Assembly (NCBI GenBank): GCA_018650285.1
Contig: JABIGF010000021.1
Location: 62,001 to 126,000, forward strand
Source: Methanobacteriota archaeon
GTDB lineage: Archaea; Thermoplasmatota; Poseidoniia; Poseidoniales; Thalassarchaeaceae
Direction of reading: 5' to 3'
Length of the DNA: 64,000 bases
Shown here: positions 1 to 64,000 of the stretch, one piece after another
Layout of the letters: every line of letters begins with the position of its first letter
Position numbering within the stretch: the stretch's first letter is position 1
Translations under genes and position numbers: made by a program
The notes under the pieces: generated by a model
What the model was told of the DNA's origin: nothing
The model's input: only the letters and a program-made list of their open reading frames with translations
Database searches by the model: none

Positions 1-533
1 AAGAAATCATCGGTGGTGGAGTATGGCATGGTCGCCGTGTCATGATGGAAGAATCCGGATGGTCAAAAGCGAAAATTGATTCTCTTTTGCGCGATTTGGA
101 AATGTCTCGCTCAGCAGGTGAAAAAATCCTTCTCGCCGGTGTATTTTCAGCCAAATTAAGCGAAGGAGTCGATTATCAAAGAAACCTGCTTGATGCTGTA
201 GTTTGCATTGGCCTTCCTTTAGCCCCTCCATCTGAAGAATTAAAGGCGAAAAAAGATTACTACGAAGAGAGGTTTGGTAGTTCAAACTCATACCGCTGGG
301 CTGTCCAACAACCAGCAGTCAATGCACTAATGCAAGCGATGGGAAGGCCAATCAGAAAAATGGGCGACCGCGCCTTCATATTGATGTTAGAAGACAGATT
401 ATTGATGCCACAATTCAAACGACTGTTGCCAAAAAACATGAATATTCTGACTGTTGCTAGTGAAGAATCAACAAGACGGCATGTGAAACGATTTTTCAAA
501 CGCCATCCTGAACCAGCAATTGGGGATGAATAA
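1..533 (+). CDS. C-terminal part of a Rad3/XPD/DinG-like superfamily 2 helicase (truncated at window start)
   Basis: Open frame reads in from position 3 (EIIGGGVWHGRRVMMEESG...). GVDYQRNLLDAVVCIGLPLAPP and QAMGRPIRKMGDRAFILMLEDR resemble helicase motifs V/VI of the XPD family. Confidence 0.8.
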   Translation, partial: EIIGGGVWHGRRVMMEESGWSKAKIDSLLRDLEMSRSAGEKILLAGVFSAKLSEGVDYQRNLLDAVVCIGLPLAPPSEELKAKKDYYEERFGSSNSYRWAVQQPAVNALMQAMGRPIRKMGDRAFILMLEDRLLMPQFKRLLPKNMNILTVASEESTRRHVKRFFKRHPEPAIGDE

Positions 534-632
534 TATGGGAAGCCCAACGTATCTCACCACTCTTGTAAAGGAAAAATTCGATGTGAGGCGGCACGAAGGC
601 TTCAATGAGGTCGGGCGTAACGGAGGGGTTAG

Positions 633-1115
633 GTGAGAGAGATGGAGTGGCAACCAATCACTATTGAAATCGGGCAACAAAAGAACGCCACTGAGCCTCA
701 AAAGCGGGCTACTGGAGGGCTGAACACCTCTCCAGAAGAACTACATCAAAACTTCCTTAGTGACCTTGGCCACTTGCAAGAAATTCATGATTCGCATCAA
801 ACAACAATGACTGGTAATTTTTCACCTGTTGAAGCAAACTTTGACCGCCTTGCTGGAGTCCTATCAACTGAAGCAATGTTGAACCGATTTGAAGGAGTAT
901 CAGAGAATGATTTGATTTCTCTCCCTCTCCTTGGCTGCGAATTATCTGGCGTCCAACTTAGTTGTGGTGAAATTGATGGTTCTTCAATTATCAAACTATC
1001 AGTAACTGGGCGTGACGGTAGCGAACTTGAACAAGCGTTTGCTCTTCCTTCAGGAAGCAATCTTGCCACCGCCACATGGGATGATGGAAAACTCTACCTC
1101 GCCCTTAATCGTTGA
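633..1115 (+). CDS. hypothetical protein, possibly Hsp20/alpha-crystallin-like C-terminus
   Basis: 160-aa ORF, GTG start at 633 or ATG at 642. The end ...SELEQAFALPSGSNLATATWDDGKLYLALNR is reminiscent of an Hsp20-like beta-sandwich. Confidence 0.6.
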   Translation: MREMEWQPITIEIGQQKNATEPQKRATGGLNTSPEELHQNFLSDLGHLQEIHDSHQTTMTGNFSPVEANFDRLAGVLSTEAMLNRFEGVSENDLISLPLLGCELSGVQLSCGEIDGSSIIKLSVTGRDGSELEQAFALPSGSNLATATWDDGKLYLALNR

Positions 1116-1166
1116 GAGTATTCACTCAACCAACGTTCCAAACCTAAGCGGAATCAACTGAATTGA

Positions 1167-4100
1167 TCAACGCATTGGTATTTCTGCGAGGTTCTCAATT
1201 TCACCAAGTGCTTTACCTAGTGCATCTTGAGCCTGAGCCTTGTGAGCTTCACCCATTTCGTGACGTGAGTAACGAGCCTCTTCAAAGACGCTATCAAGAG
1301 CCACTAATGCATCCTCATTGATTGGCAATGCCTTACGAATTGCCATTTCGAATTCACGAACTGTCTCAAAATCTCTCCTAAGGAATCGGTGTCTCATCAG
1401 AATTGCACAGAGGCTTTCGTAACAGTTGAAAATTGCCTCTCGTGTTTCATCGCCTGCGGCCAACAATTCTGCAGTATAAGCAAATACATCTGCTAATTCT
1501 GCAAGAGCCGATTGCTTACGGCGGCGCCAATAAACTGCAAATGCCACCACTCCTAGAAGAGCAGCACTCAAGCCACCATACACCCAACCGCTGACACCTT
1601 CTTGTGCCTGAGCTGCAGTCAGTACAGTAACTTCCATTGTAGTTTCAAGTCGAGCCCTATCATCTTCTGCAACCTGTTCATCGGTTGAATTGATTTGAAC
1701 ATAGAGTGTACCGTAAGTTTCCCCGTCTCCGTATGGCGCCATTGGCGTTACTGAAACAAACTCAAACCAGAATGAACCATTTGTACCAGTGCGCCCAGTA
1801 AGAGTGCGCGAAAGTTCACGTGATTCGTTGTATAGAACCGCTGTTACTGCAATATCAGATGCAGGCAATTGTGTATCCTTTGCTATCGCCTCAACCCATG
1901 CAATTACACGATCACCATTGTATGGAACTGTTTCCACACCAGTCTGGAAATCAACAGGAACTACAACAAATATGGAGGTGTTTATTTGTCCACCGTTGAA
2001 GTATCTTGATGTGTTATCCATCGCCCTTAGAGTCAAAGTAATTTCATCGGACACCATGAATTGTGGGGCAGTCAATTGAATGCTGAAACTACCATCTTCC
2101 ATCCAAACTACTCGGTCTGATACACCTAAATCGCTCTGATTCCAGTATAGAATCAAATCCATCATATCAACTGGGTTTCCACTTCCACCGACTTCGAGGA
2201 TTCTTCCTTCAATGATTATTGGGTGTGCGGATGATGAACGGATAATGATATTCTCATTAGTAACCAGTTGCCACTCAATATCAGACCATGTGGTTAGAGT
2301 TGTGGTTGCATTTGTGGAAAGCCATGATGGCTCTCCCGCATAGTGTGCCGACAAAGTGTGGTCGCCACGAGCAGAAACCATACTAACTGGAACTAATAAT
2401 TCGAATTCACCAATTGAGTTGGTTGTTACTGTGTCAACAAATACTCCATCAAGTAGAATATCTACACTACGGCTAGAAATACCTGGCAATCCGATTGCAT
2501 CAGAATCATAAAGGCGGCCACTGACATTCCAGAAAGTGCCACGAGTAGCGTCACCATTATCATCACTGACAAGTAATATTTCAGCGTGGTGAGCAACCCA
2601 AATGGTTCCGTTTGCACTAGCTTCACGATACCAACCCTGTGCAGGTGAGTATATCTGGACAGGATGTGAACCTAGGCCGATGTTGTCGGGGATTGTCCAA
2701 ACAGTTGACCAAACACCATCTTCATCAGAGTAGACGTTACCCAATAGTGTACCATTGAATCTAATTTCAAGAGTATGGTTGAACAACCAGCCGTCCGGCA
2801 AATTGTCTCTAATCGTACCCTGAACAGTTAGGTCGTCATTTATGGCTATCTCGGTCGGTAGAACAAGTGCAACATTGACTGCACTGTAGACATTCCAAGA
2901 AGTGTTTGCCTCAGAAGGCAAGTAGAAAGTAGATCCTGTAAATCTAACTTCCATCATCTGAGAGCCAAGTGGCGAATCTGCTGGCACTGGGAAATAAACT
3001 TGGAAATTTCCTTCACTGTCAGTTGTGATATTCGTTAGCCAATTATTGTCGAACCATACTTCAACTGTCAGATTTGATAGTGGATTATCAACGATATCAA
3101 AGAGTGTACCATTGATGATGAGAAGACCTTCTCTATCAACGTCACCACCGCCACCAAGCAAAGTGATGTATGTTGGAACACTAATGTTGACAAATTGCTC
3201 AGCAGATGAGTTGAGGTAGTATTCTGGGTTTGTTGAATCTCCTTGACCCATTGGGTCGACCCACATGAATCCTCCACGGAAGAATACAGTAACCAAATGA
3301 CTACCTGCAGCCGTATCGCCTGGCATAATATACATCAAACTGTAAGTGCCAGTAGTTGCGTTTGACTCAATGAATGCGCCTGTGTCGTTTCCATCTACTG
3401 CAAGATGTAGAATACTTGCTGCAGGAACACCACCGGTTTGAAGCAAGTTTCCATGCTCATCCACCAGCGTACCATTCACCCAAATGACTTCACCTGCGAT
3501 GAATTCTCCTTCCACAGCGTCAATAGTGACAACAGTTGGTGCGAGAATCACAATTAGTGTCGTGTCCTCATCACCAAGAACACCTGTTGTCCCAGACATT
3601 CCAGCATAGCTTGCATTGATTGAAAGTGGACCTGGCATTGTATCTGATGGGACAATCAAAAGTGCCCATGCAGAGCCATTTGAATCAGTAGTCACCATTG
3701 TTGAAATGTTAAGTGTTGGGAATTCAACTATAATTGAAGCATTCGGAATTACTGACAATGTGTTATCTTGCAGCATTACTTGAATTGAAACATTATCTCC
3801 ACGAGTTGTCCTATAATCCGGATGTAAATTCTCAGGAGTTAATATTGTTATTACTGAATAACCGCGACTATCAAATGAATTGTTTCCAGAAGATGAACCA
3901 TAGTAATTCACTGTCGGTGTATATGTTGCATCCAATACGTGTGTTCCTCGTGCAAAGTCTGCATCTAGTGTAATCACTGCAAGCCATGTTCCATTTGATT
4001 GTGCAATAGCATTTGAAACTTGGAAATTATTGGTAAAACCATCAATACTAATCTGTACCTGTGGCAATAATCCGGCGCCATCACGAGCGATAATTCCTGA

Positions 4101-7100
4101 ACCATTGTCCGACACAAGTGAACCTGTCACATTGAATGTGCCACCAGATAATGGATTTTCAGAGATACTATCCACTACTAGGACTGTAATTGAGCGCACG
4201 CTAATTGTGTTAATCATGTGACTTGTTGGGTGCATTTCCCAAATTCCTGTAGCGTTGTAGTAAAGAGTAACAGTAATCGGGCCAAGTGGCTGAGTATTTG
4301 GCACCTGATAAGTCCAAAGTGCTGTTCCATTACTATCTGTTGTGTTTTCAGGAAGCCAAGTATCGTGGAATTGCGCCACTACTTGAGTATTAGTAATTAG
4401 GCGATAATTGTCAGATGCTTCAACAAGAGTAGCGCCAAAACTAATGTTCTCTCCACGAGTAACTACGACAGGAATGAGTGGGTTTTGACCTTCGAAATCC
4501 GTCACCCCAATTACTAGCATACCTGAACTTGCAGTTCCAGTAAGATAGAATGGGCTACTACCATTCAACACTGAAACTACTAGCGTTTTATTGCCATTTG
4601 TTATGCCATCATTCAACGGATCGGTTGGTACAGAAAGATTGAATGTACCATTATTTGCAGTGGCATAACTTGAGATTAATGTCTCAGATGGGTCGCCCAA
4701 GAAGAAGACCTCGATTGAAACAGGACCAGTGAATGGGCGTGATGGGTCATTGCCATCGGCAATTTCACCAACTAATTGGAAACTTGTCCCAGCAGTCACA
4801 TTCAGTGGGACTGAAGATATCGTCACACCTGATGGAACCTGAACAGTGATGTTCATGAAAGTCTCATTACCCCACCAACGGTTAGAACCGTTTGCTAATG
4901 GGTCGGTTGTATCATTATCCATCCAGATACGCACATCATAGTATCCTGGATCCATAGTTGGAGGGACTGCATAATTGAAAATTGCATTCCCGTTTGCTCC
5001 AGATACTATTTGACCAATTGAAGTATTTAGTCCACCCCAATCCCAAGTGAAATTGACGGTTTCGCCTGCAACAGCTGAATTATCACCCACATCAGAGACT
5101 GAGATATTGAAAGGAATTGAATTTCCTGCTTCAACAATAACAACAGTAGTATTGCTTGTCAAAACCAATTCAGATTCTAAACCAATCAGTGCAGCAGGCC
5201 CATTTAACATCTGATAATATGCTCCACGAGAAGTTGCAAAAGTATCGAAATCAAGAATTGTTGTTAGATTGTATCCATCTGAGTTCAAGTTATTTGGCAA
5301 TGTCACGTTGATTGCGTAATTCCCAGTAGTATTACTGGTAATAATCGCACTTCCAATAGGGATGAAAATTGGTGGTGGCGGCTCTCCACCAGGTCCAGTA
5401 GGGCCAGTTCCGGGAAGAGATATTGAGAATCGCACATCTGTAGTATTCATCACAATAGGTGTCCCAAGTACATCATCAGTAAGAGTTCCTGTAATGGTAT
5501 TGGCACCGCCCAAATGAGTCCATTCTTGAGCGAGGTTAATTGACAAAGTCGCAGTGCCAGCCACAAGTAGCAAACCACTAGAATTTGCAGGCTTGTACCA
5601 TTCGCTTCCAGGATTCCCACTCAAATATCCGTCGTAAGAGATATTCCACCAATAGTCGCCAGCAGCGATTGTTGCTGATGGGGTAAATTCACTATCAATC
5701 CAATCGGAATCAGGGTCTGTTGAGACGTTCACAACACTTCCATCAAAAGTCATTGTAAATGTACCATTGAAAGTGACATCTGAATTACCAGTATGGTCCT
5801 GAAGACCAATCATTACCGAAGCGGTTTCACCTCTAACAATTGAATTCAATGAATAACTCATAGTAACTTCACTTCTCAATCCATAACCGATGAAATCGTC
5901 TTGATCGGTTGCACCGGGGATTGCTTGTCCGAATAATAATTGGACATCAAGGTAACCGGGACCTACTGGCATATCGCTACTATTCATCATCCAAGAAATA
6001 TTGAACGCACCATTGGTCACAGCCCAAGTTGTAATGTTTTCATAACTAGTATTGCTACCATTCCTGCGCAACATCAGTGAGATGAAACCGTCCATTGGAG
6101 CAGGTATCCCACCACGGGTAAATACTGTCCCATTAATGTAAATATTTTCATTAATTATTAGAAGTGAATCATTCGCACCCGACCCTGCAACTGTTGCAGT
6201 CATATCTGGTGCTGCTGAAACATTCATTACGAAAACCAGTGAACCTGGGCGCGCATGGTAAATCGGAGATGGCCCCAAGTGAAGATTTCCTTCATGCCAT
6301 CCATCAAAAGTAATTGTAGCATTCCTCAAACCAGGAGTTTCAAGGTCTGTCAAATTCACATCAAATGAGAAGAAACCATCCGCCCAAACAGGAGCCTGGA
6401 GCGTTACATTAGCACCAAGCACAGAAGATGGGTATTCTAATTGTACTGTGAAATTACCCTTTAGAGAAGGGTCTGTTTGTGGGTCTGCGTCCCACAGCAT
6501 GTTCCCAGTGATTGTCGTAGTTGTGCCTGCGCCAACAATTGGTTGCCCTATCGGTTCAGGGCCCGTCAAAGTGAAATTAACATCATCTGTGACATTTAAT
6601 TGGACAGAATAAACTTGATAGTAATATGGCACATAACCTCCTTGACGTGATTCAACGACAACCTTTGCATATCCGGGTGCGGGCATGTAAGCAGGCGTCC
6701 CATTAATTGAGAAATTGCCGTTAGCATCAGTTAGAATTCCTCGGATTCTTGAATCTTCATTCAATGCAGAAGGATTCATGGGATTGGTATCATTTTCTGA
6801 GACAAGATAGGCATTAACAAGTGCACTTTCTGCCCCTGTACTATTGTTGGAGAATTGTAAAGTTCCGTTGACAAAAACAAGGCCACTAGATAAATCTCGT
6901 TCAAATGAAAGAGGATTTACACTCTCATTAACAAATGTGACTTCTTCAGCTGGCGGACAAGGATTAATAGGAATCCAACCCATATCTAGGCCTGTACTGC
7001 TTTGTTCAAGATGTACTTCCGACCAAGTATTCCAATGGTAACCCATTACAGTATAACCTGTACCGTGCCAATCTCCGCCGCTATAACCAGTAACTTTGCG

Positions 7101-10100
7101 AGCCGGAATTCCAGCAACTCTTGCCATGGTTGTGAAAACAGTCACAAATTCTGAACACGAACCTTCACGTGCATCATCAAGGATAAAACGTGTGACGTCT
7201 TCAATCATGGGGACGCCTGAACCATCAAAATTGAGTTTGAAATCAGGGTCGCTTGTGTTCGTATCCTCCTCAGAAAGATATGCTCTTATCGCCTCAATTT
7301 TATCCCACGCACTTGTTGCTGACGCATCAGCAATAACCCCATGCGTGATATTTCGAACCGAAGATTCTATCAAAAGACCATCTAACATTTCTTGGGGGAA
7401 TTCTGTAGCGTATGGAGATGGGTATTCCACGCCAGATTGTAATTCAGTATCTGTATAGTATATTTCAGGAGCGTCAATCATTGTTATCATAACATCTGAT
7501 GCCGAAATGCGAATGTCTCTCGTATGATTAGTTTGATTAAATTCTGCAAGAGAATCTGCCCACATTAGATACTCCGTCGCATAAGCTGGTTGTGGTAAAA
7601 TACCACCTGGAGAAATTGGAACAAGGAATTCAAATTGCCAAGTCTCAGTAGTATTCCAAAATGTGTTATTAGCAACTTGATAGGTATTAATGTCTCCTTG
7701 AGATAATTGTTGCTCAGTCACCAATGAGGAATTTATTCCGTATGCACCACCGGTATAATAGTCGTACGTTTTTACTCTCCAACGATGAACTTTGTCAAGA
7801 TCTGGGCCGCTGCCAGTACTTGTGGTATTATTTGCATAGAATACAACCTGATTTGGATTAATATCATCAGTAGGGTCCCATGGGTTTTGAGGGCTCATTG
7901 CACAATCTTGCCAAAATTGCGGCGGGCATTCATCATAATCAGACATCCCACCACCATCAGTATCTGGATTACGCCAATCAGTACCTGTCTGATTCTCAAT
8001 AACATCAGGTATACCGTCTCCATCTGTGTCAGCAGGGTTCATGTCATCACTTGGGTCCCATTCAGGATTTGTTCCATCAAGGTATTCTTGTGAATCAATA
8101 ACTCCCCCATGGTCTGTATCAATATCTAGCCAATCTGTAACATAAGTATCAGTTGAACCATTTCCTCCACCCATACCTGGAACGAACATCAAGTCACAGC
8201 CAGTATTGTTCTCAAAGTAATTATTGAGAAGGTCACCGTCAGCATCCAAAGTATTGTCACAAGGTTCCATCGGATCTGTTCCATTCATTATTTCATCCAA
8301 ATCATTTTGACCATCGCCATCAGAATCATAGACAGTCGAAATTGAGAACCATCCCCAAATAGATAGGCTCTCTTCCCAATTTGAAAGGCCGTCTCCATCT
8401 GAATCCTCATAATCATCGTCACAGTGTTGATGCACTGAATTTAACGTACCAGAATTAGTGCCCTCAAAGTGACACCAACTACCATTCTTTGAAATTACTT
8501 CAACCGTATTCAGAGGTGGAGGAACAGTCACACCGGTCAGAATATTATTCTGAACGCCGGTATAGGTGAAACTTGTCAAAGCCCCTGATGAATCGTTGTA
8601 ATATGCCAATGCAGCATTGAAAGTTCTCCAATCATAAGGTGTCGTGTCAAAACCAGTAGCATTCATGAGGTACAGCCTTTGAAGACCGGCATTATACCCA
8701 CCTAGTTGAGTTACTATATCTAAAGTAGTAGAATAATCAACCATTGACATACAGGGGTCAGTTGAATGAGAAAGATTAGATTCATCACCATCACCAACGC
8801 CTCCAAAATCGGTATCATAAACATCCCACATTGTACATGAAAGGTTTTCTAGCCAATTGTCAATTCCATCATTGTCGTAATCACCAGCATCTTCGCGTCG
8901 GGTCGGGTCAGTCTCATTTGAATCAACTTGACCATTGCCATTTTTATCCTCTGCACCATCGTCAAATTGGTCGCCATCAGTATTGTTATTTCTTGGGTCG
9001 CTGTGTTGTGGAGGATTTCCATATGTTGAAACATTAGCCTCTATACCATCATCTATACCATCACCATCTGTATCTGCCGCAGTAGGGTCGGTTAGGATGA
9101 ATAATGCTTCCCAACCATCTTCCAAACCATCATTGTCAGAATCATTATCCCAAGGGTCAGTATCAGTGTCTTGGTCAACAGATGCGGTTTGAGATAGACA
9201 TCCGAAGAGTGGGTTACAAGGATTAACATTCTCTGTTGCTTGTTGAATTAATGGATTTCCTGAGACAAAATAAGGGGTCCCGCTACTGGTTGTGGTCCAT
9301 GAAGGATTGACATATTCCTGAACATTGACTAGGCCATCCCCATCAGGGTCACCCATCATACCGTCAATACCAGTAGGGTTTGTGGCGTTCAAACCATTGG
9401 CGACTTCCCAACCATCAGGTAAGCCGTCTCCATCGGTATCCCAGCCATCTGGGTCTTCATCTGACAGGCCATCGCCATCGTCATCGTTAGAACCGCAAAC
9501 TTGGTCTCCATCGTTGTCAGAATCAGCTTGATCCACATCCCCATCTCTGTCATTATCAATTCCATCATTACAAATATCACCAACTGGATCCTCATCACAA
9601 AGGATTACTGTGGAGCCATTACCATCATTTCCTGGCGCACCACAAGCAGGTTGGTTCACTTGCATTGCATCTTCTTCATTCCAATTCCTTACTGGAACCG
9701 TACCATTCCACCAAACACCGTTGTCAAGTACATTCGGTGTGCTTGATGAATCCCAGCCTAATGGAGTGAGGTATGAGTATTCCTGTAGATTTGACAATTG
9801 GTCACCGTCTGGATCTCCAGATGCACCATTGACGGTCAAGGATGAACCGTCATTTGGGTCCAATCCGTACTTCCATTCCCAACCATCAGGTAAACCATCA
9901 TTATCGGAATCCCAATCTTGGCATTGTGTTTGCAATAAAAATTCGGTACCGCAAGTCAAACCATCTCCATCTTGGTCAGTAGATGCAGCGGCTTCCCATG
10001 CTGAAAACTCCAAGGCTGCAAGTGATGTAAATATCATCAGCGCAGTTAGGAAAATTGCCCTCGTTCTAATCTTGCTTTGCAGTCGTGAAACTGCGCTGAA

Positions 10101-10184
10101 TTTTGATTGACCTTGCATAAGCATACTTGAACCCATAAACAAACCATCTCTTATGCTTCTTAATACAGTTGGAGCACAGTTCAT
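1167..10184 (-). CDS. giant surface protein: TSP type-3-like Ca-binding repeats, transglutaminase-like core, Ig-like repeat array, C-terminal TM and DUF4129-like cytoplasmic domain
   Basis: 3005-aa uninterrupted ORF. N-terminal hydrophobic segment; many DxDxDGxxD repeats; transglutaminase-like core EGSCSEFVTVFTTMARVAGIPARKVTGY...YHWNTWSEVHL; TM GWVYGGLSAALLGVVAFAVYWRRRK; DUF4129-like tail. Confidence 0.9.
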   Translation of the reverse strand: MNCAPTVLRSIRDGLFMGSSMLMQGQSKFSAVSRLQSKIRTRAIFLTALMIFTSLAALEFSAWEAAASTDQDGDGLTCGTEFLLQTQCQDWDSDNDGLPDGWEWKYGLDPNDGSSLTVNGASGDPDGDQLSNLQEYSYLTPLGWDSSSTPNVLDNGVWWNGTVPVRNWNEEDAMQVNQPACGAPGNDGNGSTVILCDEDPVGDICNDGIDNDRDGDVDQADSDNDGDQVCGSNDDDGDGLSDEDPDGWDTDGDGLPDGWEVANGLNATNPTGIDGMMGDPDGDGLVNVQEYVNPSWTTTSSGTPYFVSGNPLIQQATENVNPCNPLFGCLSQTASVDQDTDTDPWDNDSDNDGLEDGWEALFILTDPTAADTDGDGIDDGIEANVSTYGNPPQHSDPRNNNTDGDQFDDGAEDKNGNGQVDSNETDPTRREDAGDYDNDGIDNWLENLSCTMWDVYDTDFGGVGDGDESNLSHSTDPCMSMVDYSTTLDIVTQLGGYNAGLQRLYLMNATGFDTTPYDWRTFNAALAYYNDSSGALTSFTYTGVQNNILTGVTVPPPLNTVEVISKNGSWCHFEGTNSGTLNSVHQHCDDDYEDSDGDGLSNWEESLSIWGWFSISTVYDSDGDGQNDLDEIMNGTDPMEPCDNTLDADGDLLNNYFENNTGCDLMFVPGMGGGNGSTDTYVTDWLDIDTDHGGVIDSQEYLDGTNPEWDPSDDMNPADTDGDGIPDVIENQTGTDWRNPDTDGGGMSDYDECPPQFWQDCAMSPQNPWDPTDDINPNQVVFYANNTTSTGSGPDLDKVHRWRVKTYDYYTGGAYGINSSLVTEQQLSQGDINTYQVANNTFWNTTETWQFEFLVPISPGGILPQPAYATEYLMWADSLAEFNQTNHTRDIRISASDVMITMIDAPEIYYTDTELQSGVEYPSPYATEFPQEMLDGLLIESSVRNITHGVIADASATSAWDKIEAIRAYLSEEDTNTSDPDFKLNFDGSGVPMIEDVTRFILDDAREGSCSEFVTVFTTMARVAGIPARKVTGYSGGDWHGTGYTVMGYHWNTWSEVHLEQSSTGLDMGWIPINPCPPAEEVTFVNESVNPLSFERDLSSGLVFVNGTLQFSNNSTGAESALVNAYLVSENDTNPMNPSALNEDSRIRGILTDANGNFSINGTPAYMPAPGYAKVVVESRQGGYVPYYYQVYSVQLNVTDDVNFTLTGPEPIGQPIVGAGTTTTITGNMLWDADPQTDPSLKGNFTVQLEYPSSVLGANVTLQAPVWADGFFSFDVNLTDLETPGLRNATITFDGWHEGNLHLGPSPIYHARPGSLVFVMNVSAAPDMTATVAGSGANDSLLIINENIYINGTVFTRGGIPAPMDGFISLMLRRNGSNTSYENITTWAVTNGAFNISWMMNSSDMPVGPGYLDVQLLFGQAIPGATDQDDFIGYGLRSEVTMSYSLNSIVRGETASVMIGLQDHTGNSDVTFNGTFTMTFDGSVVNVSTDPDSDWIDSEFTPSATIAAGDYWWNISYDGYLSGNPGSEWYKPANSSGLLLVAGTATLSINLAQEWTHLGGANTITGTLTDDVLGTPIVMNTTDVRFSISLPGTGPTGPGGEPPPPIFIPIGSAIITSNTTGNYAINVTLPNNLNSDGYNLTTILDFDTFATSRGAYYQMLNGPAALIGLESELVLTSNTTVVIVEAGNSIPFNISVSDVGDNSAVAGETVNFTWDWGGLNTSIGQIVSGANGNAIFNYAVPPTMDPGYYDVRIWMDNDTTDPLANGSNRWWGNETFMNITVQVPSGVTISSVPLNVTAGTSFQLVGEIADGNDPSRPFTGPVSIEVFFLGDPSETLISSYATANNGTFNLSVPTDPLNDGITNGNKTLVVSVLNGSSPFYLTGTASSGMLVIGVTDFEGQNPLIPVVVTRGENISFGATLVEASDNYRLITNTQVVAQFHDTWLPENTTDSNGTALWTYQVPNTQPLGPITVTLYYNATGIWEMHPTSHMINTISVRSITVLVVDSISENPLSGGTFNVTGSLVSDNGSGIIARDGAGLLPQVQISIDGFTNNFQVSNAIAQSNGTWLAVITLDADFARGTHVLDATYTPTVNYYGSSSGNNSFDSRGYSVITILTPENLHPDYRTTRGDNVSIQVMLQDNTLSVIPNASIIVEFPTLNISTMVTTDSNGSAWALLIVPSDTMPGPLSINASYAGMSGTTGVLGDEDTTLIVILAPTVVTIDAVEGEFIAGEVIWVNGTLVDEHGNLLQTGGVPAASILHLAVDGNDTGAFIESNATTGTYSLMYIMPGDTAAGSHLVTVFFRGGFMWVDPMGQGDSTNPEYYLNSSAEQFVNISVPTYITLLGGGGDVDREGLLIINGTLFDIVDNPLSNLTVEVWFDNNWLTNITTDSEGNFQVYFPVPADSPLGSQMMEVRFTGSTFYLPSEANTSWNVYSAVNVALVLPTEIAINDDLTVQGTIRDNLPDGWLFNHTLEIRFNGTLLGNVYSDEDGVWSTVWTIPDNIGLGSHPVQIYSPAQGWYREASANGTIWVAHHAEILLVSDDNGDATRGTFWNVSGRLYDSDAIGLPGISSRSVDILLDGVFVDTVTTNSIGEFELLVPVSMVSARGDHTLSAHYAGEPSWLSTNATTTLTTWSDIEWQLVTNENIIIRSSSAHPIIIEGRILEVGGSGNPVDMMDLILYWNQSDLGVSDRVVWMEDGSFSIQLTAPQFMVSDEITLTLRAMDNTSRYFNGGQINTSIFVVVPVDFQTGVETVPYNGDRVIAWVEAIAKDTQLPASDIAVTAVLYNESRELSRTLTGRTGTNGSFWFEFVSVTPMAPYGDGETYGTLYVQINSTDEQVAEDDRARLETTMEVTVLTAAQAQEGVSGWVYGGLSAALLGVVAFAVYWRRRKQSALAELADVFAYTAELLAAGDETREAIFNCYESLCAILMRHRFLRRDFETVREFEMAIRKALPINEDALVALDSVFEEARYSRHEMGEAHKAQAQDALGKALGEIENLAEIPMR
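7900..9990 (-). repeat. DNA segment encoding degenerate tandem TSP3-like D-x-D-x-D-G repeats
   Basis: Repeated 'ccatc(a/t)ccatctg(t)(a/g)tc'-type units, read on the minus strand as DSDGDG/DTDGDG repeats. Confidence 0.8.
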
Positions 10185-10405
10185 ACAAGAAAAGGTGACT
10201 TGATTTCATATCTGCCTACGGCAACAGTCAACTGTTGTCACAATAAAGCCCTTAATTTAACAAAAAATGGACCTGATTAATACACCATATATCTACTCAA
10301 TAGTTCAGAAGTTTCTAACCGCCATTCAATGCCCAAAATATACCATCATATAATAACAAATTAGTTGGTTTTATTGCACCCAAAATATGTTTTATTTTGA
10401 CATTA

Positions 10406-11803
10406 TTAATTAGAAGAAAATAATGATTTAATCCAACTAATAAGTCCCCCACTTCGAACGGTCTTTTCGACCTTTGAACCGACCGGTTGTCGCAAAATTA
10501 AATCGCCATCACGACCTAAATCATTGTAGGGGAATTCGAACCTGAAATTCATGAATAGGATTAAATTATCCATGTTTTTAAAGACTGAACTAATTCGGTA
10601 GCCGAATTTTGTTTTGAATTGATTCCCCACATCAGCATAATTTGCAGGGAGTTCAATTTCGGCTAAAAATGGGATGCTTTTTTCAACTTTAGGTGGCAGT
10701 TGATAAATTGAAATTTTTAATTTATCTAAATTATTTTCACTAAGAGCCTGTTTGAAATCTGCCAACGACATTTTTTGCGCTGTTGTTCGCTTTTTTGTTT
10801 CATTTTTTGAATCGGATTTATTCCCCTTAGGTGTAGCAGAACTTGACTGATTACTACTTTGGGTGACAGGATTGTTTTGACTCTCCTTTTTTGACTCTGA
10901 CTGACTCGCAGCCCCACTACCCTTGCCCGAAGCGGAAACTACTGCCGAGCGGAGATGAACATCGACTGGTTGTCCTTTAACCAAATCGACCTTTAATTCG
11001 CCTCCCATCAACTCAACTAGTTGCTCATGGAATGGATTACTCGTTTTGATATTCATCGCCCCCATTAACTCCTTTCGATTAGCAAATTGACAACCAATAT
11101 TTTCACCTACGAGGGCAGTTATCTCAGAAGCAAGAAGGCCATAATTAACTGACCCATCGGATAACCTTGCCCTCACTGCATTACGGAAAGCTTTGCGTGA
11201 TTTCCTAACCGTTGGCAATTCTCCACTTTTCATTTGGGCTTCAGAGCCTTTTTTCTGTTTTGTCTGTGGTGTTTTTTTGGTTTTTTTCTCATCACCAGCA
11301 TTTGTCTCTTTTACCTTTTTATCGGGTTTTTTTGACGGTTTAGGCACTTCAAAAGAAGGGTTTGGCAAGAAGATATCGCCTGCAAACGTGTATGAAATAA
11401 CCTTTGCATCTCGCCATTTGTAGAATCCTTCCTCGCCACTATCTGGATACTTTGAAACATGGTCTTTCATCCTATCATTTGTCACAGCGAATGCTCCTTG
11501 CTGCCAAGCAAAGTGTAGCCAATAATCATCATCATGATCTTGAGAAGGAACTGAAACAACAGTGCCCTTAGCCTTTAACCCGCGTAAGAGGGCTGGATTG
11601 TCTACTCCCTTCTTTCCTGCATTATCGCTCAGATAATGGCGTGGCACAAAAGCATACACTTCGTATCCTAAATCAGCATAATAGGTAATTGCGGTAACAA
11701 TACCCGAGGCTGATGCTGGCCACTTATTCCCTGAATGACTCATGCCCACATTGGGCCCATCAATCACAATCAATACTCTAGACTCATCTGCGTTTTCTGC
11801 CAA
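10406..11803 (-). CDS. NYN/PIN-like ribonuclease resembling the Zc3h12a/Regnase family, with Lys-rich linker and extra C-terminal domains
   Basis: VLIVIDGPNVGMSHSGNKWPASASGIVTAI...YEVYAFVPRHYL...DHDDDYWLHFA...AVTNDRMKDH...ISYTFAGDIFLPNP. TTG start with GGAGGGG Shine-Dalgarno. Confidence 0.75.
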   Translation of the reverse strand: MAENADESRVLIVIDGPNVGMSHSGNKWPASASGIVTAITYYADLGYEVYAFVPRHYLSDNAGKKGVDNPALLRGLKAKGTVVSVPSQDHDDDYWLHFAWQQGAFAVTNDRMKDHVSKYPDSGEEGFYKWRDAKVISYTFAGDIFLPNPSFEVPKPSKKPDKKVKETNAGDEKKTKKTPQTKQKKGSEAQMKSGELPTVRKSRKAFRNAVRARLSDGSVNYGLLASEITALVGENIGCQFANRKELMGAMNIKTSNPFHEQLVELMGGELKVDLVKGQPVDVHLRSAVVSASGKGSGAASQSESKKESQNNPVTQSSNQSSSATPKGNKSDSKNETKKRTTAQKMSLADFKQALSENNLDKLKISIYQLPPKVEKSIPFLAEIELPANYADVGNQFKTKFGYRISSVFKNMDNLILFMNFRFEFPYNDLGRDGDLILRQPVGSKVEKTVRSGGLISWIKSLFSSN

Positions 11804-11955
11804 TTAGCAACCCCTCCTAGGGGTAAAGACTCAACATCTAGACCTCGTGAATAGTGATGAAAGCCCCTCTTCAGGGCCGCCATCGAATTCTACGCGTCCG
11901 ACCTAAGTCGTTGAATCGCCCTGATGCGGGCTCTATTAGAACCCTCTGAATACAA

Positions 11956-14916
11956 TTAATCATCGATTAATTCAATTTCATCCAAATCTTCGTCAACTGC
12001 TTCTTCTTCTGAGTCGCCCATTAATTCTTCATCAGTAACAGCATCAGGTAGGTCAAATAGTTCATCTTCATCATCTAGATATTCCTCTTCTTCTTCCCAT
12101 TCATTTGTCCGACGCTTACGGCCAGCAATTGCTGCTACAATCAACAATACAAAACCTGCAAGCATCATCTTGGTTGTTGTTCTCATGTTGCTAAGTTCAT
12201 TTGTAATCCTAGTTGTAGGATTATTTATTTCTACTCTAATATCAACATCTGCTTCAGCATTGTATTCATCAGAATAACCTGTAGTGAATGATTGTGGTTT
12301 CCCTATGACTTTGATAGTATGAAAGTCACCATGCCGTGCATCACTTGATGATGACACGTGTAAATTGAATGTAATTTCCGAAAAGGCTGGCACTAATACC
12401 AATGATGATTGAGTATCTGGATTCTGAGCCGTTGCAGCCCAACCACTTGGCGCCTCAGCAGTAAGAACGACTTGCATATCCGTATTACCCTCATTCTTGA
12501 GTCGCATTGTGTAATCAGTAGTATCACCTGGGAGCATTGGTTGGTTTGCTGAAACTTGAACTATCTTCAGCGCAGGAACTCCCTCTCCTACTCCTATACT
12601 AATAGGGAGGTCAAAGAAACGCGGCGTTCCTGAACCAGTTGATTCTTCAATACGTAGGTAAATGGTGTGATTTGCAGCTAATACTTGGTTTGTCAAATGA
12701 ATCTCTAACCAGAATTCTTCAGAGTCCCCTGCTGTCATTTGCATTACCGGCATTGGGTCATTATCAAGATTAGTAATCATATAATCCCAAAGAGTGTAAC
12801 GCCCTTCTTCAGCGTCAGCATTACGATCGTAATCAGCCGGATTGACTATTCTCCAATCAATTAATGTATTTTCGTCACCTGATGTTTGAGTAGCTTCTAT
12901 CCTCATTCTAACATCTATGTACTCATCACTATCATCATTCAAACAGTTCTCATACTCAATGTGACCTAGCCCATTTGAGGCTCCATCACAATCGAAGACT
13001 ACTACCGCTTGCATTCCATTTGTTCTATGCGGGGTGAATTGAATAATAGCTGAAAGCGAGGTATTACCAGCACTGGAAAATTCCACCTCCAACAAACCAA
13101 AATCTGGGTCATCAGGCTGACCTGAAGGATTGACGTAAAGAATCAATACATAATTTGAGTGGCGAGGTAATGTAGGAGTATGCCACAGCCCATCATTAGG
13201 GTCTTGAGTAATCATCTGTCCGGTTTGATTATCAACAAAGTAGAACACAGTCCCACGTGGCTTCTGAGTAACATCAAATCTGAATTCATCAGAATCAAAA
13301 CCCGTGTTGAATAGTTCAATGTAAAAAGGAGTGGGGGGCCCTAAATCATCAACAAACTGAGGCACCGTTACATCAAAAGATTCCGGCCTAGAAGAATTGT
13401 AGATTTGGTTTTCATGCTCAGTATCCCAAAGAGAAATCATTGGCGGAGCAAAAACATCTAGTTTCTCAAGTGTGATTTGAATCATGGTATAATGAACTTC
13501 GGCGCCGCTGGTGTTGTACGCTCTAACAGAAATATCTAGACGAGGAGGAGCATTACCCAATTCAGTAGGTGCTTCCAAAGTCAACTGGGCTGTCACTTCA
13601 TTCCCACCATCAGAAAGTGAATATCCCTCAGGGCGGTCAAATTGTGCCAACCAACTTGAATCAAGGCTTGTTTGAACTGCTAACTCAACATCCAAAGATG
13701 AACCTGAAGAACCTGTGTGCCTCAGTACTAATTGAATTGGAGTAGTCTGGTCTGGGGCGATATACTCTGTATTTCGGTCAGCAGCATTTCTCACATGAAC
13801 GCCATACTGCTCAACCACTACTTCTTCATGCTCAAAAACGAATGGATTCGGACCTTGTATGTCTAATACTGAAAGTGTCAAAGAATAAACTCCAGATTGA
13901 ATACCCGATGGATATGTCCATGTATAACTACCAACAAGTCCGCCATTGTCATTGGTTAACTCGGCGTTGTTGAAAGTGTGGTCAACGGGGTAACTTCCAT
14001 CAGGTGCTCGTAACTGTACACTAACTTGAGTGACATCTTCTCGACCTAGGGCATTCAATACATCAATCTTGAATTCCATTGCACGCTCATCAGGGAGGGC
14101 ATTTGGGAACCATTCCAATGTTTCAGGGTCGGTCCAAAGAGCACCTTCTGTGAAAATTCTAACTTCACTTCCTGCAGCAGCATTAGACCAAAATTCCATC
14201 ATTGAATAATCATCAGAAGAGTCAGGGTCACCCCACATTACTTCTGCATCACAAGATGGGCCACCAAATGGATTACCACCACCTTGGCCTTCACAAGAAG
14301 ATTCTGCTGAAATTTCTAGAGTCAAAGCCCCTCCACTCGGAATCGTCTTGTATTGATCACCGGGCCATTGTAATCTAACGATTTCTTGATGCCATCCACA
14401 ACCAAATAAATCGTCACAAGCACTCTGCTCCTTCTGAGTGGTGGCAACTGTTTCAGAACCTCCTGAAGATGATTCGATTCTCAAAGTAAAGGTGTAAGTT
14501 GCAGTCTGCTGTTGTGAACCTGCTGTAGCCTTGAGGAATATGTTGACTGGAATCTCCCAACCACTGCTACCACCAGAAGCAGCCCTGCCACCTATTGGCA
14601 TATCTGCTAATACCGTCCTTGTTCGGAATTCTAGTGTATCTGTCAAAGCTGAGGCGTTGCTTTGGCCGTTGTTGGGTGTTTTTGTTGTGAGGTATCCATC
14701 GCCTCCTGCGGTTGAATTTCTTTTATCGATGAAAATATTGTATAGTTTCATCGGAATCTCTTCGCCAGAAAAACGCTGTTCTTGAACTGCTACGAGCGAT
14801 TCTTGAGTAGTAGTAGCATATGGGGCGAGTAATGTTGACAACATCACACAGACGAGAAACAAGGATGCAGTTGAGACGCCTCTTGCTGATTGCGAGAGAG
14901 ATGCTGATAGTTCCAC
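11956..14916 (-). CDS. secreted, membrane-anchored beta-sandwich (NEW3/CARDB-like) surface protein with acidic cytoplasmic tail
   Basis: 986 aa; N-terminal signal-like segment; LPGDTTDYTMRLKNEGNTDMQVVLTAEAPSGW is NEW3-like; C-terminal TM KMMLAGFVLLIVAAIAGRKRR followed by Glu/Asp-rich tail. Confidence 0.8.
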   Translation of the reverse strand: MELSASLSQSARGVSTASLFLVCVMLSTLLAPYATTTQESLVAVQEQRFSGEEIPMKLYNIFIDKRNSTAGGDGYLTTKTPNNGQSNASALTDTLEFRTRTVLADMPIGGRAASGGSSGWEIPVNIFLKATAGSQQQTATYTFTLRIESSSGGSETVATTQKEQSACDDLFGCGWHQEIVRLQWPGDQYKTIPSGGALTLEISAESSCEGQGGGNPFGGPSCDAEVMWGDPDSSDDYSMMEFWSNAAAGSEVRIFTEGALWTDPETLEWFPNALPDERAMEFKIDVLNALGREDVTQVSVQLRAPDGSYPVDHTFNNAELTNDNGGLVGSYTWTYPSGIQSGVYSLTLSVLDIQGPNPFVFEHEEVVVEQYGVHVRNAADRNTEYIAPDQTTPIQLVLRHTGSSGSSLDVELAVQTSLDSSWLAQFDRPEGYSLSDGGNEVTAQLTLEAPTELGNAPPRLDISVRAYNTSGAEVHYTMIQITLEKLDVFAPPMISLWDTEHENQIYNSSRPESFDVTVPQFVDDLGPPTPFYIELFNTGFDSDEFRFDVTQKPRGTVFYFVDNQTGQMITQDPNDGLWHTPTLPRHSNYVLILYVNPSGQPDDPDFGLLEVEFSSAGNTSLSAIIQFTPHRTNGMQAVVVFDCDGASNGLGHIEYENCLNDDSDEYIDVRMRIEATQTSGDENTLIDWRIVNPADYDRNADAEEGRYTLWDYMITNLDNDPMPVMQMTAGDSEEFWLEIHLTNQVLAANHTIYLRIEESTGSGTPRFFDLPISIGVGEGVPALKIVQVSANQPMLPGDTTDYTMRLKNEGNTDMQVVLTAEAPSGWAATAQNPDTQSSLVLVPAFSEITFNLHVSSSSDARHGDFHTIKVIGKPQSFTTGYSDEYNAEADVDIRVEINNPTTRITNELSNMRTTTKMMLAGFVLLIVAAIAGRKRRTNEWEEEEEYLDDEDELFDLPDAVTDEELMGDSEEEAVDEDLDEIELIDD

Positions 14917-15160
14917 GGCTATGCCGTGTCAACGGTCCGTTAAAGGGTTCATGGTTCAAAGCACAAAATGTGCGTCATTCCCAACCCTCAATAATTGTGG
15001 CGAATAGTAGACTAAATCAAAGCCGACAAATGACAAAAACGGGGGCAAAAGTAGATTTGAAATTATCTCGTTGAGATGTTGCAATATTCAATCATTACCA
15101 CATCACTTTCAGCCTTCATCCGTTTACTTGAAGTCTGAGGCGTATCCCCGTGCCAATCAA

Positions 15161-15247
15161 GCAGGGGTTGCCAAGCTTGGTCAACGGCGCCGGACTTAAG
15201 CTCCGGTCTCAAGAGGTTCGAGGGTTCGAATCCCTCCCCCTGCACCA
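15161..15247 (+). tRNA. tRNA-Leu(UAA), class II, encoded CCA
   Basis: Acceptor GCAGGGG/CCCCTGC; D-stem GCC/GGC; anticodon stem CCGGA/TCCGG with loop CTTAAGC (anticodon TAA 15197-15199); long variable arm; T-arm GAGGG-TTCGAAT-CCCTC; terminal ACCA. Confidence 0.97.
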
Positions 15248-15270
15248 AAATACTATATTTTTCAACTGAA

Positions 15271-15690
15271 TTAGTTGCGCGGATAATCTGGTTTTAACCG
15301 CATCATACGACATCCAATTTCACTAGAATCTGAATATACATCCAGTTTAGTTGCGGTTACTGCTGCTGCAACAACTTCAATCTGCGCAAGAAATGTATCC
15401 AGTAAATCGGCAACAAGAGATTCTAGCAAGTTGACTCGAACACCTGCAACTTTGTCATTAATCCTACCTCGTATGAAATCATAATCAAGAACTTGATCAA
15501 TTGCATCTTCATTGGGAGAATCAGCCCCTGCCAAGTAAATATCAACATCAAATCGAATTCTTTGTGTAACTCCTTGCTCATCTTCATTGACACCAATTTC
15601 TAATTCAACGATAAAATTTCGTAGTTGCAAAGTGGTTAATGCGAAGCCAACCTGTTCCACTAACTGACGTTCAAACTCAAATGATTCCAA
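15271..15690 (-). CDS. folB: dihydroneopterin aldolase-like (FolB-type)
   Basis: LQLRNFIVELEIGVNEDEQGVTQRIRFDVDIYL...LDYDFIRGRINDKVAGVRVNLLESLVADLLDTFL; TTG start directly after the SDR stop codon. Confidence 0.75.
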   Translation of the reverse strand: MESFEFERQLVEQVGFALTTLQLRNFIVELEIGVNEDEQGVTQRIRFDVDIYLAGADSPNEDAIDQVLDYDFIRGRINDKVAGVRVNLLESLVADLLDTFLAQIEVVAAAVTATKLDVYSDSSEIGCRMMRLKPDYPRN

Positions 15691-16440
15691 TTACTCACCT
15701 CTCTCGTAAAGCACATCTCGGTCACGCCGATTGAATCTCTCGCCGCCATCCACGAATATCACCTGTCCGGTTACACCTTTTGCATTAACAAGGAATACGA
15801 CCGCATCGGCAATATCTTGAGCAGTAGCGCCACGCTCTAGTGGAGTACTATCATGCACCTCTTCAAAATCAGATATTGAGGCGTGCGGAGAGGGCAAAAT
15901 TAAACCTGGAGCAATGCCATTTACTCTAGTGCTAGGTGCAAGGCCAATTGCCAACGATTCTATGAGCCCCCCAAGGGCCACTTTGGAAGTGGTGTAAGAA
16001 AGATAATCTGGGTTTGGATTTTGTAATTTATTATCCAATATATTTACTATACAACCATCTACTAAATTTGGTTGTTTAGATAATTCCTCACATAGGATAA
16101 GTGGGGCTAATGTATTGATTGCTATAGACTGATTGAATAGATTACAATCTAATGAGCCAATTGTATCATATTCAAACAATGAAGCATTGTTAATAAGGAT
16201 GTTTATTTGACCAAATATTTTGCTTGCATTTTCAAATAATAATTGCACTTCATGAGTGTTATCTAAATTGGCTTTAATGGTAGCCGCTTTTGATATTTTA
16301 TTGAGTTCTTCTGCAAGAGATTTTGCTGAGTCTTCTGAGTTGTAATAATGAATGATTACTGAGTGACCTGATTGTGCCAAAGTGCGGCAAATTTCAGCAC
16401 CTATTCTACGACTACCGCCGGTAACTAATGCGACCCCCAT
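15691..16440 (-). CDS. short-chain dehydrogenase/reductase, pteridine reductase/FolM-like
   Basis: VTGGSRRIG Rossmann motif, ILINNASLFEYD, Y-x-x-x-K (YTTSK), terminal DGGERF; adjacency to FolB. Confidence 0.75.
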   Translation of the reverse strand: MGVALVTGGSRRIGAEICRTLAQSGHSVIIHYYNSEDSAKSLAEELNKISKAATIKANLDNTHEVQLLFENASKIFGQINILINNASLFEYDTIGSLDCNLFNQSIAINTLAPLILCEELSKQPNLVDGCIVNILDNKLQNPNPDYLSYTTSKVALGGLIESLAIGLAPSTRVNGIAPGLILPSPHASISDFEEVHDSTPLERGATAQDIADAVVFLVNAKGVTGQVIFVDGGERFNRRDRDVLYERGE

Positions 16441-16633
16441 CTAATCACCGTTAAATTAAGCGATATGCCATTGTGTCTTGAGCCTACCGCGTTGAATTGA
16501 ATGTCCTTTGAAATCAAAGCCTTAACTTCAACCACCCCTCCCCTTCGGTTTGGAGATCTAGTTGGCAGGCCATCACCTACCTCAATCAGACGCTGCCGGT
16601 TCACAATCAGGCGGTTGTGGCGGGGCTGCTCGA

Positions 16634-17620
16634 ATGACTGTAGAGGAACGACGGAAATCCGAAAGAAAGAGGCTTCCTACTTGGTTTAGAACGACATTAC
16701 CAGTAGGTGAAGCGCAAAAACGCTTCAATGAAACAAAATCTAGAGTGAATGAAAATAGCCTCCACACTGTATGTGAAGAAGCTCGTTGCCCCAATGTACA
16801 CGATTGCTGGGGGCGAGGCACGGCAACCTTCATGATTGCTGGACAAGAATGTACTCGCGCATGTAGATTCTGTGCTGTTGGCACAATAAAGACGCCTCCG
16901 CCTCTAGATGAAGATGAACCAGCGAAATTAGCCCAGGCTGTTGCCAACATGGGCATCTCTCATGCAGTCATCACCGTAGTCAATAGAGATGACCTAGATG
17001 ACGGCGGAGCAAGTCACTACAAACAGTGTATTAATGCAGTTAAAAATCAGGCGCCAAATGTGACTTTAGAATTTCTCTGTTCAGACTTAGATGGAAATAT
17101 GTCAGCACTTGCCGACTTGCTACATGAAACCCCACTTTCAGTGTTTGCACATAATGTTGAATGTGTGCCAAGATTAGATGAAAGCGTGCGTGATTCGCGC
17201 GCCTCATTTAATCAATCAATATCTATCTTAAAAGAAGCAAAAAAACTTCGCCCAGACATCCTCACAAAGAGCAGTTTGATGGTCGGAATTGGTGAAACTG
17301 ACGATGAAATTGAAGAGGCGATGAGTTTGCTTCGTGAAGCTGGTGTTGACATCATCACACTTGGACAATATCTTCAACCATCATGGAAGCATTTGGCTGT
17401 CGAGCGCTTTCCAACTCCTGAACAATTCTCTCAATGGGATGAGTACGCCCGCGCTAGCGGATTCAAGGCAGTTGCAAGTGGACCACTAGTACGCTCATCG
17501 TACCGTGCAGGCTTGTTGCTTTCTGAGGCAAAAGGCGGCCAACCTGTCGCCACTCTAGGCACCAATAGTGCGGCTGTAACCAATTTCTCCTCCAGCCCAT
17601 CTAAAGATGGGCCCGCATGA
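16634..17620 (+). CDS. lipA: lipoyl synthase
   Basis: CEEARCPNVHDCWGRGTATFMIAGQECTRACRFCAVGT (both LipA Fe-S cysteine motifs). ORF track starts at 16562; ATG 16634 (MTVEERRK) is the likelier start. Confidence 0.95.
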   Translation: MTVEERRKSERKRLPTWFRTTLPVGEAQKRFNETKSRVNENSLHTVCEEARCPNVHDCWGRGTATFMIAGQECTRACRFCAVGTIKTPPPLDEDEPAKLAQAVANMGISHAVITVVNRDDLDDGGASHYKQCINAVKNQAPNVTLEFLCSDLDGNMSALADLLHETPLSVFAHNVECVPRLDESVRDSRASFNQSISILKEAKKLRPDILTKSSLMVGIGETDDEIEEAMSLLREAGVDIITLGQYLQPSWKHLAVERFPTPEQFSQWDEYARASGFKAVASGPLVRSSYRAGLLLSEAKGGQPVATLGTNSAAVTNFSSSPSKDGPA

Positions 17621-17655
17621 AAATCATCATAGTCATACCCCTAAGAGGAGATTAC

Positions 17656-18897
17656 ATGACAGGGGAGGCGCAGGATGGGAGATTGGACGGCTTCACAGTT
17701 CCAGATGCACCTCGTAGACCTGGTGAACAAGCGCATTTTGAACCTTGGACTTTCACCCCTCAAGACCTAAATCGACCAGATCCAAAGACTTGTACATCAG
17801 CAGACACATCTGAACACGCTTCAGGTTTAGTTAGAGTTCTAGATGATGATGGTATTGCCAGTGGTGCTTGGCATCCAAATCTCAGTCCAGATGAATTGCG
17901 CCAAGGACTTGAGATGATGTGTCGTCTCCGAATTTTTGATGACCGAATGATGAAGATGCAACGCACTGGAAAACTCTCATTTTACATGCGGTCATTGGGC
18001 GAAGAAGCAATTGCGATTTCACAAACAATGGCCTTGCAAGAACACGATTGGCTATTCCCAACCTACCGGCAACCTGGCTGCCAATTTGTCCGAGGGCGCA
18101 GTATGGTTAGCATGATTAATCACTGCATCGGCAATGTTGAAGATAATGTCAAAGGGCGTCAAATGCCAGTTCATTACACATATCGAGAAGGACACTACAT
18201 CTCTGTTTCAAGCCCAGTCGGGACTCAATTTTCACAAGCCGTTGGAGTCGCTATGGCAAGCGCCTACAAAGGTGAAGACCAAGCAACGATAACATGGATA
18301 GGAGATGGCGCTAGTGCTGAAGGAGATTACCACTACGCAGTCAACTTTGCTAGCATTTTCAAACCGCCAGTCATTCTTTGCGTTGTCAATAATCAATGGG
18401 CTATTTCCACCCACCGACATTTTGCCTCAGGAGGAAATAATTTCGCTACTAGAGCATTGCCATACGGCATCCCTTCATTCAGAGTTGATGGTAATGATTT
18501 CCTCGCCCTTTATTCAGTCACCAAGTGGGCAAGAGAGAGGGCTTCCGCAGGAATGGGCGCCACTCATATTGAAATCTTGACATATCGAGCAGGTGCACAC
18601 AGCAGTAGCGACGATGCAAGTCTTTATCGTCCTGCAGACGAACATGAACATTGGCCCGGGGGCGACCCAATTGACCGGCTTAAGAATCACCTAATCACTA
18701 CTGGCGAGTGGAGCGAGGAAAAACAAATTGCTCTAGAACAGCAACTCGACGAGGAAGTTGTCGCCGCATACAAAGAAGCGGTAACACACGGTGATTTGGC
18801 GAATGGACCTTGGCCACCAGCCAGCACCATCTTTACTGAAGTATACGAAGAAGTACCTTGGCATATCCAAGAACAAAGAGAGGAGTTAGGAAAGTGA
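17656..18897 (+). CDS. branched-chain-type 2-oxoacid dehydrogenase E1 alpha
   Basis: FYMRSLGEEAIAISQTMALQEHDWLFPTYRQPGC, ThDP motif GDGASAEGDYHYAVNFASIFKPPVILCVVNNQWAIS; Shine-Dalgarno-like gaggag before ATG 17656. Confidence 0.93.
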   Translation: MTGEAQDGRLDGFTVPDAPRRPGEQAHFEPWTFTPQDLNRPDPKTCTSADTSEHASGLVRVLDDDGIASGAWHPNLSPDELRQGLEMMCRLRIFDDRMMKMQRTGKLSFYMRSLGEEAIAISQTMALQEHDWLFPTYRQPGCQFVRGRSMVSMINHCIGNVEDNVKGRQMPVHYTYREGHYISVSSPVGTQFSQAVGVAMASAYKGEDQATITWIGDGASAEGDYHYAVNFASIFKPPVILCVVNNQWAISTHRHFASGGNNFATRALPYGIPSFRVDGNDFLALYSVTKWARERASAGMGATHIEILTYRAGAHSSSDDASLYRPADEHEHWPGGDPIDRLKNHLITTGEWSEEKQIALEQQLDEEVVAAYKEAVTHGDLANGPWPPASTIFTEVYEEVPWHIQEQREELGK

Positions 18898-18898
18898 G

Positions 18899-19918
18899 GT
18901 GATTGTGATGACTGAAATGAACATGATACAATCATTGAACAGCGCTCTTAACAATATGTTAGAGTCAGATCCAAACGTCCTCATTTTTGGAGAAGATGTT
19001 GGTTACTTTGGCGGTGTTTTCCGAGTTACTGACGGCTTGCAGGAAAAACACGGTTCAAACCGTGTGTTTGATGCACCTCTTGCAGAGGGAGGAATCGCTG
19101 CAATTGCCTTTGGAATGGGCCTAAACGGACTACGTCCAGTAATGGAAATTCAATTTGCCGATTACATATTCCCTGCCTACGACCAAATTGTTAACGAAAT
19201 GGCAAAACTCCGCCACCGTAGTGGTGGAGAATTTAGTACACCTGTAACCATCCGAACACCGGCTGGCGGAGGAATCAAGGGTGGACATCATCACTCGCAA
19301 TCTCCTGAAGGGCAATTCACTCACACACCTGGAATCAAAGTGGTTTACTGCTCCAACCCATACAATGCAAAAGGTCTCCTAATCAGCGCAATTGAATGTA
19401 ATGACCCTGTCGTATTCTTTGAACCAAAAAGATGCTACCGCGGGCCATTTTATGGTGACCCTCACAACGTTCCAACTTGGAAAGGGCACCAATATAGCGA
19501 TGTCCCAGAAGAGCACTACACAATACCTATTGGAGAAGCAAATATGGTGATGGAAGGTGACAAATGTACAGTCATTGCTTGGGGAGCAATGGTTCATGTT
19601 GCCGAACAAGGAATCAAAGATTCAGGAATCTCATGTGACCTTATTGACCTTCAATCACTAATCCCATGGGACAAAGATGCAGTCGTAAACTCAGTCAAGA
19701 AAACTGGCCGCTGCGTGATAGTCCACGAAGCCCCAAAAACCAGCGGTTTTGGCGCTGAGATGTCAGCTAGCGTACAAGAGCGCTGCTTCTATCATCTTGA
19801 GAACCCTATTGAGAGAGTCACAGGATGGGATACACCTTTCCCGCACAGCACAGAATGGGATTATTTGCCAAATCCACAAAGGATTGCTGATGCAATAAAA
19901 CGAACACAGGAGGATTGA
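18899..19918 (+). CDS. 2-oxoacid dehydrogenase E1 beta
   Basis: MNMIQSLNSALNNMLESDPNVLIFGEDVGYFGGVFRVTDGLQEKHG...FDAPLAEGGIAAIAFGMG; start could be 18899 or slightly downstream. Confidence 0.95.
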   Translation: MIVMTEMNMIQSLNSALNNMLESDPNVLIFGEDVGYFGGVFRVTDGLQEKHGSNRVFDAPLAEGGIAAIAFGMGLNGLRPVMEIQFADYIFPAYDQIVNEMAKLRHRSGGEFSTPVTIRTPAGGGIKGGHHHSQSPEGQFTHTPGIKVVYCSNPYNAKGLLISAIECNDPVVFFEPKRCYRGPFYGDPHNVPTWKGHQYSDVPEEHYTIPIGEANMVMEGDKCTVIAWGAMVHVAEQGIKDSGISCDLIDLQSLIPWDKDAVVNSVKKTGRCVIVHEAPKTSGFGAEMSASVQERCFYHLENPIERVTGWDTPFPHSTEWDYLPNPQRIADAIKRTQED

Positions 19919-19920
19919 TC

Positions 19921-21213
19921 ATGGGAGTATACGCATTCAGATTGCCCGACATCGGAGAAGGAGTTGTTGAGGGTGAAGTCGTTCAATGGCATGTTGAAGT
20001 TGGAGCATCGGTTGAAGAAGATGAAGCACTAATTGATGTCATGACTGACAAAGCAACTGTCACAATTCCAAGCCCTGTATCTGGAAAGGTCATGTCAACA
20101 GTTGGTAATGCAGGTGAAATTATCGCAGTTGGTACCGTTTGTATTGAATTTGAAGTGGAAGGCGAAGGTAATGCCTCATCGAGTTCTAAACCAACCCCTA
20201 TACCTGAAGCCCCTGTGAAAGAAGAAAGGGCAGAGCCAACTCCAAAAGCTGAACCAAAACCGGCCCCAACACCTTCTCCCGTGGTACAAACCCCAACCAG
20301 CACCCCCTCGAGCACATTGAGTGGTGGGAATGGAGTAGGTGGTCGGGCACTAGCATCCCCGGCAGTTCGCCAGCGAGCGAAGGATGAAGGAATTGACCTC
20401 AGCCAAGTTAGCGGTAGTGGACCTGCAGGAAGAATCAGCCATGCAGACATCGATGCACACAATGAATCCGGAGTATCTAGAGGCGGAATCAAATTCTCCC
20501 ATCCAGGGGAACCGGCAGAAGGGACTACCGAAATACCAATTGTTGGATTGCGACGCAAGATTGCAGAACAAATGACTAAGTCATACACCCAAATACCTCA
20601 TTTCTCATACTTTGAAGAGGTGGATGTTACTGATTTGGAAGCATTACGCCAATGGCTCAATGCAAACCGTACTGCGGACCAACCCAAACTTACCTACCTA
20701 CCTTTCATCATGCAGGCATTAGTCAAACTGTTCAGAGAAGGACATCACGGATGCAATGGACATTACGAAGATGAGAGAGAAGTTCTCGTACTGCATAATG
20801 CCGTAAACATGGGTATTGCAACTACGACTGACCGTGGACTCTATGTCCCAGTTGTGAAAAATTGTGAATCAAGAAACATTTGGGAACTTGGGAGCGAACT
20901 AAGGAGAGTAGCAGGTGCAGCAAGAGATGGTACCGCAACACTCTCTGACTTAACCGGCTCAACCTTCACAATCACCTCACTTGGAAGAGATGGAGGACTA
21001 GGTGCTACACCTATTATCAACACCCCTGAGGTTGGAATCCTTGGAGTGCACAAAGCGATTGAAAGACCGGTGGTTGTTGATGGGAAAATAACCATCCGCA
21101 GAATGATGAATCTATCTTCATCATGGGACCACCGCGTTGTTGACGGCGCTAATGGTGCTGCATTAGTGCAAGGTTTGAAGCATCTTCTTGAGCACCCAAC
21201 ACAGATTCTTTGA
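19921..21213 (+). CDS. 2-oxoacid dehydrogenase E2 (dihydrolipoyl acyltransferase), single lipoyl domain
   Basis: Lipoyl motif DVMTDKATVTIPSPVSG; peripheral-subunit-binding segment ASPAVRQRAKDEGIDLSQVSGSGPAGRI; catalytic SWDHRVVDGA. Confidence 0.95.
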   Translation: MGVYAFRLPDIGEGVVEGEVVQWHVEVGASVEEDEALIDVMTDKATVTIPSPVSGKVMSTVGNAGEIIAVGTVCIEFEVEGEGNASSSSKPTPIPEAPVKEERAEPTPKAEPKPAPTPSPVVQTPTSTPSSTLSGGNGVGGRALASPAVRQRAKDEGIDLSQVSGSGPAGRISHADIDAHNESGVSRGGIKFSHPGEPAEGTTEIPIVGLRRKIAEQMTKSYTQIPHFSYFEEVDVTDLEALRQWLNANRTADQPKLTYLPFIMQALVKLFREGHHGCNGHYEDEREVLVLHNAVNMGIATTTDRGLYVPVVKNCESRNIWELGSELRRVAGAARDGTATLSDLTGSTFTITSLGRDGGLGATPIINTPEVGILGVHKAIERPVVVDGKITIRRMMNLSSSWDHRVVDGANGAALVQGLKHLLEHPTQIL

Positions 21214-21224
21214 GGTGAAATTGT

Positions 21225-22649
21225 ATGGAACAAATTTCTTGCCAAGTTTTAGTTGTAGGCGCTGGACCCGGAGGGTATGTGGCTGCAATTCGCGCCGCAC
21301 AACTCGGCCTTGATACCGTAATTGTTGAAGGCGATAGAGCCGGAGGGACCTGCTTGATTCGCGGATGTATCCCTTCAAAGGCGATTATCCATGCTGCTGA
21401 AAGATTTGAATCACTCAAAGCCCATCAAGATGGGCATATGGGATTGAAAGTTGACGGAGATGTCTCCATTGATATGGCAGCATTAGTTGATTGGAAGAAT
21501 GTCATTGTTGGCAAACTCAACAAAGGAGTTGAAGGGCTTCTCAAAGGAAATGGCGCGAGACTTGTCAAAGGTTGGGCTTCATTCCTTGACGGGAAAACTT
21601 GCAATGTGACTGATTCGGATGGAAACAAAGTCGCCCATATTTCCGCAGAAAATGTTATTCTAGCAACTGGCTCAACACCAATTGAATTACCTTTCATGCC
21701 ATATGATGAGAAATTCATTCTCTCATCGACTGGCGCTCTTGACCTAGAAGAATTGCCAGGAAAGGTAGCAATCATTGGTGGCGGATATATCGGCCTTGAA
21801 CTTGGTTGTGCGCTTCGCAAGTTAGGTGTTGAAATTACCGTCATTGAAGGACTTGATACTGTGGTATCAATTTTTGATGCTGAAATTCGCCGACCACTTG
21901 AACGCTGGCTCAAGAAAAACAAGATTACAGTACATACAAATTGTCTCGCAAAGGGTGCAGAGGTAAACGATTCTTCAGTTGAACTTTCATGGAAAAACGG
22001 TGACGACGAAATAATCTCAGAATCATTTGACAAAGTTCTAGTAACTGTTGGACGTAAAGCCAATATTAATGGCTGGGGATTGGCTGAAACTGGTGTCACA
22101 ATGGACGAATCAGGAAGATTCGTAGCAGTTGATTCCCAATGCAAAACCAACATGCGCGGGATATACGCTATTGGTGACCTAGTCGGTGAACCCCTACTAG
22201 CACACAAAGCGAGCGCACAAGGGGAAATGGTAGCCGAAATTATCGCTGGAAAACGGCGCGATTTTGAACCTGTAGCCATCCCTGCAATCGTCTTTACCGA
22301 ACCAGAGATAGTTAGTGTTGGAATGACTCCAGATGAAGCAACTGCGGCTGGCGAAGAAATCATTGTAGGAAAATTCCCTCTAGCGGCAAATGGAAGAGCC
22401 CTAACTCTTGAGGCTGAAAAAACAGGCGGATTTGTCAGAGTTGTTGCTAGAAAGGATGACCACCTTATCCTTGGGATTCAAGCCGTTGGCAGCCATATTG
22501 CTGAACTTTCTGGTGCATTTGTACTAGCTCTAGAAATGGGTGTGGTGCTAGAGGATATTGCAGGGACCATCCACGCACACCCAACCATGAGTGAAGCGTT
22601 CCATGAGGGTGTACTCAAAACCCTAGGGCACGCCATACACTCAATGTGA
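21225..22649 (+). CDS. lpdA: dihydrolipoamide dehydrogenase (E3)
   Basis: GAGPGGYVAAIRAAQLG, redox-active GGTCLIRGCIPSKA, C-terminal HAHPTMSE. Confidence 0.95.
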   Translation: MEQISCQVLVVGAGPGGYVAAIRAAQLGLDTVIVEGDRAGGTCLIRGCIPSKAIIHAAERFESLKAHQDGHMGLKVDGDVSIDMAALVDWKNVIVGKLNKGVEGLLKGNGARLVKGWASFLDGKTCNVTDSDGNKVAHISAENVILATGSTPIELPFMPYDEKFILSSTGALDLEELPGKVAIIGGGYIGLELGCALRKLGVEITVIEGLDTVVSIFDAEIRRPLERWLKKNKITVHTNCLAKGAEVNDSSVELSWKNGDDEIISESFDKVLVTVGRKANINGWGLAETGVTMDESGRFVAVDSQCKTNMRGIYAIGDLVGEPLLAHKASAQGEMVAEIIAGKRRDFEPVAIPAIVFTEPEIVSVGMTPDEATAAGEEIIVGKFPLAANGRALTLEAEKTGGFVRVVARKDDHLILGIQAVGSHIAELSGAFVLALEMGVVLEDIAGTIHAHPTMSEAFHEGVLKTLGHAIHSM

Positions 22650-22662
22650 TAGAAGTGATGCG

Positions 22663-23328
22663 ATGCGCAAATTCGATGTGATCCGAGCAGGAATTATCCC
22701 ACACGAACTAGTGGCAAAGGAAATGTTACGCCTTCAACAATTACGCATTACTGACGACATTCTAGACACACTAATTCTTGTAGAACATCCAGAAGTTGTA
22801 ACCATTGGCCCTCGGGCAAGAAATGAGGGAGTCAAGGCTCCACAAGGATATGAGTCAACACCTATAGACCGTGGCGGTGGGTTGACATGGCACGGTCCGG
22901 GGCAACTCGTTGCATACCCGATTTTCAAGTGGGATTTAGAGGGCGAAAGTAACGTCGCAGCGATAATCAACCTGCTTGAACGGTGGATTATTAATTCAAT
23001 TAGACCAATCGGGATTAACGCCTATCGAGATGAAAGAATGCAAGGGGTTTGGTTTGAAAACCAAAAATTCTCAAGCATCGGTCTAAACTTTCTCAAATGG
23101 GTTAGCCGACACGGCTTCACAATCAATTACAACACACCAACTGGTAGAGTTGAAAATTTAGCGAGTTGCGGTCTAGAAACAGGGACTACCACATCGTTAT
23201 GCGCCATAGGTGAAACTGGTATCACCCGTGAATCATTAGAAGCATTACTCATTGGTTCAGCAATTCCAAGCATAAACCGTGAAATTGGCACTTATTCCAC
23301 CTTTTCAATACTTGATGAATCCACATAA
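22663..23328 (+). CDS. lipB: lipoyl(octanoyl) transferase
   Basis: LVEHPEVVTIGPRA...PIDRGGGLTWHGPGQLVAYPIF...ENQKFSSIGLNFLKWVSRHGFTINYN. Confidence 0.93.
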   Translation: MRKFDVIRAGIIPHELVAKEMLRLQQLRITDDILDTLILVEHPEVVTIGPRARNEGVKAPQGYESTPIDRGGGLTWHGPGQLVAYPIFKWDLEGESNVAAIINLLERWIINSIRPIGINAYRDERMQGVWFENQKFSSIGLNFLKWVSRHGFTINYNTPTGRVENLASCGLETGTTTSLCAIGETGITRESLEALLIGSAIPSINREIGTYSTFSILDEST

Positions 23329-23371
23329 TTCATTGCGAAGGTTTGAGAACCACGCGACCTAACGAGTTAAC

Positions 23372-24106
23372 ATGATGAAGTCAGGGAACCCCTATTTGCA
23401 CAATGATTCGTTTGGTTTTGGAACAGGTCAAAACAAAATGACCCTTGAGGGTGTGGCTAACAAAACCATGCTACTGCTTGGCATTTGTATTTTCGTATCT
23501 TTCGCCTCGTGGGTGACCTTTACTATCGATCCCGCTATAGGCACAATACTATTCTTCCTTGGTGTAATTGGATCATTAATTGCAGCCTTTTCAATGTGGT
23601 TTATTGATAAAAGAATGGCCATGTATCTTGGCCCGATTTATGCTGCGTTTGAAGGATTGGTTTTGGGTCCTTTTTCAGGGATAATGGAAGCATATTACCC
23701 AGGAATTGTTGTTCAAGCAATTTCTTTGACGTTTGGCCTCTTTGTGACTATGCTAGTAATTTACCGCGCTAAACTCATCAAGCCATCTGAAAATCTTCAG
23801 ATTGGACTAGCATCTGCTATGGGTGCAATTTTTCTAATCTATATGGCATCATTTATTTTAGCAATCGCAACACCATACCAAATCCCCTACATCCATGGAA
23901 ATGGACTTATTGGAATCGGATTCTCTCTACTTGTTATCGGAGTTGCTGCGCTAACATTTGTTATGGATTTTGATTTCATCGAAAAGGGTGTTGAGCAAGG
24001 TGCACCAAAACACCTTGAATGGTATGCTGCTTTTGGATTAATGATTACTCTTGTTTGGCTATATGTTGAACTTCTGCGATTACTTTCTAAATTGCGCTCT
24101 AGATAA
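23372..24106 (+). CDS. Bax inhibitor-1/YccA-like multi-spanning membrane protein
   Basis: About seven hydrophobic helices; GPIYAAFEGLVLGPFSGIMEAYYPGIVVQA resembles the Bax1-I family. Confidence 0.75.
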   Translation: MMKSGNPYLHNDSFGFGTGQNKMTLEGVANKTMLLLGICIFVSFASWVTFTIDPAIGTILFFLGVIGSLIAAFSMWFIDKRMAMYLGPIYAAFEGLVLGPFSGIMEAYYPGIVVQAISLTFGLFVTMLVIYRAKLIKPSENLQIGLASAMGAIFLIYMASFILAIATPYQIPYIHGNGLIGIGFSLLVIGVAALTFVMDFDFIEKGVEQGAPKHLEWYAAFGLMITLVWLYVELLRLLSKLRSR

Positions 24107-24144
24107 TACAAGAGTTCATCACATCAAGCCTTGTCCACTATTCA

Positions 24145-25305
24145 ATGGATGAACATCCACTCTCCCCAAACCTAGGAGGTGCGACTGGCGGAGGAGATTT
24201 CCCCGCCATTGACTACCTAGAGTGGTATGTACCTCGCTTACAGGCAGGTGTTGACCATGATTTGTCACAATCTGGTTTCCATCACCCATGGGATTGGCAA
24301 AAAATAACCGGTGGGAAACTACCTGAACACTTGACCACTTCTTTAACAAAGGCACCTCTTGACCCACGTATTTGGGTGGCTGAAAGAGAAGGCATTGAAG
24401 TCTCAAGGGTAGCTGGTGGACACGGTGTAAGCCAATCACTGATTTTCGCTTTACTAGCAGTAATGAATCCACAGAAGCCGAGAAAAGTTGCTGTAGAGAT
24501 GCCTTCATATGCACCAGTTTCTCAATTTGCACGAGCCCTAGGCTGCGATGTATTGCCGTTTTGGCGTGGGCCTACCTCATCAACAGATTGTGGCCCGTGG
24601 TCAATAAATCGTCAATCACTTGAATCTATTATTGATGATGTGGCCGCAGTCATTACGACACCTATGCAAAATCCAACAGGTTGGATGATGACCCCAGATG
24701 ACCAACAATGGATCTCTGATATCTGCTCTCAACATGATGTGGGGCTAATATCAGACGAAGTCTATATCGATTCAGCAAGAGGGACTGATGACTATCGCCC
24801 AATGCATAGGTATGGTGACCATTGTGTGAGTGTCAACTCTCTAACCAAGTGCTATGGGCTTGGGCCTTTGCGAGTGGGTTGGATTATCGGTTCAGAAAAA
24901 ACAGCAATAAATGCTAGCCGAGCTTTCCAAAATTTGCAAGGCTCATTGGCAGTACCCTCACTTCGTCTTGCAGAACTTGCTTGGCCAATTATTGATGAAC
25001 CGTTATCATTAATCAAAACAAGACGTGAAAAGAATTTACCACTATTACTCAACGTTTTGGCTGCAAATGGAATTGATTGGTCGCCGCCGCCATCAGGAAT
25101 TTTTGGTTGCATACCTCTTGTAGGGACTATTGATTCCCTACAATTTGTAGAAGATATTTGTACAACACATGGCGTTCTAGCAATACCTGGATTGATGTTC
25201 TCACCCAAACTAACTCAATTTGTACGAGTCGCTTGGGGCGGAGAACCAAAAGAGTTTGCAGCAGCGATGGAAGCATTCAATCTATGTCTGCAAGAGTTGA
25301 AGTGA
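24145..25305 (+). CDS. class I/II PLP-dependent aminotransferase
   Basis: TTPMQNPTGWMM, ISDEVYID, PLP-Lys region SVNSLTKCYGLGPLRVGWI. Confidence 0.85.
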   Translation: MDEHPLSPNLGGATGGGDFPAIDYLEWYVPRLQAGVDHDLSQSGFHHPWDWQKITGGKLPEHLTTSLTKAPLDPRIWVAEREGIEVSRVAGGHGVSQSLIFALLAVMNPQKPRKVAVEMPSYAPVSQFARALGCDVLPFWRGPTSSTDCGPWSINRQSLESIIDDVAAVITTPMQNPTGWMMTPDDQQWISDICSQHDVGLISDEVYIDSARGTDDYRPMHRYGDHCVSVNSLTKCYGLGPLRVGWIIGSEKTAINASRAFQNLQGSLAVPSLRLAELAWPIIDEPLSLIKTRREKNLPLLLNVLAANGIDWSPPPSGIFGCIPLVGTIDSLQFVEDICTTHGVLAIPGLMFSPKLTQFVRVAWGGEPKEFAAAMEAFNLCLQELK

Positions 25306-25326
25306 TAGAACTGTGAGCGAGTAGTA

Positions 25327-25950
25327 ATGCCTTCAGCAGTTGTGGCCATCAGTGGAGCAAGTGGTGCTCGTTATGGGGTCCGCCTTCTTGAGTGTCTGCG
25401 CGAAGCAAATTGGGATGTGAATCTCATTATCAGCAATGAAGGCGCCATCAATCTTGATCTTGAATGCGGAATGACACCAAGCCAACTAGCGACCCTACAC
25501 GGAGTTGTGCTTGAAGACAATGAGAATTTGGCAGCAAAATCTGCTTCTGGCTCAGCGAAATTTGACGCTTACATTATCTGCCCAGCATCAGGCACCACCG
25601 TGGCAAAATTAGCATCTGGAATTAGTGATAATCTAATCACACGCTCAGGAATGGTCGCTCAAAAAGAGAGAAGAAAACTCATCTTAGTGCCAAGAGAAAC
25701 ACCCTATGCAACAGTACAACTTGAGAACATGGCTAAACTTTCAAATTATGGAGTAGTAATATTGCCTGCAAACCCAGGATACTACCACAACCCACAAACG
25801 ATTGAAGATTTAGTTGATTTTGTTGTTGCAAGAATTCTCGACCAACTTGATATTGAACATCAACTTAGTCAACGCTGGTCCGGTGGTGAAATTTCGCTAG
25901 CAAATGACGCGCAGTCAACTAAGTCACCAGATAATGACTTACACACTTGA
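25327..25950 (+). CDS. ubiX: UbiX-like flavin prenyltransferase
   Basis: VVAISGASGARYGVRLLE, CPASGTTVAKLASGISDNLITR, LVPRETPYATVQLENM, ILPANPGYYHNPQTIEDLVDFV. Confidence 0.9.
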   Translation: MPSAVVAISGASGARYGVRLLECLREANWDVNLIISNEGAINLDLECGMTPSQLATLHGVVLEDNENLAAKSASGSAKFDAYIICPASGTTVAKLASGISDNLITRSGMVAQKERRKLILVPRETPYATVQLENMAKLSNYGVVILPANPGYYHNPQTIEDLVDFVVARILDQLDIEHQLSQRWSGGEISLANDAQSTKSPDNDLHT

Positions 25951-25999
25951 ACTAGAGCCAAAAGGGGTTGGGTTGATGAAGGTCGTGCGGCACGGAGGT

Positions 26000-27778
26000 A
26001 TGAGTAAGATGGATTACGAGGGGATGACTTCGGCAGAATTGACTGTTGAATTGAAGCGCCTTGGGCTAGCAAGTAGCGGCTCAAAAAGTGCTAAACTTGA
26101 AAGATTACTCTCAATGGAAACAATCTCTTCTGAATCTGAAATAGGAGATGCTGTATTAATTACAAGCGATTCAACTCTTGCTAGCAGAATGAAAGAGAGC
26201 CGCGAAGTATTCGGAAAAGAAATACCGTTCTTTGGAATCATTGTTGTTACAATTCTCTTCATCTCTATTGCTGCAGGTGGAATACTTGGATTGCCTGCCG
26301 TCATGAGTTGGCTCGAAGATGACCCAAATTACTCCCTAATTGATTTTGATCCATCCGAAGCACGAGCAAGGGCTGAGCACCTTGTCAGTTTGGGTCACAT
26401 TGAATATACAGGTAGAATGTCTGGAAGCCAAGAGGAATTAGCTGCTGCTGAAGCAAACAAACAGAATTTTACTGAATATGGGATGTCGGCCACTCTCGAA
26501 GAATTTGATGTACCGATGTTTGAAATCCAATCTAATCCTAGAATCCATTACTGTATCCCTGGAGATTATTCACTAATGCCAAATCTGAATCCTTGCGGAT
26601 TAGATACACAAGCAACAAGAGTTGAATTCCAACATCGCTTTGATTTCGTTATTCAAGGATACAGCGGTACTGGAAACTACCAATTTGGTGACGACCTAAC
26701 AATCGTCAATTTGTCAAACGGCAGTGACGATACGCTTTGGCCACAGGCAACAGGTCAAATTGGTATGGTCTGGGGTTCTGCAGGAGTAGGGAGCAACACT
26801 GACATTTATGCTAAGGCGATTCAAAATGACCTCGCTGCTCTTTTCCTGACAAATGTCGCATACAACTGTGGAAAAGTAGAGGCTGACGACTGTGTGCCAA
26901 TTTTCAAGACCGTTGATATTGAAGGATTGATGGGGCAAACTGGAGACAACCTTCCTGAAACAATACCATTTGTTCAATTATCAAAAAATATGGGTGAAGA
27001 ATTAACTGAAGTATTTGAAAATAAAGAACAAAATGGTGCAAAAATTGCAATTGAAGTTGATGTTGACAATCAAGGCACAAGACCAGTTAGAGTCCCTTGT
27101 GGAATTATTCAAGGAGATGATGACAAACTCATTATTTTTGGAGCGCACCACGATACCGTGTATAGTGGGCCTGGAGCAGTTGACGACACATCTGGAACTG
27201 CAACCGTTCTAGAATTAGCAAGACAGTTTGGCATAATGTTTAGTGAATATGGAACCCCAAAACACACCATTAAATTCTGCACTTGGGGCGGTGAAGAGGA
27301 AGGACTACACGGCTCAAAAGCTTGGGTTGAAAAGTATGCCGAGTCGCTCAATGAAAACCTGATTCTTTACATTAATCTTGATATGAACCATGTTGACTTG
27401 GACACTGAAAGAGGGAAAAGTTTGACTTTGTTTGGCAACTATGCAAGCGATGTAGAACAGATTGAAAATATCGTCACATTATTTGAAGCGGGACATCCTG
27501 ATTTAGCATCAAGATATGATATTAACATTAGAACTTTGAATGGGCCAAAAAATTCTGATACTGGAATGCCATACAATTCTGACCACGGTCCTTTTGTCTA
27601 TGATATCCAACAAGATGAATCAGATAAGGCGGGTCATGCATTAGTCTGCTATGGTTCTGGTTCATACGAATATCACACCTACGCCGATGACATGAGCCGT
27701 TTCAACGAAGAGAGCCTAGCAGTAAGCGCTATCATCTACGGCACCTATGCGAAGTACCTTGCATGGGGAGAAATTTGA
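26000..27778 (+). CDS. membrane-anchored M28-family peptidase with N-terminal SAP-like motif and PA-like insertion
   Basis: MTSAELTVELKRLGLASSGSKSAKLERLL (SAP-like), TM IIVVTILFISIAAGGILGL, M28 motifs FGAHHDTVYSGPGAVDDTSGTA and WGGEEEGLHGS. GGAGGT just upstream supports a start at 26000 or 26009, not 25904. Confidence 0.85.
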   Translation: MSKMDYEGMTSAELTVELKRLGLASSGSKSAKLERLLSMETISSESEIGDAVLITSDSTLASRMKESREVFGKEIPFFGIIVVTILFISIAAGGILGLPAVMSWLEDDPNYSLIDFDPSEARARAEHLVSLGHIEYTGRMSGSQEELAAAEANKQNFTEYGMSATLEEFDVPMFEIQSNPRIHYCIPGDYSLMPNLNPCGLDTQATRVEFQHRFDFVIQGYSGTGNYQFGDDLTIVNLSNGSDDTLWPQATGQIGMVWGSAGVGSNTDIYAKAIQNDLAALFLTNVAYNCGKVEADDCVPIFKTVDIEGLMGQTGDNLPETIPFVQLSKNMGEELTEVFENKEQNGAKIAIEVDVDNQGTRPVRVPCGIIQGDDDKLIIFGAHHDTVYSGPGAVDDTSGTATVLELARQFGIMFSEYGTPKHTIKFCTWGGEEEGLHGSKAWVEKYAESLNENLILYINLDMNHVDLDTERGKSLTLFGNYASDVEQIENIVTLFEAGHPDLASRYDINIRTLNGPKNSDTGMPYNSDHGPFVYDIQQDESDKAGHALVCYGSGSYEYHTYADDMSRFNEESLAVSAIIYGTYAKYLAWGEI

Positions 27779-27790
27779 GAAGGTGAAATA

Positions 27791-28090
27791 ATGGTCAAAA
27801 GAGCACACGCAAGTCACATTCTAATCGCTAGCAAATCACAGGCGATCCAAATTACAGATAAGATAAATTCTGCCCGAAAACCACTCAAAGAGTTTCAAAA
27901 AATGGCGCGCAAACATTCATCCTGCCCATCAGGCTCCAAAGGAGGAGACCTAGGATGGTTTCATGAGAAACAAATGGTCAAAGAGTTCTCTGCTAAAGTT
28001 TGGGAACAGGAACTGAAGGCGATTGATGGCTTCATCAAAACCGGTTTTGGCTACCATATTATTTGGGTACATGAGCGGGATGATGAGTAA
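27791..28090 (+). CDS. parvulin-type peptidyl-prolyl cis-trans isomerase
   Basis: RAHASHILIASKSQA...FQKMARKHSSCPSGSKGGDLGWFHEKQMVKEF...FGYHIIWVHERDD. Confidence 0.92.
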   Translation: MVKRAHASHILIASKSQAIQITDKINSARKPLKEFQKMARKHSSCPSGSKGGDLGWFHEKQMVKEFSAKVWEQELKAIDGFIKTGFGYHIIWVHERDDE

Positions 28091-28144
28091 TCTTACATTT
28101 GATGCCAATAAATGAATAATCCACCGTCTACCGAGGTCAATCTA

Positions 28145-28450
28145 ATGGCAGCTGAAATCTTGACCGACGATACTTGGCCATTATTCATCTCACAGAAAGA
28201 GGCAGTGATAATTCTCACTCGCAAGGATTGCAATAACTGTGCACCTTTCGTAAAAGAGGTTGGCAGTAAAGAGTTCCCTGTTGGAGTCGTTGTACTAGAC
28301 AAACCAGGAACTGTGGGATTCAAGACCGCCTACCCCCGTATTGCAGTAGAAGCGAGTGTCCTCCCCTTCTCCATTCTCTTTTCTCGCGGTGAGTGGCTAG
28401 AATCAGTAATGGGCGCCCGCGTAGGCACCATTCTCGAATGGTTTGAATGA
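28145..28450 (+). CDS. thioredoxin-like protein with CNNC motif
   Basis: ILTRKDCNNCAPFVKEVG...LPFSILFSRGEWLESVMGARVGTILEWFE; ORF track start 28112, likely start ATG 28145. Confidence 0.7.
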   Translation: MAAEILTDDTWPLFISQKEAVIILTRKDCNNCAPFVKEVGSKEFPVGVVVLDKPGTVGFKTAYPRIAVEASVLPFSILFSRGEWLESVMGARVGTILEWFE

Positions 28451-28503
28451 TTAACAGAAAATATGACGCCACCTTCATGGGGTAGTGGCTCTACCGAAGA
28501 GCG

Positions 28504-29022
28504 ATGACCGGCTTGAAACAGGTATTCATGCCAACCGTCATTGATGTTGATGGCACCCCTACCGCACTAGGAGTCACATCCAAGGAAATTGATGCATGGG
28601 ATGTTCTTCGTGCCTTTTTTGGTAAAGCAGAAGATACTGAATTTGTAGGTGCGTTTGTCGAAGTTTGGGAAGTTGATTACATCGGTGAAGAACCTCGCAC
28701 TGAATTGGGAAGAATGGTCCGCAGACCCTGCCCTATTTGTGAACGCTCATCCTTCTGGGAAGAATTGGGTGAACCAAATTACAAAGGGGAACGCCGTCCA
28801 AATACTGGCCGTTGCCACCGCCCAGAATGCTCTGCTTGGATTGAAGTAAACACTGAAGATGCAGAACGATGGGATTGTGGTTGGCCTGCCGCTCAATGGA
28901 CCAAGCGAGTTGAAAGTTACAACTTAGGAATACGTGGCTTAGTTGAGATGCGTGGAGCGGTTACTGCAGCAGGTAAACAACGACGCTCAACAATGAGTAG
29001 TGAATTGATGGAAGACCTCTGA
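28504..29022 (+). CDS. hypothetical protein with zinc-binding CPIC...CHRPEC cluster
   Basis: 172-aa ORF with RPCPICERSSFW...GRCHRPECSAW. Confidence 0.65.
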   Translation: MTGLKQVFMPTVIDVDGTPTALGVTSKEIDAWDVLRAFFGKAEDTEFVGAFVEVWEVDYIGEEPRTELGRMVRRPCPICERSSFWEELGEPNYKGERRPNTGRCHRPECSAWIEVNTEDAERWDCGWPAAQWTKRVESYNLGIRGLVEMRGAVTAAGKQRRSTMSSELMEDL

Positions 29023-29026
29023 ACAC

Positions 29027-30865
29027 TCACATCTGTTCTATGGCAACAATCCCAAGACTCTCACATCCTGCTTTGAGTAGAATTCTTGCTGCTTCAGAAA
29101 GAGCAAGATTACGGCTATTGACTTCACCCTCAACTAGAACATGGTTGTCACGATAGAATCTATTGTATTCTGTTGCAAGAGAAAGCAGATATGTGCAAAG
29201 TAGATTTGGTCGGTGACTATCTATTGCACCATTCAACTCTTCACCAAATGTTGCAATTCGTTTCACTAATTCACCTGCAGAGTCTGAAAGGTTGGACCAA
29301 TCACCATATTGTTGCGCTCCATCAATCAACGCGCCAACATCGTGACCTTGAGTAGTTAATTTGCGATTGATTGAACAAGCCCGTGCGTGAGAATACATGA
29401 TGAATGGTGCTGAATCTGATTCGAAACTAAGTGCCTCTTCCCAACGGAAATTTATCCCCTTCTCGGGTGAAACACGGATAATGTTGTACCTTACAGCTGA
29501 CACACCCACCGCCTCGCCAATCTCTGAAATCTGTTCTGCGCTGAGGTCATCTCTCATTTCTGTGACAATTGCCGTCGCCCGTGCAGCAGCCTCATCTAAC
29601 AAATCGTCCATGAAGACTACATTACCCCGACGAGTGCTCATCTTCCCTTCAGGTAACTTTGTGAATGCATAGAATACCACTTCTGGGTTCTTAATCCCTA
29701 ATTCATCTAGAGCGATTCCAACCTGCTTTGATTGCAAACGATGATCTTCGCCAAGAATATTGACTAAACGTTCTGCCTCTTGCCATTTCCACTGATGATA
29801 AGCGATATCACGTGTCGCGTAAAGTGAGGAGCCGTCTCCTCTTCGGAAAAAGAACTTCGTTGACTTGCCCGCAACCCCACGACTCTCAAGTTCAAGGTAG
29901 TGTGCCCCATTTTCTGCTGTTCCATGCAAATCACTGGCACCTAATTTTTCCATAATGACTTCAACTGAACCATCAACAATGAATCTTGATTCCTTAGTAA
30001 ATGAATCAAATGTAATCCCAATACGGTCTAACGTTTCCAACATGCCATCAAGAACTGGTTGGTAGGCTGCTTCGAACTTGTCAAGAACATCAGCATCCGC
30101 CTCTTCAGAGGCTTGGACTAATTTGGTCACACCAATTTCAACAGCAGGGTCATCTGCTTTCAGTAGATTTGCCGCCTGATAATAGCGAACCCTCTGATGG
30201 TCCTGTTTTTCTGGATGAGTTAGGACCTCATCCATATCTTCAGCACCTAATATTTCTGAAACCTTGGCCTCATCCAAGTTGTCAAGAGCCCAGGCCAAGA
30301 TTCCAACCTGCTTCCCCATGTCATCAACATAGTATTCTGCTCGAACATTATCGCCGGCTAGGCGATGCATTCGAACAATAGTGTCACCAAGAATTGCATT
30401 TCTTGACCGCCCAACATGAAATGGGCCATTCGGGTTGGCCGATGTATGCTCTATCAATAGAGACGAGGGGGAGCGGAAATGGCCTACAGATTCTGGTTTG
30501 TCTATTGTTTGAGAGACTACCTGTTCAGCAAGCCATTCTACATCAACATAAAAATTGCAGAATCCTCCTTCACTACCAACTTCTGAGCAACCATCCATAC
30601 TAGTCAATTGGGAAGCAACCCTTTCTGCCAAATCTGCAGCAATATCGTTAGGTGCCCGACCCATAATTTTTGCAAGAGCAAAACATGGAAGAGCTAAATC
30701 TCCTTGGTGAGAATGCCTTGGTGATGCTAGATTTTTGAGTGTACCATCAGGATTTTCATCTCCCATCTCAGTTAGTGCGTCCCAAAGAACCGCGCTAATG
30801 ATTTCACTCAGTTGTCTCATCTCATCAACTCCAAGCCCAACGCAATATGGCAGCCATTCCACCAA
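29027..30865 (-). CDS. argS: arginyl-tRNA synthetase
   Basis: HTSANPNGPFHVGRSRNAILGD (HIGH-type motif), YYVDDMGKQVG, KLPEGKMSTRRGNVV (KMSK-type); start may be internal near 30820. Confidence 0.95.
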   Translation of the reverse strand: MVEWLPYCVGLGVDEMRQLSEIISAVLWDALTEMGDENPDGTLKNLASPRHSHQGDLALPCFALAKIMGRAPNDIAADLAERVASQLTSMDGCSEVGSEGGFCNFYVDVEWLAEQVVSQTIDKPESVGHFRSPSSLLIEHTSANPNGPFHVGRSRNAILGDTIVRMHRLAGDNVRAEYYVDDMGKQVGILAWALDNLDEAKVSEILGAEDMDEVLTHPEKQDHQRVRYYQAANLLKADDPAVEIGVTKLVQASEEADADVLDKFEAAYQPVLDGMLETLDRIGITFDSFTKESRFIVDGSVEVIMEKLGASDLHGTAENGAHYLELESRGVAGKSTKFFFRRGDGSSLYATRDIAYHQWKWQEAERLVNILGEDHRLQSKQVGIALDELGIKNPEVVFYAFTKLPEGKMSTRRGNVVFMDDLLDEAAARATAIVTEMRDDLSAEQISEIGEAVGVSAVRYNIIRVSPEKGINFRWEEALSFESDSAPFIMYSHARACSINRKLTTQGHDVGALIDGAQQYGDWSNLSDSAGELVKRIATFGEELNGAIDSHRPNLLCTYLLSLATEYNRFYRDNHVLVEGEVNSRNLALSEAARILLKAGCESLGIVAIEQM

Positions 30866-32087
30866 AAGCCTGTTTCAAAGTCATTCCTTCTTCTGAATCT
30901 GTTGAAATCAATTTAACATCAGCCGCTGATTGAGTTGCCAATTCAGACAATTCATCCAACAAGTCAATCTCCTTACCTGGGTCTTCACGTACTTGGTCGC
31001 TAGTGGCTTTACAACTTGGGCAATCTGGTATCTCAATGATTCTTTCCACTGACAAAGACCATTCATTCTTGCACTGGCGACAATGAAAGAATACGGTTCT
31101 TTTCCTCAATGACTCTGAAAGTAATAGTGTGTCAACAGCACCTTGGTCAAGTGCAGAGCGAATCATCATCTCACCATAAGTTGCTTTTGGATGCGCCTGC
31201 ATTATCTCTTTGAGAAATCTATCCACAAAAGTGCGTTCTTCTTCCAAGGCGATTTGGTCCATCAAATCGCCAGCATTCTGAACCAACTCGCGCAATCCGC
31301 TTTCATTGGAATAACCGACATCAAACAGCGGCCTTTTGACAATTTTTTGGATTTCATGATGCAAATATCCATTATTAATCACGAAATCTTTGGTGGCACC
31401 TGGTCCACCCACGATAATCCCCTTGAGGTCGGGTAGCATAGGTAACCAATACTCGCAAGCGCGCTCTGTGACCTTCTTGAAGAACTTGTCAGCCGCCTCT
31501 TCAATTAGCCTCTCGAAACGCTGTTGGGACTGTCCACCTTGGCGGTGTTTACTAGGCACAAGACTAGTGATATGCTTCTTGACAAATACCGTACTTCCTG
31601 TCGCCAACCCATACGCCCCCTCACCGCGGTCAATGACCAACAAACCGTACGCTGTACGATTGATGAGCATCTCTTCAAGTTGGGATGTTTCAAATTTATT
31701 GTCACAGCGATATCTGAATGAAGTAAAGGGTTCAGGAGGGTCTTCAATTACGATGGTAGTCATTCTTGACTTATTGTTACCGACGATTACATGGCCGGTA
31801 AAAACGGCGATGCCTTTTTCGCCGGCGTCACGGCGATTTGCCAGCGCCGCTGATGCAGATTCAATCGCATCAATAACATGTTTTCTTGTTAGGTTAGACT
31901 TGATGTTGCGGGCTTGACCAGATTCGTTTGCAAGTTGATGGAGGACATCAGCAACTTGGCGATCAGGAGGGATGATTACAGTTACCAGTTCAGTCCCCAT
32001 TCCTTTGAGTTCCATCAATTCCTCAAGAACACGCTTGAGCCGGAGTTTGGCTGCTTGCTTCTCGGAATCGTCTGCCATCAGAACCAC
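30825..32087 (-). CDS. prf1: archaeal peptide chain release factor aRF1
   Basis: NIKS stop-decoding motif (ARNIKSNLTRK) and GGQ motif (RQGGQSQQRFERL); GGPGATK. Confidence 0.96.
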   Translation of the reverse strand: MVLMADDSEKQAAKLRLKRVLEELMELKGMGTELVTVIIPPDRQVADVLHQLANESGQARNIKSNLTRKHVIDAIESASAALANRRDAGEKGIAVFTGHVIVGNNKSRMTTIVIEDPPEPFTSFRYRCDNKFETSQLEEMLINRTAYGLLVIDRGEGAYGLATGSTVFVKKHITSLVPSKHRQGGQSQQRFERLIEEAADKFFKKVTERACEYWLPMLPDLKGIIVGGPGATKDFVINNGYLHHEIQKIVKRPLFDVGYSNESGLRELVQNAGDLMDQIALEEERTFVDRFLKEIMQAHPKATYGEMMIRSALDQGAVDTLLLSESLRKRTVFFHCRQCKNEWSLSVERIIEIPDCPSCKATSDQVREDPGKEIDLLDELSELATQSAADVKLISTDSEEGMTLKQAFGGMAAILRWAWS

Positions 32088-32219
32088 CTAGTGGTTCTAG
32101 GCGATTGCCAGCGGGTTATCAATCCTTCATCCTCTCCGCTACTGCTTTTCGCAACTTCAATGGGTTTCTTTGACTAATAATAGCGGACGGGCTTATCAAT
32201 TGGCGGCGCCGCCGCCATC

Positions 32220-32933
32220 ATGATGAGTCAAGTCGTCATTGTCGCACTTGGTGGCAGTTTGATGTACGATGGCGACATAATTGATGAAGAATGGATCAAT
32301 GCTGCATCTACAATTGTTGCTCAATCTGCAGCGACTGGAACCAAGATTGGAATTGTCATCGGCGGTGGCTACCGAGCAAGAAAAAATATAGCCACTGCGC
32401 GTGAGTCAGGAACAACTAACACGTTTGACCTTGACCTTGTTGGCATAGAAGCTACAAGATTCAATGCGGCTACCTTTGCAACAGCCCTGAAAACTACTGG
32501 AGCAAGTGTAAATGAGACTATTCCAACGACCACACAATCTGCTGCCGATACATTTGCTACCAATTCAATCGTAGTCATGGGTGGTACCGTGCCAGGTCAC
32601 ACAACAGATGCTGTTTCCATCAACTTTGCAGTTGACAGTGGCGCTAGTAGATGCACTATCGCAACAAATGTCGACTTTGTCTATGATAAAGCGCCACAAA
32701 CAAACCCTGATGCAGTCCCCTTTGAGCAAATGACATTAGCCGAACTGCAAGCCATCGTAGGCCCCCCCGAACACCGAGGAGCCGGCCCAAATGTAGTCAT
32801 TGACCCCATCGGCGTCCAAGTTGCTATAGAACATAGCATAGAGTTGGCATTACTAAACGGGAAAAAACTAGATATTTTAGAAAGTTGCCTCGCTGGAGAG
32901 GATTTTAGAGGCACAAAAATAGAGGTGAAATAA
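32220..32933 (+). CDS. pyrH: archaeal-type UMP kinase
   Basis: VIVALGGSLM, GIVIGGGYRARKNIA, TNVDFVYDKAPQTNPDAVPFEQMT. Confidence 0.88.
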   Translation: MMSQVVIVALGGSLMYDGDIIDEEWINAASTIVAQSAATGTKIGIVIGGGYRARKNIATARESGTTNTFDLDLVGIEATRFNAATFATALKTTGASVNETIPTTTQSAADTFATNSIVVMGGTVPGHTTDAVSINFAVDSGASRCTIATNVDFVYDKAPQTNPDAVPFEQMTLAELQAIVGPPEHRGAGPNVVIDPIGVQVAIEHSIELALLNGKKLDILESCLAGEDFRGTKIEVK

Positions 32934-33232
32934 TGGGTAGAATTGAAGAGAGATTGAAAAAATCAATAGCGATGACTGCAGCCACAACCAAGAAGGTTGT
33001 TCAGAAACTATCAGAGAACCCAAAAAGTTCGAAATATGTCGCTGCTCATCGCCATTGTGTCATTTGCCATACACCCATTCCAATTGACTCTGACCCAGCC
33101 CACTGTGGAGCCCAACCCTGTTCAGATAAACATGCTAGACAAGATAAATCTCGAAAAAGGCTAAACTTGATGATGTATCTATTTCCTGCGATCGCAATCA
33201 TGCTCTTCCTACTCCCATTGTTTACTACGTGA
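32933..33232 (+). CDS. zinc-ribbon + single-TM small protein (DUF2116-like)
   Basis: AHRHCVICHTPIPIDSDPAHCGAQPCSDKHARQDKSRKRLN followed by TM LMMYLFPAIAIMLFLLPLF. Confidence 0.75.
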   Translation: MGRIEERLKKSIAMTAATTKKVVQKLSENPKSSKYVAAHRHCVICHTPIPIDSDPAHCGAQPCSDKHARQDKSRKRLNLMMYLFPAIAIMLFLLPLFTT

Positions 33233-33302
33233 ATCCAATTGGGGAGTTGCAATTGCTCACGCACAAGCGAAGGATTGATTCACCCCGACCTTTACGATTC
33301 CT

Positions 33303-33884
33303 TTGATGATGGTACGCATCATGTCAGCGTTGCCGATGTTTACCGGAGCGTTTTGCATCCTTCTGGTTCTTGTTGGGGCTGTGGGCTATACCGCAGATTC
33401 ATCCACTACTGAAGTCCCAATCCCACCATGTGCACCTGGTTCTGATGATGATTGTGAAATCGGTATGAGCCAAAATAATCTCTCCATCCCCACTCCATTC
33501 ATACTTCTTGATGTCAAAGTCACAATGCAATGGGACCACGGCGACGATGCTTGGATTGGCGTTGTGGATGCTGATGAAATAGACTGGGAAAAATGTGAGC
33601 CTGATGACCAAGGATTGACTGGTTGTACCGCATCTGACTTCAAAATCATTGCTGGTGGACCCGGCTCAGAATCTGGTTTAGAATGGAGTCTTGATCCTGG
33701 GAACACCCGTTTTATCACAGCCGGTCGCGAGAGCACTCTTTCTCTTGAAACAAATGTTGTCACTTATTCCTATAATGTGGGACTCGGCTTATTCCCAATG
33801 TTCATCACTGGAGTTGTAGGGGTTGTCCTCAGCCTTTCTGGTGTACAAATGGCCTTCCCAATTCGTCTACCAAAGAGAGAATGA
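33303..33884 (+). CDS. hypothetical membrane protein (N- and C-terminal TM)
   Basis: 193 aa; hydrophobic segments MFTGAFCILLVLVGAVGY and GLFPMFITGVVGVVLSLSG flank a soluble domain. Confidence 0.65.
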   Translation: MMMVRIMSALPMFTGAFCILLVLVGAVGYTADSSTTEVPIPPCAPGSDDDCEIGMSQNNLSIPTPFILLDVKVTMQWDHGDDAWIGVVDADEIDWEKCEPDDQGLTGCTASDFKIIAGGPGSESGLEWSLDPGNTRFITAGRESTLSLETNVVTYSYNVGLGLFPMFITGVVGVVLSLSGVQMAFPIRLPKRE

Positions 33885-33945
33885 AACAAGATGGCGCGTC
33901 GCGTCGTTGAAGAACTGAGTCCGTTTCGGAGGGGTGAGGATTATC

Positions 33946-34062
33946 ATGTCGGGCTTCAAATGTCACGGTTGTGGAGTTGCAATTTCAATTGAAGGGTTAC
34001 CAAGTACACACTTTGGACACAAAGTCTACTGCACCCGTTGCGGGCATGTATCTGATGCGTAA
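33946..34062 (+). CDS. 38-aa zinc-ribbon microprotein
   Basis: ATG..TAA frame MSGFKCHGCGVAISIEGLPSTHFGHKVYCTRCGHVSDA; two CxxC knuckles; GGAGGGG/GAGG upstream; fills the gap between flanking genes. Below the ORF-track length cutoff. Confidence 0.7.
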   Translation: MSGFKCHGCGVAISIEGLPSTHFGHKVYCTRCGHVSDA

Positions 34063-34064
34063 TC

Positions 34065-35144
34065 TCAGTTGATATCTGAGCGATGCCAGCCCTCGGGCAA
34101 ATTGAGCGGGTCCCCAATATCATCTGCTCCGATTCGTTCGACCAATTCTGCTCGTAATTGTTCAATACCGTAACCTTCTGTTGCAGAAATACAAAGATGA
34201 CCCGAAACCGGATTCACACCTGTATCAATATTTAGCAAGTCAGCCTTGCCATCAACAACAAGAAGTGGAGTTTGAGGCAAAAATGAAGCCACTTCTGCCA
34301 ACAAATTTTGTTGTGACTCCATAGGCGTACCTCCATGTTCAGCAGGGTCTAACAAGAATAATACGATTGAACCAATATGCTCAAGCGCTACAATCGCTTG
34401 CATTTCAATTTTATTTCTTTCATCCATCGGACGGTCTAACAACCCAGGTGTATCCACTAACTGATATCTCCTGCGCCTCTCTGTAAAATGGCCAACATGC
34501 AGTTGCTTAGTAGTGAAAGGATAAGCAGCAACATCAGGTTCATTACTTGAAAGAACACCAATCAATGCTGATTTCCCTACATTCGGCGAGCCAGCAACCA
34601 CAATACATGGTTCAGATGTATCAATTGAGGGGAGTTTTCTAAGTTGGTCACGTGCACGATTTAACCACAACAATGACGGGTTTATTTGGTCAATTATCGA
34701 AGATATGCGCCCATATGCTTCCCGTCTTCGGACATGCATTCCGTCAACATTCATCATTCGGTCAATTTGAGTCTCATATTTCTTAGCGATAGTCATGGCC
34801 TGATTTGAAGCCCATTGCAGATTTGAAAGATGATGGCGATAAGCATCGCATCCTACAGATGCGTTAATCAATGCGCGGTCAAATTCAGATTGTTTATCCA
34901 AAGATGGCCACTTGCTAACATAACCTTTGAGTGTGGCATCCAACACATCGCTGGCAGATTGAATCATTCTAATCATCTGTTTACGAGTCCTAAAGAGGCG
35001 GTCTGAATCATCAACAGAATCTTTTGCTTTTGTAGCTCTTCTAAACGCCTTATCTAGCAACTCATCAGAAAGGAGGACTGTGGGCAATTTTTTCCAAATA
35101 ACGACGGTCACGCAATCTCCTCCTATGCTTGCCGGCTCGCCCAT
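34065..35144 (-). CDS. NOG1-like (Obg/TRAFAC) GTPase
   Basis: Long helical N-terminus then GSPNVGKSALIGVLSS (P-loop), YPFTTKQLHVGHF, DTPGLLDRPMDERNKIE. Confidence 0.9.
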   Translation of the reverse strand: MGEPASIGGDCVTVVIWKKLPTVLLSDELLDKAFRRATKAKDSVDDSDRLFRTRKQMIRMIQSASDVLDATLKGYVSKWPSLDKQSEFDRALINASVGCDAYRHHLSNLQWASNQAMTIAKKYETQIDRMMNVDGMHVRRREAYGRISSIIDQINPSLLWLNRARDQLRKLPSIDTSEPCIVVAGSPNVGKSALIGVLSSNEPDVAAYPFTTKQLHVGHFTERRRRYQLVDTPGLLDRPMDERNKIEMQAIVALEHIGSIVLFLLDPAEHGGTPMESQQNLLAEVASFLPQTPLLVVDGKADLLNIDTGVNPVSGHLCISATEGYGIEQLRAELVERIGADDIGDPLNLPEGWHRSDIN

Positions 35145-35268
35145 CCCCTTTCAATGCAAAGGATTCAAACTAGGGGAGGAAATTGGTAAATTCACAAATT
35201 ATTGACTCGCCACTGAAGGGGTTCTCTTTTCAAGGGTCGAAGTTCTCAGCGCATCAGAGGCGAGAGAG

Positions 35269-35724
35269 ATGGCAGCGAAGAAGAGCAGAAAAAGCAAGGC
35301 GAGTGACCTACCTGATTGGGCAGTATCACTGTGGGAAGATTTAGGAAAACCGAACTTTTCCGAGTTCGAAGATGTCTGCTCGGGCCCATTATTGGATAGA
35401 AGGACTGGCCTTCGCCGTGACGATTTTGTTGAAGTCCTTCTTGATGCAAGATCACTTCAAGGTGATATGGACCCTTGGATGCGAGGGAGATTGATGGGCA
35501 CCAACAAAATTAGCATTGAATTGTTAACACCTGATGGCGGTTACCATTATGTTTCAAGAGATGTAATTGTTGATGTGGTTCTAGTTGCTCACATGCGTGC
35601 AGCCTACATTGATGACAAAGAACTTCTCAAGTATGAAAGAGACGATATGAAACGCCGCAATTCACTACACGAAGAAGTGGAAAAGAGCGCTACTGGCGTA
35701 GATGACAGTCACGTTTGGGGTTGA
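35269..35724 (+). CDS. hypothetical protein
   Basis: 151-aa ORF with Lys-rich start MAAKKSRKSKAS; fits the spacing between neighbours. Confidence 0.6.
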   Translation: MAAKKSRKSKASDLPDWAVSLWEDLGKPNFSEFEDVCSGPLLDRRTGLRRDDFVEVLLDARSLQGDMDPWMRGRLMGTNKISIELLTPDGGYHYVSRDVIVDVVLVAHMRAAYIDDKELLKYERDDMKRRNSLHEEVEKSATGVDDSHVWG

Positions 35725-35728
35725 GGGA

Positions 35729-36070
35729 ATGAGCGCCATGAAAGGCGGTTCAAAAAGGCCACACCCCACAAGGCATCTCTTCATCTGCACCCATGAACGA
35801 GATGTTGATTCGGACAAAGGTTCTTGTTCTGCAAAAGGCAGTTTAAATCTCTTAAAAAAACTGAAGCATGAGGCCAATAACAGAGGGCTAAAAGATGTTC
35901 AAATAAGCCGCTCAGGCTGCCTTTCAAGATGCAAATTTGGTACTACTTGTGTCATTTATCCTGAAGGGACATGGTATTCAGTTGACAACAATGAAGAAGA
36001 CATAATGGCCCTACTTGACCATCTTGAATCAGGGAATAAATCTGCAAGAATTGAAATGATTCTTGATTAG
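35729..36070 (+). CDS. thioredoxin-like [2Fe-2S] ferredoxin
   Basis: RHLFICTHERD...GSCSAKGSLNLLKKLK...ISRSGCLSRCKFGTTCVIYPEGTWYS; likely start ATG 35729 rather than 35702. Confidence 0.8.
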   Translation: MSAMKGGSKRPHPTRHLFICTHERDVDSDKGSCSAKGSLNLLKKLKHEANNRGLKDVQISRSGCLSRCKFGTTCVIYPEGTWYSVDNNEEDIMALLDHLESGNKSARIEMILD

Positions 36071-36232
36071 ATAATATCCAATAATCTCTGATTATTTCTG
36101 CCATCACTAGTGGATATCTTATTGCGAGTAATCAATATCCCACAGGGTGGTTTCAAAATTACACTACCTTAGTCTTATTTACTGTCTTTTACACGCTCTA
36201 TTCACTGGCAATAGCCAGGTTGGCTGATTCTC

Positions 36233-38872
36233 TTGACAGACGCTCGTTTAGTTGAATGGTTTGACGATGTGGACATGAATAATTCAGAGAGTGTCGGTGG
36301 CAAAGGAGCATCACTTGGTGAATTGCACCAGAATCTAACCAAAGCCGGTGTATGTGTCCCAAATGGATTCAATGTCACCGTTGACGCCTTCAAAGAATTC
36401 ATCAATTCGGAGATTCCACCAGCAACTTGGGATAACGTCAGAAATCCAGAAGGTGTTGAAAAAATAAGAGCGGAAGCGATTGGATGCACAACATTAGCTG
36501 ACGCACTGAAAATTTGTCTTGATGGCGCAGACCCAAGTGACCACCTCAACATGCACAGTAGAGCATCATTAGCACGCGCCTTGGTACGAGATACCCCCGT
36601 CCCAGAAATCATCAGACAAGCGATAATTGAAGCATATAGTCAACTTTGTGAAGAATATGGCCAAGGAACAGATGTCGCAGTCCGTTCATCTGCAACAACG
36701 GAAGATTCAGCAGAAGCATCTTTCGCTGGACAATACGAATCGTTTCTCAATGTTAGCGGCGAGAGAGCCGTCATCCAAAAATGGCGGCAATGTGTAGCCA
36801 GCCTATTCACAGAGAGAGCCATTGGCTACCAACTCGAGAAGGGGATGAATCCGCTTGACAGTGCTCTTGCAGTAGTTATCATGAAAATGGCTCGCTCAGA
36901 TAAAGCGTGCTCGGGAGTGATGTTTACCATTGACCCAGATTCGGGCCATCGTGGAGTTATCCACATCGCCTCAGCCTATGGGCTTGGAGAATTAGTAGTT
37001 CAAGGGAGCATCACACCAGATACCTACACCGTATGGAAAGAGGGACTCAAAAAAGGAAAGTTTGCTATCGTTCATCGCTTCCTAGGTAGTAAGGATAGAA
37101 AAATGATTTATGCCGAAGGAACAGTCAATGAAGTAACCACTACTAGTGTAACTCTAGACGAAAGACGATCATGGTCGCTTACTCACAAAGAATGTCGAAA
37201 ACTTGCAGAAATGGCCTTGGCGATTGAAGAACACTACGGCCAACCAATGGATATTGAATGGGCGAAAGATGGATTTACAGAGCAACTATTCATCGTTCAA
37301 GCGCGTCCAGAAACAGTCCATTCTCAAGCAAGCACAGCAAAAATAATCCGTTACAAAATGGAAAGTTCACTGATAAAGAAAATAAAGAAAAGTGGAGGAG
37401 TTCTCGCCACCGGTCAAGCAGTTGGAAAAAGAATTGGGTCTGGCCATGTTAGGTCATATCGCTCCTATGAAGAGGTACTAGAAGGGAAACGCATCATCCG
37501 CAAAACATTATCTGAGGGAATTAGAATTGAAGAAATCCCTCATGAGCAACGTGTCTTTGAAAATGGTGATGTATTGGTAACTGAAATGACGACACCAGAT
37601 TGGGAACCACTCATGAAACAAGCATCTTTGATTGTTACACGAAAGGGTGGAAGAACTTCTCATGCAGCGATTATTGCTCGAGAATTTGGCATTCCCGCAA
37701 TTGTTGGCTGTGCTGAAGCAATGGAACTTGAAAACCTGTCAGAAGTCACAGGTAGTTGTGCAGAAGGTGATACTGGGTATATTTATTCAGGGATACACCC
37801 ATTTGAAATAACGGAAATTGAAGTAGATTCAACTGTTGAATTACAAACCAAAATAAAGTTGAATGTAGGCTTCCCAACAAAGTCACTTGTAGACTCTCAG
37901 TTGCCTGTTGATGGAGTCGGATTAGCACGAATAGAATTCGTTCTTTCAGCAGAAGTAGGTATTCATCCACTCGCCTTTGTACATCACAATGAGTTGAAGC
38001 ACTTCATTGAAACTGGAGAAATTCAAGACTCATTGAAACCTTATTCCGATGCTATTGCAAATGAAGATATTAGTGTCATTTCAAGTGCAGTTGAAGCAGT
38101 TGAAAGACGGGCATGGCTATACAAAGATAAACGTGGATTATTCATTGATAAATTGCGAGAAGGCGTCGGTTTGATTTGCGCTGCATTCCATCCTCGTCCT
38201 GTATTAGTTCGGCTCTCTGATTTCAAGTCAAATGAATATCGAGAACTACTTGGCGGCAGAATTTTTGAGCCGAAAGAAGAGAATCCGATGATTGCTTGGC
38301 GCGGAGCTTCACGATATCTAGACCCTAATTTCAAACCCGCGTTCCAGATGGAACTTGAAGCGATGGCTTCGGTAAGGCACGACTTTGGTTTAGACAATTT
38401 ACAATTGATGGTACCATTTTGCCGCTCACCAGAAGAAGGTGAGGCTGTAAAAAATCTACTCAACGAGCACAATGTGGGACCAGATTCAGATGTGCCACTA
38501 TTTGTTATGGTTGAATTGCCATCAAATGTAATCGACGCTGATAATTTCATCAGCAAAATGGAATTATTCGGAGGTTCAATCGGCTCCAATGATTTAGTTC
38601 AAACAGTTTATGCTGTTTCAAGAGATGATTTAGAAGGATATCAACATCCAGTTGATGCTCGCTCACCTGCTGTGAAATCAATGATTCGTCAAGCAATAAA
38701 CAAATTCAAAGACGCCGGATTAGAAATAGGAATCTGTGGGCAAGCGCCATCTGACTATCCAGAAGAATTCCCCGCATTCCTAATTGAATGTGGGATCACA
38801 AGCATTTCAGTAACACCTGATACTGCTATGGCTGTCCGAATATCTGTTGCAAAAGCCGAGGGGAATCTCTGA
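36233..38872 (+). CDS. ppsA: phosphoenolpyruvate synthase
   Basis: VGGKGASLGEL, AVRSSATTEDSAEASFAGQYESFLN, phosphohistidine region GGRTSHAAIIAREFGIPAIVG, GIGLARIEF-like; TTG start. Confidence 0.95.
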   Translation: MTDARLVEWFDDVDMNNSESVGGKGASLGELHQNLTKAGVCVPNGFNVTVDAFKEFINSEIPPATWDNVRNPEGVEKIRAEAIGCTTLADALKICLDGADPSDHLNMHSRASLARALVRDTPVPEIIRQAIIEAYSQLCEEYGQGTDVAVRSSATTEDSAEASFAGQYESFLNVSGERAVIQKWRQCVASLFTERAIGYQLEKGMNPLDSALAVVIMKMARSDKACSGVMFTIDPDSGHRGVIHIASAYGLGELVVQGSITPDTYTVWKEGLKKGKFAIVHRFLGSKDRKMIYAEGTVNEVTTTSVTLDERRSWSLTHKECRKLAEMALAIEEHYGQPMDIEWAKDGFTEQLFIVQARPETVHSQASTAKIIRYKMESSLIKKIKKSGGVLATGQAVGKRIGSGHVRSYRSYEEVLEGKRIIRKTLSEGIRIEEIPHEQRVFENGDVLVTEMTTPDWEPLMKQASLIVTRKGGRTSHAAIIAREFGIPAIVGCAEAMELENLSEVTGSCAEGDTGYIYSGIHPFEITEIEVDSTVELQTKIKLNVGFPTKSLVDSQLPVDGVGLARIEFVLSAEVGIHPLAFVHHNELKHFIETGEIQDSLKPYSDAIANEDISVISSAVEAVERRAWLYKDKRGLFIDKLREGVGLICAAFHPRPVLVRLSDFKSNEYRELLGGRIFEPKEENPMIAWRGASRYLDPNFKPAFQMELEAMASVRHDFGLDNLQLMVPFCRSPEEGEAVKNLLNEHNVGPDSDVPLFVMVELPSNVIDADNFISKMELFGGSIGSNDLVQTVYAVSRDDLEGYQHPVDARSPAVKSMIRQAINKFKDAGLEIGICGQAPSDYPEEFPAFLIECGITSISVTPDTAMAVRISVAKAEGNL

Positions 38873-38898
38873 CCAATTTCTATTCGAAATGGTACGAT

Positions 38899-39309
38899 TC
38901 AAAGTTTGACTGGGCGTGTTGCACCGCAAGCTTGACACTTGAGAAGAGTAGTACGATCTGCCTTGATGAATCTAGTATCAGGGGCATTACACTGCCCGCA
39001 CAAAACGAATGTTTTCACATAATTGCCTAACTTTTCGCGAATCCTCTTTGGTGGGATTCGCCCCTTGAGAAGAACACGGCGTTCTTCTCTTGAACCTGAA
39101 GTACCCAATTCATTCTGAAGAAAATGATAGATGTGGTTTCCATCACGGTCCATCATATCCACGATATCACTAAAATTGCGGATAATCGTCTGACTGCCTT
39201 CAATCAAGATATCAGGCTCTGGAAGTTTCCAACGTGCTGAAGATGACAAATCCTGAGGGATATTGTCGCGAGCGCGGTTGAGAAGTGACTCATAGTCAAA
39301 GTCTGCCAT
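38899..39309 (-). CDS. translation initiation factor aIF2 beta
   Basis: DFDYESLLNRA...NELGTSGSREERRVLLKGRIPPKRIREKLGNYVKTFVLCGQCNAPDTRFIKADRTTLLKCQACGA; start at ATG 39309. Confidence 0.95.
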   Translation of the reverse strand: MADFDYESLLNRARDNIPQDLSSSARWKLPEPDILIEGSQTIIRNFSDIVDMMDRDGNHIYHFLQNELGTSGSREERRVLLKGRIPPKRIREKLGNYVKTFVLCGQCNAPDTRFIKADRTTLLKCQACGATRPVKL

Positions 39310-39382
39310 TAGATTCGCCGACCTGCGCCCCCCTGTTAAGGGCACCGTTAATTCAACAGCCTATGCGCGCCCCGCCGTAACC

Positions 39383-39832
39383 ATGCGAGAGCGTGTGGCC
39401 GTCCAATTCACCAAGATTCACCCTGATGCCCAAGCCCCAACTCAAGGGTCGTCCCTTGCTGCAGGATGGGACTTACGTGCCATTGAAGAAACAACAGTCT
39501 CTTCAAGAACTTCTGCCAAAGTAAAAACCGGTTTGAAAATTGCCATACCAGCAGGATATGAGGGTCAAATTCGGGCGCGCTCATCACTTGGTGCTAAAGG
39601 GCTCATATTGCCAAACGCACCCGGAACTATAGATGCAGACTACCGTGGAGAATTGATGGTTTTAATGACCTGGATTGGCGAAGGTGAATCATACACAATC
39701 CCCAAGGGTGAAAGAGTTGCTCAATTGGTTATCGCCCCAGTTCCCAAAGTAGAATTTATGGAAGTTTCAGAAGAGGAACTTAGTGAAACCGAACGTGGCG
39801 AAGGCGGGTTTGGCTCAACTGGTAGATTCTAA
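39383..39832 (+). CDS. dut: dUTP diphosphatase
   Basis: AAGWDLRA, RSSLGAKGLILPNAPGTIDADYRGELMV, KGERVAQLVI, RGEGGFGSTGRF C-terminal motif. Confidence 0.95.
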   Translation: MRERVAVQFTKIHPDAQAPTQGSSLAAGWDLRAIEETTVSSRTSAKVKTGLKIAIPAGYEGQIRARSSLGAKGLILPNAPGTIDADYRGELMVLMTWIGEGESYTIPKGERVAQLVIAPVPKVEFMEVSEEELSETERGEGGFGSTGRF

Positions 39833-39908
39833 TCAACTCGTAGAATATTTACTCTTTCATCATCGCTAGAGCGGAATTATTTGATTGCCTGAAAAAGACG
39901 TTTCAGAA

Positions 39909-39925
39909 CACCGCCTATGGCGGTG
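39909..39925. promoter_or_regulatory. perfect 7-bp hairpin CACCGCC-TAT-GGCGGTG
   Basis: Located in the dut/gfcR-like intergenic gap, 35 nt before the HTH-PRTase start. Confidence 0.4.
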
Positions 39926-39959
39926 GGTTCATAGTTGGCGAGCGGCCCCTTGAATTTGA

Positions 39960-40538
39960 ATGGCATTAAGCGTTGATGAATTGAGAGCGAAAGTGTTACA
40001 ACTTCGTGAAGAAGGTTTGAATGATAAACAGATTGCAGATGAGATGTCTATCTCTAAATCTACAATCACTTGGCTACAAGGCACTTCTGCGCCAGAAGGT
40101 AAGCCTGACGATGTCCGAATTGGATGGCGTACAATTGGCGTTAGACCGCAACGAATTGATGCGATTGGCACAATCATGGCCGATATTGTTGACGAACAGT
40201 TCCCAGAAGGAATTGATACGATAGTAGGTATCAGCCTCAACGGTATCCTTTTTGCCAACTCGGTAGCTGACCAAATCGGCGCTGAAATATCCATTTTCCG
40301 CAGTGCAATAGGAGAAAATGGGGGCGCACTATCTCACAAATACGCCAATGTAGGTGGTCGGAAGGTAGCAATTGTTGATGACCTATTGAACAGTGGTGAA
40401 ACCATGAGAGGAGCCATACAAGCATTACAAAATGACGGCGCTGAAGTCGTCATTTGTCTCGTACTAGTCAATAAAACTGAGAATAATGAAATCAGTGGAG
40501 TTCCACTACGTGGACTCATTCGAGCAATTTCAGTGTAA
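39960..40538 (+). CDS. HTH-phosphoribosyltransferase fusion, GfcR/PyrE-like
   Basis: N-terminal HTH LREEGLNDKQIADEMSISKSTITWL; PRPP-binding VAIVDDLLNSGETM. Confidence 0.85.
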   Translation: MALSVDELRAKVLQLREEGLNDKQIADEMSISKSTITWLQGTSAPEGKPDDVRIGWRTIGVRPQRIDAIGTIMADIVDEQFPEGIDTIVGISLNGILFANSVADQIGAEISIFRSAIGENGGALSHKYANVGGRKVAIVDDLLNSGETMRGAIQALQNDGAEVVICLVLVNKTENNEISGVPLRGLIRAISV

Positions 40539-40548
40539 GCAGGTGTAA

Positions 40549-42126
40549 GTGATGCACTGGGCAGATGTCATCGCAGAGCGATTGGCAAAGCAAGGCGATT
40601 CACATGTAATCGCCACTGGAATTACACCGTCGGGCCCAATTCATGTAGGAAATATGCGAGAAGTTCTGACTGCCGACCTAATTGTAAGGTCGTGCGAAAG
40701 GATCGGCATAGATGCTGAATTAGTTTACATCGCTGATACAGCAGACCCATTGAGAAAGGTCTATCCATTTCTAAAAGATGACGAATACTCTCAACATGTC
40801 GGCAAAGCTTTGGCAACAATTCCTTCTCCTGATGGCAATGGAAATTATTCAAATTATTTCTTGACGCCATTTTTTGAAGCATTAAATGACCTAGGTGTAG
40901 AATATCGGGTCGTTGACTCATACCAATCATACCAAGAAGGAAAATACACTACTGCGGCAAAAACTGCAATTGATAACCGTGAAAAAATTCGTGATATTAT
41001 TTCAGAAATATCCCAACGCCCACTTAATGACGATTGGTTTCCATACAACCCCGTTGATGATGAAGGAAAAATGCACGGCGTCAAAGTCACCCATTGTGAA
41101 TGGCCATGGATAGAATGGCAAACAGAAAATGGCCATACTGGTCGTACAAATATTGAGAAGGGCGGCGGAAAACTTCCCTGGCGTCTAGATTGGCCTGCTC
41201 GCTGGGACTGGCTAAATATTTCCTTCGAAGCATACGGTAAAGACCATTCCGCAGCAGGTGGTTCATGGGATACTGGACAACACCTCTCTCCAATATTTGG
41301 CTCGCCCCCGCCAATGGGTATGATGTATGAATGGATCTACCTCAAAGGAAAAGGGGCAATGGCTAGTAGTAAAGGCAACACAGTAAGTGGAAAAGAACTC
41401 CTTGATATTGTACCGCCAGAAATCATGCGTTTTTTGATTACTCGAGTCAAGCCAAGCAAGCACATAGATTTCGACCCTGGAGAAGGATTGATTTCTTTGG
41501 CTGACGAGTATGAACGTTTGGAGCAAAAATACCACACCAAATTGAGCACACTTGAGCATAAGAGCGTTGAAGAAAGTAGCCGTAAGGAGCAGCAACTTAT
41601 TGATGAAGCGCGAAAGTTTGAGTTGGCGCAAGGAATTCGTTCTGGAACTAGTTACGATGGGGGGCTTGGAATTTCATTCAGTCACCTCTCAACCCTATGT
41701 CAAATCAAATCAAAAAATGCTGACCTACTAGATTCATTGGCACGCACTCACGGAATTGATGTCACTCAACCAGATAGCCGCCTTGTCGACCGAGTTGGAA
41801 GAATGAGAAATTGGCTTAATTCAGAATGGTTTCCAGAAAATGCGCGGATAAAATTGGCGAACTCTATTGATTCTAGACAATTTGAAGAAAATGAGATAGA
41901 TTTCCTAAATACTTTTTCAGATAATATCAAAGAGATACGTTGGATTGAAGATGAGATATTAACGGCAATTAGAGGGACTATTTCAACATCGGAATTGGCT
42001 CCACGTGAAGCGTTTACCTCATTATACAGATCTCTACTTGACAGGGAACGTGGGCCAAAGTTAGGAGCGCTTCTCGCTGAACTTGAAAAACAAGATATCC
42101 TAGACCTTCTTGACGGAATCAACTAG
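40549..42126 (+). CDS. lysS: class I lysyl-tRNA synthetase
   Basis: TGITPSGPIHVGNMREVLTADLI, YIADTADPLRKVYPFL, KGAMASSKGNTVS. Confidence 0.95.
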   Translation: MMHWADVIAERLAKQGDSHVIATGITPSGPIHVGNMREVLTADLIVRSCERIGIDAELVYIADTADPLRKVYPFLKDDEYSQHVGKALATIPSPDGNGNYSNYFLTPFFEALNDLGVEYRVVDSYQSYQEGKYTTAAKTAIDNREKIRDIISEISQRPLNDDWFPYNPVDDEGKMHGVKVTHCEWPWIEWQTENGHTGRTNIEKGGGKLPWRLDWPARWDWLNISFEAYGKDHSAAGGSWDTGQHLSPIFGSPPPMGMMYEWIYLKGKGAMASSKGNTVSGKELLDIVPPEIMRFLITRVKPSKHIDFDPGEGLISLADEYERLEQKYHTKLSTLEHKSVEESSRKEQQLIDEARKFELAQGIRSGTSYDGGLGISFSHLSTLCQIKSKNADLLDSLARTHGIDVTQPDSRLVDRVGRMRNWLNSEWFPENARIKLANSIDSRQFEENEIDFLNTFSDNIKEIRWIEDEILTAIRGTISTSELAPREAFTSLYRSLLDRERGPKLGALLAELEKQDILDLLDGIN

Positions 42127-42197
42127 GTCAAGAAACTGCCTTCGGCAGAACCGTGGAGCATTATGTTTGAAATGTGATGGGGTTGTGTAAGCCTCTG

Positions 42198-43433
42198 ATG
42201 GCGGTCTACTGCCCCAAGTGCGAAGGTCCTAATGAGGCGACTGCAAAGTTCTGCCTACAATGTGGAAATGACTTCGAAGTTGATGGCCCAATTACCGCCA
42301 CAGGACACGATGTAAAATCCCTGAAAGATGCGATTCGTAGTCGTGATGATCTTTCAATGGCAGATAAATTTGACCTTATCGCAAAAGTGGAAGAAGGAGC
42401 AAATCCAATTGAATTAGGACTCGCCGCATCGTCAGCGCAAGCGGCTGATGATGCGCAACAAACGGCGATGGCTGCAGCACCTGCAGCAACGACAAGTAGC
42501 GCCGCTGTGCCAGTATCTAATTTTGCATCTAGCCCTGCTGCTTCTGCGGCTGTCGCATTAGTCTCTCAAGAGAGTGATGCATGGAATCTAGTAATGACAG
42601 GCAGAATCAAAACTTCAGACCCAATATTCCAGCAAGCAATGAATCTAGGAATGGATGCAAGTCACCATATCCACGACATCTCACATGGGGGTATCGATGA
42701 AACAAACCTCACCAACGATGACTTGCGAGCCATCCCTGTTCTAAAACCACCCAAGCGCTCCTTTTGCCCAAAGTGTGGTTCAGATATCCTATCACATAGT
42801 AACTTACAGTGGAAGAAATGGCGTGACCACTCTGCAGAAGTTGTCCAAGTTCAAGCACAAGCAGCAATGGAAGCGGCTCTAGTTCAAGTTGCAGCCCATT
42901 ACGTTCAAGCAATAGATAGTCTTGAAATATCCAAAAAGGAATCTGAGGAAAAACTTGCCAACTTTAACGAAGATGAAATGTCAAAGAAACTTGAACCAAA
43001 AATCAGAGAGAAAGTTCGAGAAGAATTAGAGAAAGAATACAAATCCAAATCGGTAGCAACTGCTGGAGTAGGTGGGACAAAGGCTGCCCCTAAAGGAGCA
43101 ACCCGCACCTCAAAACCAAAGAAGAGTGGTGGAAAGATAGGTGGAGCAGCAGGATTGTTCGGTGGTGGTCCGAAAATCACGAAGAAATACGAAGGAGAAC
43201 CTGCTGGGAAAGCCGATTGGTTCCTTGCAGAAGCTCTTGACACAATCTATGACCCTCACGGCACTGGTAAAGCCCTCAAACCAAAGACCATACTCGCACG
43301 TTCAAGTGATGGGAATGTTCGCGTTCAAGATGTTATCCGAATCTACTCTACAGAAGGGGAAGAGGGATTGAGTGAATTGGCTTGGACAAGCCCATCAACA
43401 CGCTACATCATTGAAGCATTCGATGCCTGCTGA
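42198..43433 (+). CDS. double zinc-ribbon, coiled-coil hypothetical protein
   Basis: MAVYCPKCEGPNEATAKFCLQCGNDF and RSFCPKCGSDIL; Ala-rich linker; Lys/Glu-rich coiled coil. Confidence 0.7.
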   Translation: MAVYCPKCEGPNEATAKFCLQCGNDFEVDGPITATGHDVKSLKDAIRSRDDLSMADKFDLIAKVEEGANPIELGLAASSAQAADDAQQTAMAAAPAATTSSAAVPVSNFASSPAASAAVALVSQESDAWNLVMTGRIKTSDPIFQQAMNLGMDASHHIHDISHGGIDETNLTNDDLRAIPVLKPPKRSFCPKCGSDILSHSNLQWKKWRDHSAEVVQVQAQAAMEAALVQVAAHYVQAIDSLEISKKESEEKLANFNEDEMSKKLEPKIREKVREELEKEYKSKSVATAGVGGTKAAPKGATRTSKPKKSGGKIGGAAGLFGGGPKITKKYEGEPAGKADWFLAEALDTIYDPHGTGKALKPKTILARSSDGNVRVQDVIRIYSTEGEEGLSELAWTSPSTRYIIEAFDAC

Positions 43434-43450
43434 TAATTAGCAAAAACAAA

Positions 43451-43696
43451 TTATTTGCCGAAAAATTTTCTTTTTGCTTCCTTTTTCATCTGTTTTTTAA
43501 CCATATCAGTCGCTTTTTCTTCAATCGCCGCGGCTGCTTTCTTGGTGACTTCCTCGGCCTTGGATGAAACAGCATCAGTCAACGGCTTTGCAGCTGTTTT
43601 CATTGCATCTGCTGCCTTCTTCTTCACTGCTGCTTTTCCAGCCCCACCAACTTTTGAAGCAAGTTTCCCAAGTCGTTTTGGTTTCTCGTCGCCCAT
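43451..43696 (-). CDS. Lys/Ala-rich small basic protein
   Basis: MGDEKPKRLGKLASKVGGAGKAAVKKKAADAMKTAAKPLTDAVSSKAEEVTKKAAAAIEEKATDMVKKQMKKEAKRKFFGK. Confidence 0.65.
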   Translation of the reverse strand: MGDEKPKRLGKLASKVGGAGKAAVKKKAADAMKTAAKPLTDAVSSKAEEVTKKAAAAIEEKATDMVKKQMKKEAKRKFFGK

Positions 43697-43758
43697 AATT
43701 ACCAGTTTGCGATTGATGCCATCATATTTCCGCATTGCCTATGTGAATTACTTTGTAA

Positions 43759-46700
43759 TCACTTCAGATAATCGACTTTGAGGGCTCTTGGCTCAGGAAT
43801 ACCATCTCGCATTGCAGCAATAGCCTCAGCCTCCATCCTTGCACCTGACATTGTTGTCACAAACGGAATGTTTAGTTCAACTGCCAAACGGCGCATCATG
43901 TTACCATCAAGAACAGCGCCGCCACTCTTGCTTGGCGTATTTATCACCAAGTTGATCTTGCCTTGCCTCATTAAATCAAGAGCGTCTGGAGAGTGCCTCT
44001 CTGCAATTCTGAATACACGCTCAACTGGGACCTCCCCTAACTTTAGAGCATTTGATGTACCTGCTGTCGCGTAAAGTGTAAAGCCCATTTCAGAAAGTTT
44101 TGAGGCTATGGGCAACAATTCTTCCTTATCTCCGTCCTTGACAGTGAGATACACCCCTCCTTTGATTGGCACAGGTAACTCGGTTGCTAAACGAGCTTTT
44201 AGATAGGCTCGCGCAGAATCAGTATCACTACCCATCACTTCACCTGTTGATTTCATTTCAGGCCCTGGGGCGGGGTCAAGTCCACGCAATTTGATGAATG
44301 GGAATACTGGCGCTTTGACACACACCAATCCGGTAGTTCGCTCTGGGATTTCTAGGTCTGCTAACTTCGCACCAATAGTGACATGGGCTGCAATTCTTGC
44401 TAACGGGATACCAGTTGATTTAGCCACGAAGGGGAAAGTTCGTGAGCCCCTAGGATTGACTTCCAACACATAGAGTTCATTTTCACATATTGCAAATTGG
44501 ATGTTGTAGCACCCAACGATATTGAGACCAATACCAATTTTTCTAGTCCAATCCTCAACTTGAGACATTATTTCGTCACTGACATTCTGTGGCGGGATGA
44601 AACAAGTTGAGTCACCTGAATGGATTCCCGCCTCTTCCAAATGTTCCATTATTGCGCCAATGAGAACTTCTTCGCCATCAGAAACAGCATCCACATCAAG
44701 TTCTATTGCGTGCCCCAAATACTCGTCTGCAAGAAGTGGCTTGTCTGGATTAATGAATGCTTCATTCATGTATGCGTTAAGTTGGGCATCGCTAGTAAGT
44801 ATCTCCATACCTCTACCACCTAAGACATACGAAGGACGGATTAACACAGGATATCCTATCTCAGCAACTGCCTCTCTGACTTCTTCGGGGGTGCTACCAG
44901 TCTGCCCTCTGGGCATCTTGAGGCCAGTTCTCAAAGCAAATGCTTCGAACCGTTCACGGTCACTAGCTTCATCCACCGCATCTGGAGAGGTACCTTCCAA
45001 TTGTAAATTAAGCCCGAGAGATGAAAGATGGTCAAGTCTACTATCAAGAGGCAGGGCCAAATTAATTGCAGTCTGACCTCCGAATTGTAACAAAATACCA
45101 TCTGCGCCTTCACGCAAAAGGATTTCAGCCACACATTCCAAAGTTAATGGGTCAAAATAGAGGCGATCAGAAGTATCGAAATCGGTTGAAACTGTTTCAG
45201 GATTATTATTGATAAGAATTGCTTCGTGTCCAACTTCTCTAATCGCCTGTACAGCATGAACGGCGCCATAATCGAACTCAATTCCTTGGCCAATACGAAT
45301 TGGGCCTGAACCAATGACAACTAATCTTCTAGCCTCTTCTCCTTGGTCAGAAGTCTTGCGCGGTTGGGTCACCATGTCAATTCCTAAATCACCATTTGGC
45401 TCGTAAGTTGAATAATAATAAGGAGTGACTGCGGCAAACTCAGCAGCGCAACTGTCCACCATTCTATAGACAGGATGGATATCTAATTCATGTCTCCTTG
45501 CCATCACATCAAACTCAGTCTTACCTGGCTCTTTAATGCGCCACCCAGATGCTGGATATCCTGACAAAGCATCAGCAATGTGAGCATCAGTTAATCCATT
45601 TGATTTCCAGCAACGCATCTGTTCAGAACTGATATCAGCAGCCATCAAACCTGAAGCACCTGCTGAAACAACTTCACCATCCATCGCTGCCATGCGCTTG
45701 AATTTCTCTAAGAACCAACGTGTGATAGAAGTGATTTCCTCCACTCTATCAACAGTCCATCCTCTTCTGAATACTTCGTATAGCGCACCCATTCTTCGAT
45801 CAGTAGCAACTCTAATCCACTCTTCGAGGATTTCATCAGGAAGTGATTCATGAGCCCTTTCACCCATCCCTTCACCCTCAGAGGTGTCTGCCATAGTCAG
45901 CGGGCGTGGGTGCGGTTGCCCATATTCAAGTGAGGCCCATGCCTTGAGGAATGCCTCTTGGAACGAGCGCCCTATTGCCATCACTTCACCTGTGGATTTC
46001 ATTGATGTCCCAAGTGTTCTATCGGCCGTTCTGAACTTGTCAAAGGGCCATCTTGGAATCTTGACTACACAGTAGTCTAGAGTAGGCTCAAAGGCAGCAG
46101 TAGTCCCTTCCCCTGTAATTGGATTAGGTAATTCATCCAAAGTGTAGCCTACTGCAATCAATGCCGCCATACGCGCTATTGGATAACCAGTAGCCTTGCT
46201 TGCTAAAGCGGATGAGCGGGAAACCCTAGGATTTACTTCAATTACAACATATTCACCTGTATCTTGATTGAAAGAAAATTGAACGTTACATCCACCCTTA
46301 ATGTCAAGACGGCGGATTAATCGTAATGCTGCATCCCTCAACATCTGATGGTCGCGGTCAGAAAGTGTCTGCTGTGGCGCTACAACAACTGATTCGCCTG
46401 TATGGACGCCCATTGGGTCAATATTTTCCATTGTACAAACAATGATGCAATTATCATTTGCATCTCGCATCACTTCGTACTCATGCTCTTGCCAACCCAA
46501 AATACTCTCTTCAATCAATACTTGACCTATCCGTGAATGAAGTATCCCTTGACTGGCTATCTCTACTAACTCTCCACGATTCCATGCCGTACCACCGCCA
46601 AGACCACCAAGAGTGAATGCAGGACGCACAAGTAATGGGAAATTACCAATTGTTTCAGCCGCTTCAAGAACTTCATTAATTGAATTACAAGCGTGAGCTT

Positions 46701-47133
46701 GGCAAATAGGCAATCCAATTTCACTACACACTTGATTGAACAGGTGTCGGTCTTCTGCTTCATCAATTGAAACTAGGTCACAACCGATGAGTTCCACATC
46801 TAATCGCTCCAAGGTGCCGTCGTGGGCAAGGGCTGATGCGAGATTCAAGGCTGTTTGCCCACCCATACCAGCGAGTAAAGCATCTGGATTTTCGATTTCC
46901 AATATTCTTCTAATTACATCTGGTAACAGTGGTTCAATGTAAATCTGGTCGGCCATTTCCGGGTCATTCTGAATTGTTGCAGGATTACTGTTTACAAGAA
47001 TTACTTCGTAACCATCGGCTCGCAATGCTCGGCACGCTTGCGAGCCTGAGAAATCAAACTCTGCTGCTTGGCCGATTTTTATTGGTCCAGAACCTAATAT
47101 CATGATGCGCTGCAAATCATCTCTACGAGGCAT
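43759..47133 (-). CDS. carB: carbamoyl-phosphate synthase large subunit
   Basis: MILGSGPIKIGQAAEFDFSGSQA, VIGSGPIRIGQGIEFDYGAVHA, two ATP-grasp halves, C-terminal MGS-like domain. Confidence 0.97.
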   Translation of the reverse strand: MPRRDDLQRIMILGSGPIKIGQAAEFDFSGSQACRALRADGYEVILVNSNPATIQNDPEMADQIYIEPLLPDVIRRILEIENPDALLAGMGGQTALNLASALAHDGTLERLDVELIGCDLVSIDEAEDRHLFNQVCSEIGLPICQAHACNSINEVLEAAETIGNFPLLVRPAFTLGGLGGGTAWNRGELVEIASQGILHSRIGQVLIEESILGWQEHEYEVMRDANDNCIIVCTMENIDPMGVHTGESVVVAPQQTLSDRDHQMLRDAALRLIRRLDIKGGCNVQFSFNQDTGEYVVIEVNPRVSRSSALASKATGYPIARMAALIAVGYTLDELPNPITGEGTTAAFEPTLDYCVVKIPRWPFDKFRTADRTLGTSMKSTGEVMAIGRSFQEAFLKAWASLEYGQPHPRPLTMADTSEGEGMGERAHESLPDEILEEWIRVATDRRMGALYEVFRRGWTVDRVEEITSITRWFLEKFKRMAAMDGEVVSAGASGLMAADISSEQMRCWKSNGLTDAHIADALSGYPASGWRIKEPGKTEFDVMARRHELDIHPVYRMVDSCAAEFAAVTPYYYSTYEPNGDLGIDMVTQPRKTSDQGEEARRLVVIGSGPIRIGQGIEFDYGAVHAVQAIREVGHEAILINNNPETVSTDFDTSDRLYFDPLTLECVAEILLREGADGILLQFGGQTAINLALPLDSRLDHLSSLGLNLQLEGTSPDAVDEASDRERFEAFALRTGLKMPRGQTGSTPEEVREAVAEIGYPVLIRPSYVLGGRGMEILTSDAQLNAYMNEAFINPDKPLLADEYLGHAIELDVDAVSDGEEVLIGAIMEHLEEAGIHSGDSTCFIPPQNVSDEIMSQVEDWTRKIGIGLNIVGCYNIQFAICENELYVLEVNPRGSRTFPFVAKSTGIPLARIAAHVTIGAKLADLEIPERTTGLVCVKAPVFPFIKLRGLDPAPGPEMKSTGEVMGSDTDSARAYLKARLATELPVPIKGGVYLTVKDGDKEELLPIASKLSEMGFTLYATAGTSNALKLGEVPVERVFRIAERHSPDALDLMRQGKINLVINTPSKSGGAVLDGNMMRRLAVELNIPFVTTMSGARMEAEAIAAMRDGIPEPRALKVDYLK

Positions 47134-48455
47134 CAGGCACCACCTCGCTTTGAAAGTGGTAATTTTCCATCCATCTCTTTGGCAACGATTTCTGAAAACC
47201 TGTCAAACAAATAATCTGCATCGTGAGGACCTGGGCACGCTTCGGGATGATACTGGACGCTAAATGCGGGTCGGCCAACAACATCCAAACCCTCTACTGT
47301 CCTGTCATTAGCATTAACAAAACGAACTGTGGTTTCCGCCTCAGAAAGGGCAACAGGGGCTCCTTGGCTCTGCCATATTGGATGGGGTGCGAGTGGCTCC
47401 TCTCCTCTAGGATTGACTGCGAAACCATGATTCTGGCTAGTGATACTAACCTTACTAGAGATTAAATCAACAACCGGTTGATTAGCACCTCGATGACCGT
47501 AGCGCAATTTGTAGGTTTCAAGACCCGTTGCTAACCCTAGCAATTGATGGCCTAAGCAAATACCCATTACTGGCATGTTTTCTTCTAATCCAGTAGCTAA
47601 TGCTCGTCGGGCTGCCATAGCCTTACCACCGTGAGCGGGGTCACCTGGCCCATTTGAACAGAATAGAGCATCTATCTGCCAATCGGAAACAAGAGTATCA
47701 TAACCAACATCAGGCGGACACCATAGCACCTCAAATCGATTACTTAATTGTCTAAGAATGTTGTATTTTATTCCACAATCTAACGCCGCAATCCTAGGTT
47801 TTGGAATCCCATTTGCATCCAACACACCTTCATTGAGGAGAACTGCATCATCTCTACTAACTTCATCAACTAAATCTTCCAAATCAGGTGAAGTCATCTT
47901 TTCGAGCCGCGAGCGCATCTCTTCTTCCATTTCTAGTGGGCCGAATTGACACAGAATCACGCCGTGCTCTCGCACCCTGCGTGTCAAAGCCCTAGTGTCA
48001 ACCGAAGTTATCCCTGGCACACCATGAGCAAGCAAGAAATCGTCTACTGAGCCAATACAATCACGATGGTCTGGGTGATCTATCCACTCGCGACACACCA
48101 CACCTCGTGGCCAGACTCCCGAAGATTCTGAAATTCCCTCGGCAACCCCATAGTTACCAAGTAATGGCCAAGTGAATGTCAATACTTGGCCTGCGAATGA
48201 TGGGTCTGAAAGAGACTCTTGAAAACCGGTCATCCCAGTAGTGAAAACAAGTTCCCCTTCGCCAATTGCTTCTGCCCCGAAAAGGTCGCCCTCAAATCTA
48301 GAACCGTCGGCAAGAAGTATGACGCCTTTGCCGGACGCACGCTTTGAGCCGACAATATCGCCTGAAAGTAGGATGTCGGCGGCATCAATCCCGCAAAATG
48401 GATTAAAAACGCCGGATTGGCCTTCTCCGGGACTAAAGCCGCCGTGTGAAGTCAC
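47133..48455 (-). CDS. carA: carbamoyl-phosphate synthase small subunit
   Basis: GVPGITSVDTRALTRRVREHGV; glutaminase MGICLGHQLLGLATG and YHPEACPGPHD; start uncertain. Confidence 0.96.
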   Translation of the reverse strand: MTSHGGFSPGEGQSGVFNPFCGIDAADILLSGDIVGSKRASGKGVILLADGSRFEGDLFGAEAIGEGELVFTTGMTGFQESLSDPSFAGQVLTFTWPLLGNYGVAEGISESSGVWPRGVVCREWIDHPDHRDCIGSVDDFLLAHGVPGITSVDTRALTRRVREHGVILCQFGPLEMEEEMRSRLEKMTSPDLEDLVDEVSRDDAVLLNEGVLDANGIPKPRIAALDCGIKYNILRQLSNRFEVLWCPPDVGYDTLVSDWQIDALFCSNGPGDPAHGGKAMAARRALATGLEENMPVMGICLGHQLLGLATGLETYKLRYGHRGANQPVVDLISSKVSITSQNHGFAVNPRGEEPLAPHPIWQSQGAPVALSEAETTVRFVNANDRTVEGLDVVGRPAFSVQYHPEACPGPHDADYLFDRFSEIVAKEMDGKLPLSKRGGA

Positions 48456-48551
48456 CCTTGCACCTTAGAATCGTGCTTGCAATCCGCTCATAATCATTGA
48501 CACGCGGGAAAAGACAAAACTAAGGAATTAAAACCCAATAATTCATCTGAA

Positions 48552-49082
48552 TTATTCTTCTTGACGCATATCCTTTCCACGTCCTGAAGGATGGATTTCT
48601 AACTTCCCGCCTTTGAAATGTTCTGGTGGAAATACACCATCATTGAGTCTCTCCATAAAACCGGCTAATGCTGCCACCTCGCTATGAGGCTGATTACCGA
48701 CGGCTACGTTGTACTGGCACATTTCATAATATTCGCGTGATACTTTTGCCCCGCCAACAACAATTACAATCGGTTTATCACTTGGCAAATCAGGAATTAC
48801 TTCTTGATACGGCAGACCATACATTGTCAGATGGACGGCTATGCCACCATCTGCAACAAATCGCCTTAGGAATCCAAGTGGCGACGATTCGTGATGAACC
48901 TCCATGTCGCCACCAAATCTCTCCTTCACATCTATCAAAGATTGCAATATTGCTGAATCATTATCGCCAGCAAGTAAGAATTGCTTCGCACCATATACGC
49001 GTGCAGTAAGTCCTAGGTGAGTAGACATACGGGGGTCACGCCCTGCCCTGTGAGATAAACGAAGAACAGTGATGTCGCCCAT
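48552..49082 (-). CDS. tRNA (cytidine-2'-O)-methyltransferase Trm56-like
   Basis: LRLSHRAGRDPRMSTHLGLTARVYGAKQFLLAGD...IVVGGAKVSREYYEMCQYNVAVGNQPHSEVAALAGFMERL. Confidence 0.9.
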   Translation of the reverse strand: MGDITVLRLSHRAGRDPRMSTHLGLTARVYGAKQFLLAGDNDSAILQSLIDVKERFGGDMEVHHESSPLGFLRRFVADGGIAVHLTMYGLPYQEVIPDLPSDKPIVIVVGGAKVSREYYEMCQYNVAVGNQPHSEVAALAGFMERLNDGVFPPEHFKGGKLEIHPSGRGKDMRQEE

Positions 49083-49093
49083 AACCCTCACCC

Positions 49094-49795
49094 TTAGGCG
49101 GGGGTGGTCTCTTCTTCATTCTTGTCAAAGTCACCTGCACCTAACATTAGTGGCTCATCGAGTTCAGACATCTCAAGTGGGAACGATTGTAGCATTTTTT
49201 GTACCCACGAAAGAAGGATTGCATCAAGAATCATATGTGTTGAATAATGAATCATTATTGCTAAAGCACCAATTCTTAACGATTGAAGGACCATTGAAGG
49301 ATTACCTTCATCTGTAAAAATAATCCAACCCACTGGCTCCAAAGTAAAGTAAAGTGCAATTATTATCAAAATACCACCAAATGCACCCGATTGCCAAGAT
49401 GTGCGCTCTCGGCTATGCATCAATAATACTGTAGCAATGAGAACTAGTAATGGGATTAATAATGAAACTTGAAGAAAACCTAGATCGAAAATCATTGAAT
49501 TAGGCAAAGTAGCATCATTATCACCTAATCTATTACCCATTATAGAAACAGTTAACCACCAAAATATCCCAACAGTGGCAAGCAAAATACCGCCCAAAAA
49601 AGAGCGACTATGAATCATTTGACCCATCTCATGGCGGTCTTTAGGCTGAAGTCGATTTAGAACGCTATTTGCTAATTCCAAATTCTCAGGGTGTGGCAAT
49701 TTCCCATCACTGTCCATGACTTCGATGCGGGATTCTGCACCGTTATTCTCGTCATTCAACGAGGCTCCCGCACCATTCATGAAGGCCTTGGTCAC
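49094..49795 (-). CDS. multi-spanning membrane protein of unknown function
   Basis: 233 aa, about five hydrophobic segments. Confidence 0.65.
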   Translation of the reverse strand: MTKAFMNGAGASLNDENNGAESRIEVMDSDGKLPHPENLELANSVLNRLQPKDRHEMGQMIHSRSFLGGILLATVGIFWWLTVSIMGNRLGDNDATLPNSMIFDLGFLQVSLLIPLLVLIATVLLMHSRERTSWQSGAFGGILIIIALYFTLEPVGWIIFTDEGNPSMVLQSLRIGALAIMIHYSTHMILDAILLSWVQKMLQSFPLEMSELDEPLMLGAGDFDKNEEETTPA

Positions 49796-49803
49796 TGCGT
49801 GGG

Positions 49804-50697
49804 ATGATAAACGATTGCCCCAAGCCGGTGGTCAAGATGCGTGACTTGGCACCTTTCTTGAGACGCCGTAATGATGGACAACCCCGTTTGATGGGGATTG
49901 TCAATGTCACACCTGATTCCTTCCATGCTGCATCTAGGAGCGCTTCTGTAGAAGCTGCTGTAGAGATGGCATTGCAAATGTGGAATGATGGTGCTGATTG
50001 GATTGATGTCGGTGGCGAATCAACTCGACCTGGCGCTAAACCTGTATCTGTAATTGAAGAAAAATCTCGAGTTGTACCAGTTATTGAAGCACTAAGGCAA
50101 GTTAACCCTGATGGGCTAATATCAATTGATACTCGCCGACCAGAAGTTGCCACCGCTGCTCTAGCCGCTGGCGCTAATATGGTCAACGATGTTTCTGGCC
50201 TGCGAAACGCGGAAATGTTTAATCTGATTATAGAATCAAAATGTCCCGTGTGCATTATGCACATGCTTGGGGAGCCAGGAAATATGCAATCAGGACCAAA
50301 CTACAACGACGTAGTAAGAGAAGTAAGCGACAGTTTACTTTCAACTGCCCGCCGCCTTATCGCAAACGGCCACCCTTCAGAACTCATTATTCTAGACCCT
50401 GGAATTGGTTTTGGAAAGAACATGGAGCATAACCTAGAACTTCTATCAAACAGTCAATCATTCCGCGGGAAAGAAGACTTTTCCCTACTTTGGGGGGTAA
50501 GTCGAAAATCTGTTTTCAAGGACCTATTGAATCGGACATTAAGTGACGAAAGACTAGCAGGGACATTGGGTGTTGCTGCACATGCCATGACACTAGGGAT
50601 AGACATTTTGAGAGTTCACGACATTAATGAGCATCATGATTTATTGACTATCATGTCTGAGTTAAGTTCGCGGACACAACAAGAAGAGGGAGAATAA
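49804..50697 (+). CDS. folP: dihydropteroate synthase
   Basis: MGIVNVTPDSFHAASR, DWIDVGGESTRPGAKPVS, ILDPGIGFGKNMEHNLELL. Confidence 0.95.
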   Translation: MINDCPKPVVKMRDLAPFLRRRNDGQPRLMGIVNVTPDSFHAASRSASVEAAVEMALQMWNDGADWIDVGGESTRPGAKPVSVIEEKSRVVPVIEALRQVNPDGLISIDTRRPEVATAALAAGANMVNDVSGLRNAEMFNLIIESKCPVCIMHMLGEPGNMQSGPNYNDVVREVSDSLLSTARRLIANGHPSELIILDPGIGFGKNMEHNLELLSNSQSFRGKEDFSLLWGVSRKSVFKDLLNRTLSDERLAGTLGVAAHAMTLGIDILRVHDINEHHDLLTIMSELSSRTQQEEGE

Positions 50698-51857
50698 TGG
50701 CAGTCCCAATCATAGATATTGATGAAAATCTGCGCATTATTGGCACCGCTCATGTAAGCCGTGAAAGTGCTGAAGTCGTCAAACAGCAAATTGCAGAATG
50801 GCAACCTGATGTTGTAGCAATTGAACTTGATGAAAATCGTTTGGCGAGTCTCAAAGACCCTCAAAAATTTGATGATGAAGCGCTTACTAAAGTCCTAAAG
50901 GAAGGTCGCACATCCCTACTACTCTTCCAAAGCCTGCTAGCAATTGAGCAACGAAAAATGGGAATTGAAGCAGGAGAAAAAGTAGGAGTCGACCTATTGG
51001 CTGCTGTTGATGCTTCAGAAGAAGCAGGGATTCCAATTGAACTAGTTGATAGAGATATTCAAATCACACTCAAACGAGCTTGGAAAAAGATGAAGTTTCG
51101 TGAAAAATGGCGAATCCTTTACTCCCTAATTGCTGAAGAATCGGATGAAGAAGAAATTGATGTTGAAGAATTACTTGGAGATGGAGATTTAATCACTCAA
51201 CTGATGGAAGAATTGCGAGTTAGCGCTCCAGGTGCTGGCGAAGTACTAGTTGACGAAAGAGACGAATATTTGGCTGGCTCTATTGAAAAATTACGTGACC
51301 GCGGTAAAGTGTTAGCAGTTATTGGAGCGGGTCATCTTAACGGTGTAGAAGAGCGGCTAATGAAGAAAGAAAAATTGTCTGAAGAAAAATGGGATGAATT
51401 ACACGCAGTACCTCACCCTAGTGCGATTTGGAAGGGCCTAAAATGGGGATTCCCCATCATCATGATTGGTCTCTTTGGGTACCTTTTGACGCAAGGGAAT
51501 TATGAGGAATTACTCACTGTCGCGTATACTTGGTTGGCATTTAATGCTGCACTTGCTGCTTTTGGTGCATTACTAGCGCGAGGCCATCCTCTAGCCATCC
51601 TCACTGCCGCACTTGCCTCACCTATCACCTCGCTGAATCCAACTCTTGCTGCAGGTTGGTTTGCAGGGGCTGTGCAAATGAAAATTGCCAAACCAACAGC
51701 CAAGGACCTCCAAGATTTCTTGAAACTAGATTCCTTTGGATTATTCTGGAGTAATCGAGTTGGACGCGTCCTATTAGTCACCGCTCTAGCCAACGTCGGG
51801 TCATCAATTGGAGCGTACCTCGCTGGAACTGCCATTTTAAGCACCTTAATCGCATAA
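50697..51857 (+). CDS. TraB/PrgY (TRABD)-like membrane protein
   Basis: IIGTAHVSRESAEVVKQQIAEWQPDVVAIELDENRL, VLAVIGAGHLNGVEERL, C-terminal TM helices. Confidence 0.9.
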   Translation: MAVPIIDIDENLRIIGTAHVSRESAEVVKQQIAEWQPDVVAIELDENRLASLKDPQKFDDEALTKVLKEGRTSLLLFQSLLAIEQRKMGIEAGEKVGVDLLAAVDASEEAGIPIELVDRDIQITLKRAWKKMKFREKWRILYSLIAEESDEEEIDVEELLGDGDLITQLMEELRVSAPGAGEVLVDERDEYLAGSIEKLRDRGKVLAVIGAGHLNGVEERLMKKEKLSEEKWDELHAVPHPSAIWKGLKWGFPIIMIGLFGYLLTQGNYEELLTVAYTWLAFNAALAAFGALLARGHPLAILTAALASPITSLNPTLAAGWFAGAVQMKIAKPTAKDLQDFLKLDSFGLFWSNRVGRVLLVTALANVGSSIGAYLAGTAILSTLIA

Positions 51858-51895
51858 GCGGACGGTTGAATAACTGCTTCTAAGTCGCCGGCAAT

Positions 51896-53128
51896 ATGAC
51901 AGAAGATGTAGTCATTATCGGCGGAGCGAGAACACCATTTTGTGAATGGCTTGGTGGTAAACGCGGAGATGGAGAACTAGGTGGATTATTGGCAGAAGTT
52001 TCAGCAGAAGATTTGGGCGCTACAGCGATTCGTGGAGCCTTAGATAAGACTGGAACAGACCCAAACACAGTAGATCATCTAGTAATGGGATACGCATTAC
52101 AAACCTCTGACCAAGCCATTTTTGGTGGCCGGCACGCCGGACTAAAGGGCGGAATCCCTCAAGAAGTACCAATGTTAACCCTTTCAAGAATATGCGGAAG
52201 TGGCGCTCAATCAATTGTTTCAGGAGCGCAGATGATTATGTTAGGTGACGCAGAAGTTGTTGTCGCTGGTGGAATGGAAAATCTCTCCCAAGCACCTCAC
52301 GTGCTCAGGGGGATGCGTGACACCTACAAACTAGGCAGGCCACCTCGTGCAGGCGATGAACTATCCAAAGACATGGAAGATTACCTCTTCACCAATCTAT
52401 TAGATGGCATGTGTGGTTCTTTCATGGCACAAACAAGTGATGAACTATGCAAACGCAAAGGCGTTGAACGTATGGAAGTAGACGAGTTTGCAGCGCTAAG
52501 TCATCAACGCACAGAACACAGCGTGAAAAACGGTGTTTGGGCGGAAGAAATTGTTGAGGTAGAAACACCTAACGGAATTGTTGGTGCTAGTGATGAAGAC
52601 CATGTAGTATTAGGGACTACTTCTGAAACTCTTTCAGGCCTTAGAACCCACTTCGGCCCAGATTCTCTAGTCACAGCAGGGAATGCATCTGGTGTGGTTG
52701 ATGGTGCTGCAGCAGTAGTCATCAAGTCTGCAAGCCGCGCCCAAACAGATGGCGACCAACCTCTTGCCCGTATCGTATCTTGGGGAATAGTTGGGTTAGA
52801 ACCAGCAATCATGGCCTATGGCCCTGTTCCAAGTAGCCGCAAGGCACTAGAAAAGGCTGGATTAACTGTTGATGATATTGACCTCTGGGAAATTAACGAG
52901 GCTTTTGCTGGCCAAGCCGTGGCTTGTATCAAGGACCTTGGAATTGACGTCGAAAAAGTCAATGTCAATGGTGGCGCTGTAGGACTTGGCCACCCATTAG
53001 CCGCAACTGGAACCCGCCTTGTTCTAACTCTCGCACTTGAACTCAAGCGTCGCGGTGGAAGATATGGTATCGCAACCGCATGTATTGGTGGCGGGCAAGG
53101 AATTGCCGTATTGATTGAATCAATGTGA
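51896..53128 (+). CDS. acetyl-CoA C-acetyltransferase / thiolase (bacterial-type)
   Basis: ICGSGAQSI (nucleophilic Cys), NVNGGAVGLGHPLAATGTR, ACIGGGQGIA. Confidence 0.94.
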   Translation: MTEDVVIIGGARTPFCEWLGGKRGDGELGGLLAEVSAEDLGATAIRGALDKTGTDPNTVDHLVMGYALQTSDQAIFGGRHAGLKGGIPQEVPMLTLSRICGSGAQSIVSGAQMIMLGDAEVVVAGGMENLSQAPHVLRGMRDTYKLGRPPRAGDELSKDMEDYLFTNLLDGMCGSFMAQTSDELCKRKGVERMEVDEFAALSHQRTEHSVKNGVWAEEIVEVETPNGIVGASDEDHVVLGTTSETLSGLRTHFGPDSLVTAGNASGVVDGAAAVVIKSASRAQTDGDQPLARIVSWGIVGLEPAIMAYGPVPSSRKALEKAGLTVDDIDLWEINEAFAGQAVACIKDLGIDVEKVNVNGGAVGLGHPLAATGTRLVLTLALELKRRGGRYGIATACIGGGQGIAVLIESM

Positions 53129-53130
53129 AA

Positions 53131-53943
53131 TTACAAGATGTATGTTGAAAAATCATACAAATAGCGCATCAAACTAAGACTAACTGCTACTAAGAAAGTG
53201 TTTGTAACCACTCTTTTTGGCACATATTGAATTGCATATTTGGCCCCAAAAAAGGAACAACAAAAAGCCAAAGCAGGAATCAAAATCATTGGTAGCAGTC
53301 CAATACGATCTACCAATACCCCTAGGGTACCATCAATGATTATGTGGCTAACTAAGGCAACAGGAACAATGGTCGCACCAATCAGATAACTAGTCCCTGC
53401 AGCTTTATGGGCATCCATTCCTAACAAGGAACGGTGTAGTGTGACAAGAATTGCCCCCCCTCCAATCCCCAACAAACCTGAAGCAATACCGGCCAAGGAT
53501 GTCCCCAACCGATACTTGCCAATCTGTTCAGAAACATTAACCTCAATAGTAGAACCATTTGCTTCTCTTCGCATTCTTGTAAGTGTTCTCTCAATAACAA
53601 ATGCGAGAATTATCGCGGCAAGAATCTTGATAACAACAGGGTCAACGTTTTTGATTAACAATGAGGCAATAATAGAACCAACTACAGCCCCAGGTATTGC
53701 CATTTTTCGCCCCACACTTGCTACAATTTTATCGGCATGCCCACCTTTAGAATGTGACATGCTGCTCCCTAATGCAACCATAAATACCAATCCAAGTGAA
53801 CCTAACAAAGCATCTTCAATTGACCAACCCAAAAGGTAGTGAAAAATTGGCACGAATAGCACCCCTCCGCCAAGTCCTAATGGTGAAAATGCTAAGGCTA
53901 CACCTAAGAGCAAAAAGATACCAATCATTATCATTAGTTCCAT
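53131..53943 (-). CDS. TauE/SafE-family permease (sulfite exporter-like)
   Basis: LGLGGGVLFVPIFHYLLGWSIEDALLGSLGLVFMVALGSSMSHSKGG...GIASGLLGIGGGAILV; repeated TM topology. Confidence 0.88.
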   Translation of the reverse strand: MELMIMIGIFLLLGVALAFSPLGLGGGVLFVPIFHYLLGWSIEDALLGSLGLVFMVALGSSMSHSKGGHADKIVASVGRKMAIPGAVVGSIIASLLIKNVDPVVIKILAAIILAFVIERTLTRMRREANGSTIEVNVSEQIGKYRLGTSLAGIASGLLGIGGGAILVTLHRSLLGMDAHKAAGTSYLIGATIVPVALVSHIIIDGTLGVLVDRIGLLPMILIPALAFCCSFFGAKYAIQYVPKRVVTNTFLVAVSLSLMRYLYDFSTYIL

Positions 53944-53951
53944 TTCAACAC

Positions 53952-56690
53952 CTACTCCTTCTTGAGAATGAAATGTTCAGCCTTTGGTGCCAATGGGCGT
54001 TTCATCCACAATGGTCTACGCTCACCACGTGGGTGCGTTTCTCTCTCTTTAGCCCAATCATTCCATTTCTTGTAATGCGCCATTGATTTGTTCATATCAA
54101 CTTCAACATCGCCGTAGGCCTCACCATCTCTAGGTTTTGAAAGCCAAACTTTCTGCAACCAACAATGTGCACCACTAATTGGATCGGGTTGAACTGCGTG
54201 AGTGATATTTTGATGGACACCACCATCTCGCCACCAGATTCTGTTTGTATCAGGGTCACTAGATTCCCATGAATTGACGCCTTCAACAGTACGCATTCTC
54301 ATTTTTCCATCGCCATTATCTGTTATTTCAACAGTATTTGTCATGAAACGATTTCCACGGTCTTGTTCCCTACGCCATCTTCCGATGTGATGAGAACAGG
54401 CTACAACACCTGGTTTTATTGATTCTGTAACCCACACCTTGTCTACAAACCAACCAATTTCTGTCTGAATCTTTAGTAATTCGCCTTCTGAAACACCTAA
54501 CTTCTCAGCATCCTTAGGATGAATCCAAATTGGGTTCTTGTGAGCGATTTCAGCCAACCATTTTGCATTAGCTGAACGGGAATGAATATGTTGTGGTAAA
54601 CGGAAATTTGGCAGAAGACAGTAAGCATTCTCTTCCTGTAATTTTGATGGGTGGACATGACTATTAATTCGATAGTGAGGTATTGAATGCTCAGGATATC
54701 CAAACTCAATCATAGTCTCAGAGTAAAACTCCTGTTTGCCGCTTGGAGTTGGCCAACCTTCTTTTTCATGCACATTGTAAACAGACGGTTCAATCAAGAA
54801 AGCACCGTGCTTCCTCATGTAATCAAGTGCCGTCAACCCCTCTTTTTCAGCGGCTTCAGGAAGCCCTGGAACATTCTCAAATGTGAATTGGTAGTACTCA
54901 TCTACGGTGATTTTTTCACCCTCTCTGTATGGGCTCATGAAATGCTCACGGATACCCATCGTGCCATCATCAATCCTCCACGAAAGTTCAATCCAAAATT
55001 CATCTTCTTCCCAAACCGAACCAGGATTTACCTCGTGAGTGAACTCTACCTCACGACCCTCTCTTCGTGCATACTCTCGAAGGACTGGTTGTCTGAATGC
55101 AACCCATTTACCCGCTTGTGTGGCGTATGAATTGATGTCATGCCTCTCTGATGAATGGCCCATAGGAAGGACATAATCGGCTAAAAATGCCGTTTCGTTC
55201 CATGTTGGCGTTAATGCCACATGGCAGCCAATTGAATCCTCATTCTGTAGCATCTCCATCCAAGAGAATCCATCAGGATATGTCCAAACAGGATTGAATA
55301 CACGAGTGAAATATACATCCATCTCACCTCTTCCTTCTTTCACCATGTGTGGCAAAATATGGCTCATTTCGTAATGAGCTAGTGTATATTCAGGAGGATA
55401 GTGTAATTCATTCCAGCCATCAGGTGCTGGTGGCTCATCAAAGAGAGTCGGCTTGTACTTAGTCCACGAATTAGGGGCTGTGCCACCAACGGTCCCTACC
55501 GAACCAGTCAACACATTCAGGAAATGTAAGGTTCGGCTAACTTGCCAGCCACCAAGATTTCCAATACTTGCTGAGCGCCAGACATGAGCAGAAAGTGCAT
55601 TTCCAGCCTCAGCAACGATTTCACCGACTTCAATCACCTGTTCAACAGGAATCCTACACTCTTCAGCAGCAAATTCGGGAGTATAATCGGCATATTCCTT
55701 CTTCATTAATTCAATGAAATTCTCAAAATTACAATCTACATCAGGATGGTCGGCCTTGAGCCACATTTCCCAATTAACCCAATTTTCAAGGAACTCGCGA
55801 TCGTAAGTCCCCTTGTCAAGAATCATCTTCGCCCATGCGAGGAATAATGCGGGTTCAGAACCAGGCCATGTCGGCACCCAATGATCTGCCATTGCCGCAG
55901 TATTCGAAAGACGTGGGTCAATGACGATGAGTTTAGCACCATCCATCATGCCCTCCAATATCCTCTGTGCGTGCGGGTTGAAGTAATGGCCTGTTTCCAA
56001 GTGAGAGGAGGTGAGAAGAATTACCTTCGCGTTAGCGTGGTCAGGCGAAGGGCGGTCGTGTTTATGCCAAAGTGCATAACCTGTCCGAGCCCCTGCTGAA
56101 CAAATATTTGTATGGCTGTTGTGACCATCAACCCCCCACGCTTTGAGTACGCGATTTGCATATCCTTCATGGCCCGGACGACCGACGTGATAGACTACCT
56201 TGTCAACAGCACCAGTCTTTAGAGATGCTCGGATTTTCTCAGAAATCTCATCAAGTGCTTCTTCCCAAGAAATTTCTTCCCAATCCCCAGAACCTCTCGC
56301 ACCTTTACGACGCATTGGATGAAGAATTCGCTCAGTATCCTGGATTTGATTGATTGTTGCAGGACCCTTTGCACAATTTCTCCCTCGGCTTCCAGGGTGA
56401 TGCGGGTTGCCCTCAAACTTGGCAACATCTCCCGAATCTTTGTCAACATAGGCCAATAGGCCACAAGCCGATTCACAGTTGAAGCAGGTTGTTGGTACAA
56501 GTGAGTAATTTCTCTCTATTCTCTTTGGCCAAGCATTTGCATCAAGCTCAGTGTGATTATGCCACTCAGAAGGGTCGGGGTATCGCCGCAGTGGCCCATC
56601 CGCGCCATATGCCCACTCTCTTTCCGAAATCTTTGGGATTAAGCGCACACTCTCCGCTATTTTTTCAATGATTGATCTTTTTGCACCCAT
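53952..56690 (-). CDS. molybdopterin oxidoreductase catalytic subunit (SoeA/Psr-like), no Tat signal
   Basis: CFNCESACGLLAYVD...GRNCAKG 4Fe-4S motif; SHTNICSAGARTGY predicted Mo-ligand region; GNPHHPGSRGRNCAKG. Confidence 0.88.
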   Translation of the reverse strand: MGAKRSIIEKIAESVRLIPKISEREWAYGADGPLRRYPDPSEWHNHTELDANAWPKRIERNYSLVPTTCFNCESACGLLAYVDKDSGDVAKFEGNPHHPGSRGRNCAKGPATINQIQDTERILHPMRRKGARGSGDWEEISWEEALDEISEKIRASLKTGAVDKVVYHVGRPGHEGYANRVLKAWGVDGHNSHTNICSAGARTGYALWHKHDRPSPDHANAKVILLTSSHLETGHYFNPHAQRILEGMMDGAKLIVIDPRLSNTAAMADHWVPTWPGSEPALFLAWAKMILDKGTYDREFLENWVNWEMWLKADHPDVDCNFENFIELMKKEYADYTPEFAAEECRIPVEQVIEVGEIVAEAGNALSAHVWRSASIGNLGGWQVSRTLHFLNVLTGSVGTVGGTAPNSWTKYKPTLFDEPPAPDGWNELHYPPEYTLAHYEMSHILPHMVKEGRGEMDVYFTRVFNPVWTYPDGFSWMEMLQNEDSIGCHVALTPTWNETAFLADYVLPMGHSSERHDINSYATQAGKWVAFRQPVLREYARREGREVEFTHEVNPGSVWEEDEFWIELSWRIDDGTMGIREHFMSPYREGEKITVDEYYQFTFENVPGLPEAAEKEGLTALDYMRKHGAFLIEPSVYNVHEKEGWPTPSGKQEFYSETMIEFGYPEHSIPHYRINSHVHPSKLQEENAYCLLPNFRLPQHIHSRSANAKWLAEIAHKNPIWIHPKDAEKLGVSEGELLKIQTEIGWFVDKVWVTESIKPGVVACSHHIGRWRREQDRGNRFMTNTVEITDNGDGKMRMRTVEGVNSWESSDPDTNRIWWRDGGVHQNITHAVQPDPISGAHCWLQKVWLSKPRDGEAYGDVEVDMNKSMAHYKKWNDWAKERETHPRGERRPLWMKRPLAPKAEHFILKKE

Positions 56691-56699
56691 CAAATCACC

Positions 56700-58112
56700 T
56701 CAAATTAAACTCTCCAACTGTGGCCCTTGGACCACATGCTTACCATGATTCCAAGCCAATAACAATACCACTGCAGAAATAATGCCGGTAACCACACTTG
56801 GTGAAACTAAAGGCAAGAGAACTGCTCCACCAACAACTGCTGTCTCAATCGTAAACTTCAGTGGAAGTGTCGAGTCTCTCGCCCATGAACGGCCCTTGGC
56901 TTGTTGCAATAACCATGCAGTGTATATCCCAGTCAGGAAAGCAAGAGGAATGCCTGCATAAGCAAGCCACTCTAGGAATGTTCTATCAAGGTCAAATAAT
57001 AATACAGCCATACTCATTGAAAGTACTGCCCCATATCCTCCGATAATGTACGCTCCCCTGACAAGCCAGGAGGACCAGTTAGGCCTCAAAAAAACATAGA
57101 GAAATCGCTCTGGGCGGTCAAGGTCAAGCAAAAGGAAGATTCCTGTGACCCCTAAGAAGACTAGACCCACACCCAATACAGCCCACCATAGTTGGTCGGT
57201 CATGACGAGGTTACCCGATAGCCACATGAGCATAGCAATCATGTATGTGCCAGAAGCGATTGCTTTAGTCCAAATATAGGCTGAAACTTCCCACCCCCAA
57301 AGAATACCCTTGGAAGGAGCATCATATGCACGCTTTGGATTTACATTTTCATTTACCAATTTCTCTGCTACATCTCGGATAATTGCTTGGTCTCTTGGTG
57401 CTGCATTGCGAGCCTTCTTTTCAAGAGCAAGTTGTACGAGCATTGAGGGTGTATCTGCATCGCTCAGGCGCGCATCAGCATATTTTGCAAAATGGCCTAC
57501 ACCTAATTCCTGCTCGGACCACATACCTGCACCGGTCCTCTCAGTTGCCTGAGGATTAAGCATCACTTCACTTCCCTTTACATAGAATAGATTTGGTTTA
57601 GTTCCAGCTTCTGGTTTACGTACCATCACATCATTATCTAAAATACGCAGTGCAATTTCTGATTCGGGGTCATCTAAATCGCCAGAAATAATTGATTGTG
57701 TAGGGCAAACAATCACGCAGGCTGGCTCATATGAATTCTCAATTCTGTGAGCGCAATAATTACACTTCGCTGCTGTGCCCTTGTTAGGATCGATGTATAG
57801 AGCATCATAAGGGCAAGCTTGCATGCAGGATTTACACCCTATGCAACGCTCATCATCAAAGTCAACAATCCCATCGCCACGCGTATATAGTGCAGTAACA
57901 GGGCAAATGGTTGTACAAGGAGCATCCTCGCAATGATTGCAACGGTGGACTGAAAATTCTCTAGATGAATTTGGATAAGTTCCTGTTTCGATGTACTTAA
58001 CATGAGTTCGATTAACACCAATTGGCACATCGTGCTCAGATTTACAGGCTACAGTACATGCATGGCAACCGATACAAGTACGGTTATCAATTACAAACCC
58101 ATAATTAGCCAT
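56700..58112 (-). CDS. fused 4Fe-4S ferredoxin + NrfD-like membrane subunit
   Basis: CIGCHACTVACKSEHD, CNHCEDAPCTTICP, CIGCKSCMQACPYDA, CNYCAHRIENSYEPACVIVCP, then NrfD-like TM helices. Start ATG 58112 with GGAGG upstream. Confidence 0.9.
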   Translation of the reverse strand: MANYGFVIDNRTCIGCHACTVACKSEHDVPIGVNRTHVKYIETGTYPNSSREFSVHRCNHCEDAPCTTICPVTALYTRGDGIVDFDDERCIGCKSCMQACPYDALYIDPNKGTAAKCNYCAHRIENSYEPACVIVCPTQSIISGDLDDPESEIALRILDNDVMVRKPEAGTKPNLFYVKGSEVMLNPQATERTGAGMWSEQELGVGHFAKYADARLSDADTPSMLVQLALEKKARNAAPRDQAIIRDVAEKLVNENVNPKRAYDAPSKGILWGWEVSAYIWTKAIASGTYMIAMLMWLSGNLVMTDQLWWAVLGVGLVFLGVTGIFLLLDLDRPERFLYVFLRPNWSSWLVRGAYIIGGYGAVLSMSMAVLLFDLDRTFLEWLAYAGIPLAFLTGIYTAWLLQQAKGRSWARDSTLPLKFTIETAVVGGAVLLPLVSPSVVTGIISAVVLLLAWNHGKHVVQGPQLESLI

Positions 58113-58152
58113 TAATAAAACCTCCAATTTGATTTGAAATTCGTTAAATCGT

Positions 58153-59304
58153 TTAACTTGTATGATTTGATGCAGCGCATTCATTCTTTCCTAAATCCAT
58201 GACATTCTGCTCATCGTTGCAAGGTGTCAAATGCCCTGAATTGACTTTACGGATTTGCCCATATATTTCGGGCTGTTGCCTCATATTTGATTGTATGAAT
58301 GAAACAAAATCGTCAATATCATCAATACCATATATTTCCTCATTATTTCTCTTAATTGTCCCAAAATCATTAATGATGCGCATTTCTGAATCTGCCTCAG
58401 CAGACCAATCAGTATAATGCCCTGGGAGCACAAGTAGTGAGTCTGGTAATATTGAAATTCGCTCTTTGATAGTGCCATAGAGCATTTTTGCCCACTCAAC
58501 TACCTGATTACCCAAATCAGGACGGCCAACACTAACAATAAATACAGTGTCTCCAGAAATCAAATATTTTTCACCTATCACATATGAGGTCGAACCTGGT
58601 GTATGTCCGGGTGAATGAATACAAAGAGTTGAGGGGCCACCTTCATTAGAAAAATCAAACGATTCACCATCAATTAATGAACGATATTCGTGAATTGCGG
58701 AACCATAATCGCCATCATGAGCAACAAAAGTCGCACCCGTTTCCTTGGCAATAAGTGGACTTCCTGAAATATAATCTGCTTGAAGATGCGTTTCAAAAGT
58801 ATGTGTTATGTCAGCACCACGAGATTCCGCAAAATGCTGATAAAACTCCACATTTCTTGAGGGGTCGAAAAGAAACATTTCGCCCTCATACACCAAACCA
58901 TACGAACATGAAGCCTTGCCAGGCCTATTGAACTGCCACATTTCATACGAATCGCTATCAGAGTTAATTCTCTTAGAAACTAGAACATTACCCCATGACA
59001 CAATCCCGCCTTCAAGATGAGATATATCTTCGCGACCAAAATCAGCCATCACAGAGGCAACGAATTCTGATGAACCTTCTTTAGCACAAACAATTTTCAG
59101 TGGTTTGCCCGATGGTACTTTCGCAACACTAGATTCAGGCCTCTCTATAAAATCAAAATATGGGATGTTCAACATCTCTATTTCATTAGGGCCCTCTACA
59201 CTAAAGTTGGAGAAATCTTCTTCATTCCTAACATCAAGTAAAATAAAATCAGCACCCGACTCAATTGTCTCAAAAAGTTCTGTGGCCGTAAAAGTAGTAA
59301 CCAT
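58153..59304 (-). CDS. rhodanese (N-term) + metallo-beta-lactamase-fold persulfide-dioxygenase-like (C-term) fusion
   Basis: Rhodanese FILLDVRNEEDF...KIVCAKEGSS; MBL ETHLQADYISGSPL, IHSPGHTPGSTSYVIGEKYLISGDTVFI, LPGHYTDWS. Start ATG 59304. Confidence 0.87.
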   Translation of the reverse strand: MVTTFTATELFETIESGADFILLDVRNEEDFSNFSVEGPNEIEMLNIPYFDFIERPESSVAKVPSGKPLKIVCAKEGSSEFVASVMADFGREDISHLEGGIVSWGNVLVSKRINSDSDSYEMWQFNRPGKASCSYGLVYEGEMFLFDPSRNVEFYQHFAESRGADITHTFETHLQADYISGSPLIAKETGATFVAHDGDYGSAIHEYRSLIDGESFDFSNEGGPSTLCIHSPGHTPGSTSYVIGEKYLISGDTVFIVSVGRPDLGNQVVEWAKMLYGTIKERISILPDSLLVLPGHYTDWSAEADSEMRIINDFGTIKRNNEEIYGIDDIDDFVSFIQSNMRQQPEIYGQIRKVNSGHLTPCNDEQNVMDLGKNECAASNHTS

Positions 59305-59314
59305 TTCAATCACC

Positions 59315-59824
59315 TCAAATGAAAAGTTGTAAATCCGCGTCGGCTGCAAATTCTAGGAATGTTGCCGCGCCACCAATAGTTACTCCATCAATGAATTCGT
59401 CTAATTCAAAACCAAATACATCCATTGTCATTTGACATCCAATCAACTCAACACCAAGTTGCGCACACATATCTCGAAGTTCTGTTATTGTCGCCACACC
59501 TTTGTTCTTGAAGGTCTTCTTCATTAGACTAGTTGCAACGGTTTCAAAACCAGGCACATTGTTTGAAACAACATTTGGAATCGGCCAATCAATCCCTTGG
59601 AATGCTTTGGGACCAAATGGCATCTTCATCGGCATCGAAGGGTTTCCTGCTGGGCTAACTTTTGCTTTGATTTTTTTCTTCAATAGTGGCAACCCATAGA
59701 AAGTGAAGAAGATTTTGACATCCATATCCATTGCAGCCGCAGTAGAAGCTAGAATAAATGGAGGGTATGCCCAATCAAGAGTACCTTTACTAGCAATAAT
59801 GGCCATTGTTTTCCTATCACCCAT
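59315..59824 (-). CDS. DsrE/DsrF-family protein (DsrE2-like)
   Basis: MAIIASKGTLDWAYPPFILASTAAAMDMDVKIFFTFYGLPLLKK...GVELIGCQMTMDVFGF; conserved Cys. Confidence 0.85.
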   Translation of the reverse strand: MGDRKTMAIIASKGTLDWAYPPFILASTAAAMDMDVKIFFTFYGLPLLKKKIKAKVSPAGNPSMPMKMPFGPKAFQGIDWPIPNVVSNNVPGFETVATSLMKKTFKNKGVATITELRDMCAQLGVELIGCQMTMDVFGFELDEFIDGVTIGGAATFLEFAADADLQLFI

Positions 59825-59825
59825 T

Positions 59826-60059
59826 TCATTCACCCTTCCTAATGTAGAAAACAAATTTGTCTCCTTCTTCGCAACTCTCGACCAAAACGTGCCCAACTCG
59901 AGATGCCCACGCAGGCATGTCATTACAAGCACCAGGATCAGTCGATATTACTCGCAACACTTCACCATCTTTCATCGTATCAATTTTCATTTTTGTCTTT
60001 AAGATTGGCAAGGGGCAATTCATCCCACTGCAATCCAATTCATCATTGTATTCTTTCAT
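59826..60059 (-). CDS. tusA: TusA-family sulfur carrier
   Basis: LDCSGMNCPLPILKTKMKIDTMKDGEVLRVISTDPGACNDMPAWASRVGH; CPxP motif. Start ATG 60059. Confidence 0.93.
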   Translation of the reverse strand: MKEYNDELDCSGMNCPLPILKTKMKIDTMKDGEVLRVISTDPGACNDMPAWASRVGHVLVESCEEGDKFVFYIRKGE

Positions 60060-60070
60060 ATTTTTCACCT

Positions 60071-60397
60071 TTATTCTTCTGAGTACATTATTTTTTGCGA
60101 CTCTATTAGACAGTTTAGCATCTTTAGAATCAAGGGGCTGGCTATTGAGTAAAACATTCGATTGCCATCGCGGCGGCAACTAACGATCTTACGGTCTTTC
60201 ATTTGCCGTAATAACTGACTTGTGACCGGTTGAGATAACCCTGTATGCCTCTGAACCTCTCCAACACTCTTCTCTCCGCTTTCCAAGAATTCAACTATTC
60301 TAATACGGTCAGAGTGGCCTAGCATTTTGACAATACCAGAAACTTCTTGGAGAAAAACAGCGTTAAACACTGTAGATTCATGTTCTCCTGTAACCAT
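60071..60397 (-). CDS. ArsR/SmtB-family winged-helix regulator
   Basis: IVKMLGHSDRIRIVEFLESGEKSVGEVQRHTGLSQPVTSQLLRQMKDRKIVSCRRDGNRMFYSI; only two Cys, no ELCVCDL metal site. Confidence 0.9.
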   Translation of the reverse strand: MVTGEHESTVFNAVFLQEVSGIVKMLGHSDRIRIVEFLESGEKSVGEVQRHTGLSQPVTSQLLRQMKDRKIVSCRRDGNRMFYSIASPLILKMLNCLIESQKIMYSEE

Positions 60398-60408
60398 TCA
60401 TCGCACCT

Positions 60409-60484
60409 ATACCAACCGGTATGCCCGGCAGTATATAACTATCATCATATATTCAAATATATTGATTATTAGATATATTCAATA
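60409..60484. promoter_or_regulatory. divergent promoter with nested inverted repeats (candidate ArsR operators)
   Basis: ATACC-AACC-GGTAT (60409-60422), TCAA-ATATA-TTGA (60453-60465), TATTGA-n13-TCAATA (60460-60484); minus-strand TATA-like TTATATAC at about 60431-60438. Confidence 0.55.
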
Positions 60485-60508
60485 AGGGCGAGTCTCCCGG
60501 CCGGCTCA

Positions 60509-60856
60509 ATGTGGAACCTGTTCAGTAGCGCAAACGACATCTCGGCTAGCCAAGTGATAAAGAAAATTGATGATGGATGGAGGCCGTATATCATTGATGT
60601 TCGCTCACGAGGTGAAGCGAATCAAACAGGTGTCATGAAAGGGACTAAACTCATCCACCCACATGGAAAAATTGCTGAAAAGAGGAAGGAACTCCCTCGT
60701 GACCGAGATATTCTCATCATCTGCCGAAGTGGAGCGAGGTCAAGTGTCGCCCTAAATAAATTGAAAGCGATTGGCTTTGAAAATGATTCTCTCTTCAACC
60801 TAAAAGGTGGGATCAAAGCCTATGCAAGAGCCGGTGGCGCTATCAAACGCCTTTGA
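60509..60856 (+). CDS. single-domain rhodanese
   Basis: YIIDVRSRGEANQTGVMKGT...ILIICRSGARSSVALNKLKAIGF; active-site loop CRSGARS. Confidence 0.9.
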   Translation: MWNLFSSANDISASQVIKKIDDGWRPYIIDVRSRGEANQTGVMKGTKLIHPHGKIAEKRKELPRDRDILIICRSGARSSVALNKLKAIGFENDSLFNLKGGIKAYARAGGAIKRL

Positions 60857-60859
60857 CAA

Positions 60860-62308
60860 CTACATCTTCAGAGTATCTGGCCCACCAAGTGGCAACTCAG
60901 TCAATGGCCCCAATGGGCCACGAAGAGCAGGCCCTGCGGACAGTGTGCCAATAATCGCTTCAGTATTGTAGATATTATGTGATAATGCAATCCAAGGCCT
61001 GCCTTCAATATCTATCACGACATCAATGAAATCTCCAAAGCCGCCACAACGAACTGAACCGCAATCTTCTGTCTCATCAAGATAATCCGATTTCACATTG
61101 ACTGCAACCGTTGTTATCAGTGGATTCTCAGCATAAGCATCCGTAATCATACCCATGTAACCAGACCATTCTGAATGATTTGACTCACCAATGTAGCCAA
61201 ACACAACTCTTCCATCTGCCCCACCAGCTATCGTTGGGAATCCTGTATAGTTTACACCTAGCGGCGCAACCATCAGTGGCTCAGACCAAGTATCACCTTG
61301 GTCTGAGGAAAACGAGTAGTATGGCAAATCATCTGTAGCGACCCAAAGCGCGTGAACATTGTCGCCTTCATCTGTCCCAATAGCAACTTCATGCCCACGC
61401 GATTGATGCTGTGTGTCAATCGTATGCTCGCTCCAAGTGCGACCTCCATCAGTAGAGCGGTATGCGGCAGGGCCATCGCAAGAAGGATTTCCACGATATA
61501 TCGCCCCATCATTTGCGCCGATTAAGTGGCCGTGAAGGCCGGCGCATTGTGAAACACCATTTGGCCAACCTGGAACTTGTCCTTCCCAAGTCATCCCCCC
61601 ATCGAGTGAAGTGTCACAAAAAGCACCTAGTGGACCTTGGTTACCCGTGTTGATACAGAAAACATAGATTGTTTCATGAAATAGCGGGCCAGAAAAATCG
61701 GGACCAGGAGGAACCGAAGCAACTGATTGATGGTCTTGAGGGGTGTAAACACCTGATGCAGGGAAAGGGGCGCTCCAACTATCACCTTCATTGTCGGACC
61801 ATTCAACAAACATTGTTGCCAATGCGTGCATATCGAATTTCATGATACGGTCAGTCCACGGGTCAACATAGACGTACGGGTCGTTAGAGTTGGCAATTTG
61901 TCCTGTAGCACCAGTCAGAAATGGCCCTACATCTTCCCAGTTTTGACCCTGGTCTTGACTACGAATAATGTGTGTACCCATCCCCAAACCATTGTGGTTA
62001 GTAAAGACGATAGTGCCTGAAGAAGTGACTCCAATAGTTGGTTCAAAAGTATCGTATCCAGTGCCATAATAGGTCCCTAGTGACCAAATTGGCGTCATGT
62101 TTGTTGACAAGTTTAGTTGGTCTGCTGACATATCAAGTGCGTTTGTCCAGTTTGAAAAATGATAGAATGTGTTGTTAGCGATTGGCTGGTCAAAATCGAA
62201 CACTGACGGCTCTTTCTCAACTAGTGGTTCATCCTTTCCAAAACAGCCAGAAATTGCAGGTGCAATCATTGTGAGCAGAACCAACATCGCAAAGGCACGT
62301 GGTCGCAT
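60860..62308 (-). CDS. secreted lipoprotein with BNR/Asp-box (sialidase-like) beta-propeller
   Basis: Lipobox-like PAISGCFG; Asp boxes SQDQGQNWED, SDNEGDSWSAP, SLDGGMTWEG, STDGGRTWSE, SSDQGDTWSE. Confidence 0.85.
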   Translation of the reverse strand: MRPRAFAMLVLLTMIAPAISGCFGKDEPLVEKEPSVFDFDQPIANNTFYHFSNWTNALDMSADQLNLSTNMTPIWSLGTYYGTGYDTFEPTIGVTSSGTIVFTNHNGLGMGTHIIRSQDQGQNWEDVGPFLTGATGQIANSNDPYVYVDPWTDRIMKFDMHALATMFVEWSDNEGDSWSAPFPASGVYTPQDHQSVASVPPGPDFSGPLFHETIYVFCINTGNQGPLGAFCDTSLDGGMTWEGQVPGWPNGVSQCAGLHGHLIGANDGAIYRGNPSCDGPAAYRSTDGGRTWSEHTIDTQHQSRGHEVAIGTDEGDNVHALWVATDDLPYYSFSSDQGDTWSEPLMVAPLGVNYTGFPTIAGGADGRVVFGYIGESNHSEWSGYMGMITDAYAENPLITTVAVNVKSDYLDETEDCGSVRCGGFGDFIDVVIDIEGRPWIALSHNIYNTEAIIGTLSAGPALRGPLGPLTELPLGGPDTLKM

Positions 62309-62420
62309 GATGCGGCGAATGCCAACCTAACTTCAATCGTTCGGTGAGGCCGAGTCAGAGTTAACACAGGAGATGTTAGCAAATCGAGGGTTTTCACCCT
62401 TCATCTTCATCATCTGGAAA

Positions 62421-63818
62421 TTATTCAGAATCTTCTTTTTGTGAAACAGTACCAAGATATTCAGGAAGTTCAACCCCTGCATTGGCAGCCACATCATGGA
62501 TCGGTGGTAGGCTCTTGACAAGACTACTGATGAAATTGGATGTTGAACTTCCATCTCCATCACCGCCAGAATCCCAAACTGTGATATTGTCAATCTTCAG
62601 ATTCTTGATTGCTTCAACCTGTGCCTCAACCATAGACTCAATCTTCTCTACCATGAGTAAAGTTGCTGCAGCCTTAGGGTCGCCTCCAGCACCGGCCACT
62701 AAACTCTTGTAACCAGTTGCTTTTGCTTCCAACACCTTCTGCACACCTTCTGCTTCAGCAGTATATCGTGCTAGAATTGCATCTGCTTCACCCTGTGCAA
62801 TACGGCGTTGGCGTTCTGCCTCAGCATCTGCAGCAATTTCAATTTGAGTCTTGGCAATCTCTTCACGCACAATCTCATCTGCACGCATACGCTCCTGCTC
62901 AAGCAGGTACTGTGCTTTCTGAACTTCCATCTCTGCAATTCTTCGAGCAACTTCAGCACGACGCATTGCTTCGGCTTCTTTCTCTGCTAATCCAGCATTG
63001 TATTCTGCAATGTTAGCCTTGGCAGTGTTCTCACCCTCGATTGCCAGTGCTTCTTGGCCTTGCACGAAAATACGCTGGTCTGCTCTAGCAGCCTTCTTTC
63101 CTTTCTCTGCCTCAGCCTCGTTTTCTGCAACTTGAATATCACGTGCACGGTTTGCTTGTGCAGAACCAATTGCACCATCACGGTCTGCAACTGCGACATC
63201 TGCTTTTGCAGCGTTAACTGCAGTAGCAGCTGCCTTCATACCGATGCTCTCAATGTATTCTGAATCGTCAGTAATATCTGTGATGTTGACGTTAATGAGG
63301 TACAATCCCAACTTGTGCAATTCATGCCCAACGTTGAGTGTGATTCGCTCAAGGAAATTGTCACGGTCTTGGTTAATCTGCTCAATTGTCAAAGAAGCAA
63401 CAGTCAAACGAAGTTGACCAAAAATAATTTCAGAAGCCATCTCCTCAATTTGCGATTTATTCAAATGTAGAAGACGCTCTGCAGCATTGTTCATGATGAG
63501 CGGGTCTGTACTAACACCCACAGTAAAAGTTGACGGGACGTGAATTCGAATATTCTGTAGTGATAGTGCATTGGTTAGGTTAATCTGAATGGTCATCGGG
63601 ACCAAACTGAGTTTCTTATAATCCTGAATCAATGGCCAAACCATCGTTGCACCACCATGGATACAACGAGATGCCCTACCACCTTTGACGCGACCGTAAA
63701 CGACCAATATTTCGTCAGATGCACATCGTTTGTAACGAGTTACAATCATAATAAACCCGAAAGCGAATAACAATAGTGTGCTAAATAAAATAATTACTAA
63801 CCATGTTTCTGCTGCCAT
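62421..63818 (-). CDS. flotillin-like SPFH-domain protein
   Basis: N-terminal TM, ILVVYGRVKGGRASRCIHGGATMVWPLIQDYKKLSL, long Ala/Glu coiled coil typical of flotillins. Confidence 0.92.
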   Translation of the reverse strand: MAAETWLVIILFSTLLLFAFGFIMIVTRYKRCASDEILVVYGRVKGGRASRCIHGGATMVWPLIQDYKKLSLVPMTIQINLTNALSLQNIRIHVPSTFTVGVSTDPLIMNNAAERLLHLNKSQIEEMASEIIFGQLRLTVASLTIEQINQDRDNFLERITLNVGHELHKLGLYLINVNITDITDDSEYIESIGMKAAATAVNAAKADVAVADRDGAIGSAQANRARDIQVAENEAEAEKGKKAARADQRIFVQGQEALAIEGENTAKANIAEYNAGLAEKEAEAMRRAEVARRIAEMEVQKAQYLLEQERMRADEIVREEIAKTQIEIAADAEAERQRRIAQGEADAILARYTAEAEGVQKVLEAKATGYKSLVAGAGGDPKAAATLLMVEKIESMVEAQVEAIKNLKIDNITVWDSGGDGDGSSTSNFISSLVKSLPPIHDVAANAGVELPEYLGTVSQKEDSE

Positions 63819-63827
63819 TTTTCCACC

Positions 63828-64000
63828 TCATTCCTCTTCACTTACTAACTCATCGCCGTCACTTAATAATTCAACAATCAGTGTTGAACCAATTACGTCG
63901 ACGACTTTGATAAATTCGCCTGTATCAATATGCAGGCTCTTGTCTTTGGCACGTGCCGTCAATGTACGAAGTGTACCATCTACGGCAACCTGGACCTTGC
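63828..64000 (-). CDS. C-terminus of NfeD-like OB-fold membrane protein (truncated by window end)
   Basis: Minus-strand frame ...KVQVAVDGTLRTLTARAKDKSLHIDTGEFIKVVDVIGSTLIVELLSDGDELVSEEE*; adjacent to flotillin as in NfeD-SPFH operons. Confidence 0.75.
   Translation of the reverse strand, partial: KVQVAVDGTLRTLTARAKDKSLHIDTGEFIKVVDVIGSTLIVELLSDGDELVSEEE

Follow-up and report, generated by a model that had tools for sequence, protein, structure and literature searches.

Organisation of the locus

The window (the whole 64,000-nucleotide stretch of DNA analysed) carries, between positions 53131 and 60856, a tight cluster of seven minus-strand genes and one divergent plus-strand gene. ORF checks and profile searches confirmed all eight at the coordinates given by the preceding sequence-only reading, with strong profile matches. 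In the direction of transcription, the cluster begins with an ArsR/SmtB-family regulator (60071..60397; NF033788 metalloregulator, 67.7 bits, cut-off 55), followed by the sulfur carriers TusA (59826..60059, 77 residues; PF01206, 7e-24) and DsrE2 (59315..59824, 169 residues), and a rhodanese fused to a persulfide-dioxygenase-like metallo-beta-lactamase (MBL) domain (Rhd–MBL; 58153..59304, about 383 residues; PF00581 and PF00753). The distal part encodes a fused 4Fe-4S (SoeB/PsrB-like) and NrfD-like quinone-binding membrane anchor protein (FeS–NrfD; 56700..58112, 470 residues; Fer4_11 3e-23, NrfD 2e-11), a Mo-bisPGD catalytic subunit (MoA; 53952..56690, 912 residues; PF00384, PF04879 and PF01568) and a TauE/SafE-family anion exporter (53131..53943, 270 residues; PF01925, 3.7e-24).

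The intergenic gaps, from ArsR to TauE, are 11, 1, 10, 40, 9 and 8 bp, and an AGGTG/AGGTT-like Shine-Dalgarno site lies upstream of every refined start (TusA 60059, DsrE2 59824, Rhd–MBL 59304, FeS–NrfD 58112, Mo 56690); transcription of the seven genes as a single operon is therefore plausible. The divergent single-domain rhodanese (60509..60856, plus strand; PF00581, 6.7e-11; loop CRSGAR) is present as first read, but is accessory rather than core: the one clear counterpart (82%) is that of a same-genus genome, and a further locus (L258) has a weak one. Genes for TraB, thiolase and flotillin flank the operon region; together with genome size and the division of the order into two families, they suggest that the source is a planktonic archaeon of the Poseidoniales (Marine Group II).

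Sulfur carriers and the rhodanese–MBL fusion

DsrE2 scores 212.5 bits against NF047629 (SulfCarrDsrE2), whose curated equivalog cut-off is 210, and TusA carries the CPLP active-site cysteine motif (CPxP at residue 15). The next gene, originally described as rhodanese/PDO-like, does contain both domains, which are here refined to one fused protein with the rhodanese N-terminal and the MBL domain second; in phmmer searches it matches Rhd/MBL proteins and ETHE1. Rhodanese Cys88, His188, His249, Asp267, an RPDL motif and a C-terminal Cys391 are invariant in 11 homologs. We take His188, His249 and Asp267 to be the metal-ligand equivalents, from the roles of the ETHE1 ligands. The fusion thus has the features expected of a persulfide dioxygenase (MBL fold, His/His/Asp iron ligands and a GRxD motif, present as RPDL). 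The complete HxHxDH motif is absent, the MBL copies of the order having THLQADY as opposed to THxHADH in ETHE1-like enzymes; the changed histidine positions are non-ligand. An AlphaFold model built from three sequences (pLDDT 49) was too poor for geometry and was left unused. Compared with known PDO–rhodanese fusions (BpPRF, CstB and the ETHE1 family), the domain pairing, iron-ligand residues and RPDL motif are shared, whereas the domain order is reversed, the second histidine of HxHxDH is replaced, and the invariant C-terminal cysteine is additional.

The molybdoenzyme and its fused partner

Profile searches assign molybdopterin oxidoreductase, with Fe4S4 and dinucleotide-binding domains, to the Mo subunit. 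It has a CxxCxxxC...C cluster at residue 70, and Cys198 aligns with the Mo-ligating Cys173 of Thermus PsrA (numbering starts at the TTG at 56693). Inspection of its sequence revealed no twin-arginine leader. The 4Fe-4S dicluster and NrfD regions lie together in one ORF (494 residues before start refinement), which matches Thermus PsrB at 5e-50; in other phyla, too, the Mo gene is accompanied by this fused protein.

The closest solved-structure and curated-family matches of the complex, Thermus PsrA/PsrB and PhsA, would favour a reductive role, with polysulfide, sulfur or thiosulfate reduced by quinol as in PsrABC, PhsABC and Aquifex SreABC. A cytoplasmic CISM may indeed reduce sulfur: SreA of Aquifex, which is a sulfur reductase of the cytoplasm, groups with SoeA (PMC10100899). 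PsrABC and PhsABC belong to the same superfamily and share the subunit types and the cysteine Mo ligand, but they are Tat-exported, reductive and about 760 residues in size; identity to PhsA is only 24%, and the Mo subunit, with no Tat signal, occupies a separate branch, on which grounds membership of these families was rejected. The genes that accompany the complex belong to oxidative routes (an O2-dependent dioxygenase, sHdr or, in green sulfur bacteria, dsr), and Marine Group II archaea are described as obligate aerobes (PMC6336850); a reductive role is accordingly improbable.

A similarly low likelihood attaches to a different substrate, whereby the enzyme would be a formate:quinone, DMSO or other oxidoreductase lying beside sulfur genes by chance. 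A Mo/FeS/TraB locus of Marine Group II is read as possible DMSO respiration in a passage of PMC6741140 citing Martin-Cuadrado 2008, and NrfD-like complexes of Actinobacteria, Chlorobi and Chloroflexi have been tentatively described as formate:quinone oxidoreductases from homology to FdnGH (PMC8076601). Identities to DmsA (24%) and FdnG (23%) are, however, low and extend over partial length only, and DMSO reductases use a serine Mo ligand; with a cysteine ligand and no Tat signal, the DMSO-reductase reading was rejected. The cytoplasmic location together with the cysteine ligand indicates that the Mo subunit is neither a DMSO reductase nor PhsA. A distinct set of NAD-linked FDH-like genes is also present in the source genome; its Mo-pterin gene (L063), the second in the genome, is unrelated to that of the operon. 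Across phyla, moreover, the Mo gene of the operon type recurs beside genes for rhodanese, PDO-like proteins, TusA, DsrE2, SulP, TauE, sHdr and Dsr, which argues against chance proximity.

In phylogenetic analysis the Mo subunit falls in a clade of its own (support 100; >50% identity across many phyla), the nearest relatives outside which are Tat-exported enzymes with function unassigned. Checked for placement inside a non-sulfur clade, it was found within none of known non-sulfur function. The label 'SoeABC-type', applied in the sequence-only reading, is not sustained: a putative SoeA lies outside the 100-supported clade (31% identity over 245 of 913 residues), and the anchor that goes with it is of the DmsC family, whereas here NrfD is fused to the FeS protein. 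This reference, from Paraburkholderia graminis (L236), was identified by a soeABC-like operon and by size, and stands in for the Allochromatium and Aquifex SoeA in these comparisons. SoeABC membership is hence not assigned at clade level, although a tree with SoeA as sister to the MoA clade was not rejected (p-AU 0.36), so that the two may share an origin. SoeABC (Allochromatium, Aquifex) resembles the present complex in its cytoplasmic Mo-bisPGD subunit of about 950 residues with a cysteine ligand, its FeS subunit and quinone-side anchor, and the reaction proposed, but its anchor is a separate protein. In the search for references, no recognisable SoeA was found in Pseudomonadota via L115, where other CISMs are abundant, and the second CISM of Chlorobiaceae (L194, L196) was discarded as Tat-exported. 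A search of the source genome (88.6% complete) for SUOX-type sulfite oxidase found none.

As judged by these comparisons, the Mo enzyme belongs to none of the tested characterised sulfite-oxidase families. The Mo/FeS–NrfD pair is best read as an uncharacterised type of sulfite:quinone oxidoreductase (or one acting on persulfide-level sulfur) that faces the cytoplasm.

Distribution in the order and in other phyla

Across the order, 85 of 320 genomes have the Mo gene and 21 the Rhd–MBL gene, the 21 all being Mo-positive; in 17 of these the two genes share a contig and lie within about 4 kb of each other (hypergeometric 1e-13 for nesting, relatedness ignored). DsrE2, counted in 98 genomes of the family, occurs in eight; each of them is Mo-positive, and its DsrE2 and Mo genes are separated by no more than about 13 kb of one contig. 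About three quarters of the Mo-positive genomes of the order lack the Rhd–MBL cassette, and most have no identified sulfite source beside the Mo gene. ArsR–TusA–DsrE2–Rhd–MBL is thus a detachable cassette, and FeS–NrfD with Mo the constant core; the module is co-conserved in related genomes, as had been anticipated, though not as a single fixed island. A DUF2061 pair occurs in genera that lack TauE; its consideration as a TauE replacement was dropped because one genome (G022) holds both TauE and a DUF2061-like gene.

In G022, G076 and G803, sHdr genes fill the cassette slot and run into FeS–NrfD and Mo. The sHdr–LbpA machinery is a known alternative route from persulfide to sulfite. At this locus sHdr–LbpA–Etf is found in these three relatives (L059, L060, L254) with the gene order hdrC1B1A-hyp-C2B2, and includes EtfAB and an HdrD-like membrane protein; the complete system also has TusA and DsrE2. 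The LbpA copies of G022 and G076 have the lipoyl ESGK site and N- and C-terminal cysteines, by which sHdr LbpA is characterised (PMC6067878); LbpA is not visible on the L254 contig. Archaeal sHdr cases described are those of Sulfolobaceae (Group II, scattered genes; PMC6067878). The Etf-linked Group III systems of Actinobacteria and Firmicutes have their likeness at this same locus in the three order genomes, whereas the source window carries Rhd–MBL in place of sHdr.

The cassette-bearing relatives examined all have an ArsR ortholog at the head of the operon. A C-terminal-helix cysteine is conserved in the archaeal copies, and some copies have a second cysteine ahead of the wing; the alpha-2 position of SqrR/BigR has no cysteine. 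PDO, rhodanese and TauE-like genes are often controlled by ArsR-type sulfane-sulfur repressors, for oxidation or detoxification (PMC12423496). No SQR, Sox or thiosulfate system was among the genes identified. Together with the patchy distribution of the genes in the order, these points leave a substantial, though lesser, probability that the operon serves chiefly for detoxification, the same chemistry acting on persulfide and sulfite from the breakdown of cysteine or of taurine and other organosulfur compounds, with electrons merely recovered; such a role overlaps with sulfur oxidation. A quinone-linked respiratory complex, however, exceeds the needs of detoxification, as does the full sHdr system of relatives with its EtfAB and HdrD-like protein.

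Rhd–MBL, DsrE2, TusA, FeS–NrfD and Mo also occur together in Rhodococcus, a Chloroflexota locus (L088) and a Rhodothermia-like locus (L094); since the set is met with again both within the order and beyond its phylum, the arrangement is not a chance one. In the retrieved loci, rhodanese accounts for 21 of the 110 operonic neighbours of Mo, Lactamase_B for 15, SulP for 12 and TauE for 5; among 96 distal genes used for comparison, SulP occurs once, with no rhodanese, Lactamase_B or TauE among the families listed. In Chlorobium (L139/L149) the order is FeS–NrfD, Mo, TauE, DUF1634, DsrE2, Rhd, TusA, cobB-like, DsrC, DsrA, DsrB, DsrL, with TauE again directly after MoA. This Chlorobium complex beside dsr, a polysulfide-reductase-like one that is itself uncharacterised, is orthologous to that of the operon, with a 56% identical Mo subunit, the fused FeS–NrfD, an adjoining TauE and DsrE2–Rhd–TusA; it differs in that Chlorobium is an anaerobic phototroph whose sulfite comes from reverse Dsr, not from a dioxygenase or sHdr. 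Nested occurrence, replacement by sHdr, the dsr context in Chlorobium and the enrichment of sulfur genes beside Mo all strengthen the oxidative-sulfur reading first put forward.

Proposed pathway

We consider that the operon encodes a cytoplasmic sulfur-oxidation pathway, with a probability of roughly 0.7. TusA and DsrE2 would carry sulfane sulfur as protein persulfide, as their families suggest, and the rhodanese domain of the fusion would pass it to a thiol, either of low molecular weight or on a protein. From its family and conserved residues, the MBL domain is likely an Fe-dependent persulfide dioxygenase converting persulfide and O2 to sulfite; the obligately aerobic lifestyle described for Marine Group II fits such an enzyme. 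The Mo subunit may then oxidise its substrate, most likely sulfite, to sulfate on the cytoplasmic side, the two electrons passing from its cluster through the ferredoxin-like domain of FeS–NrfD to the membrane quinone pool. TauE would export sulfite or sulfate, and ArsR presumably holds the operon repressed until reactive sulfur appears. The sulfite-generating step appears exchangeable (Rhd–MBL here, sHdr–LbpA–Etf in certain relatives and, in Chlorobium, reverse Dsr), with Mo/FeS–NrfD constant.

Sulfur delivery, conversion of persulfide to sulfite and a quinone-linked molybdoenzyme with TauE therefore stand from the initial proposal as a co-conserved unit, shorn of the SoeABC label; that oxidation is complete to sulfate, and the organism sulfur-mixotrophic, we infer. 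A wider proposal, to which we give slightly less than even odds, is that Mo and the fused FeS–NrfD form a further widespread sulfite:quinone oxidoreductase, distinct from SoeABC and SUOX/SorAB, serving as the common exit of reverse Dsr, sHdr and rhodanese–dioxygenase routes, and through which about a quarter of the sampled genomes of the order would be those of aerobic sulfur mixotrophs.

Few archaea are as common in the surface ocean as those of Marine Group II, which models treat as strictly heterotrophic. If reduced sulfur is oxidised through the operon, the group would take part in thiosulfate, sulfide and organosulfur cycling. Many organisms, the green sulfur bacteria among them, have no enzyme assigned to sulfite oxidation, and Mo/FeS–NrfD would be a candidate there; in green sulfur bacteria, the polysulfide-reductase-like complexes PSRLC1 and PSRLC2 have a fused PsrBC.

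Gene content of the probable operon

Profile searches bear out the gene content that the sequence-only reading had assigned to positions 53131-60856 of the window. ArsR, TusA and TauE/SafE match their profiles and DsrE2 scores 212.5 bits (curated cut-off 210); a rhodanese and a metallo-β-lactamase form the N- and C-terminal parts of one open reading frame (Rhd-MBL), 4Fe-4S and NrfD domains share another (FeS-NrfD), and the Mo gene product is a three-domain molybdopterin oxidoreductase. An additional rhodanese gene is divergently oriented. Once the starts are corrected, the gaps between the seven minus-strand genes measure 11, 1, 10, 40, 9 and 8 bp, and an AGGTG/AGGTT-like ribosome-binding site precedes each gene, an arrangement most simply read as one operon.

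Rhd-MBL retains the rhodanese Cys, RPDL and equivalents of the ETHE1 residues that we take to be iron ligands, and has an additional invariant Cys at its C-terminus, although copies from this order carry HLQADY where HxHADH is expected. In the ArsR-family regulator the canonical pair of SqrR cysteines is absent.

Marine Group II have been described as obligate aerobic heterotrophs (PMC6336850), and a Mo/4Fe-4S/TraB locus of the group was read in earlier work as possibly pointing to DMSO respiration (PMC6741140). A limited search of the open-access literature found no paper on this operon, or on the sulfur-oxidising heterodisulfide-reductase-like (sHdr) system, in Poseidoniales.

Distribution in the order

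The Mo gene is present in 85 of the 320 genomes of the order (15 of 22 genera). Within the window's family 45 of 98 genomes have a match, which in a few is only a distant paralog. Beyond the order, the phylum has the gene in one class-mate (G100, 72%) and otherwise remote homologs only; this near-absence beyond G100 suggests acquisition by transfer. FeS-NrfD partners the Mo gene in every long locus examined and TauE follows it in about half. Paired small DUF2061-family membrane proteins lie between a thiolase and the Mo gene at L040, L042 and L046-L048, in genera without TauE.

The ArsR-TusA-DsrE2-Rhd-MBL block is detachable. Rhd-MBL is found in 21/320 genomes, all Mo-positive, and in 17 of the 21 it lies on the same contig as the Mo gene, at most about 4 kb away (hypergeometric 1e-13 for co-occurrence, with genomes treated as independent although related); DsrE2, in 8 of the 98 family genomes, is likewise restricted to Mo-positive ones, where it shares a contig with the Mo gene at a distance of up to about 13 kb. 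The cassette of G034 has decayed, DsrE2 and TusA being remnant fragments, with Rhd-MBL and the Mo/FeS-NrfD pair intact.

An sHdr system in place of Rhd-MBL

The stretch from ArsR-TusA-DsrE2 to the Mo genes is ~10 kb longer in G022 and G076. In G022 (L059:1-19801) it encodes DsrE, a GcvH-like lipoate-binding protein, a thioredoxin-like protein, HdrC, HdrB and HdrA (353 aa), followed by an uncharacterised protein, fused HdrC/HdrB, EtfB, EtfA and an HdrD-like membrane protein (685 aa), directly after which come FeS-NrfD, Mo and TauE. Judged by gene order, this is a predicted sHdr system in its Etf-linked form, the arrangement termed Group III (PMC6067878). The GcvH-like protein has a lipoyl ESGK, with cysteines close to its N- and C-termini, as described for the sHdr lipoate-binding protein LbpA (PMC6067878). 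G803, from a different family, has the same sHdr order together with the Mo gene, and in G100 HdrA, EtfA and an HdrD-like gene run into FeS-NrfD and Mo; an sHdr marker gene is found at >80% identity in 3/320 genomes of the order. The slot before this molybdoenzyme is thus filled by either of two unrelated putative persulfide-to-sulfite routes, Rhd-MBL or sHdr. Most genomes of the order also encode HdrD-like proteins of ~670-700 aa, 33% identical to sHdr HdrC2B2, which are probably ETF:quinone oxidoreductases.

Placement and likely role of the Mo subunit

No Tat signal was found in the window Mo subunit, which has an N-terminal [4Fe-4S] motif and a Cys198 that aligns with Cys173 of Thermus PsrA. 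Its clade (identity at least 52%) sits on a long stem with an SH-aLRT support of 100; the nearest full-length matches outside are Tat-exported enzymes at ~30% identity, and PhsA and DmsA are each 24% identical. The sequence-only reading of an oxidative sulfur pathway is probably right in direction and general purpose, but its SoeABC-type naming of the Mo enzyme is not supported: the putative SoeA encoded in a Paraburkholderia graminis operon (977/251/319 aa) aligns at 31% over 245 residues, and the anchor in that SoeABC-like operon is of the DmsC family, whereas that of the window is NrfD. A tree with SoeA as sister to the clade is not rejected (p-AU 0.36). SoeA and bacterial SreA have been placed in one cytoplasmic lineage, with five archaeal members in the survey (PMC10100899).

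The Mo/FeS-NrfD pair is most likely a cytoplasm-facing sulfite:quinone oxidoreductase of uncharacterised kind, which would act downstream of exchangeable sulfite-generating modules; that it uses sulfite, that it runs oxidatively and that it serves energy gain more than detoxification are inferences. The window's own genome also carries two adjacent genes (906 and 622 aa) resembling those of an NAD-linked formate dehydrogenase, beside an FdhD-like gene (G000:C20:96000-106000).

Relatives in other phyla

A genome scan returned >570 Mo relatives, the best 80 loci of which cover Chloroflexota, Bacteroidota, Chlorobiota, Planctomycetota, Acidobacteriota, Rokubacteria and others; fused FeS-NrfD adjoins the Mo gene in nearly all of these 80. 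NrfD-like subunits of Actinobacteria, Chlorobi and Chloroflexi have tentatively been assigned to a formate:quinone oxidoreductase (PMC8076601), and for green sulfur bacteria PSRLC3 has been described as an alternative system that oxidises sulfite (PMC6338057).

Two Chlorobium loci (L139, L149) have the order FeS-NrfD, Mo, TauE, DUF1634, DsrE2, rhodanese, TusA and a cobB-like gene, continuing in L139 with DsrC, DsrA, DsrB and DsrL; in Chlorobium sp. N1 the Mo/FeS-NrfD pair and TauE lie shortly upstream of dsrC and dsrA. The Mo gene occurs in 14/21 Chlorobiaceae genomes. In green sulfur bacteria (L139, L143 and the 21 genomes) its distribution is largely complementary to that of a Tat-exported CISM (~965 aa), and it is possible that the two functionally replace one another.

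Rhd-MBL, DsrE2, TusA, FeS-NrfD and Mo occur together on Rhodococcus jostii pRHL3, in a Chloroflexota locus (L088) and in a Rhodothermia-like one (L094), and haloarchaeal plasmids combine Rhd-MBL, TauE, FeS-NrfD and Mo. Among operonic neighbours of Mo (n=110) the top families are rhodanese (21), metallo-β-lactamase (15), SulP (12) and TauE (5); among distal genes of the same loci (n=96) SulP occurs once, and rhodanese, metallo-β-lactamase and TauE are not among the families listed. Permeases of the SulP family, in some cases as rhodanese fusions, are recurrent neighbours of the Mo gene (L088, L094, L106, L116 and others) and possibly carry sulfate or sulfite. A Mrp/NBP35-type ATPase gene, not present in the window operon, directly follows Mo in haloarchaea and Rhodococcus (L052, L053, L058) and might encode a cluster-loading factor. 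A Sulfurovum mangrovi plasmid (L055:9800-13400) carries a Tat-exported Mo homolog, its N-terminal piece 48% identical, that is split across two reading frames (frameshifted or misassembled).
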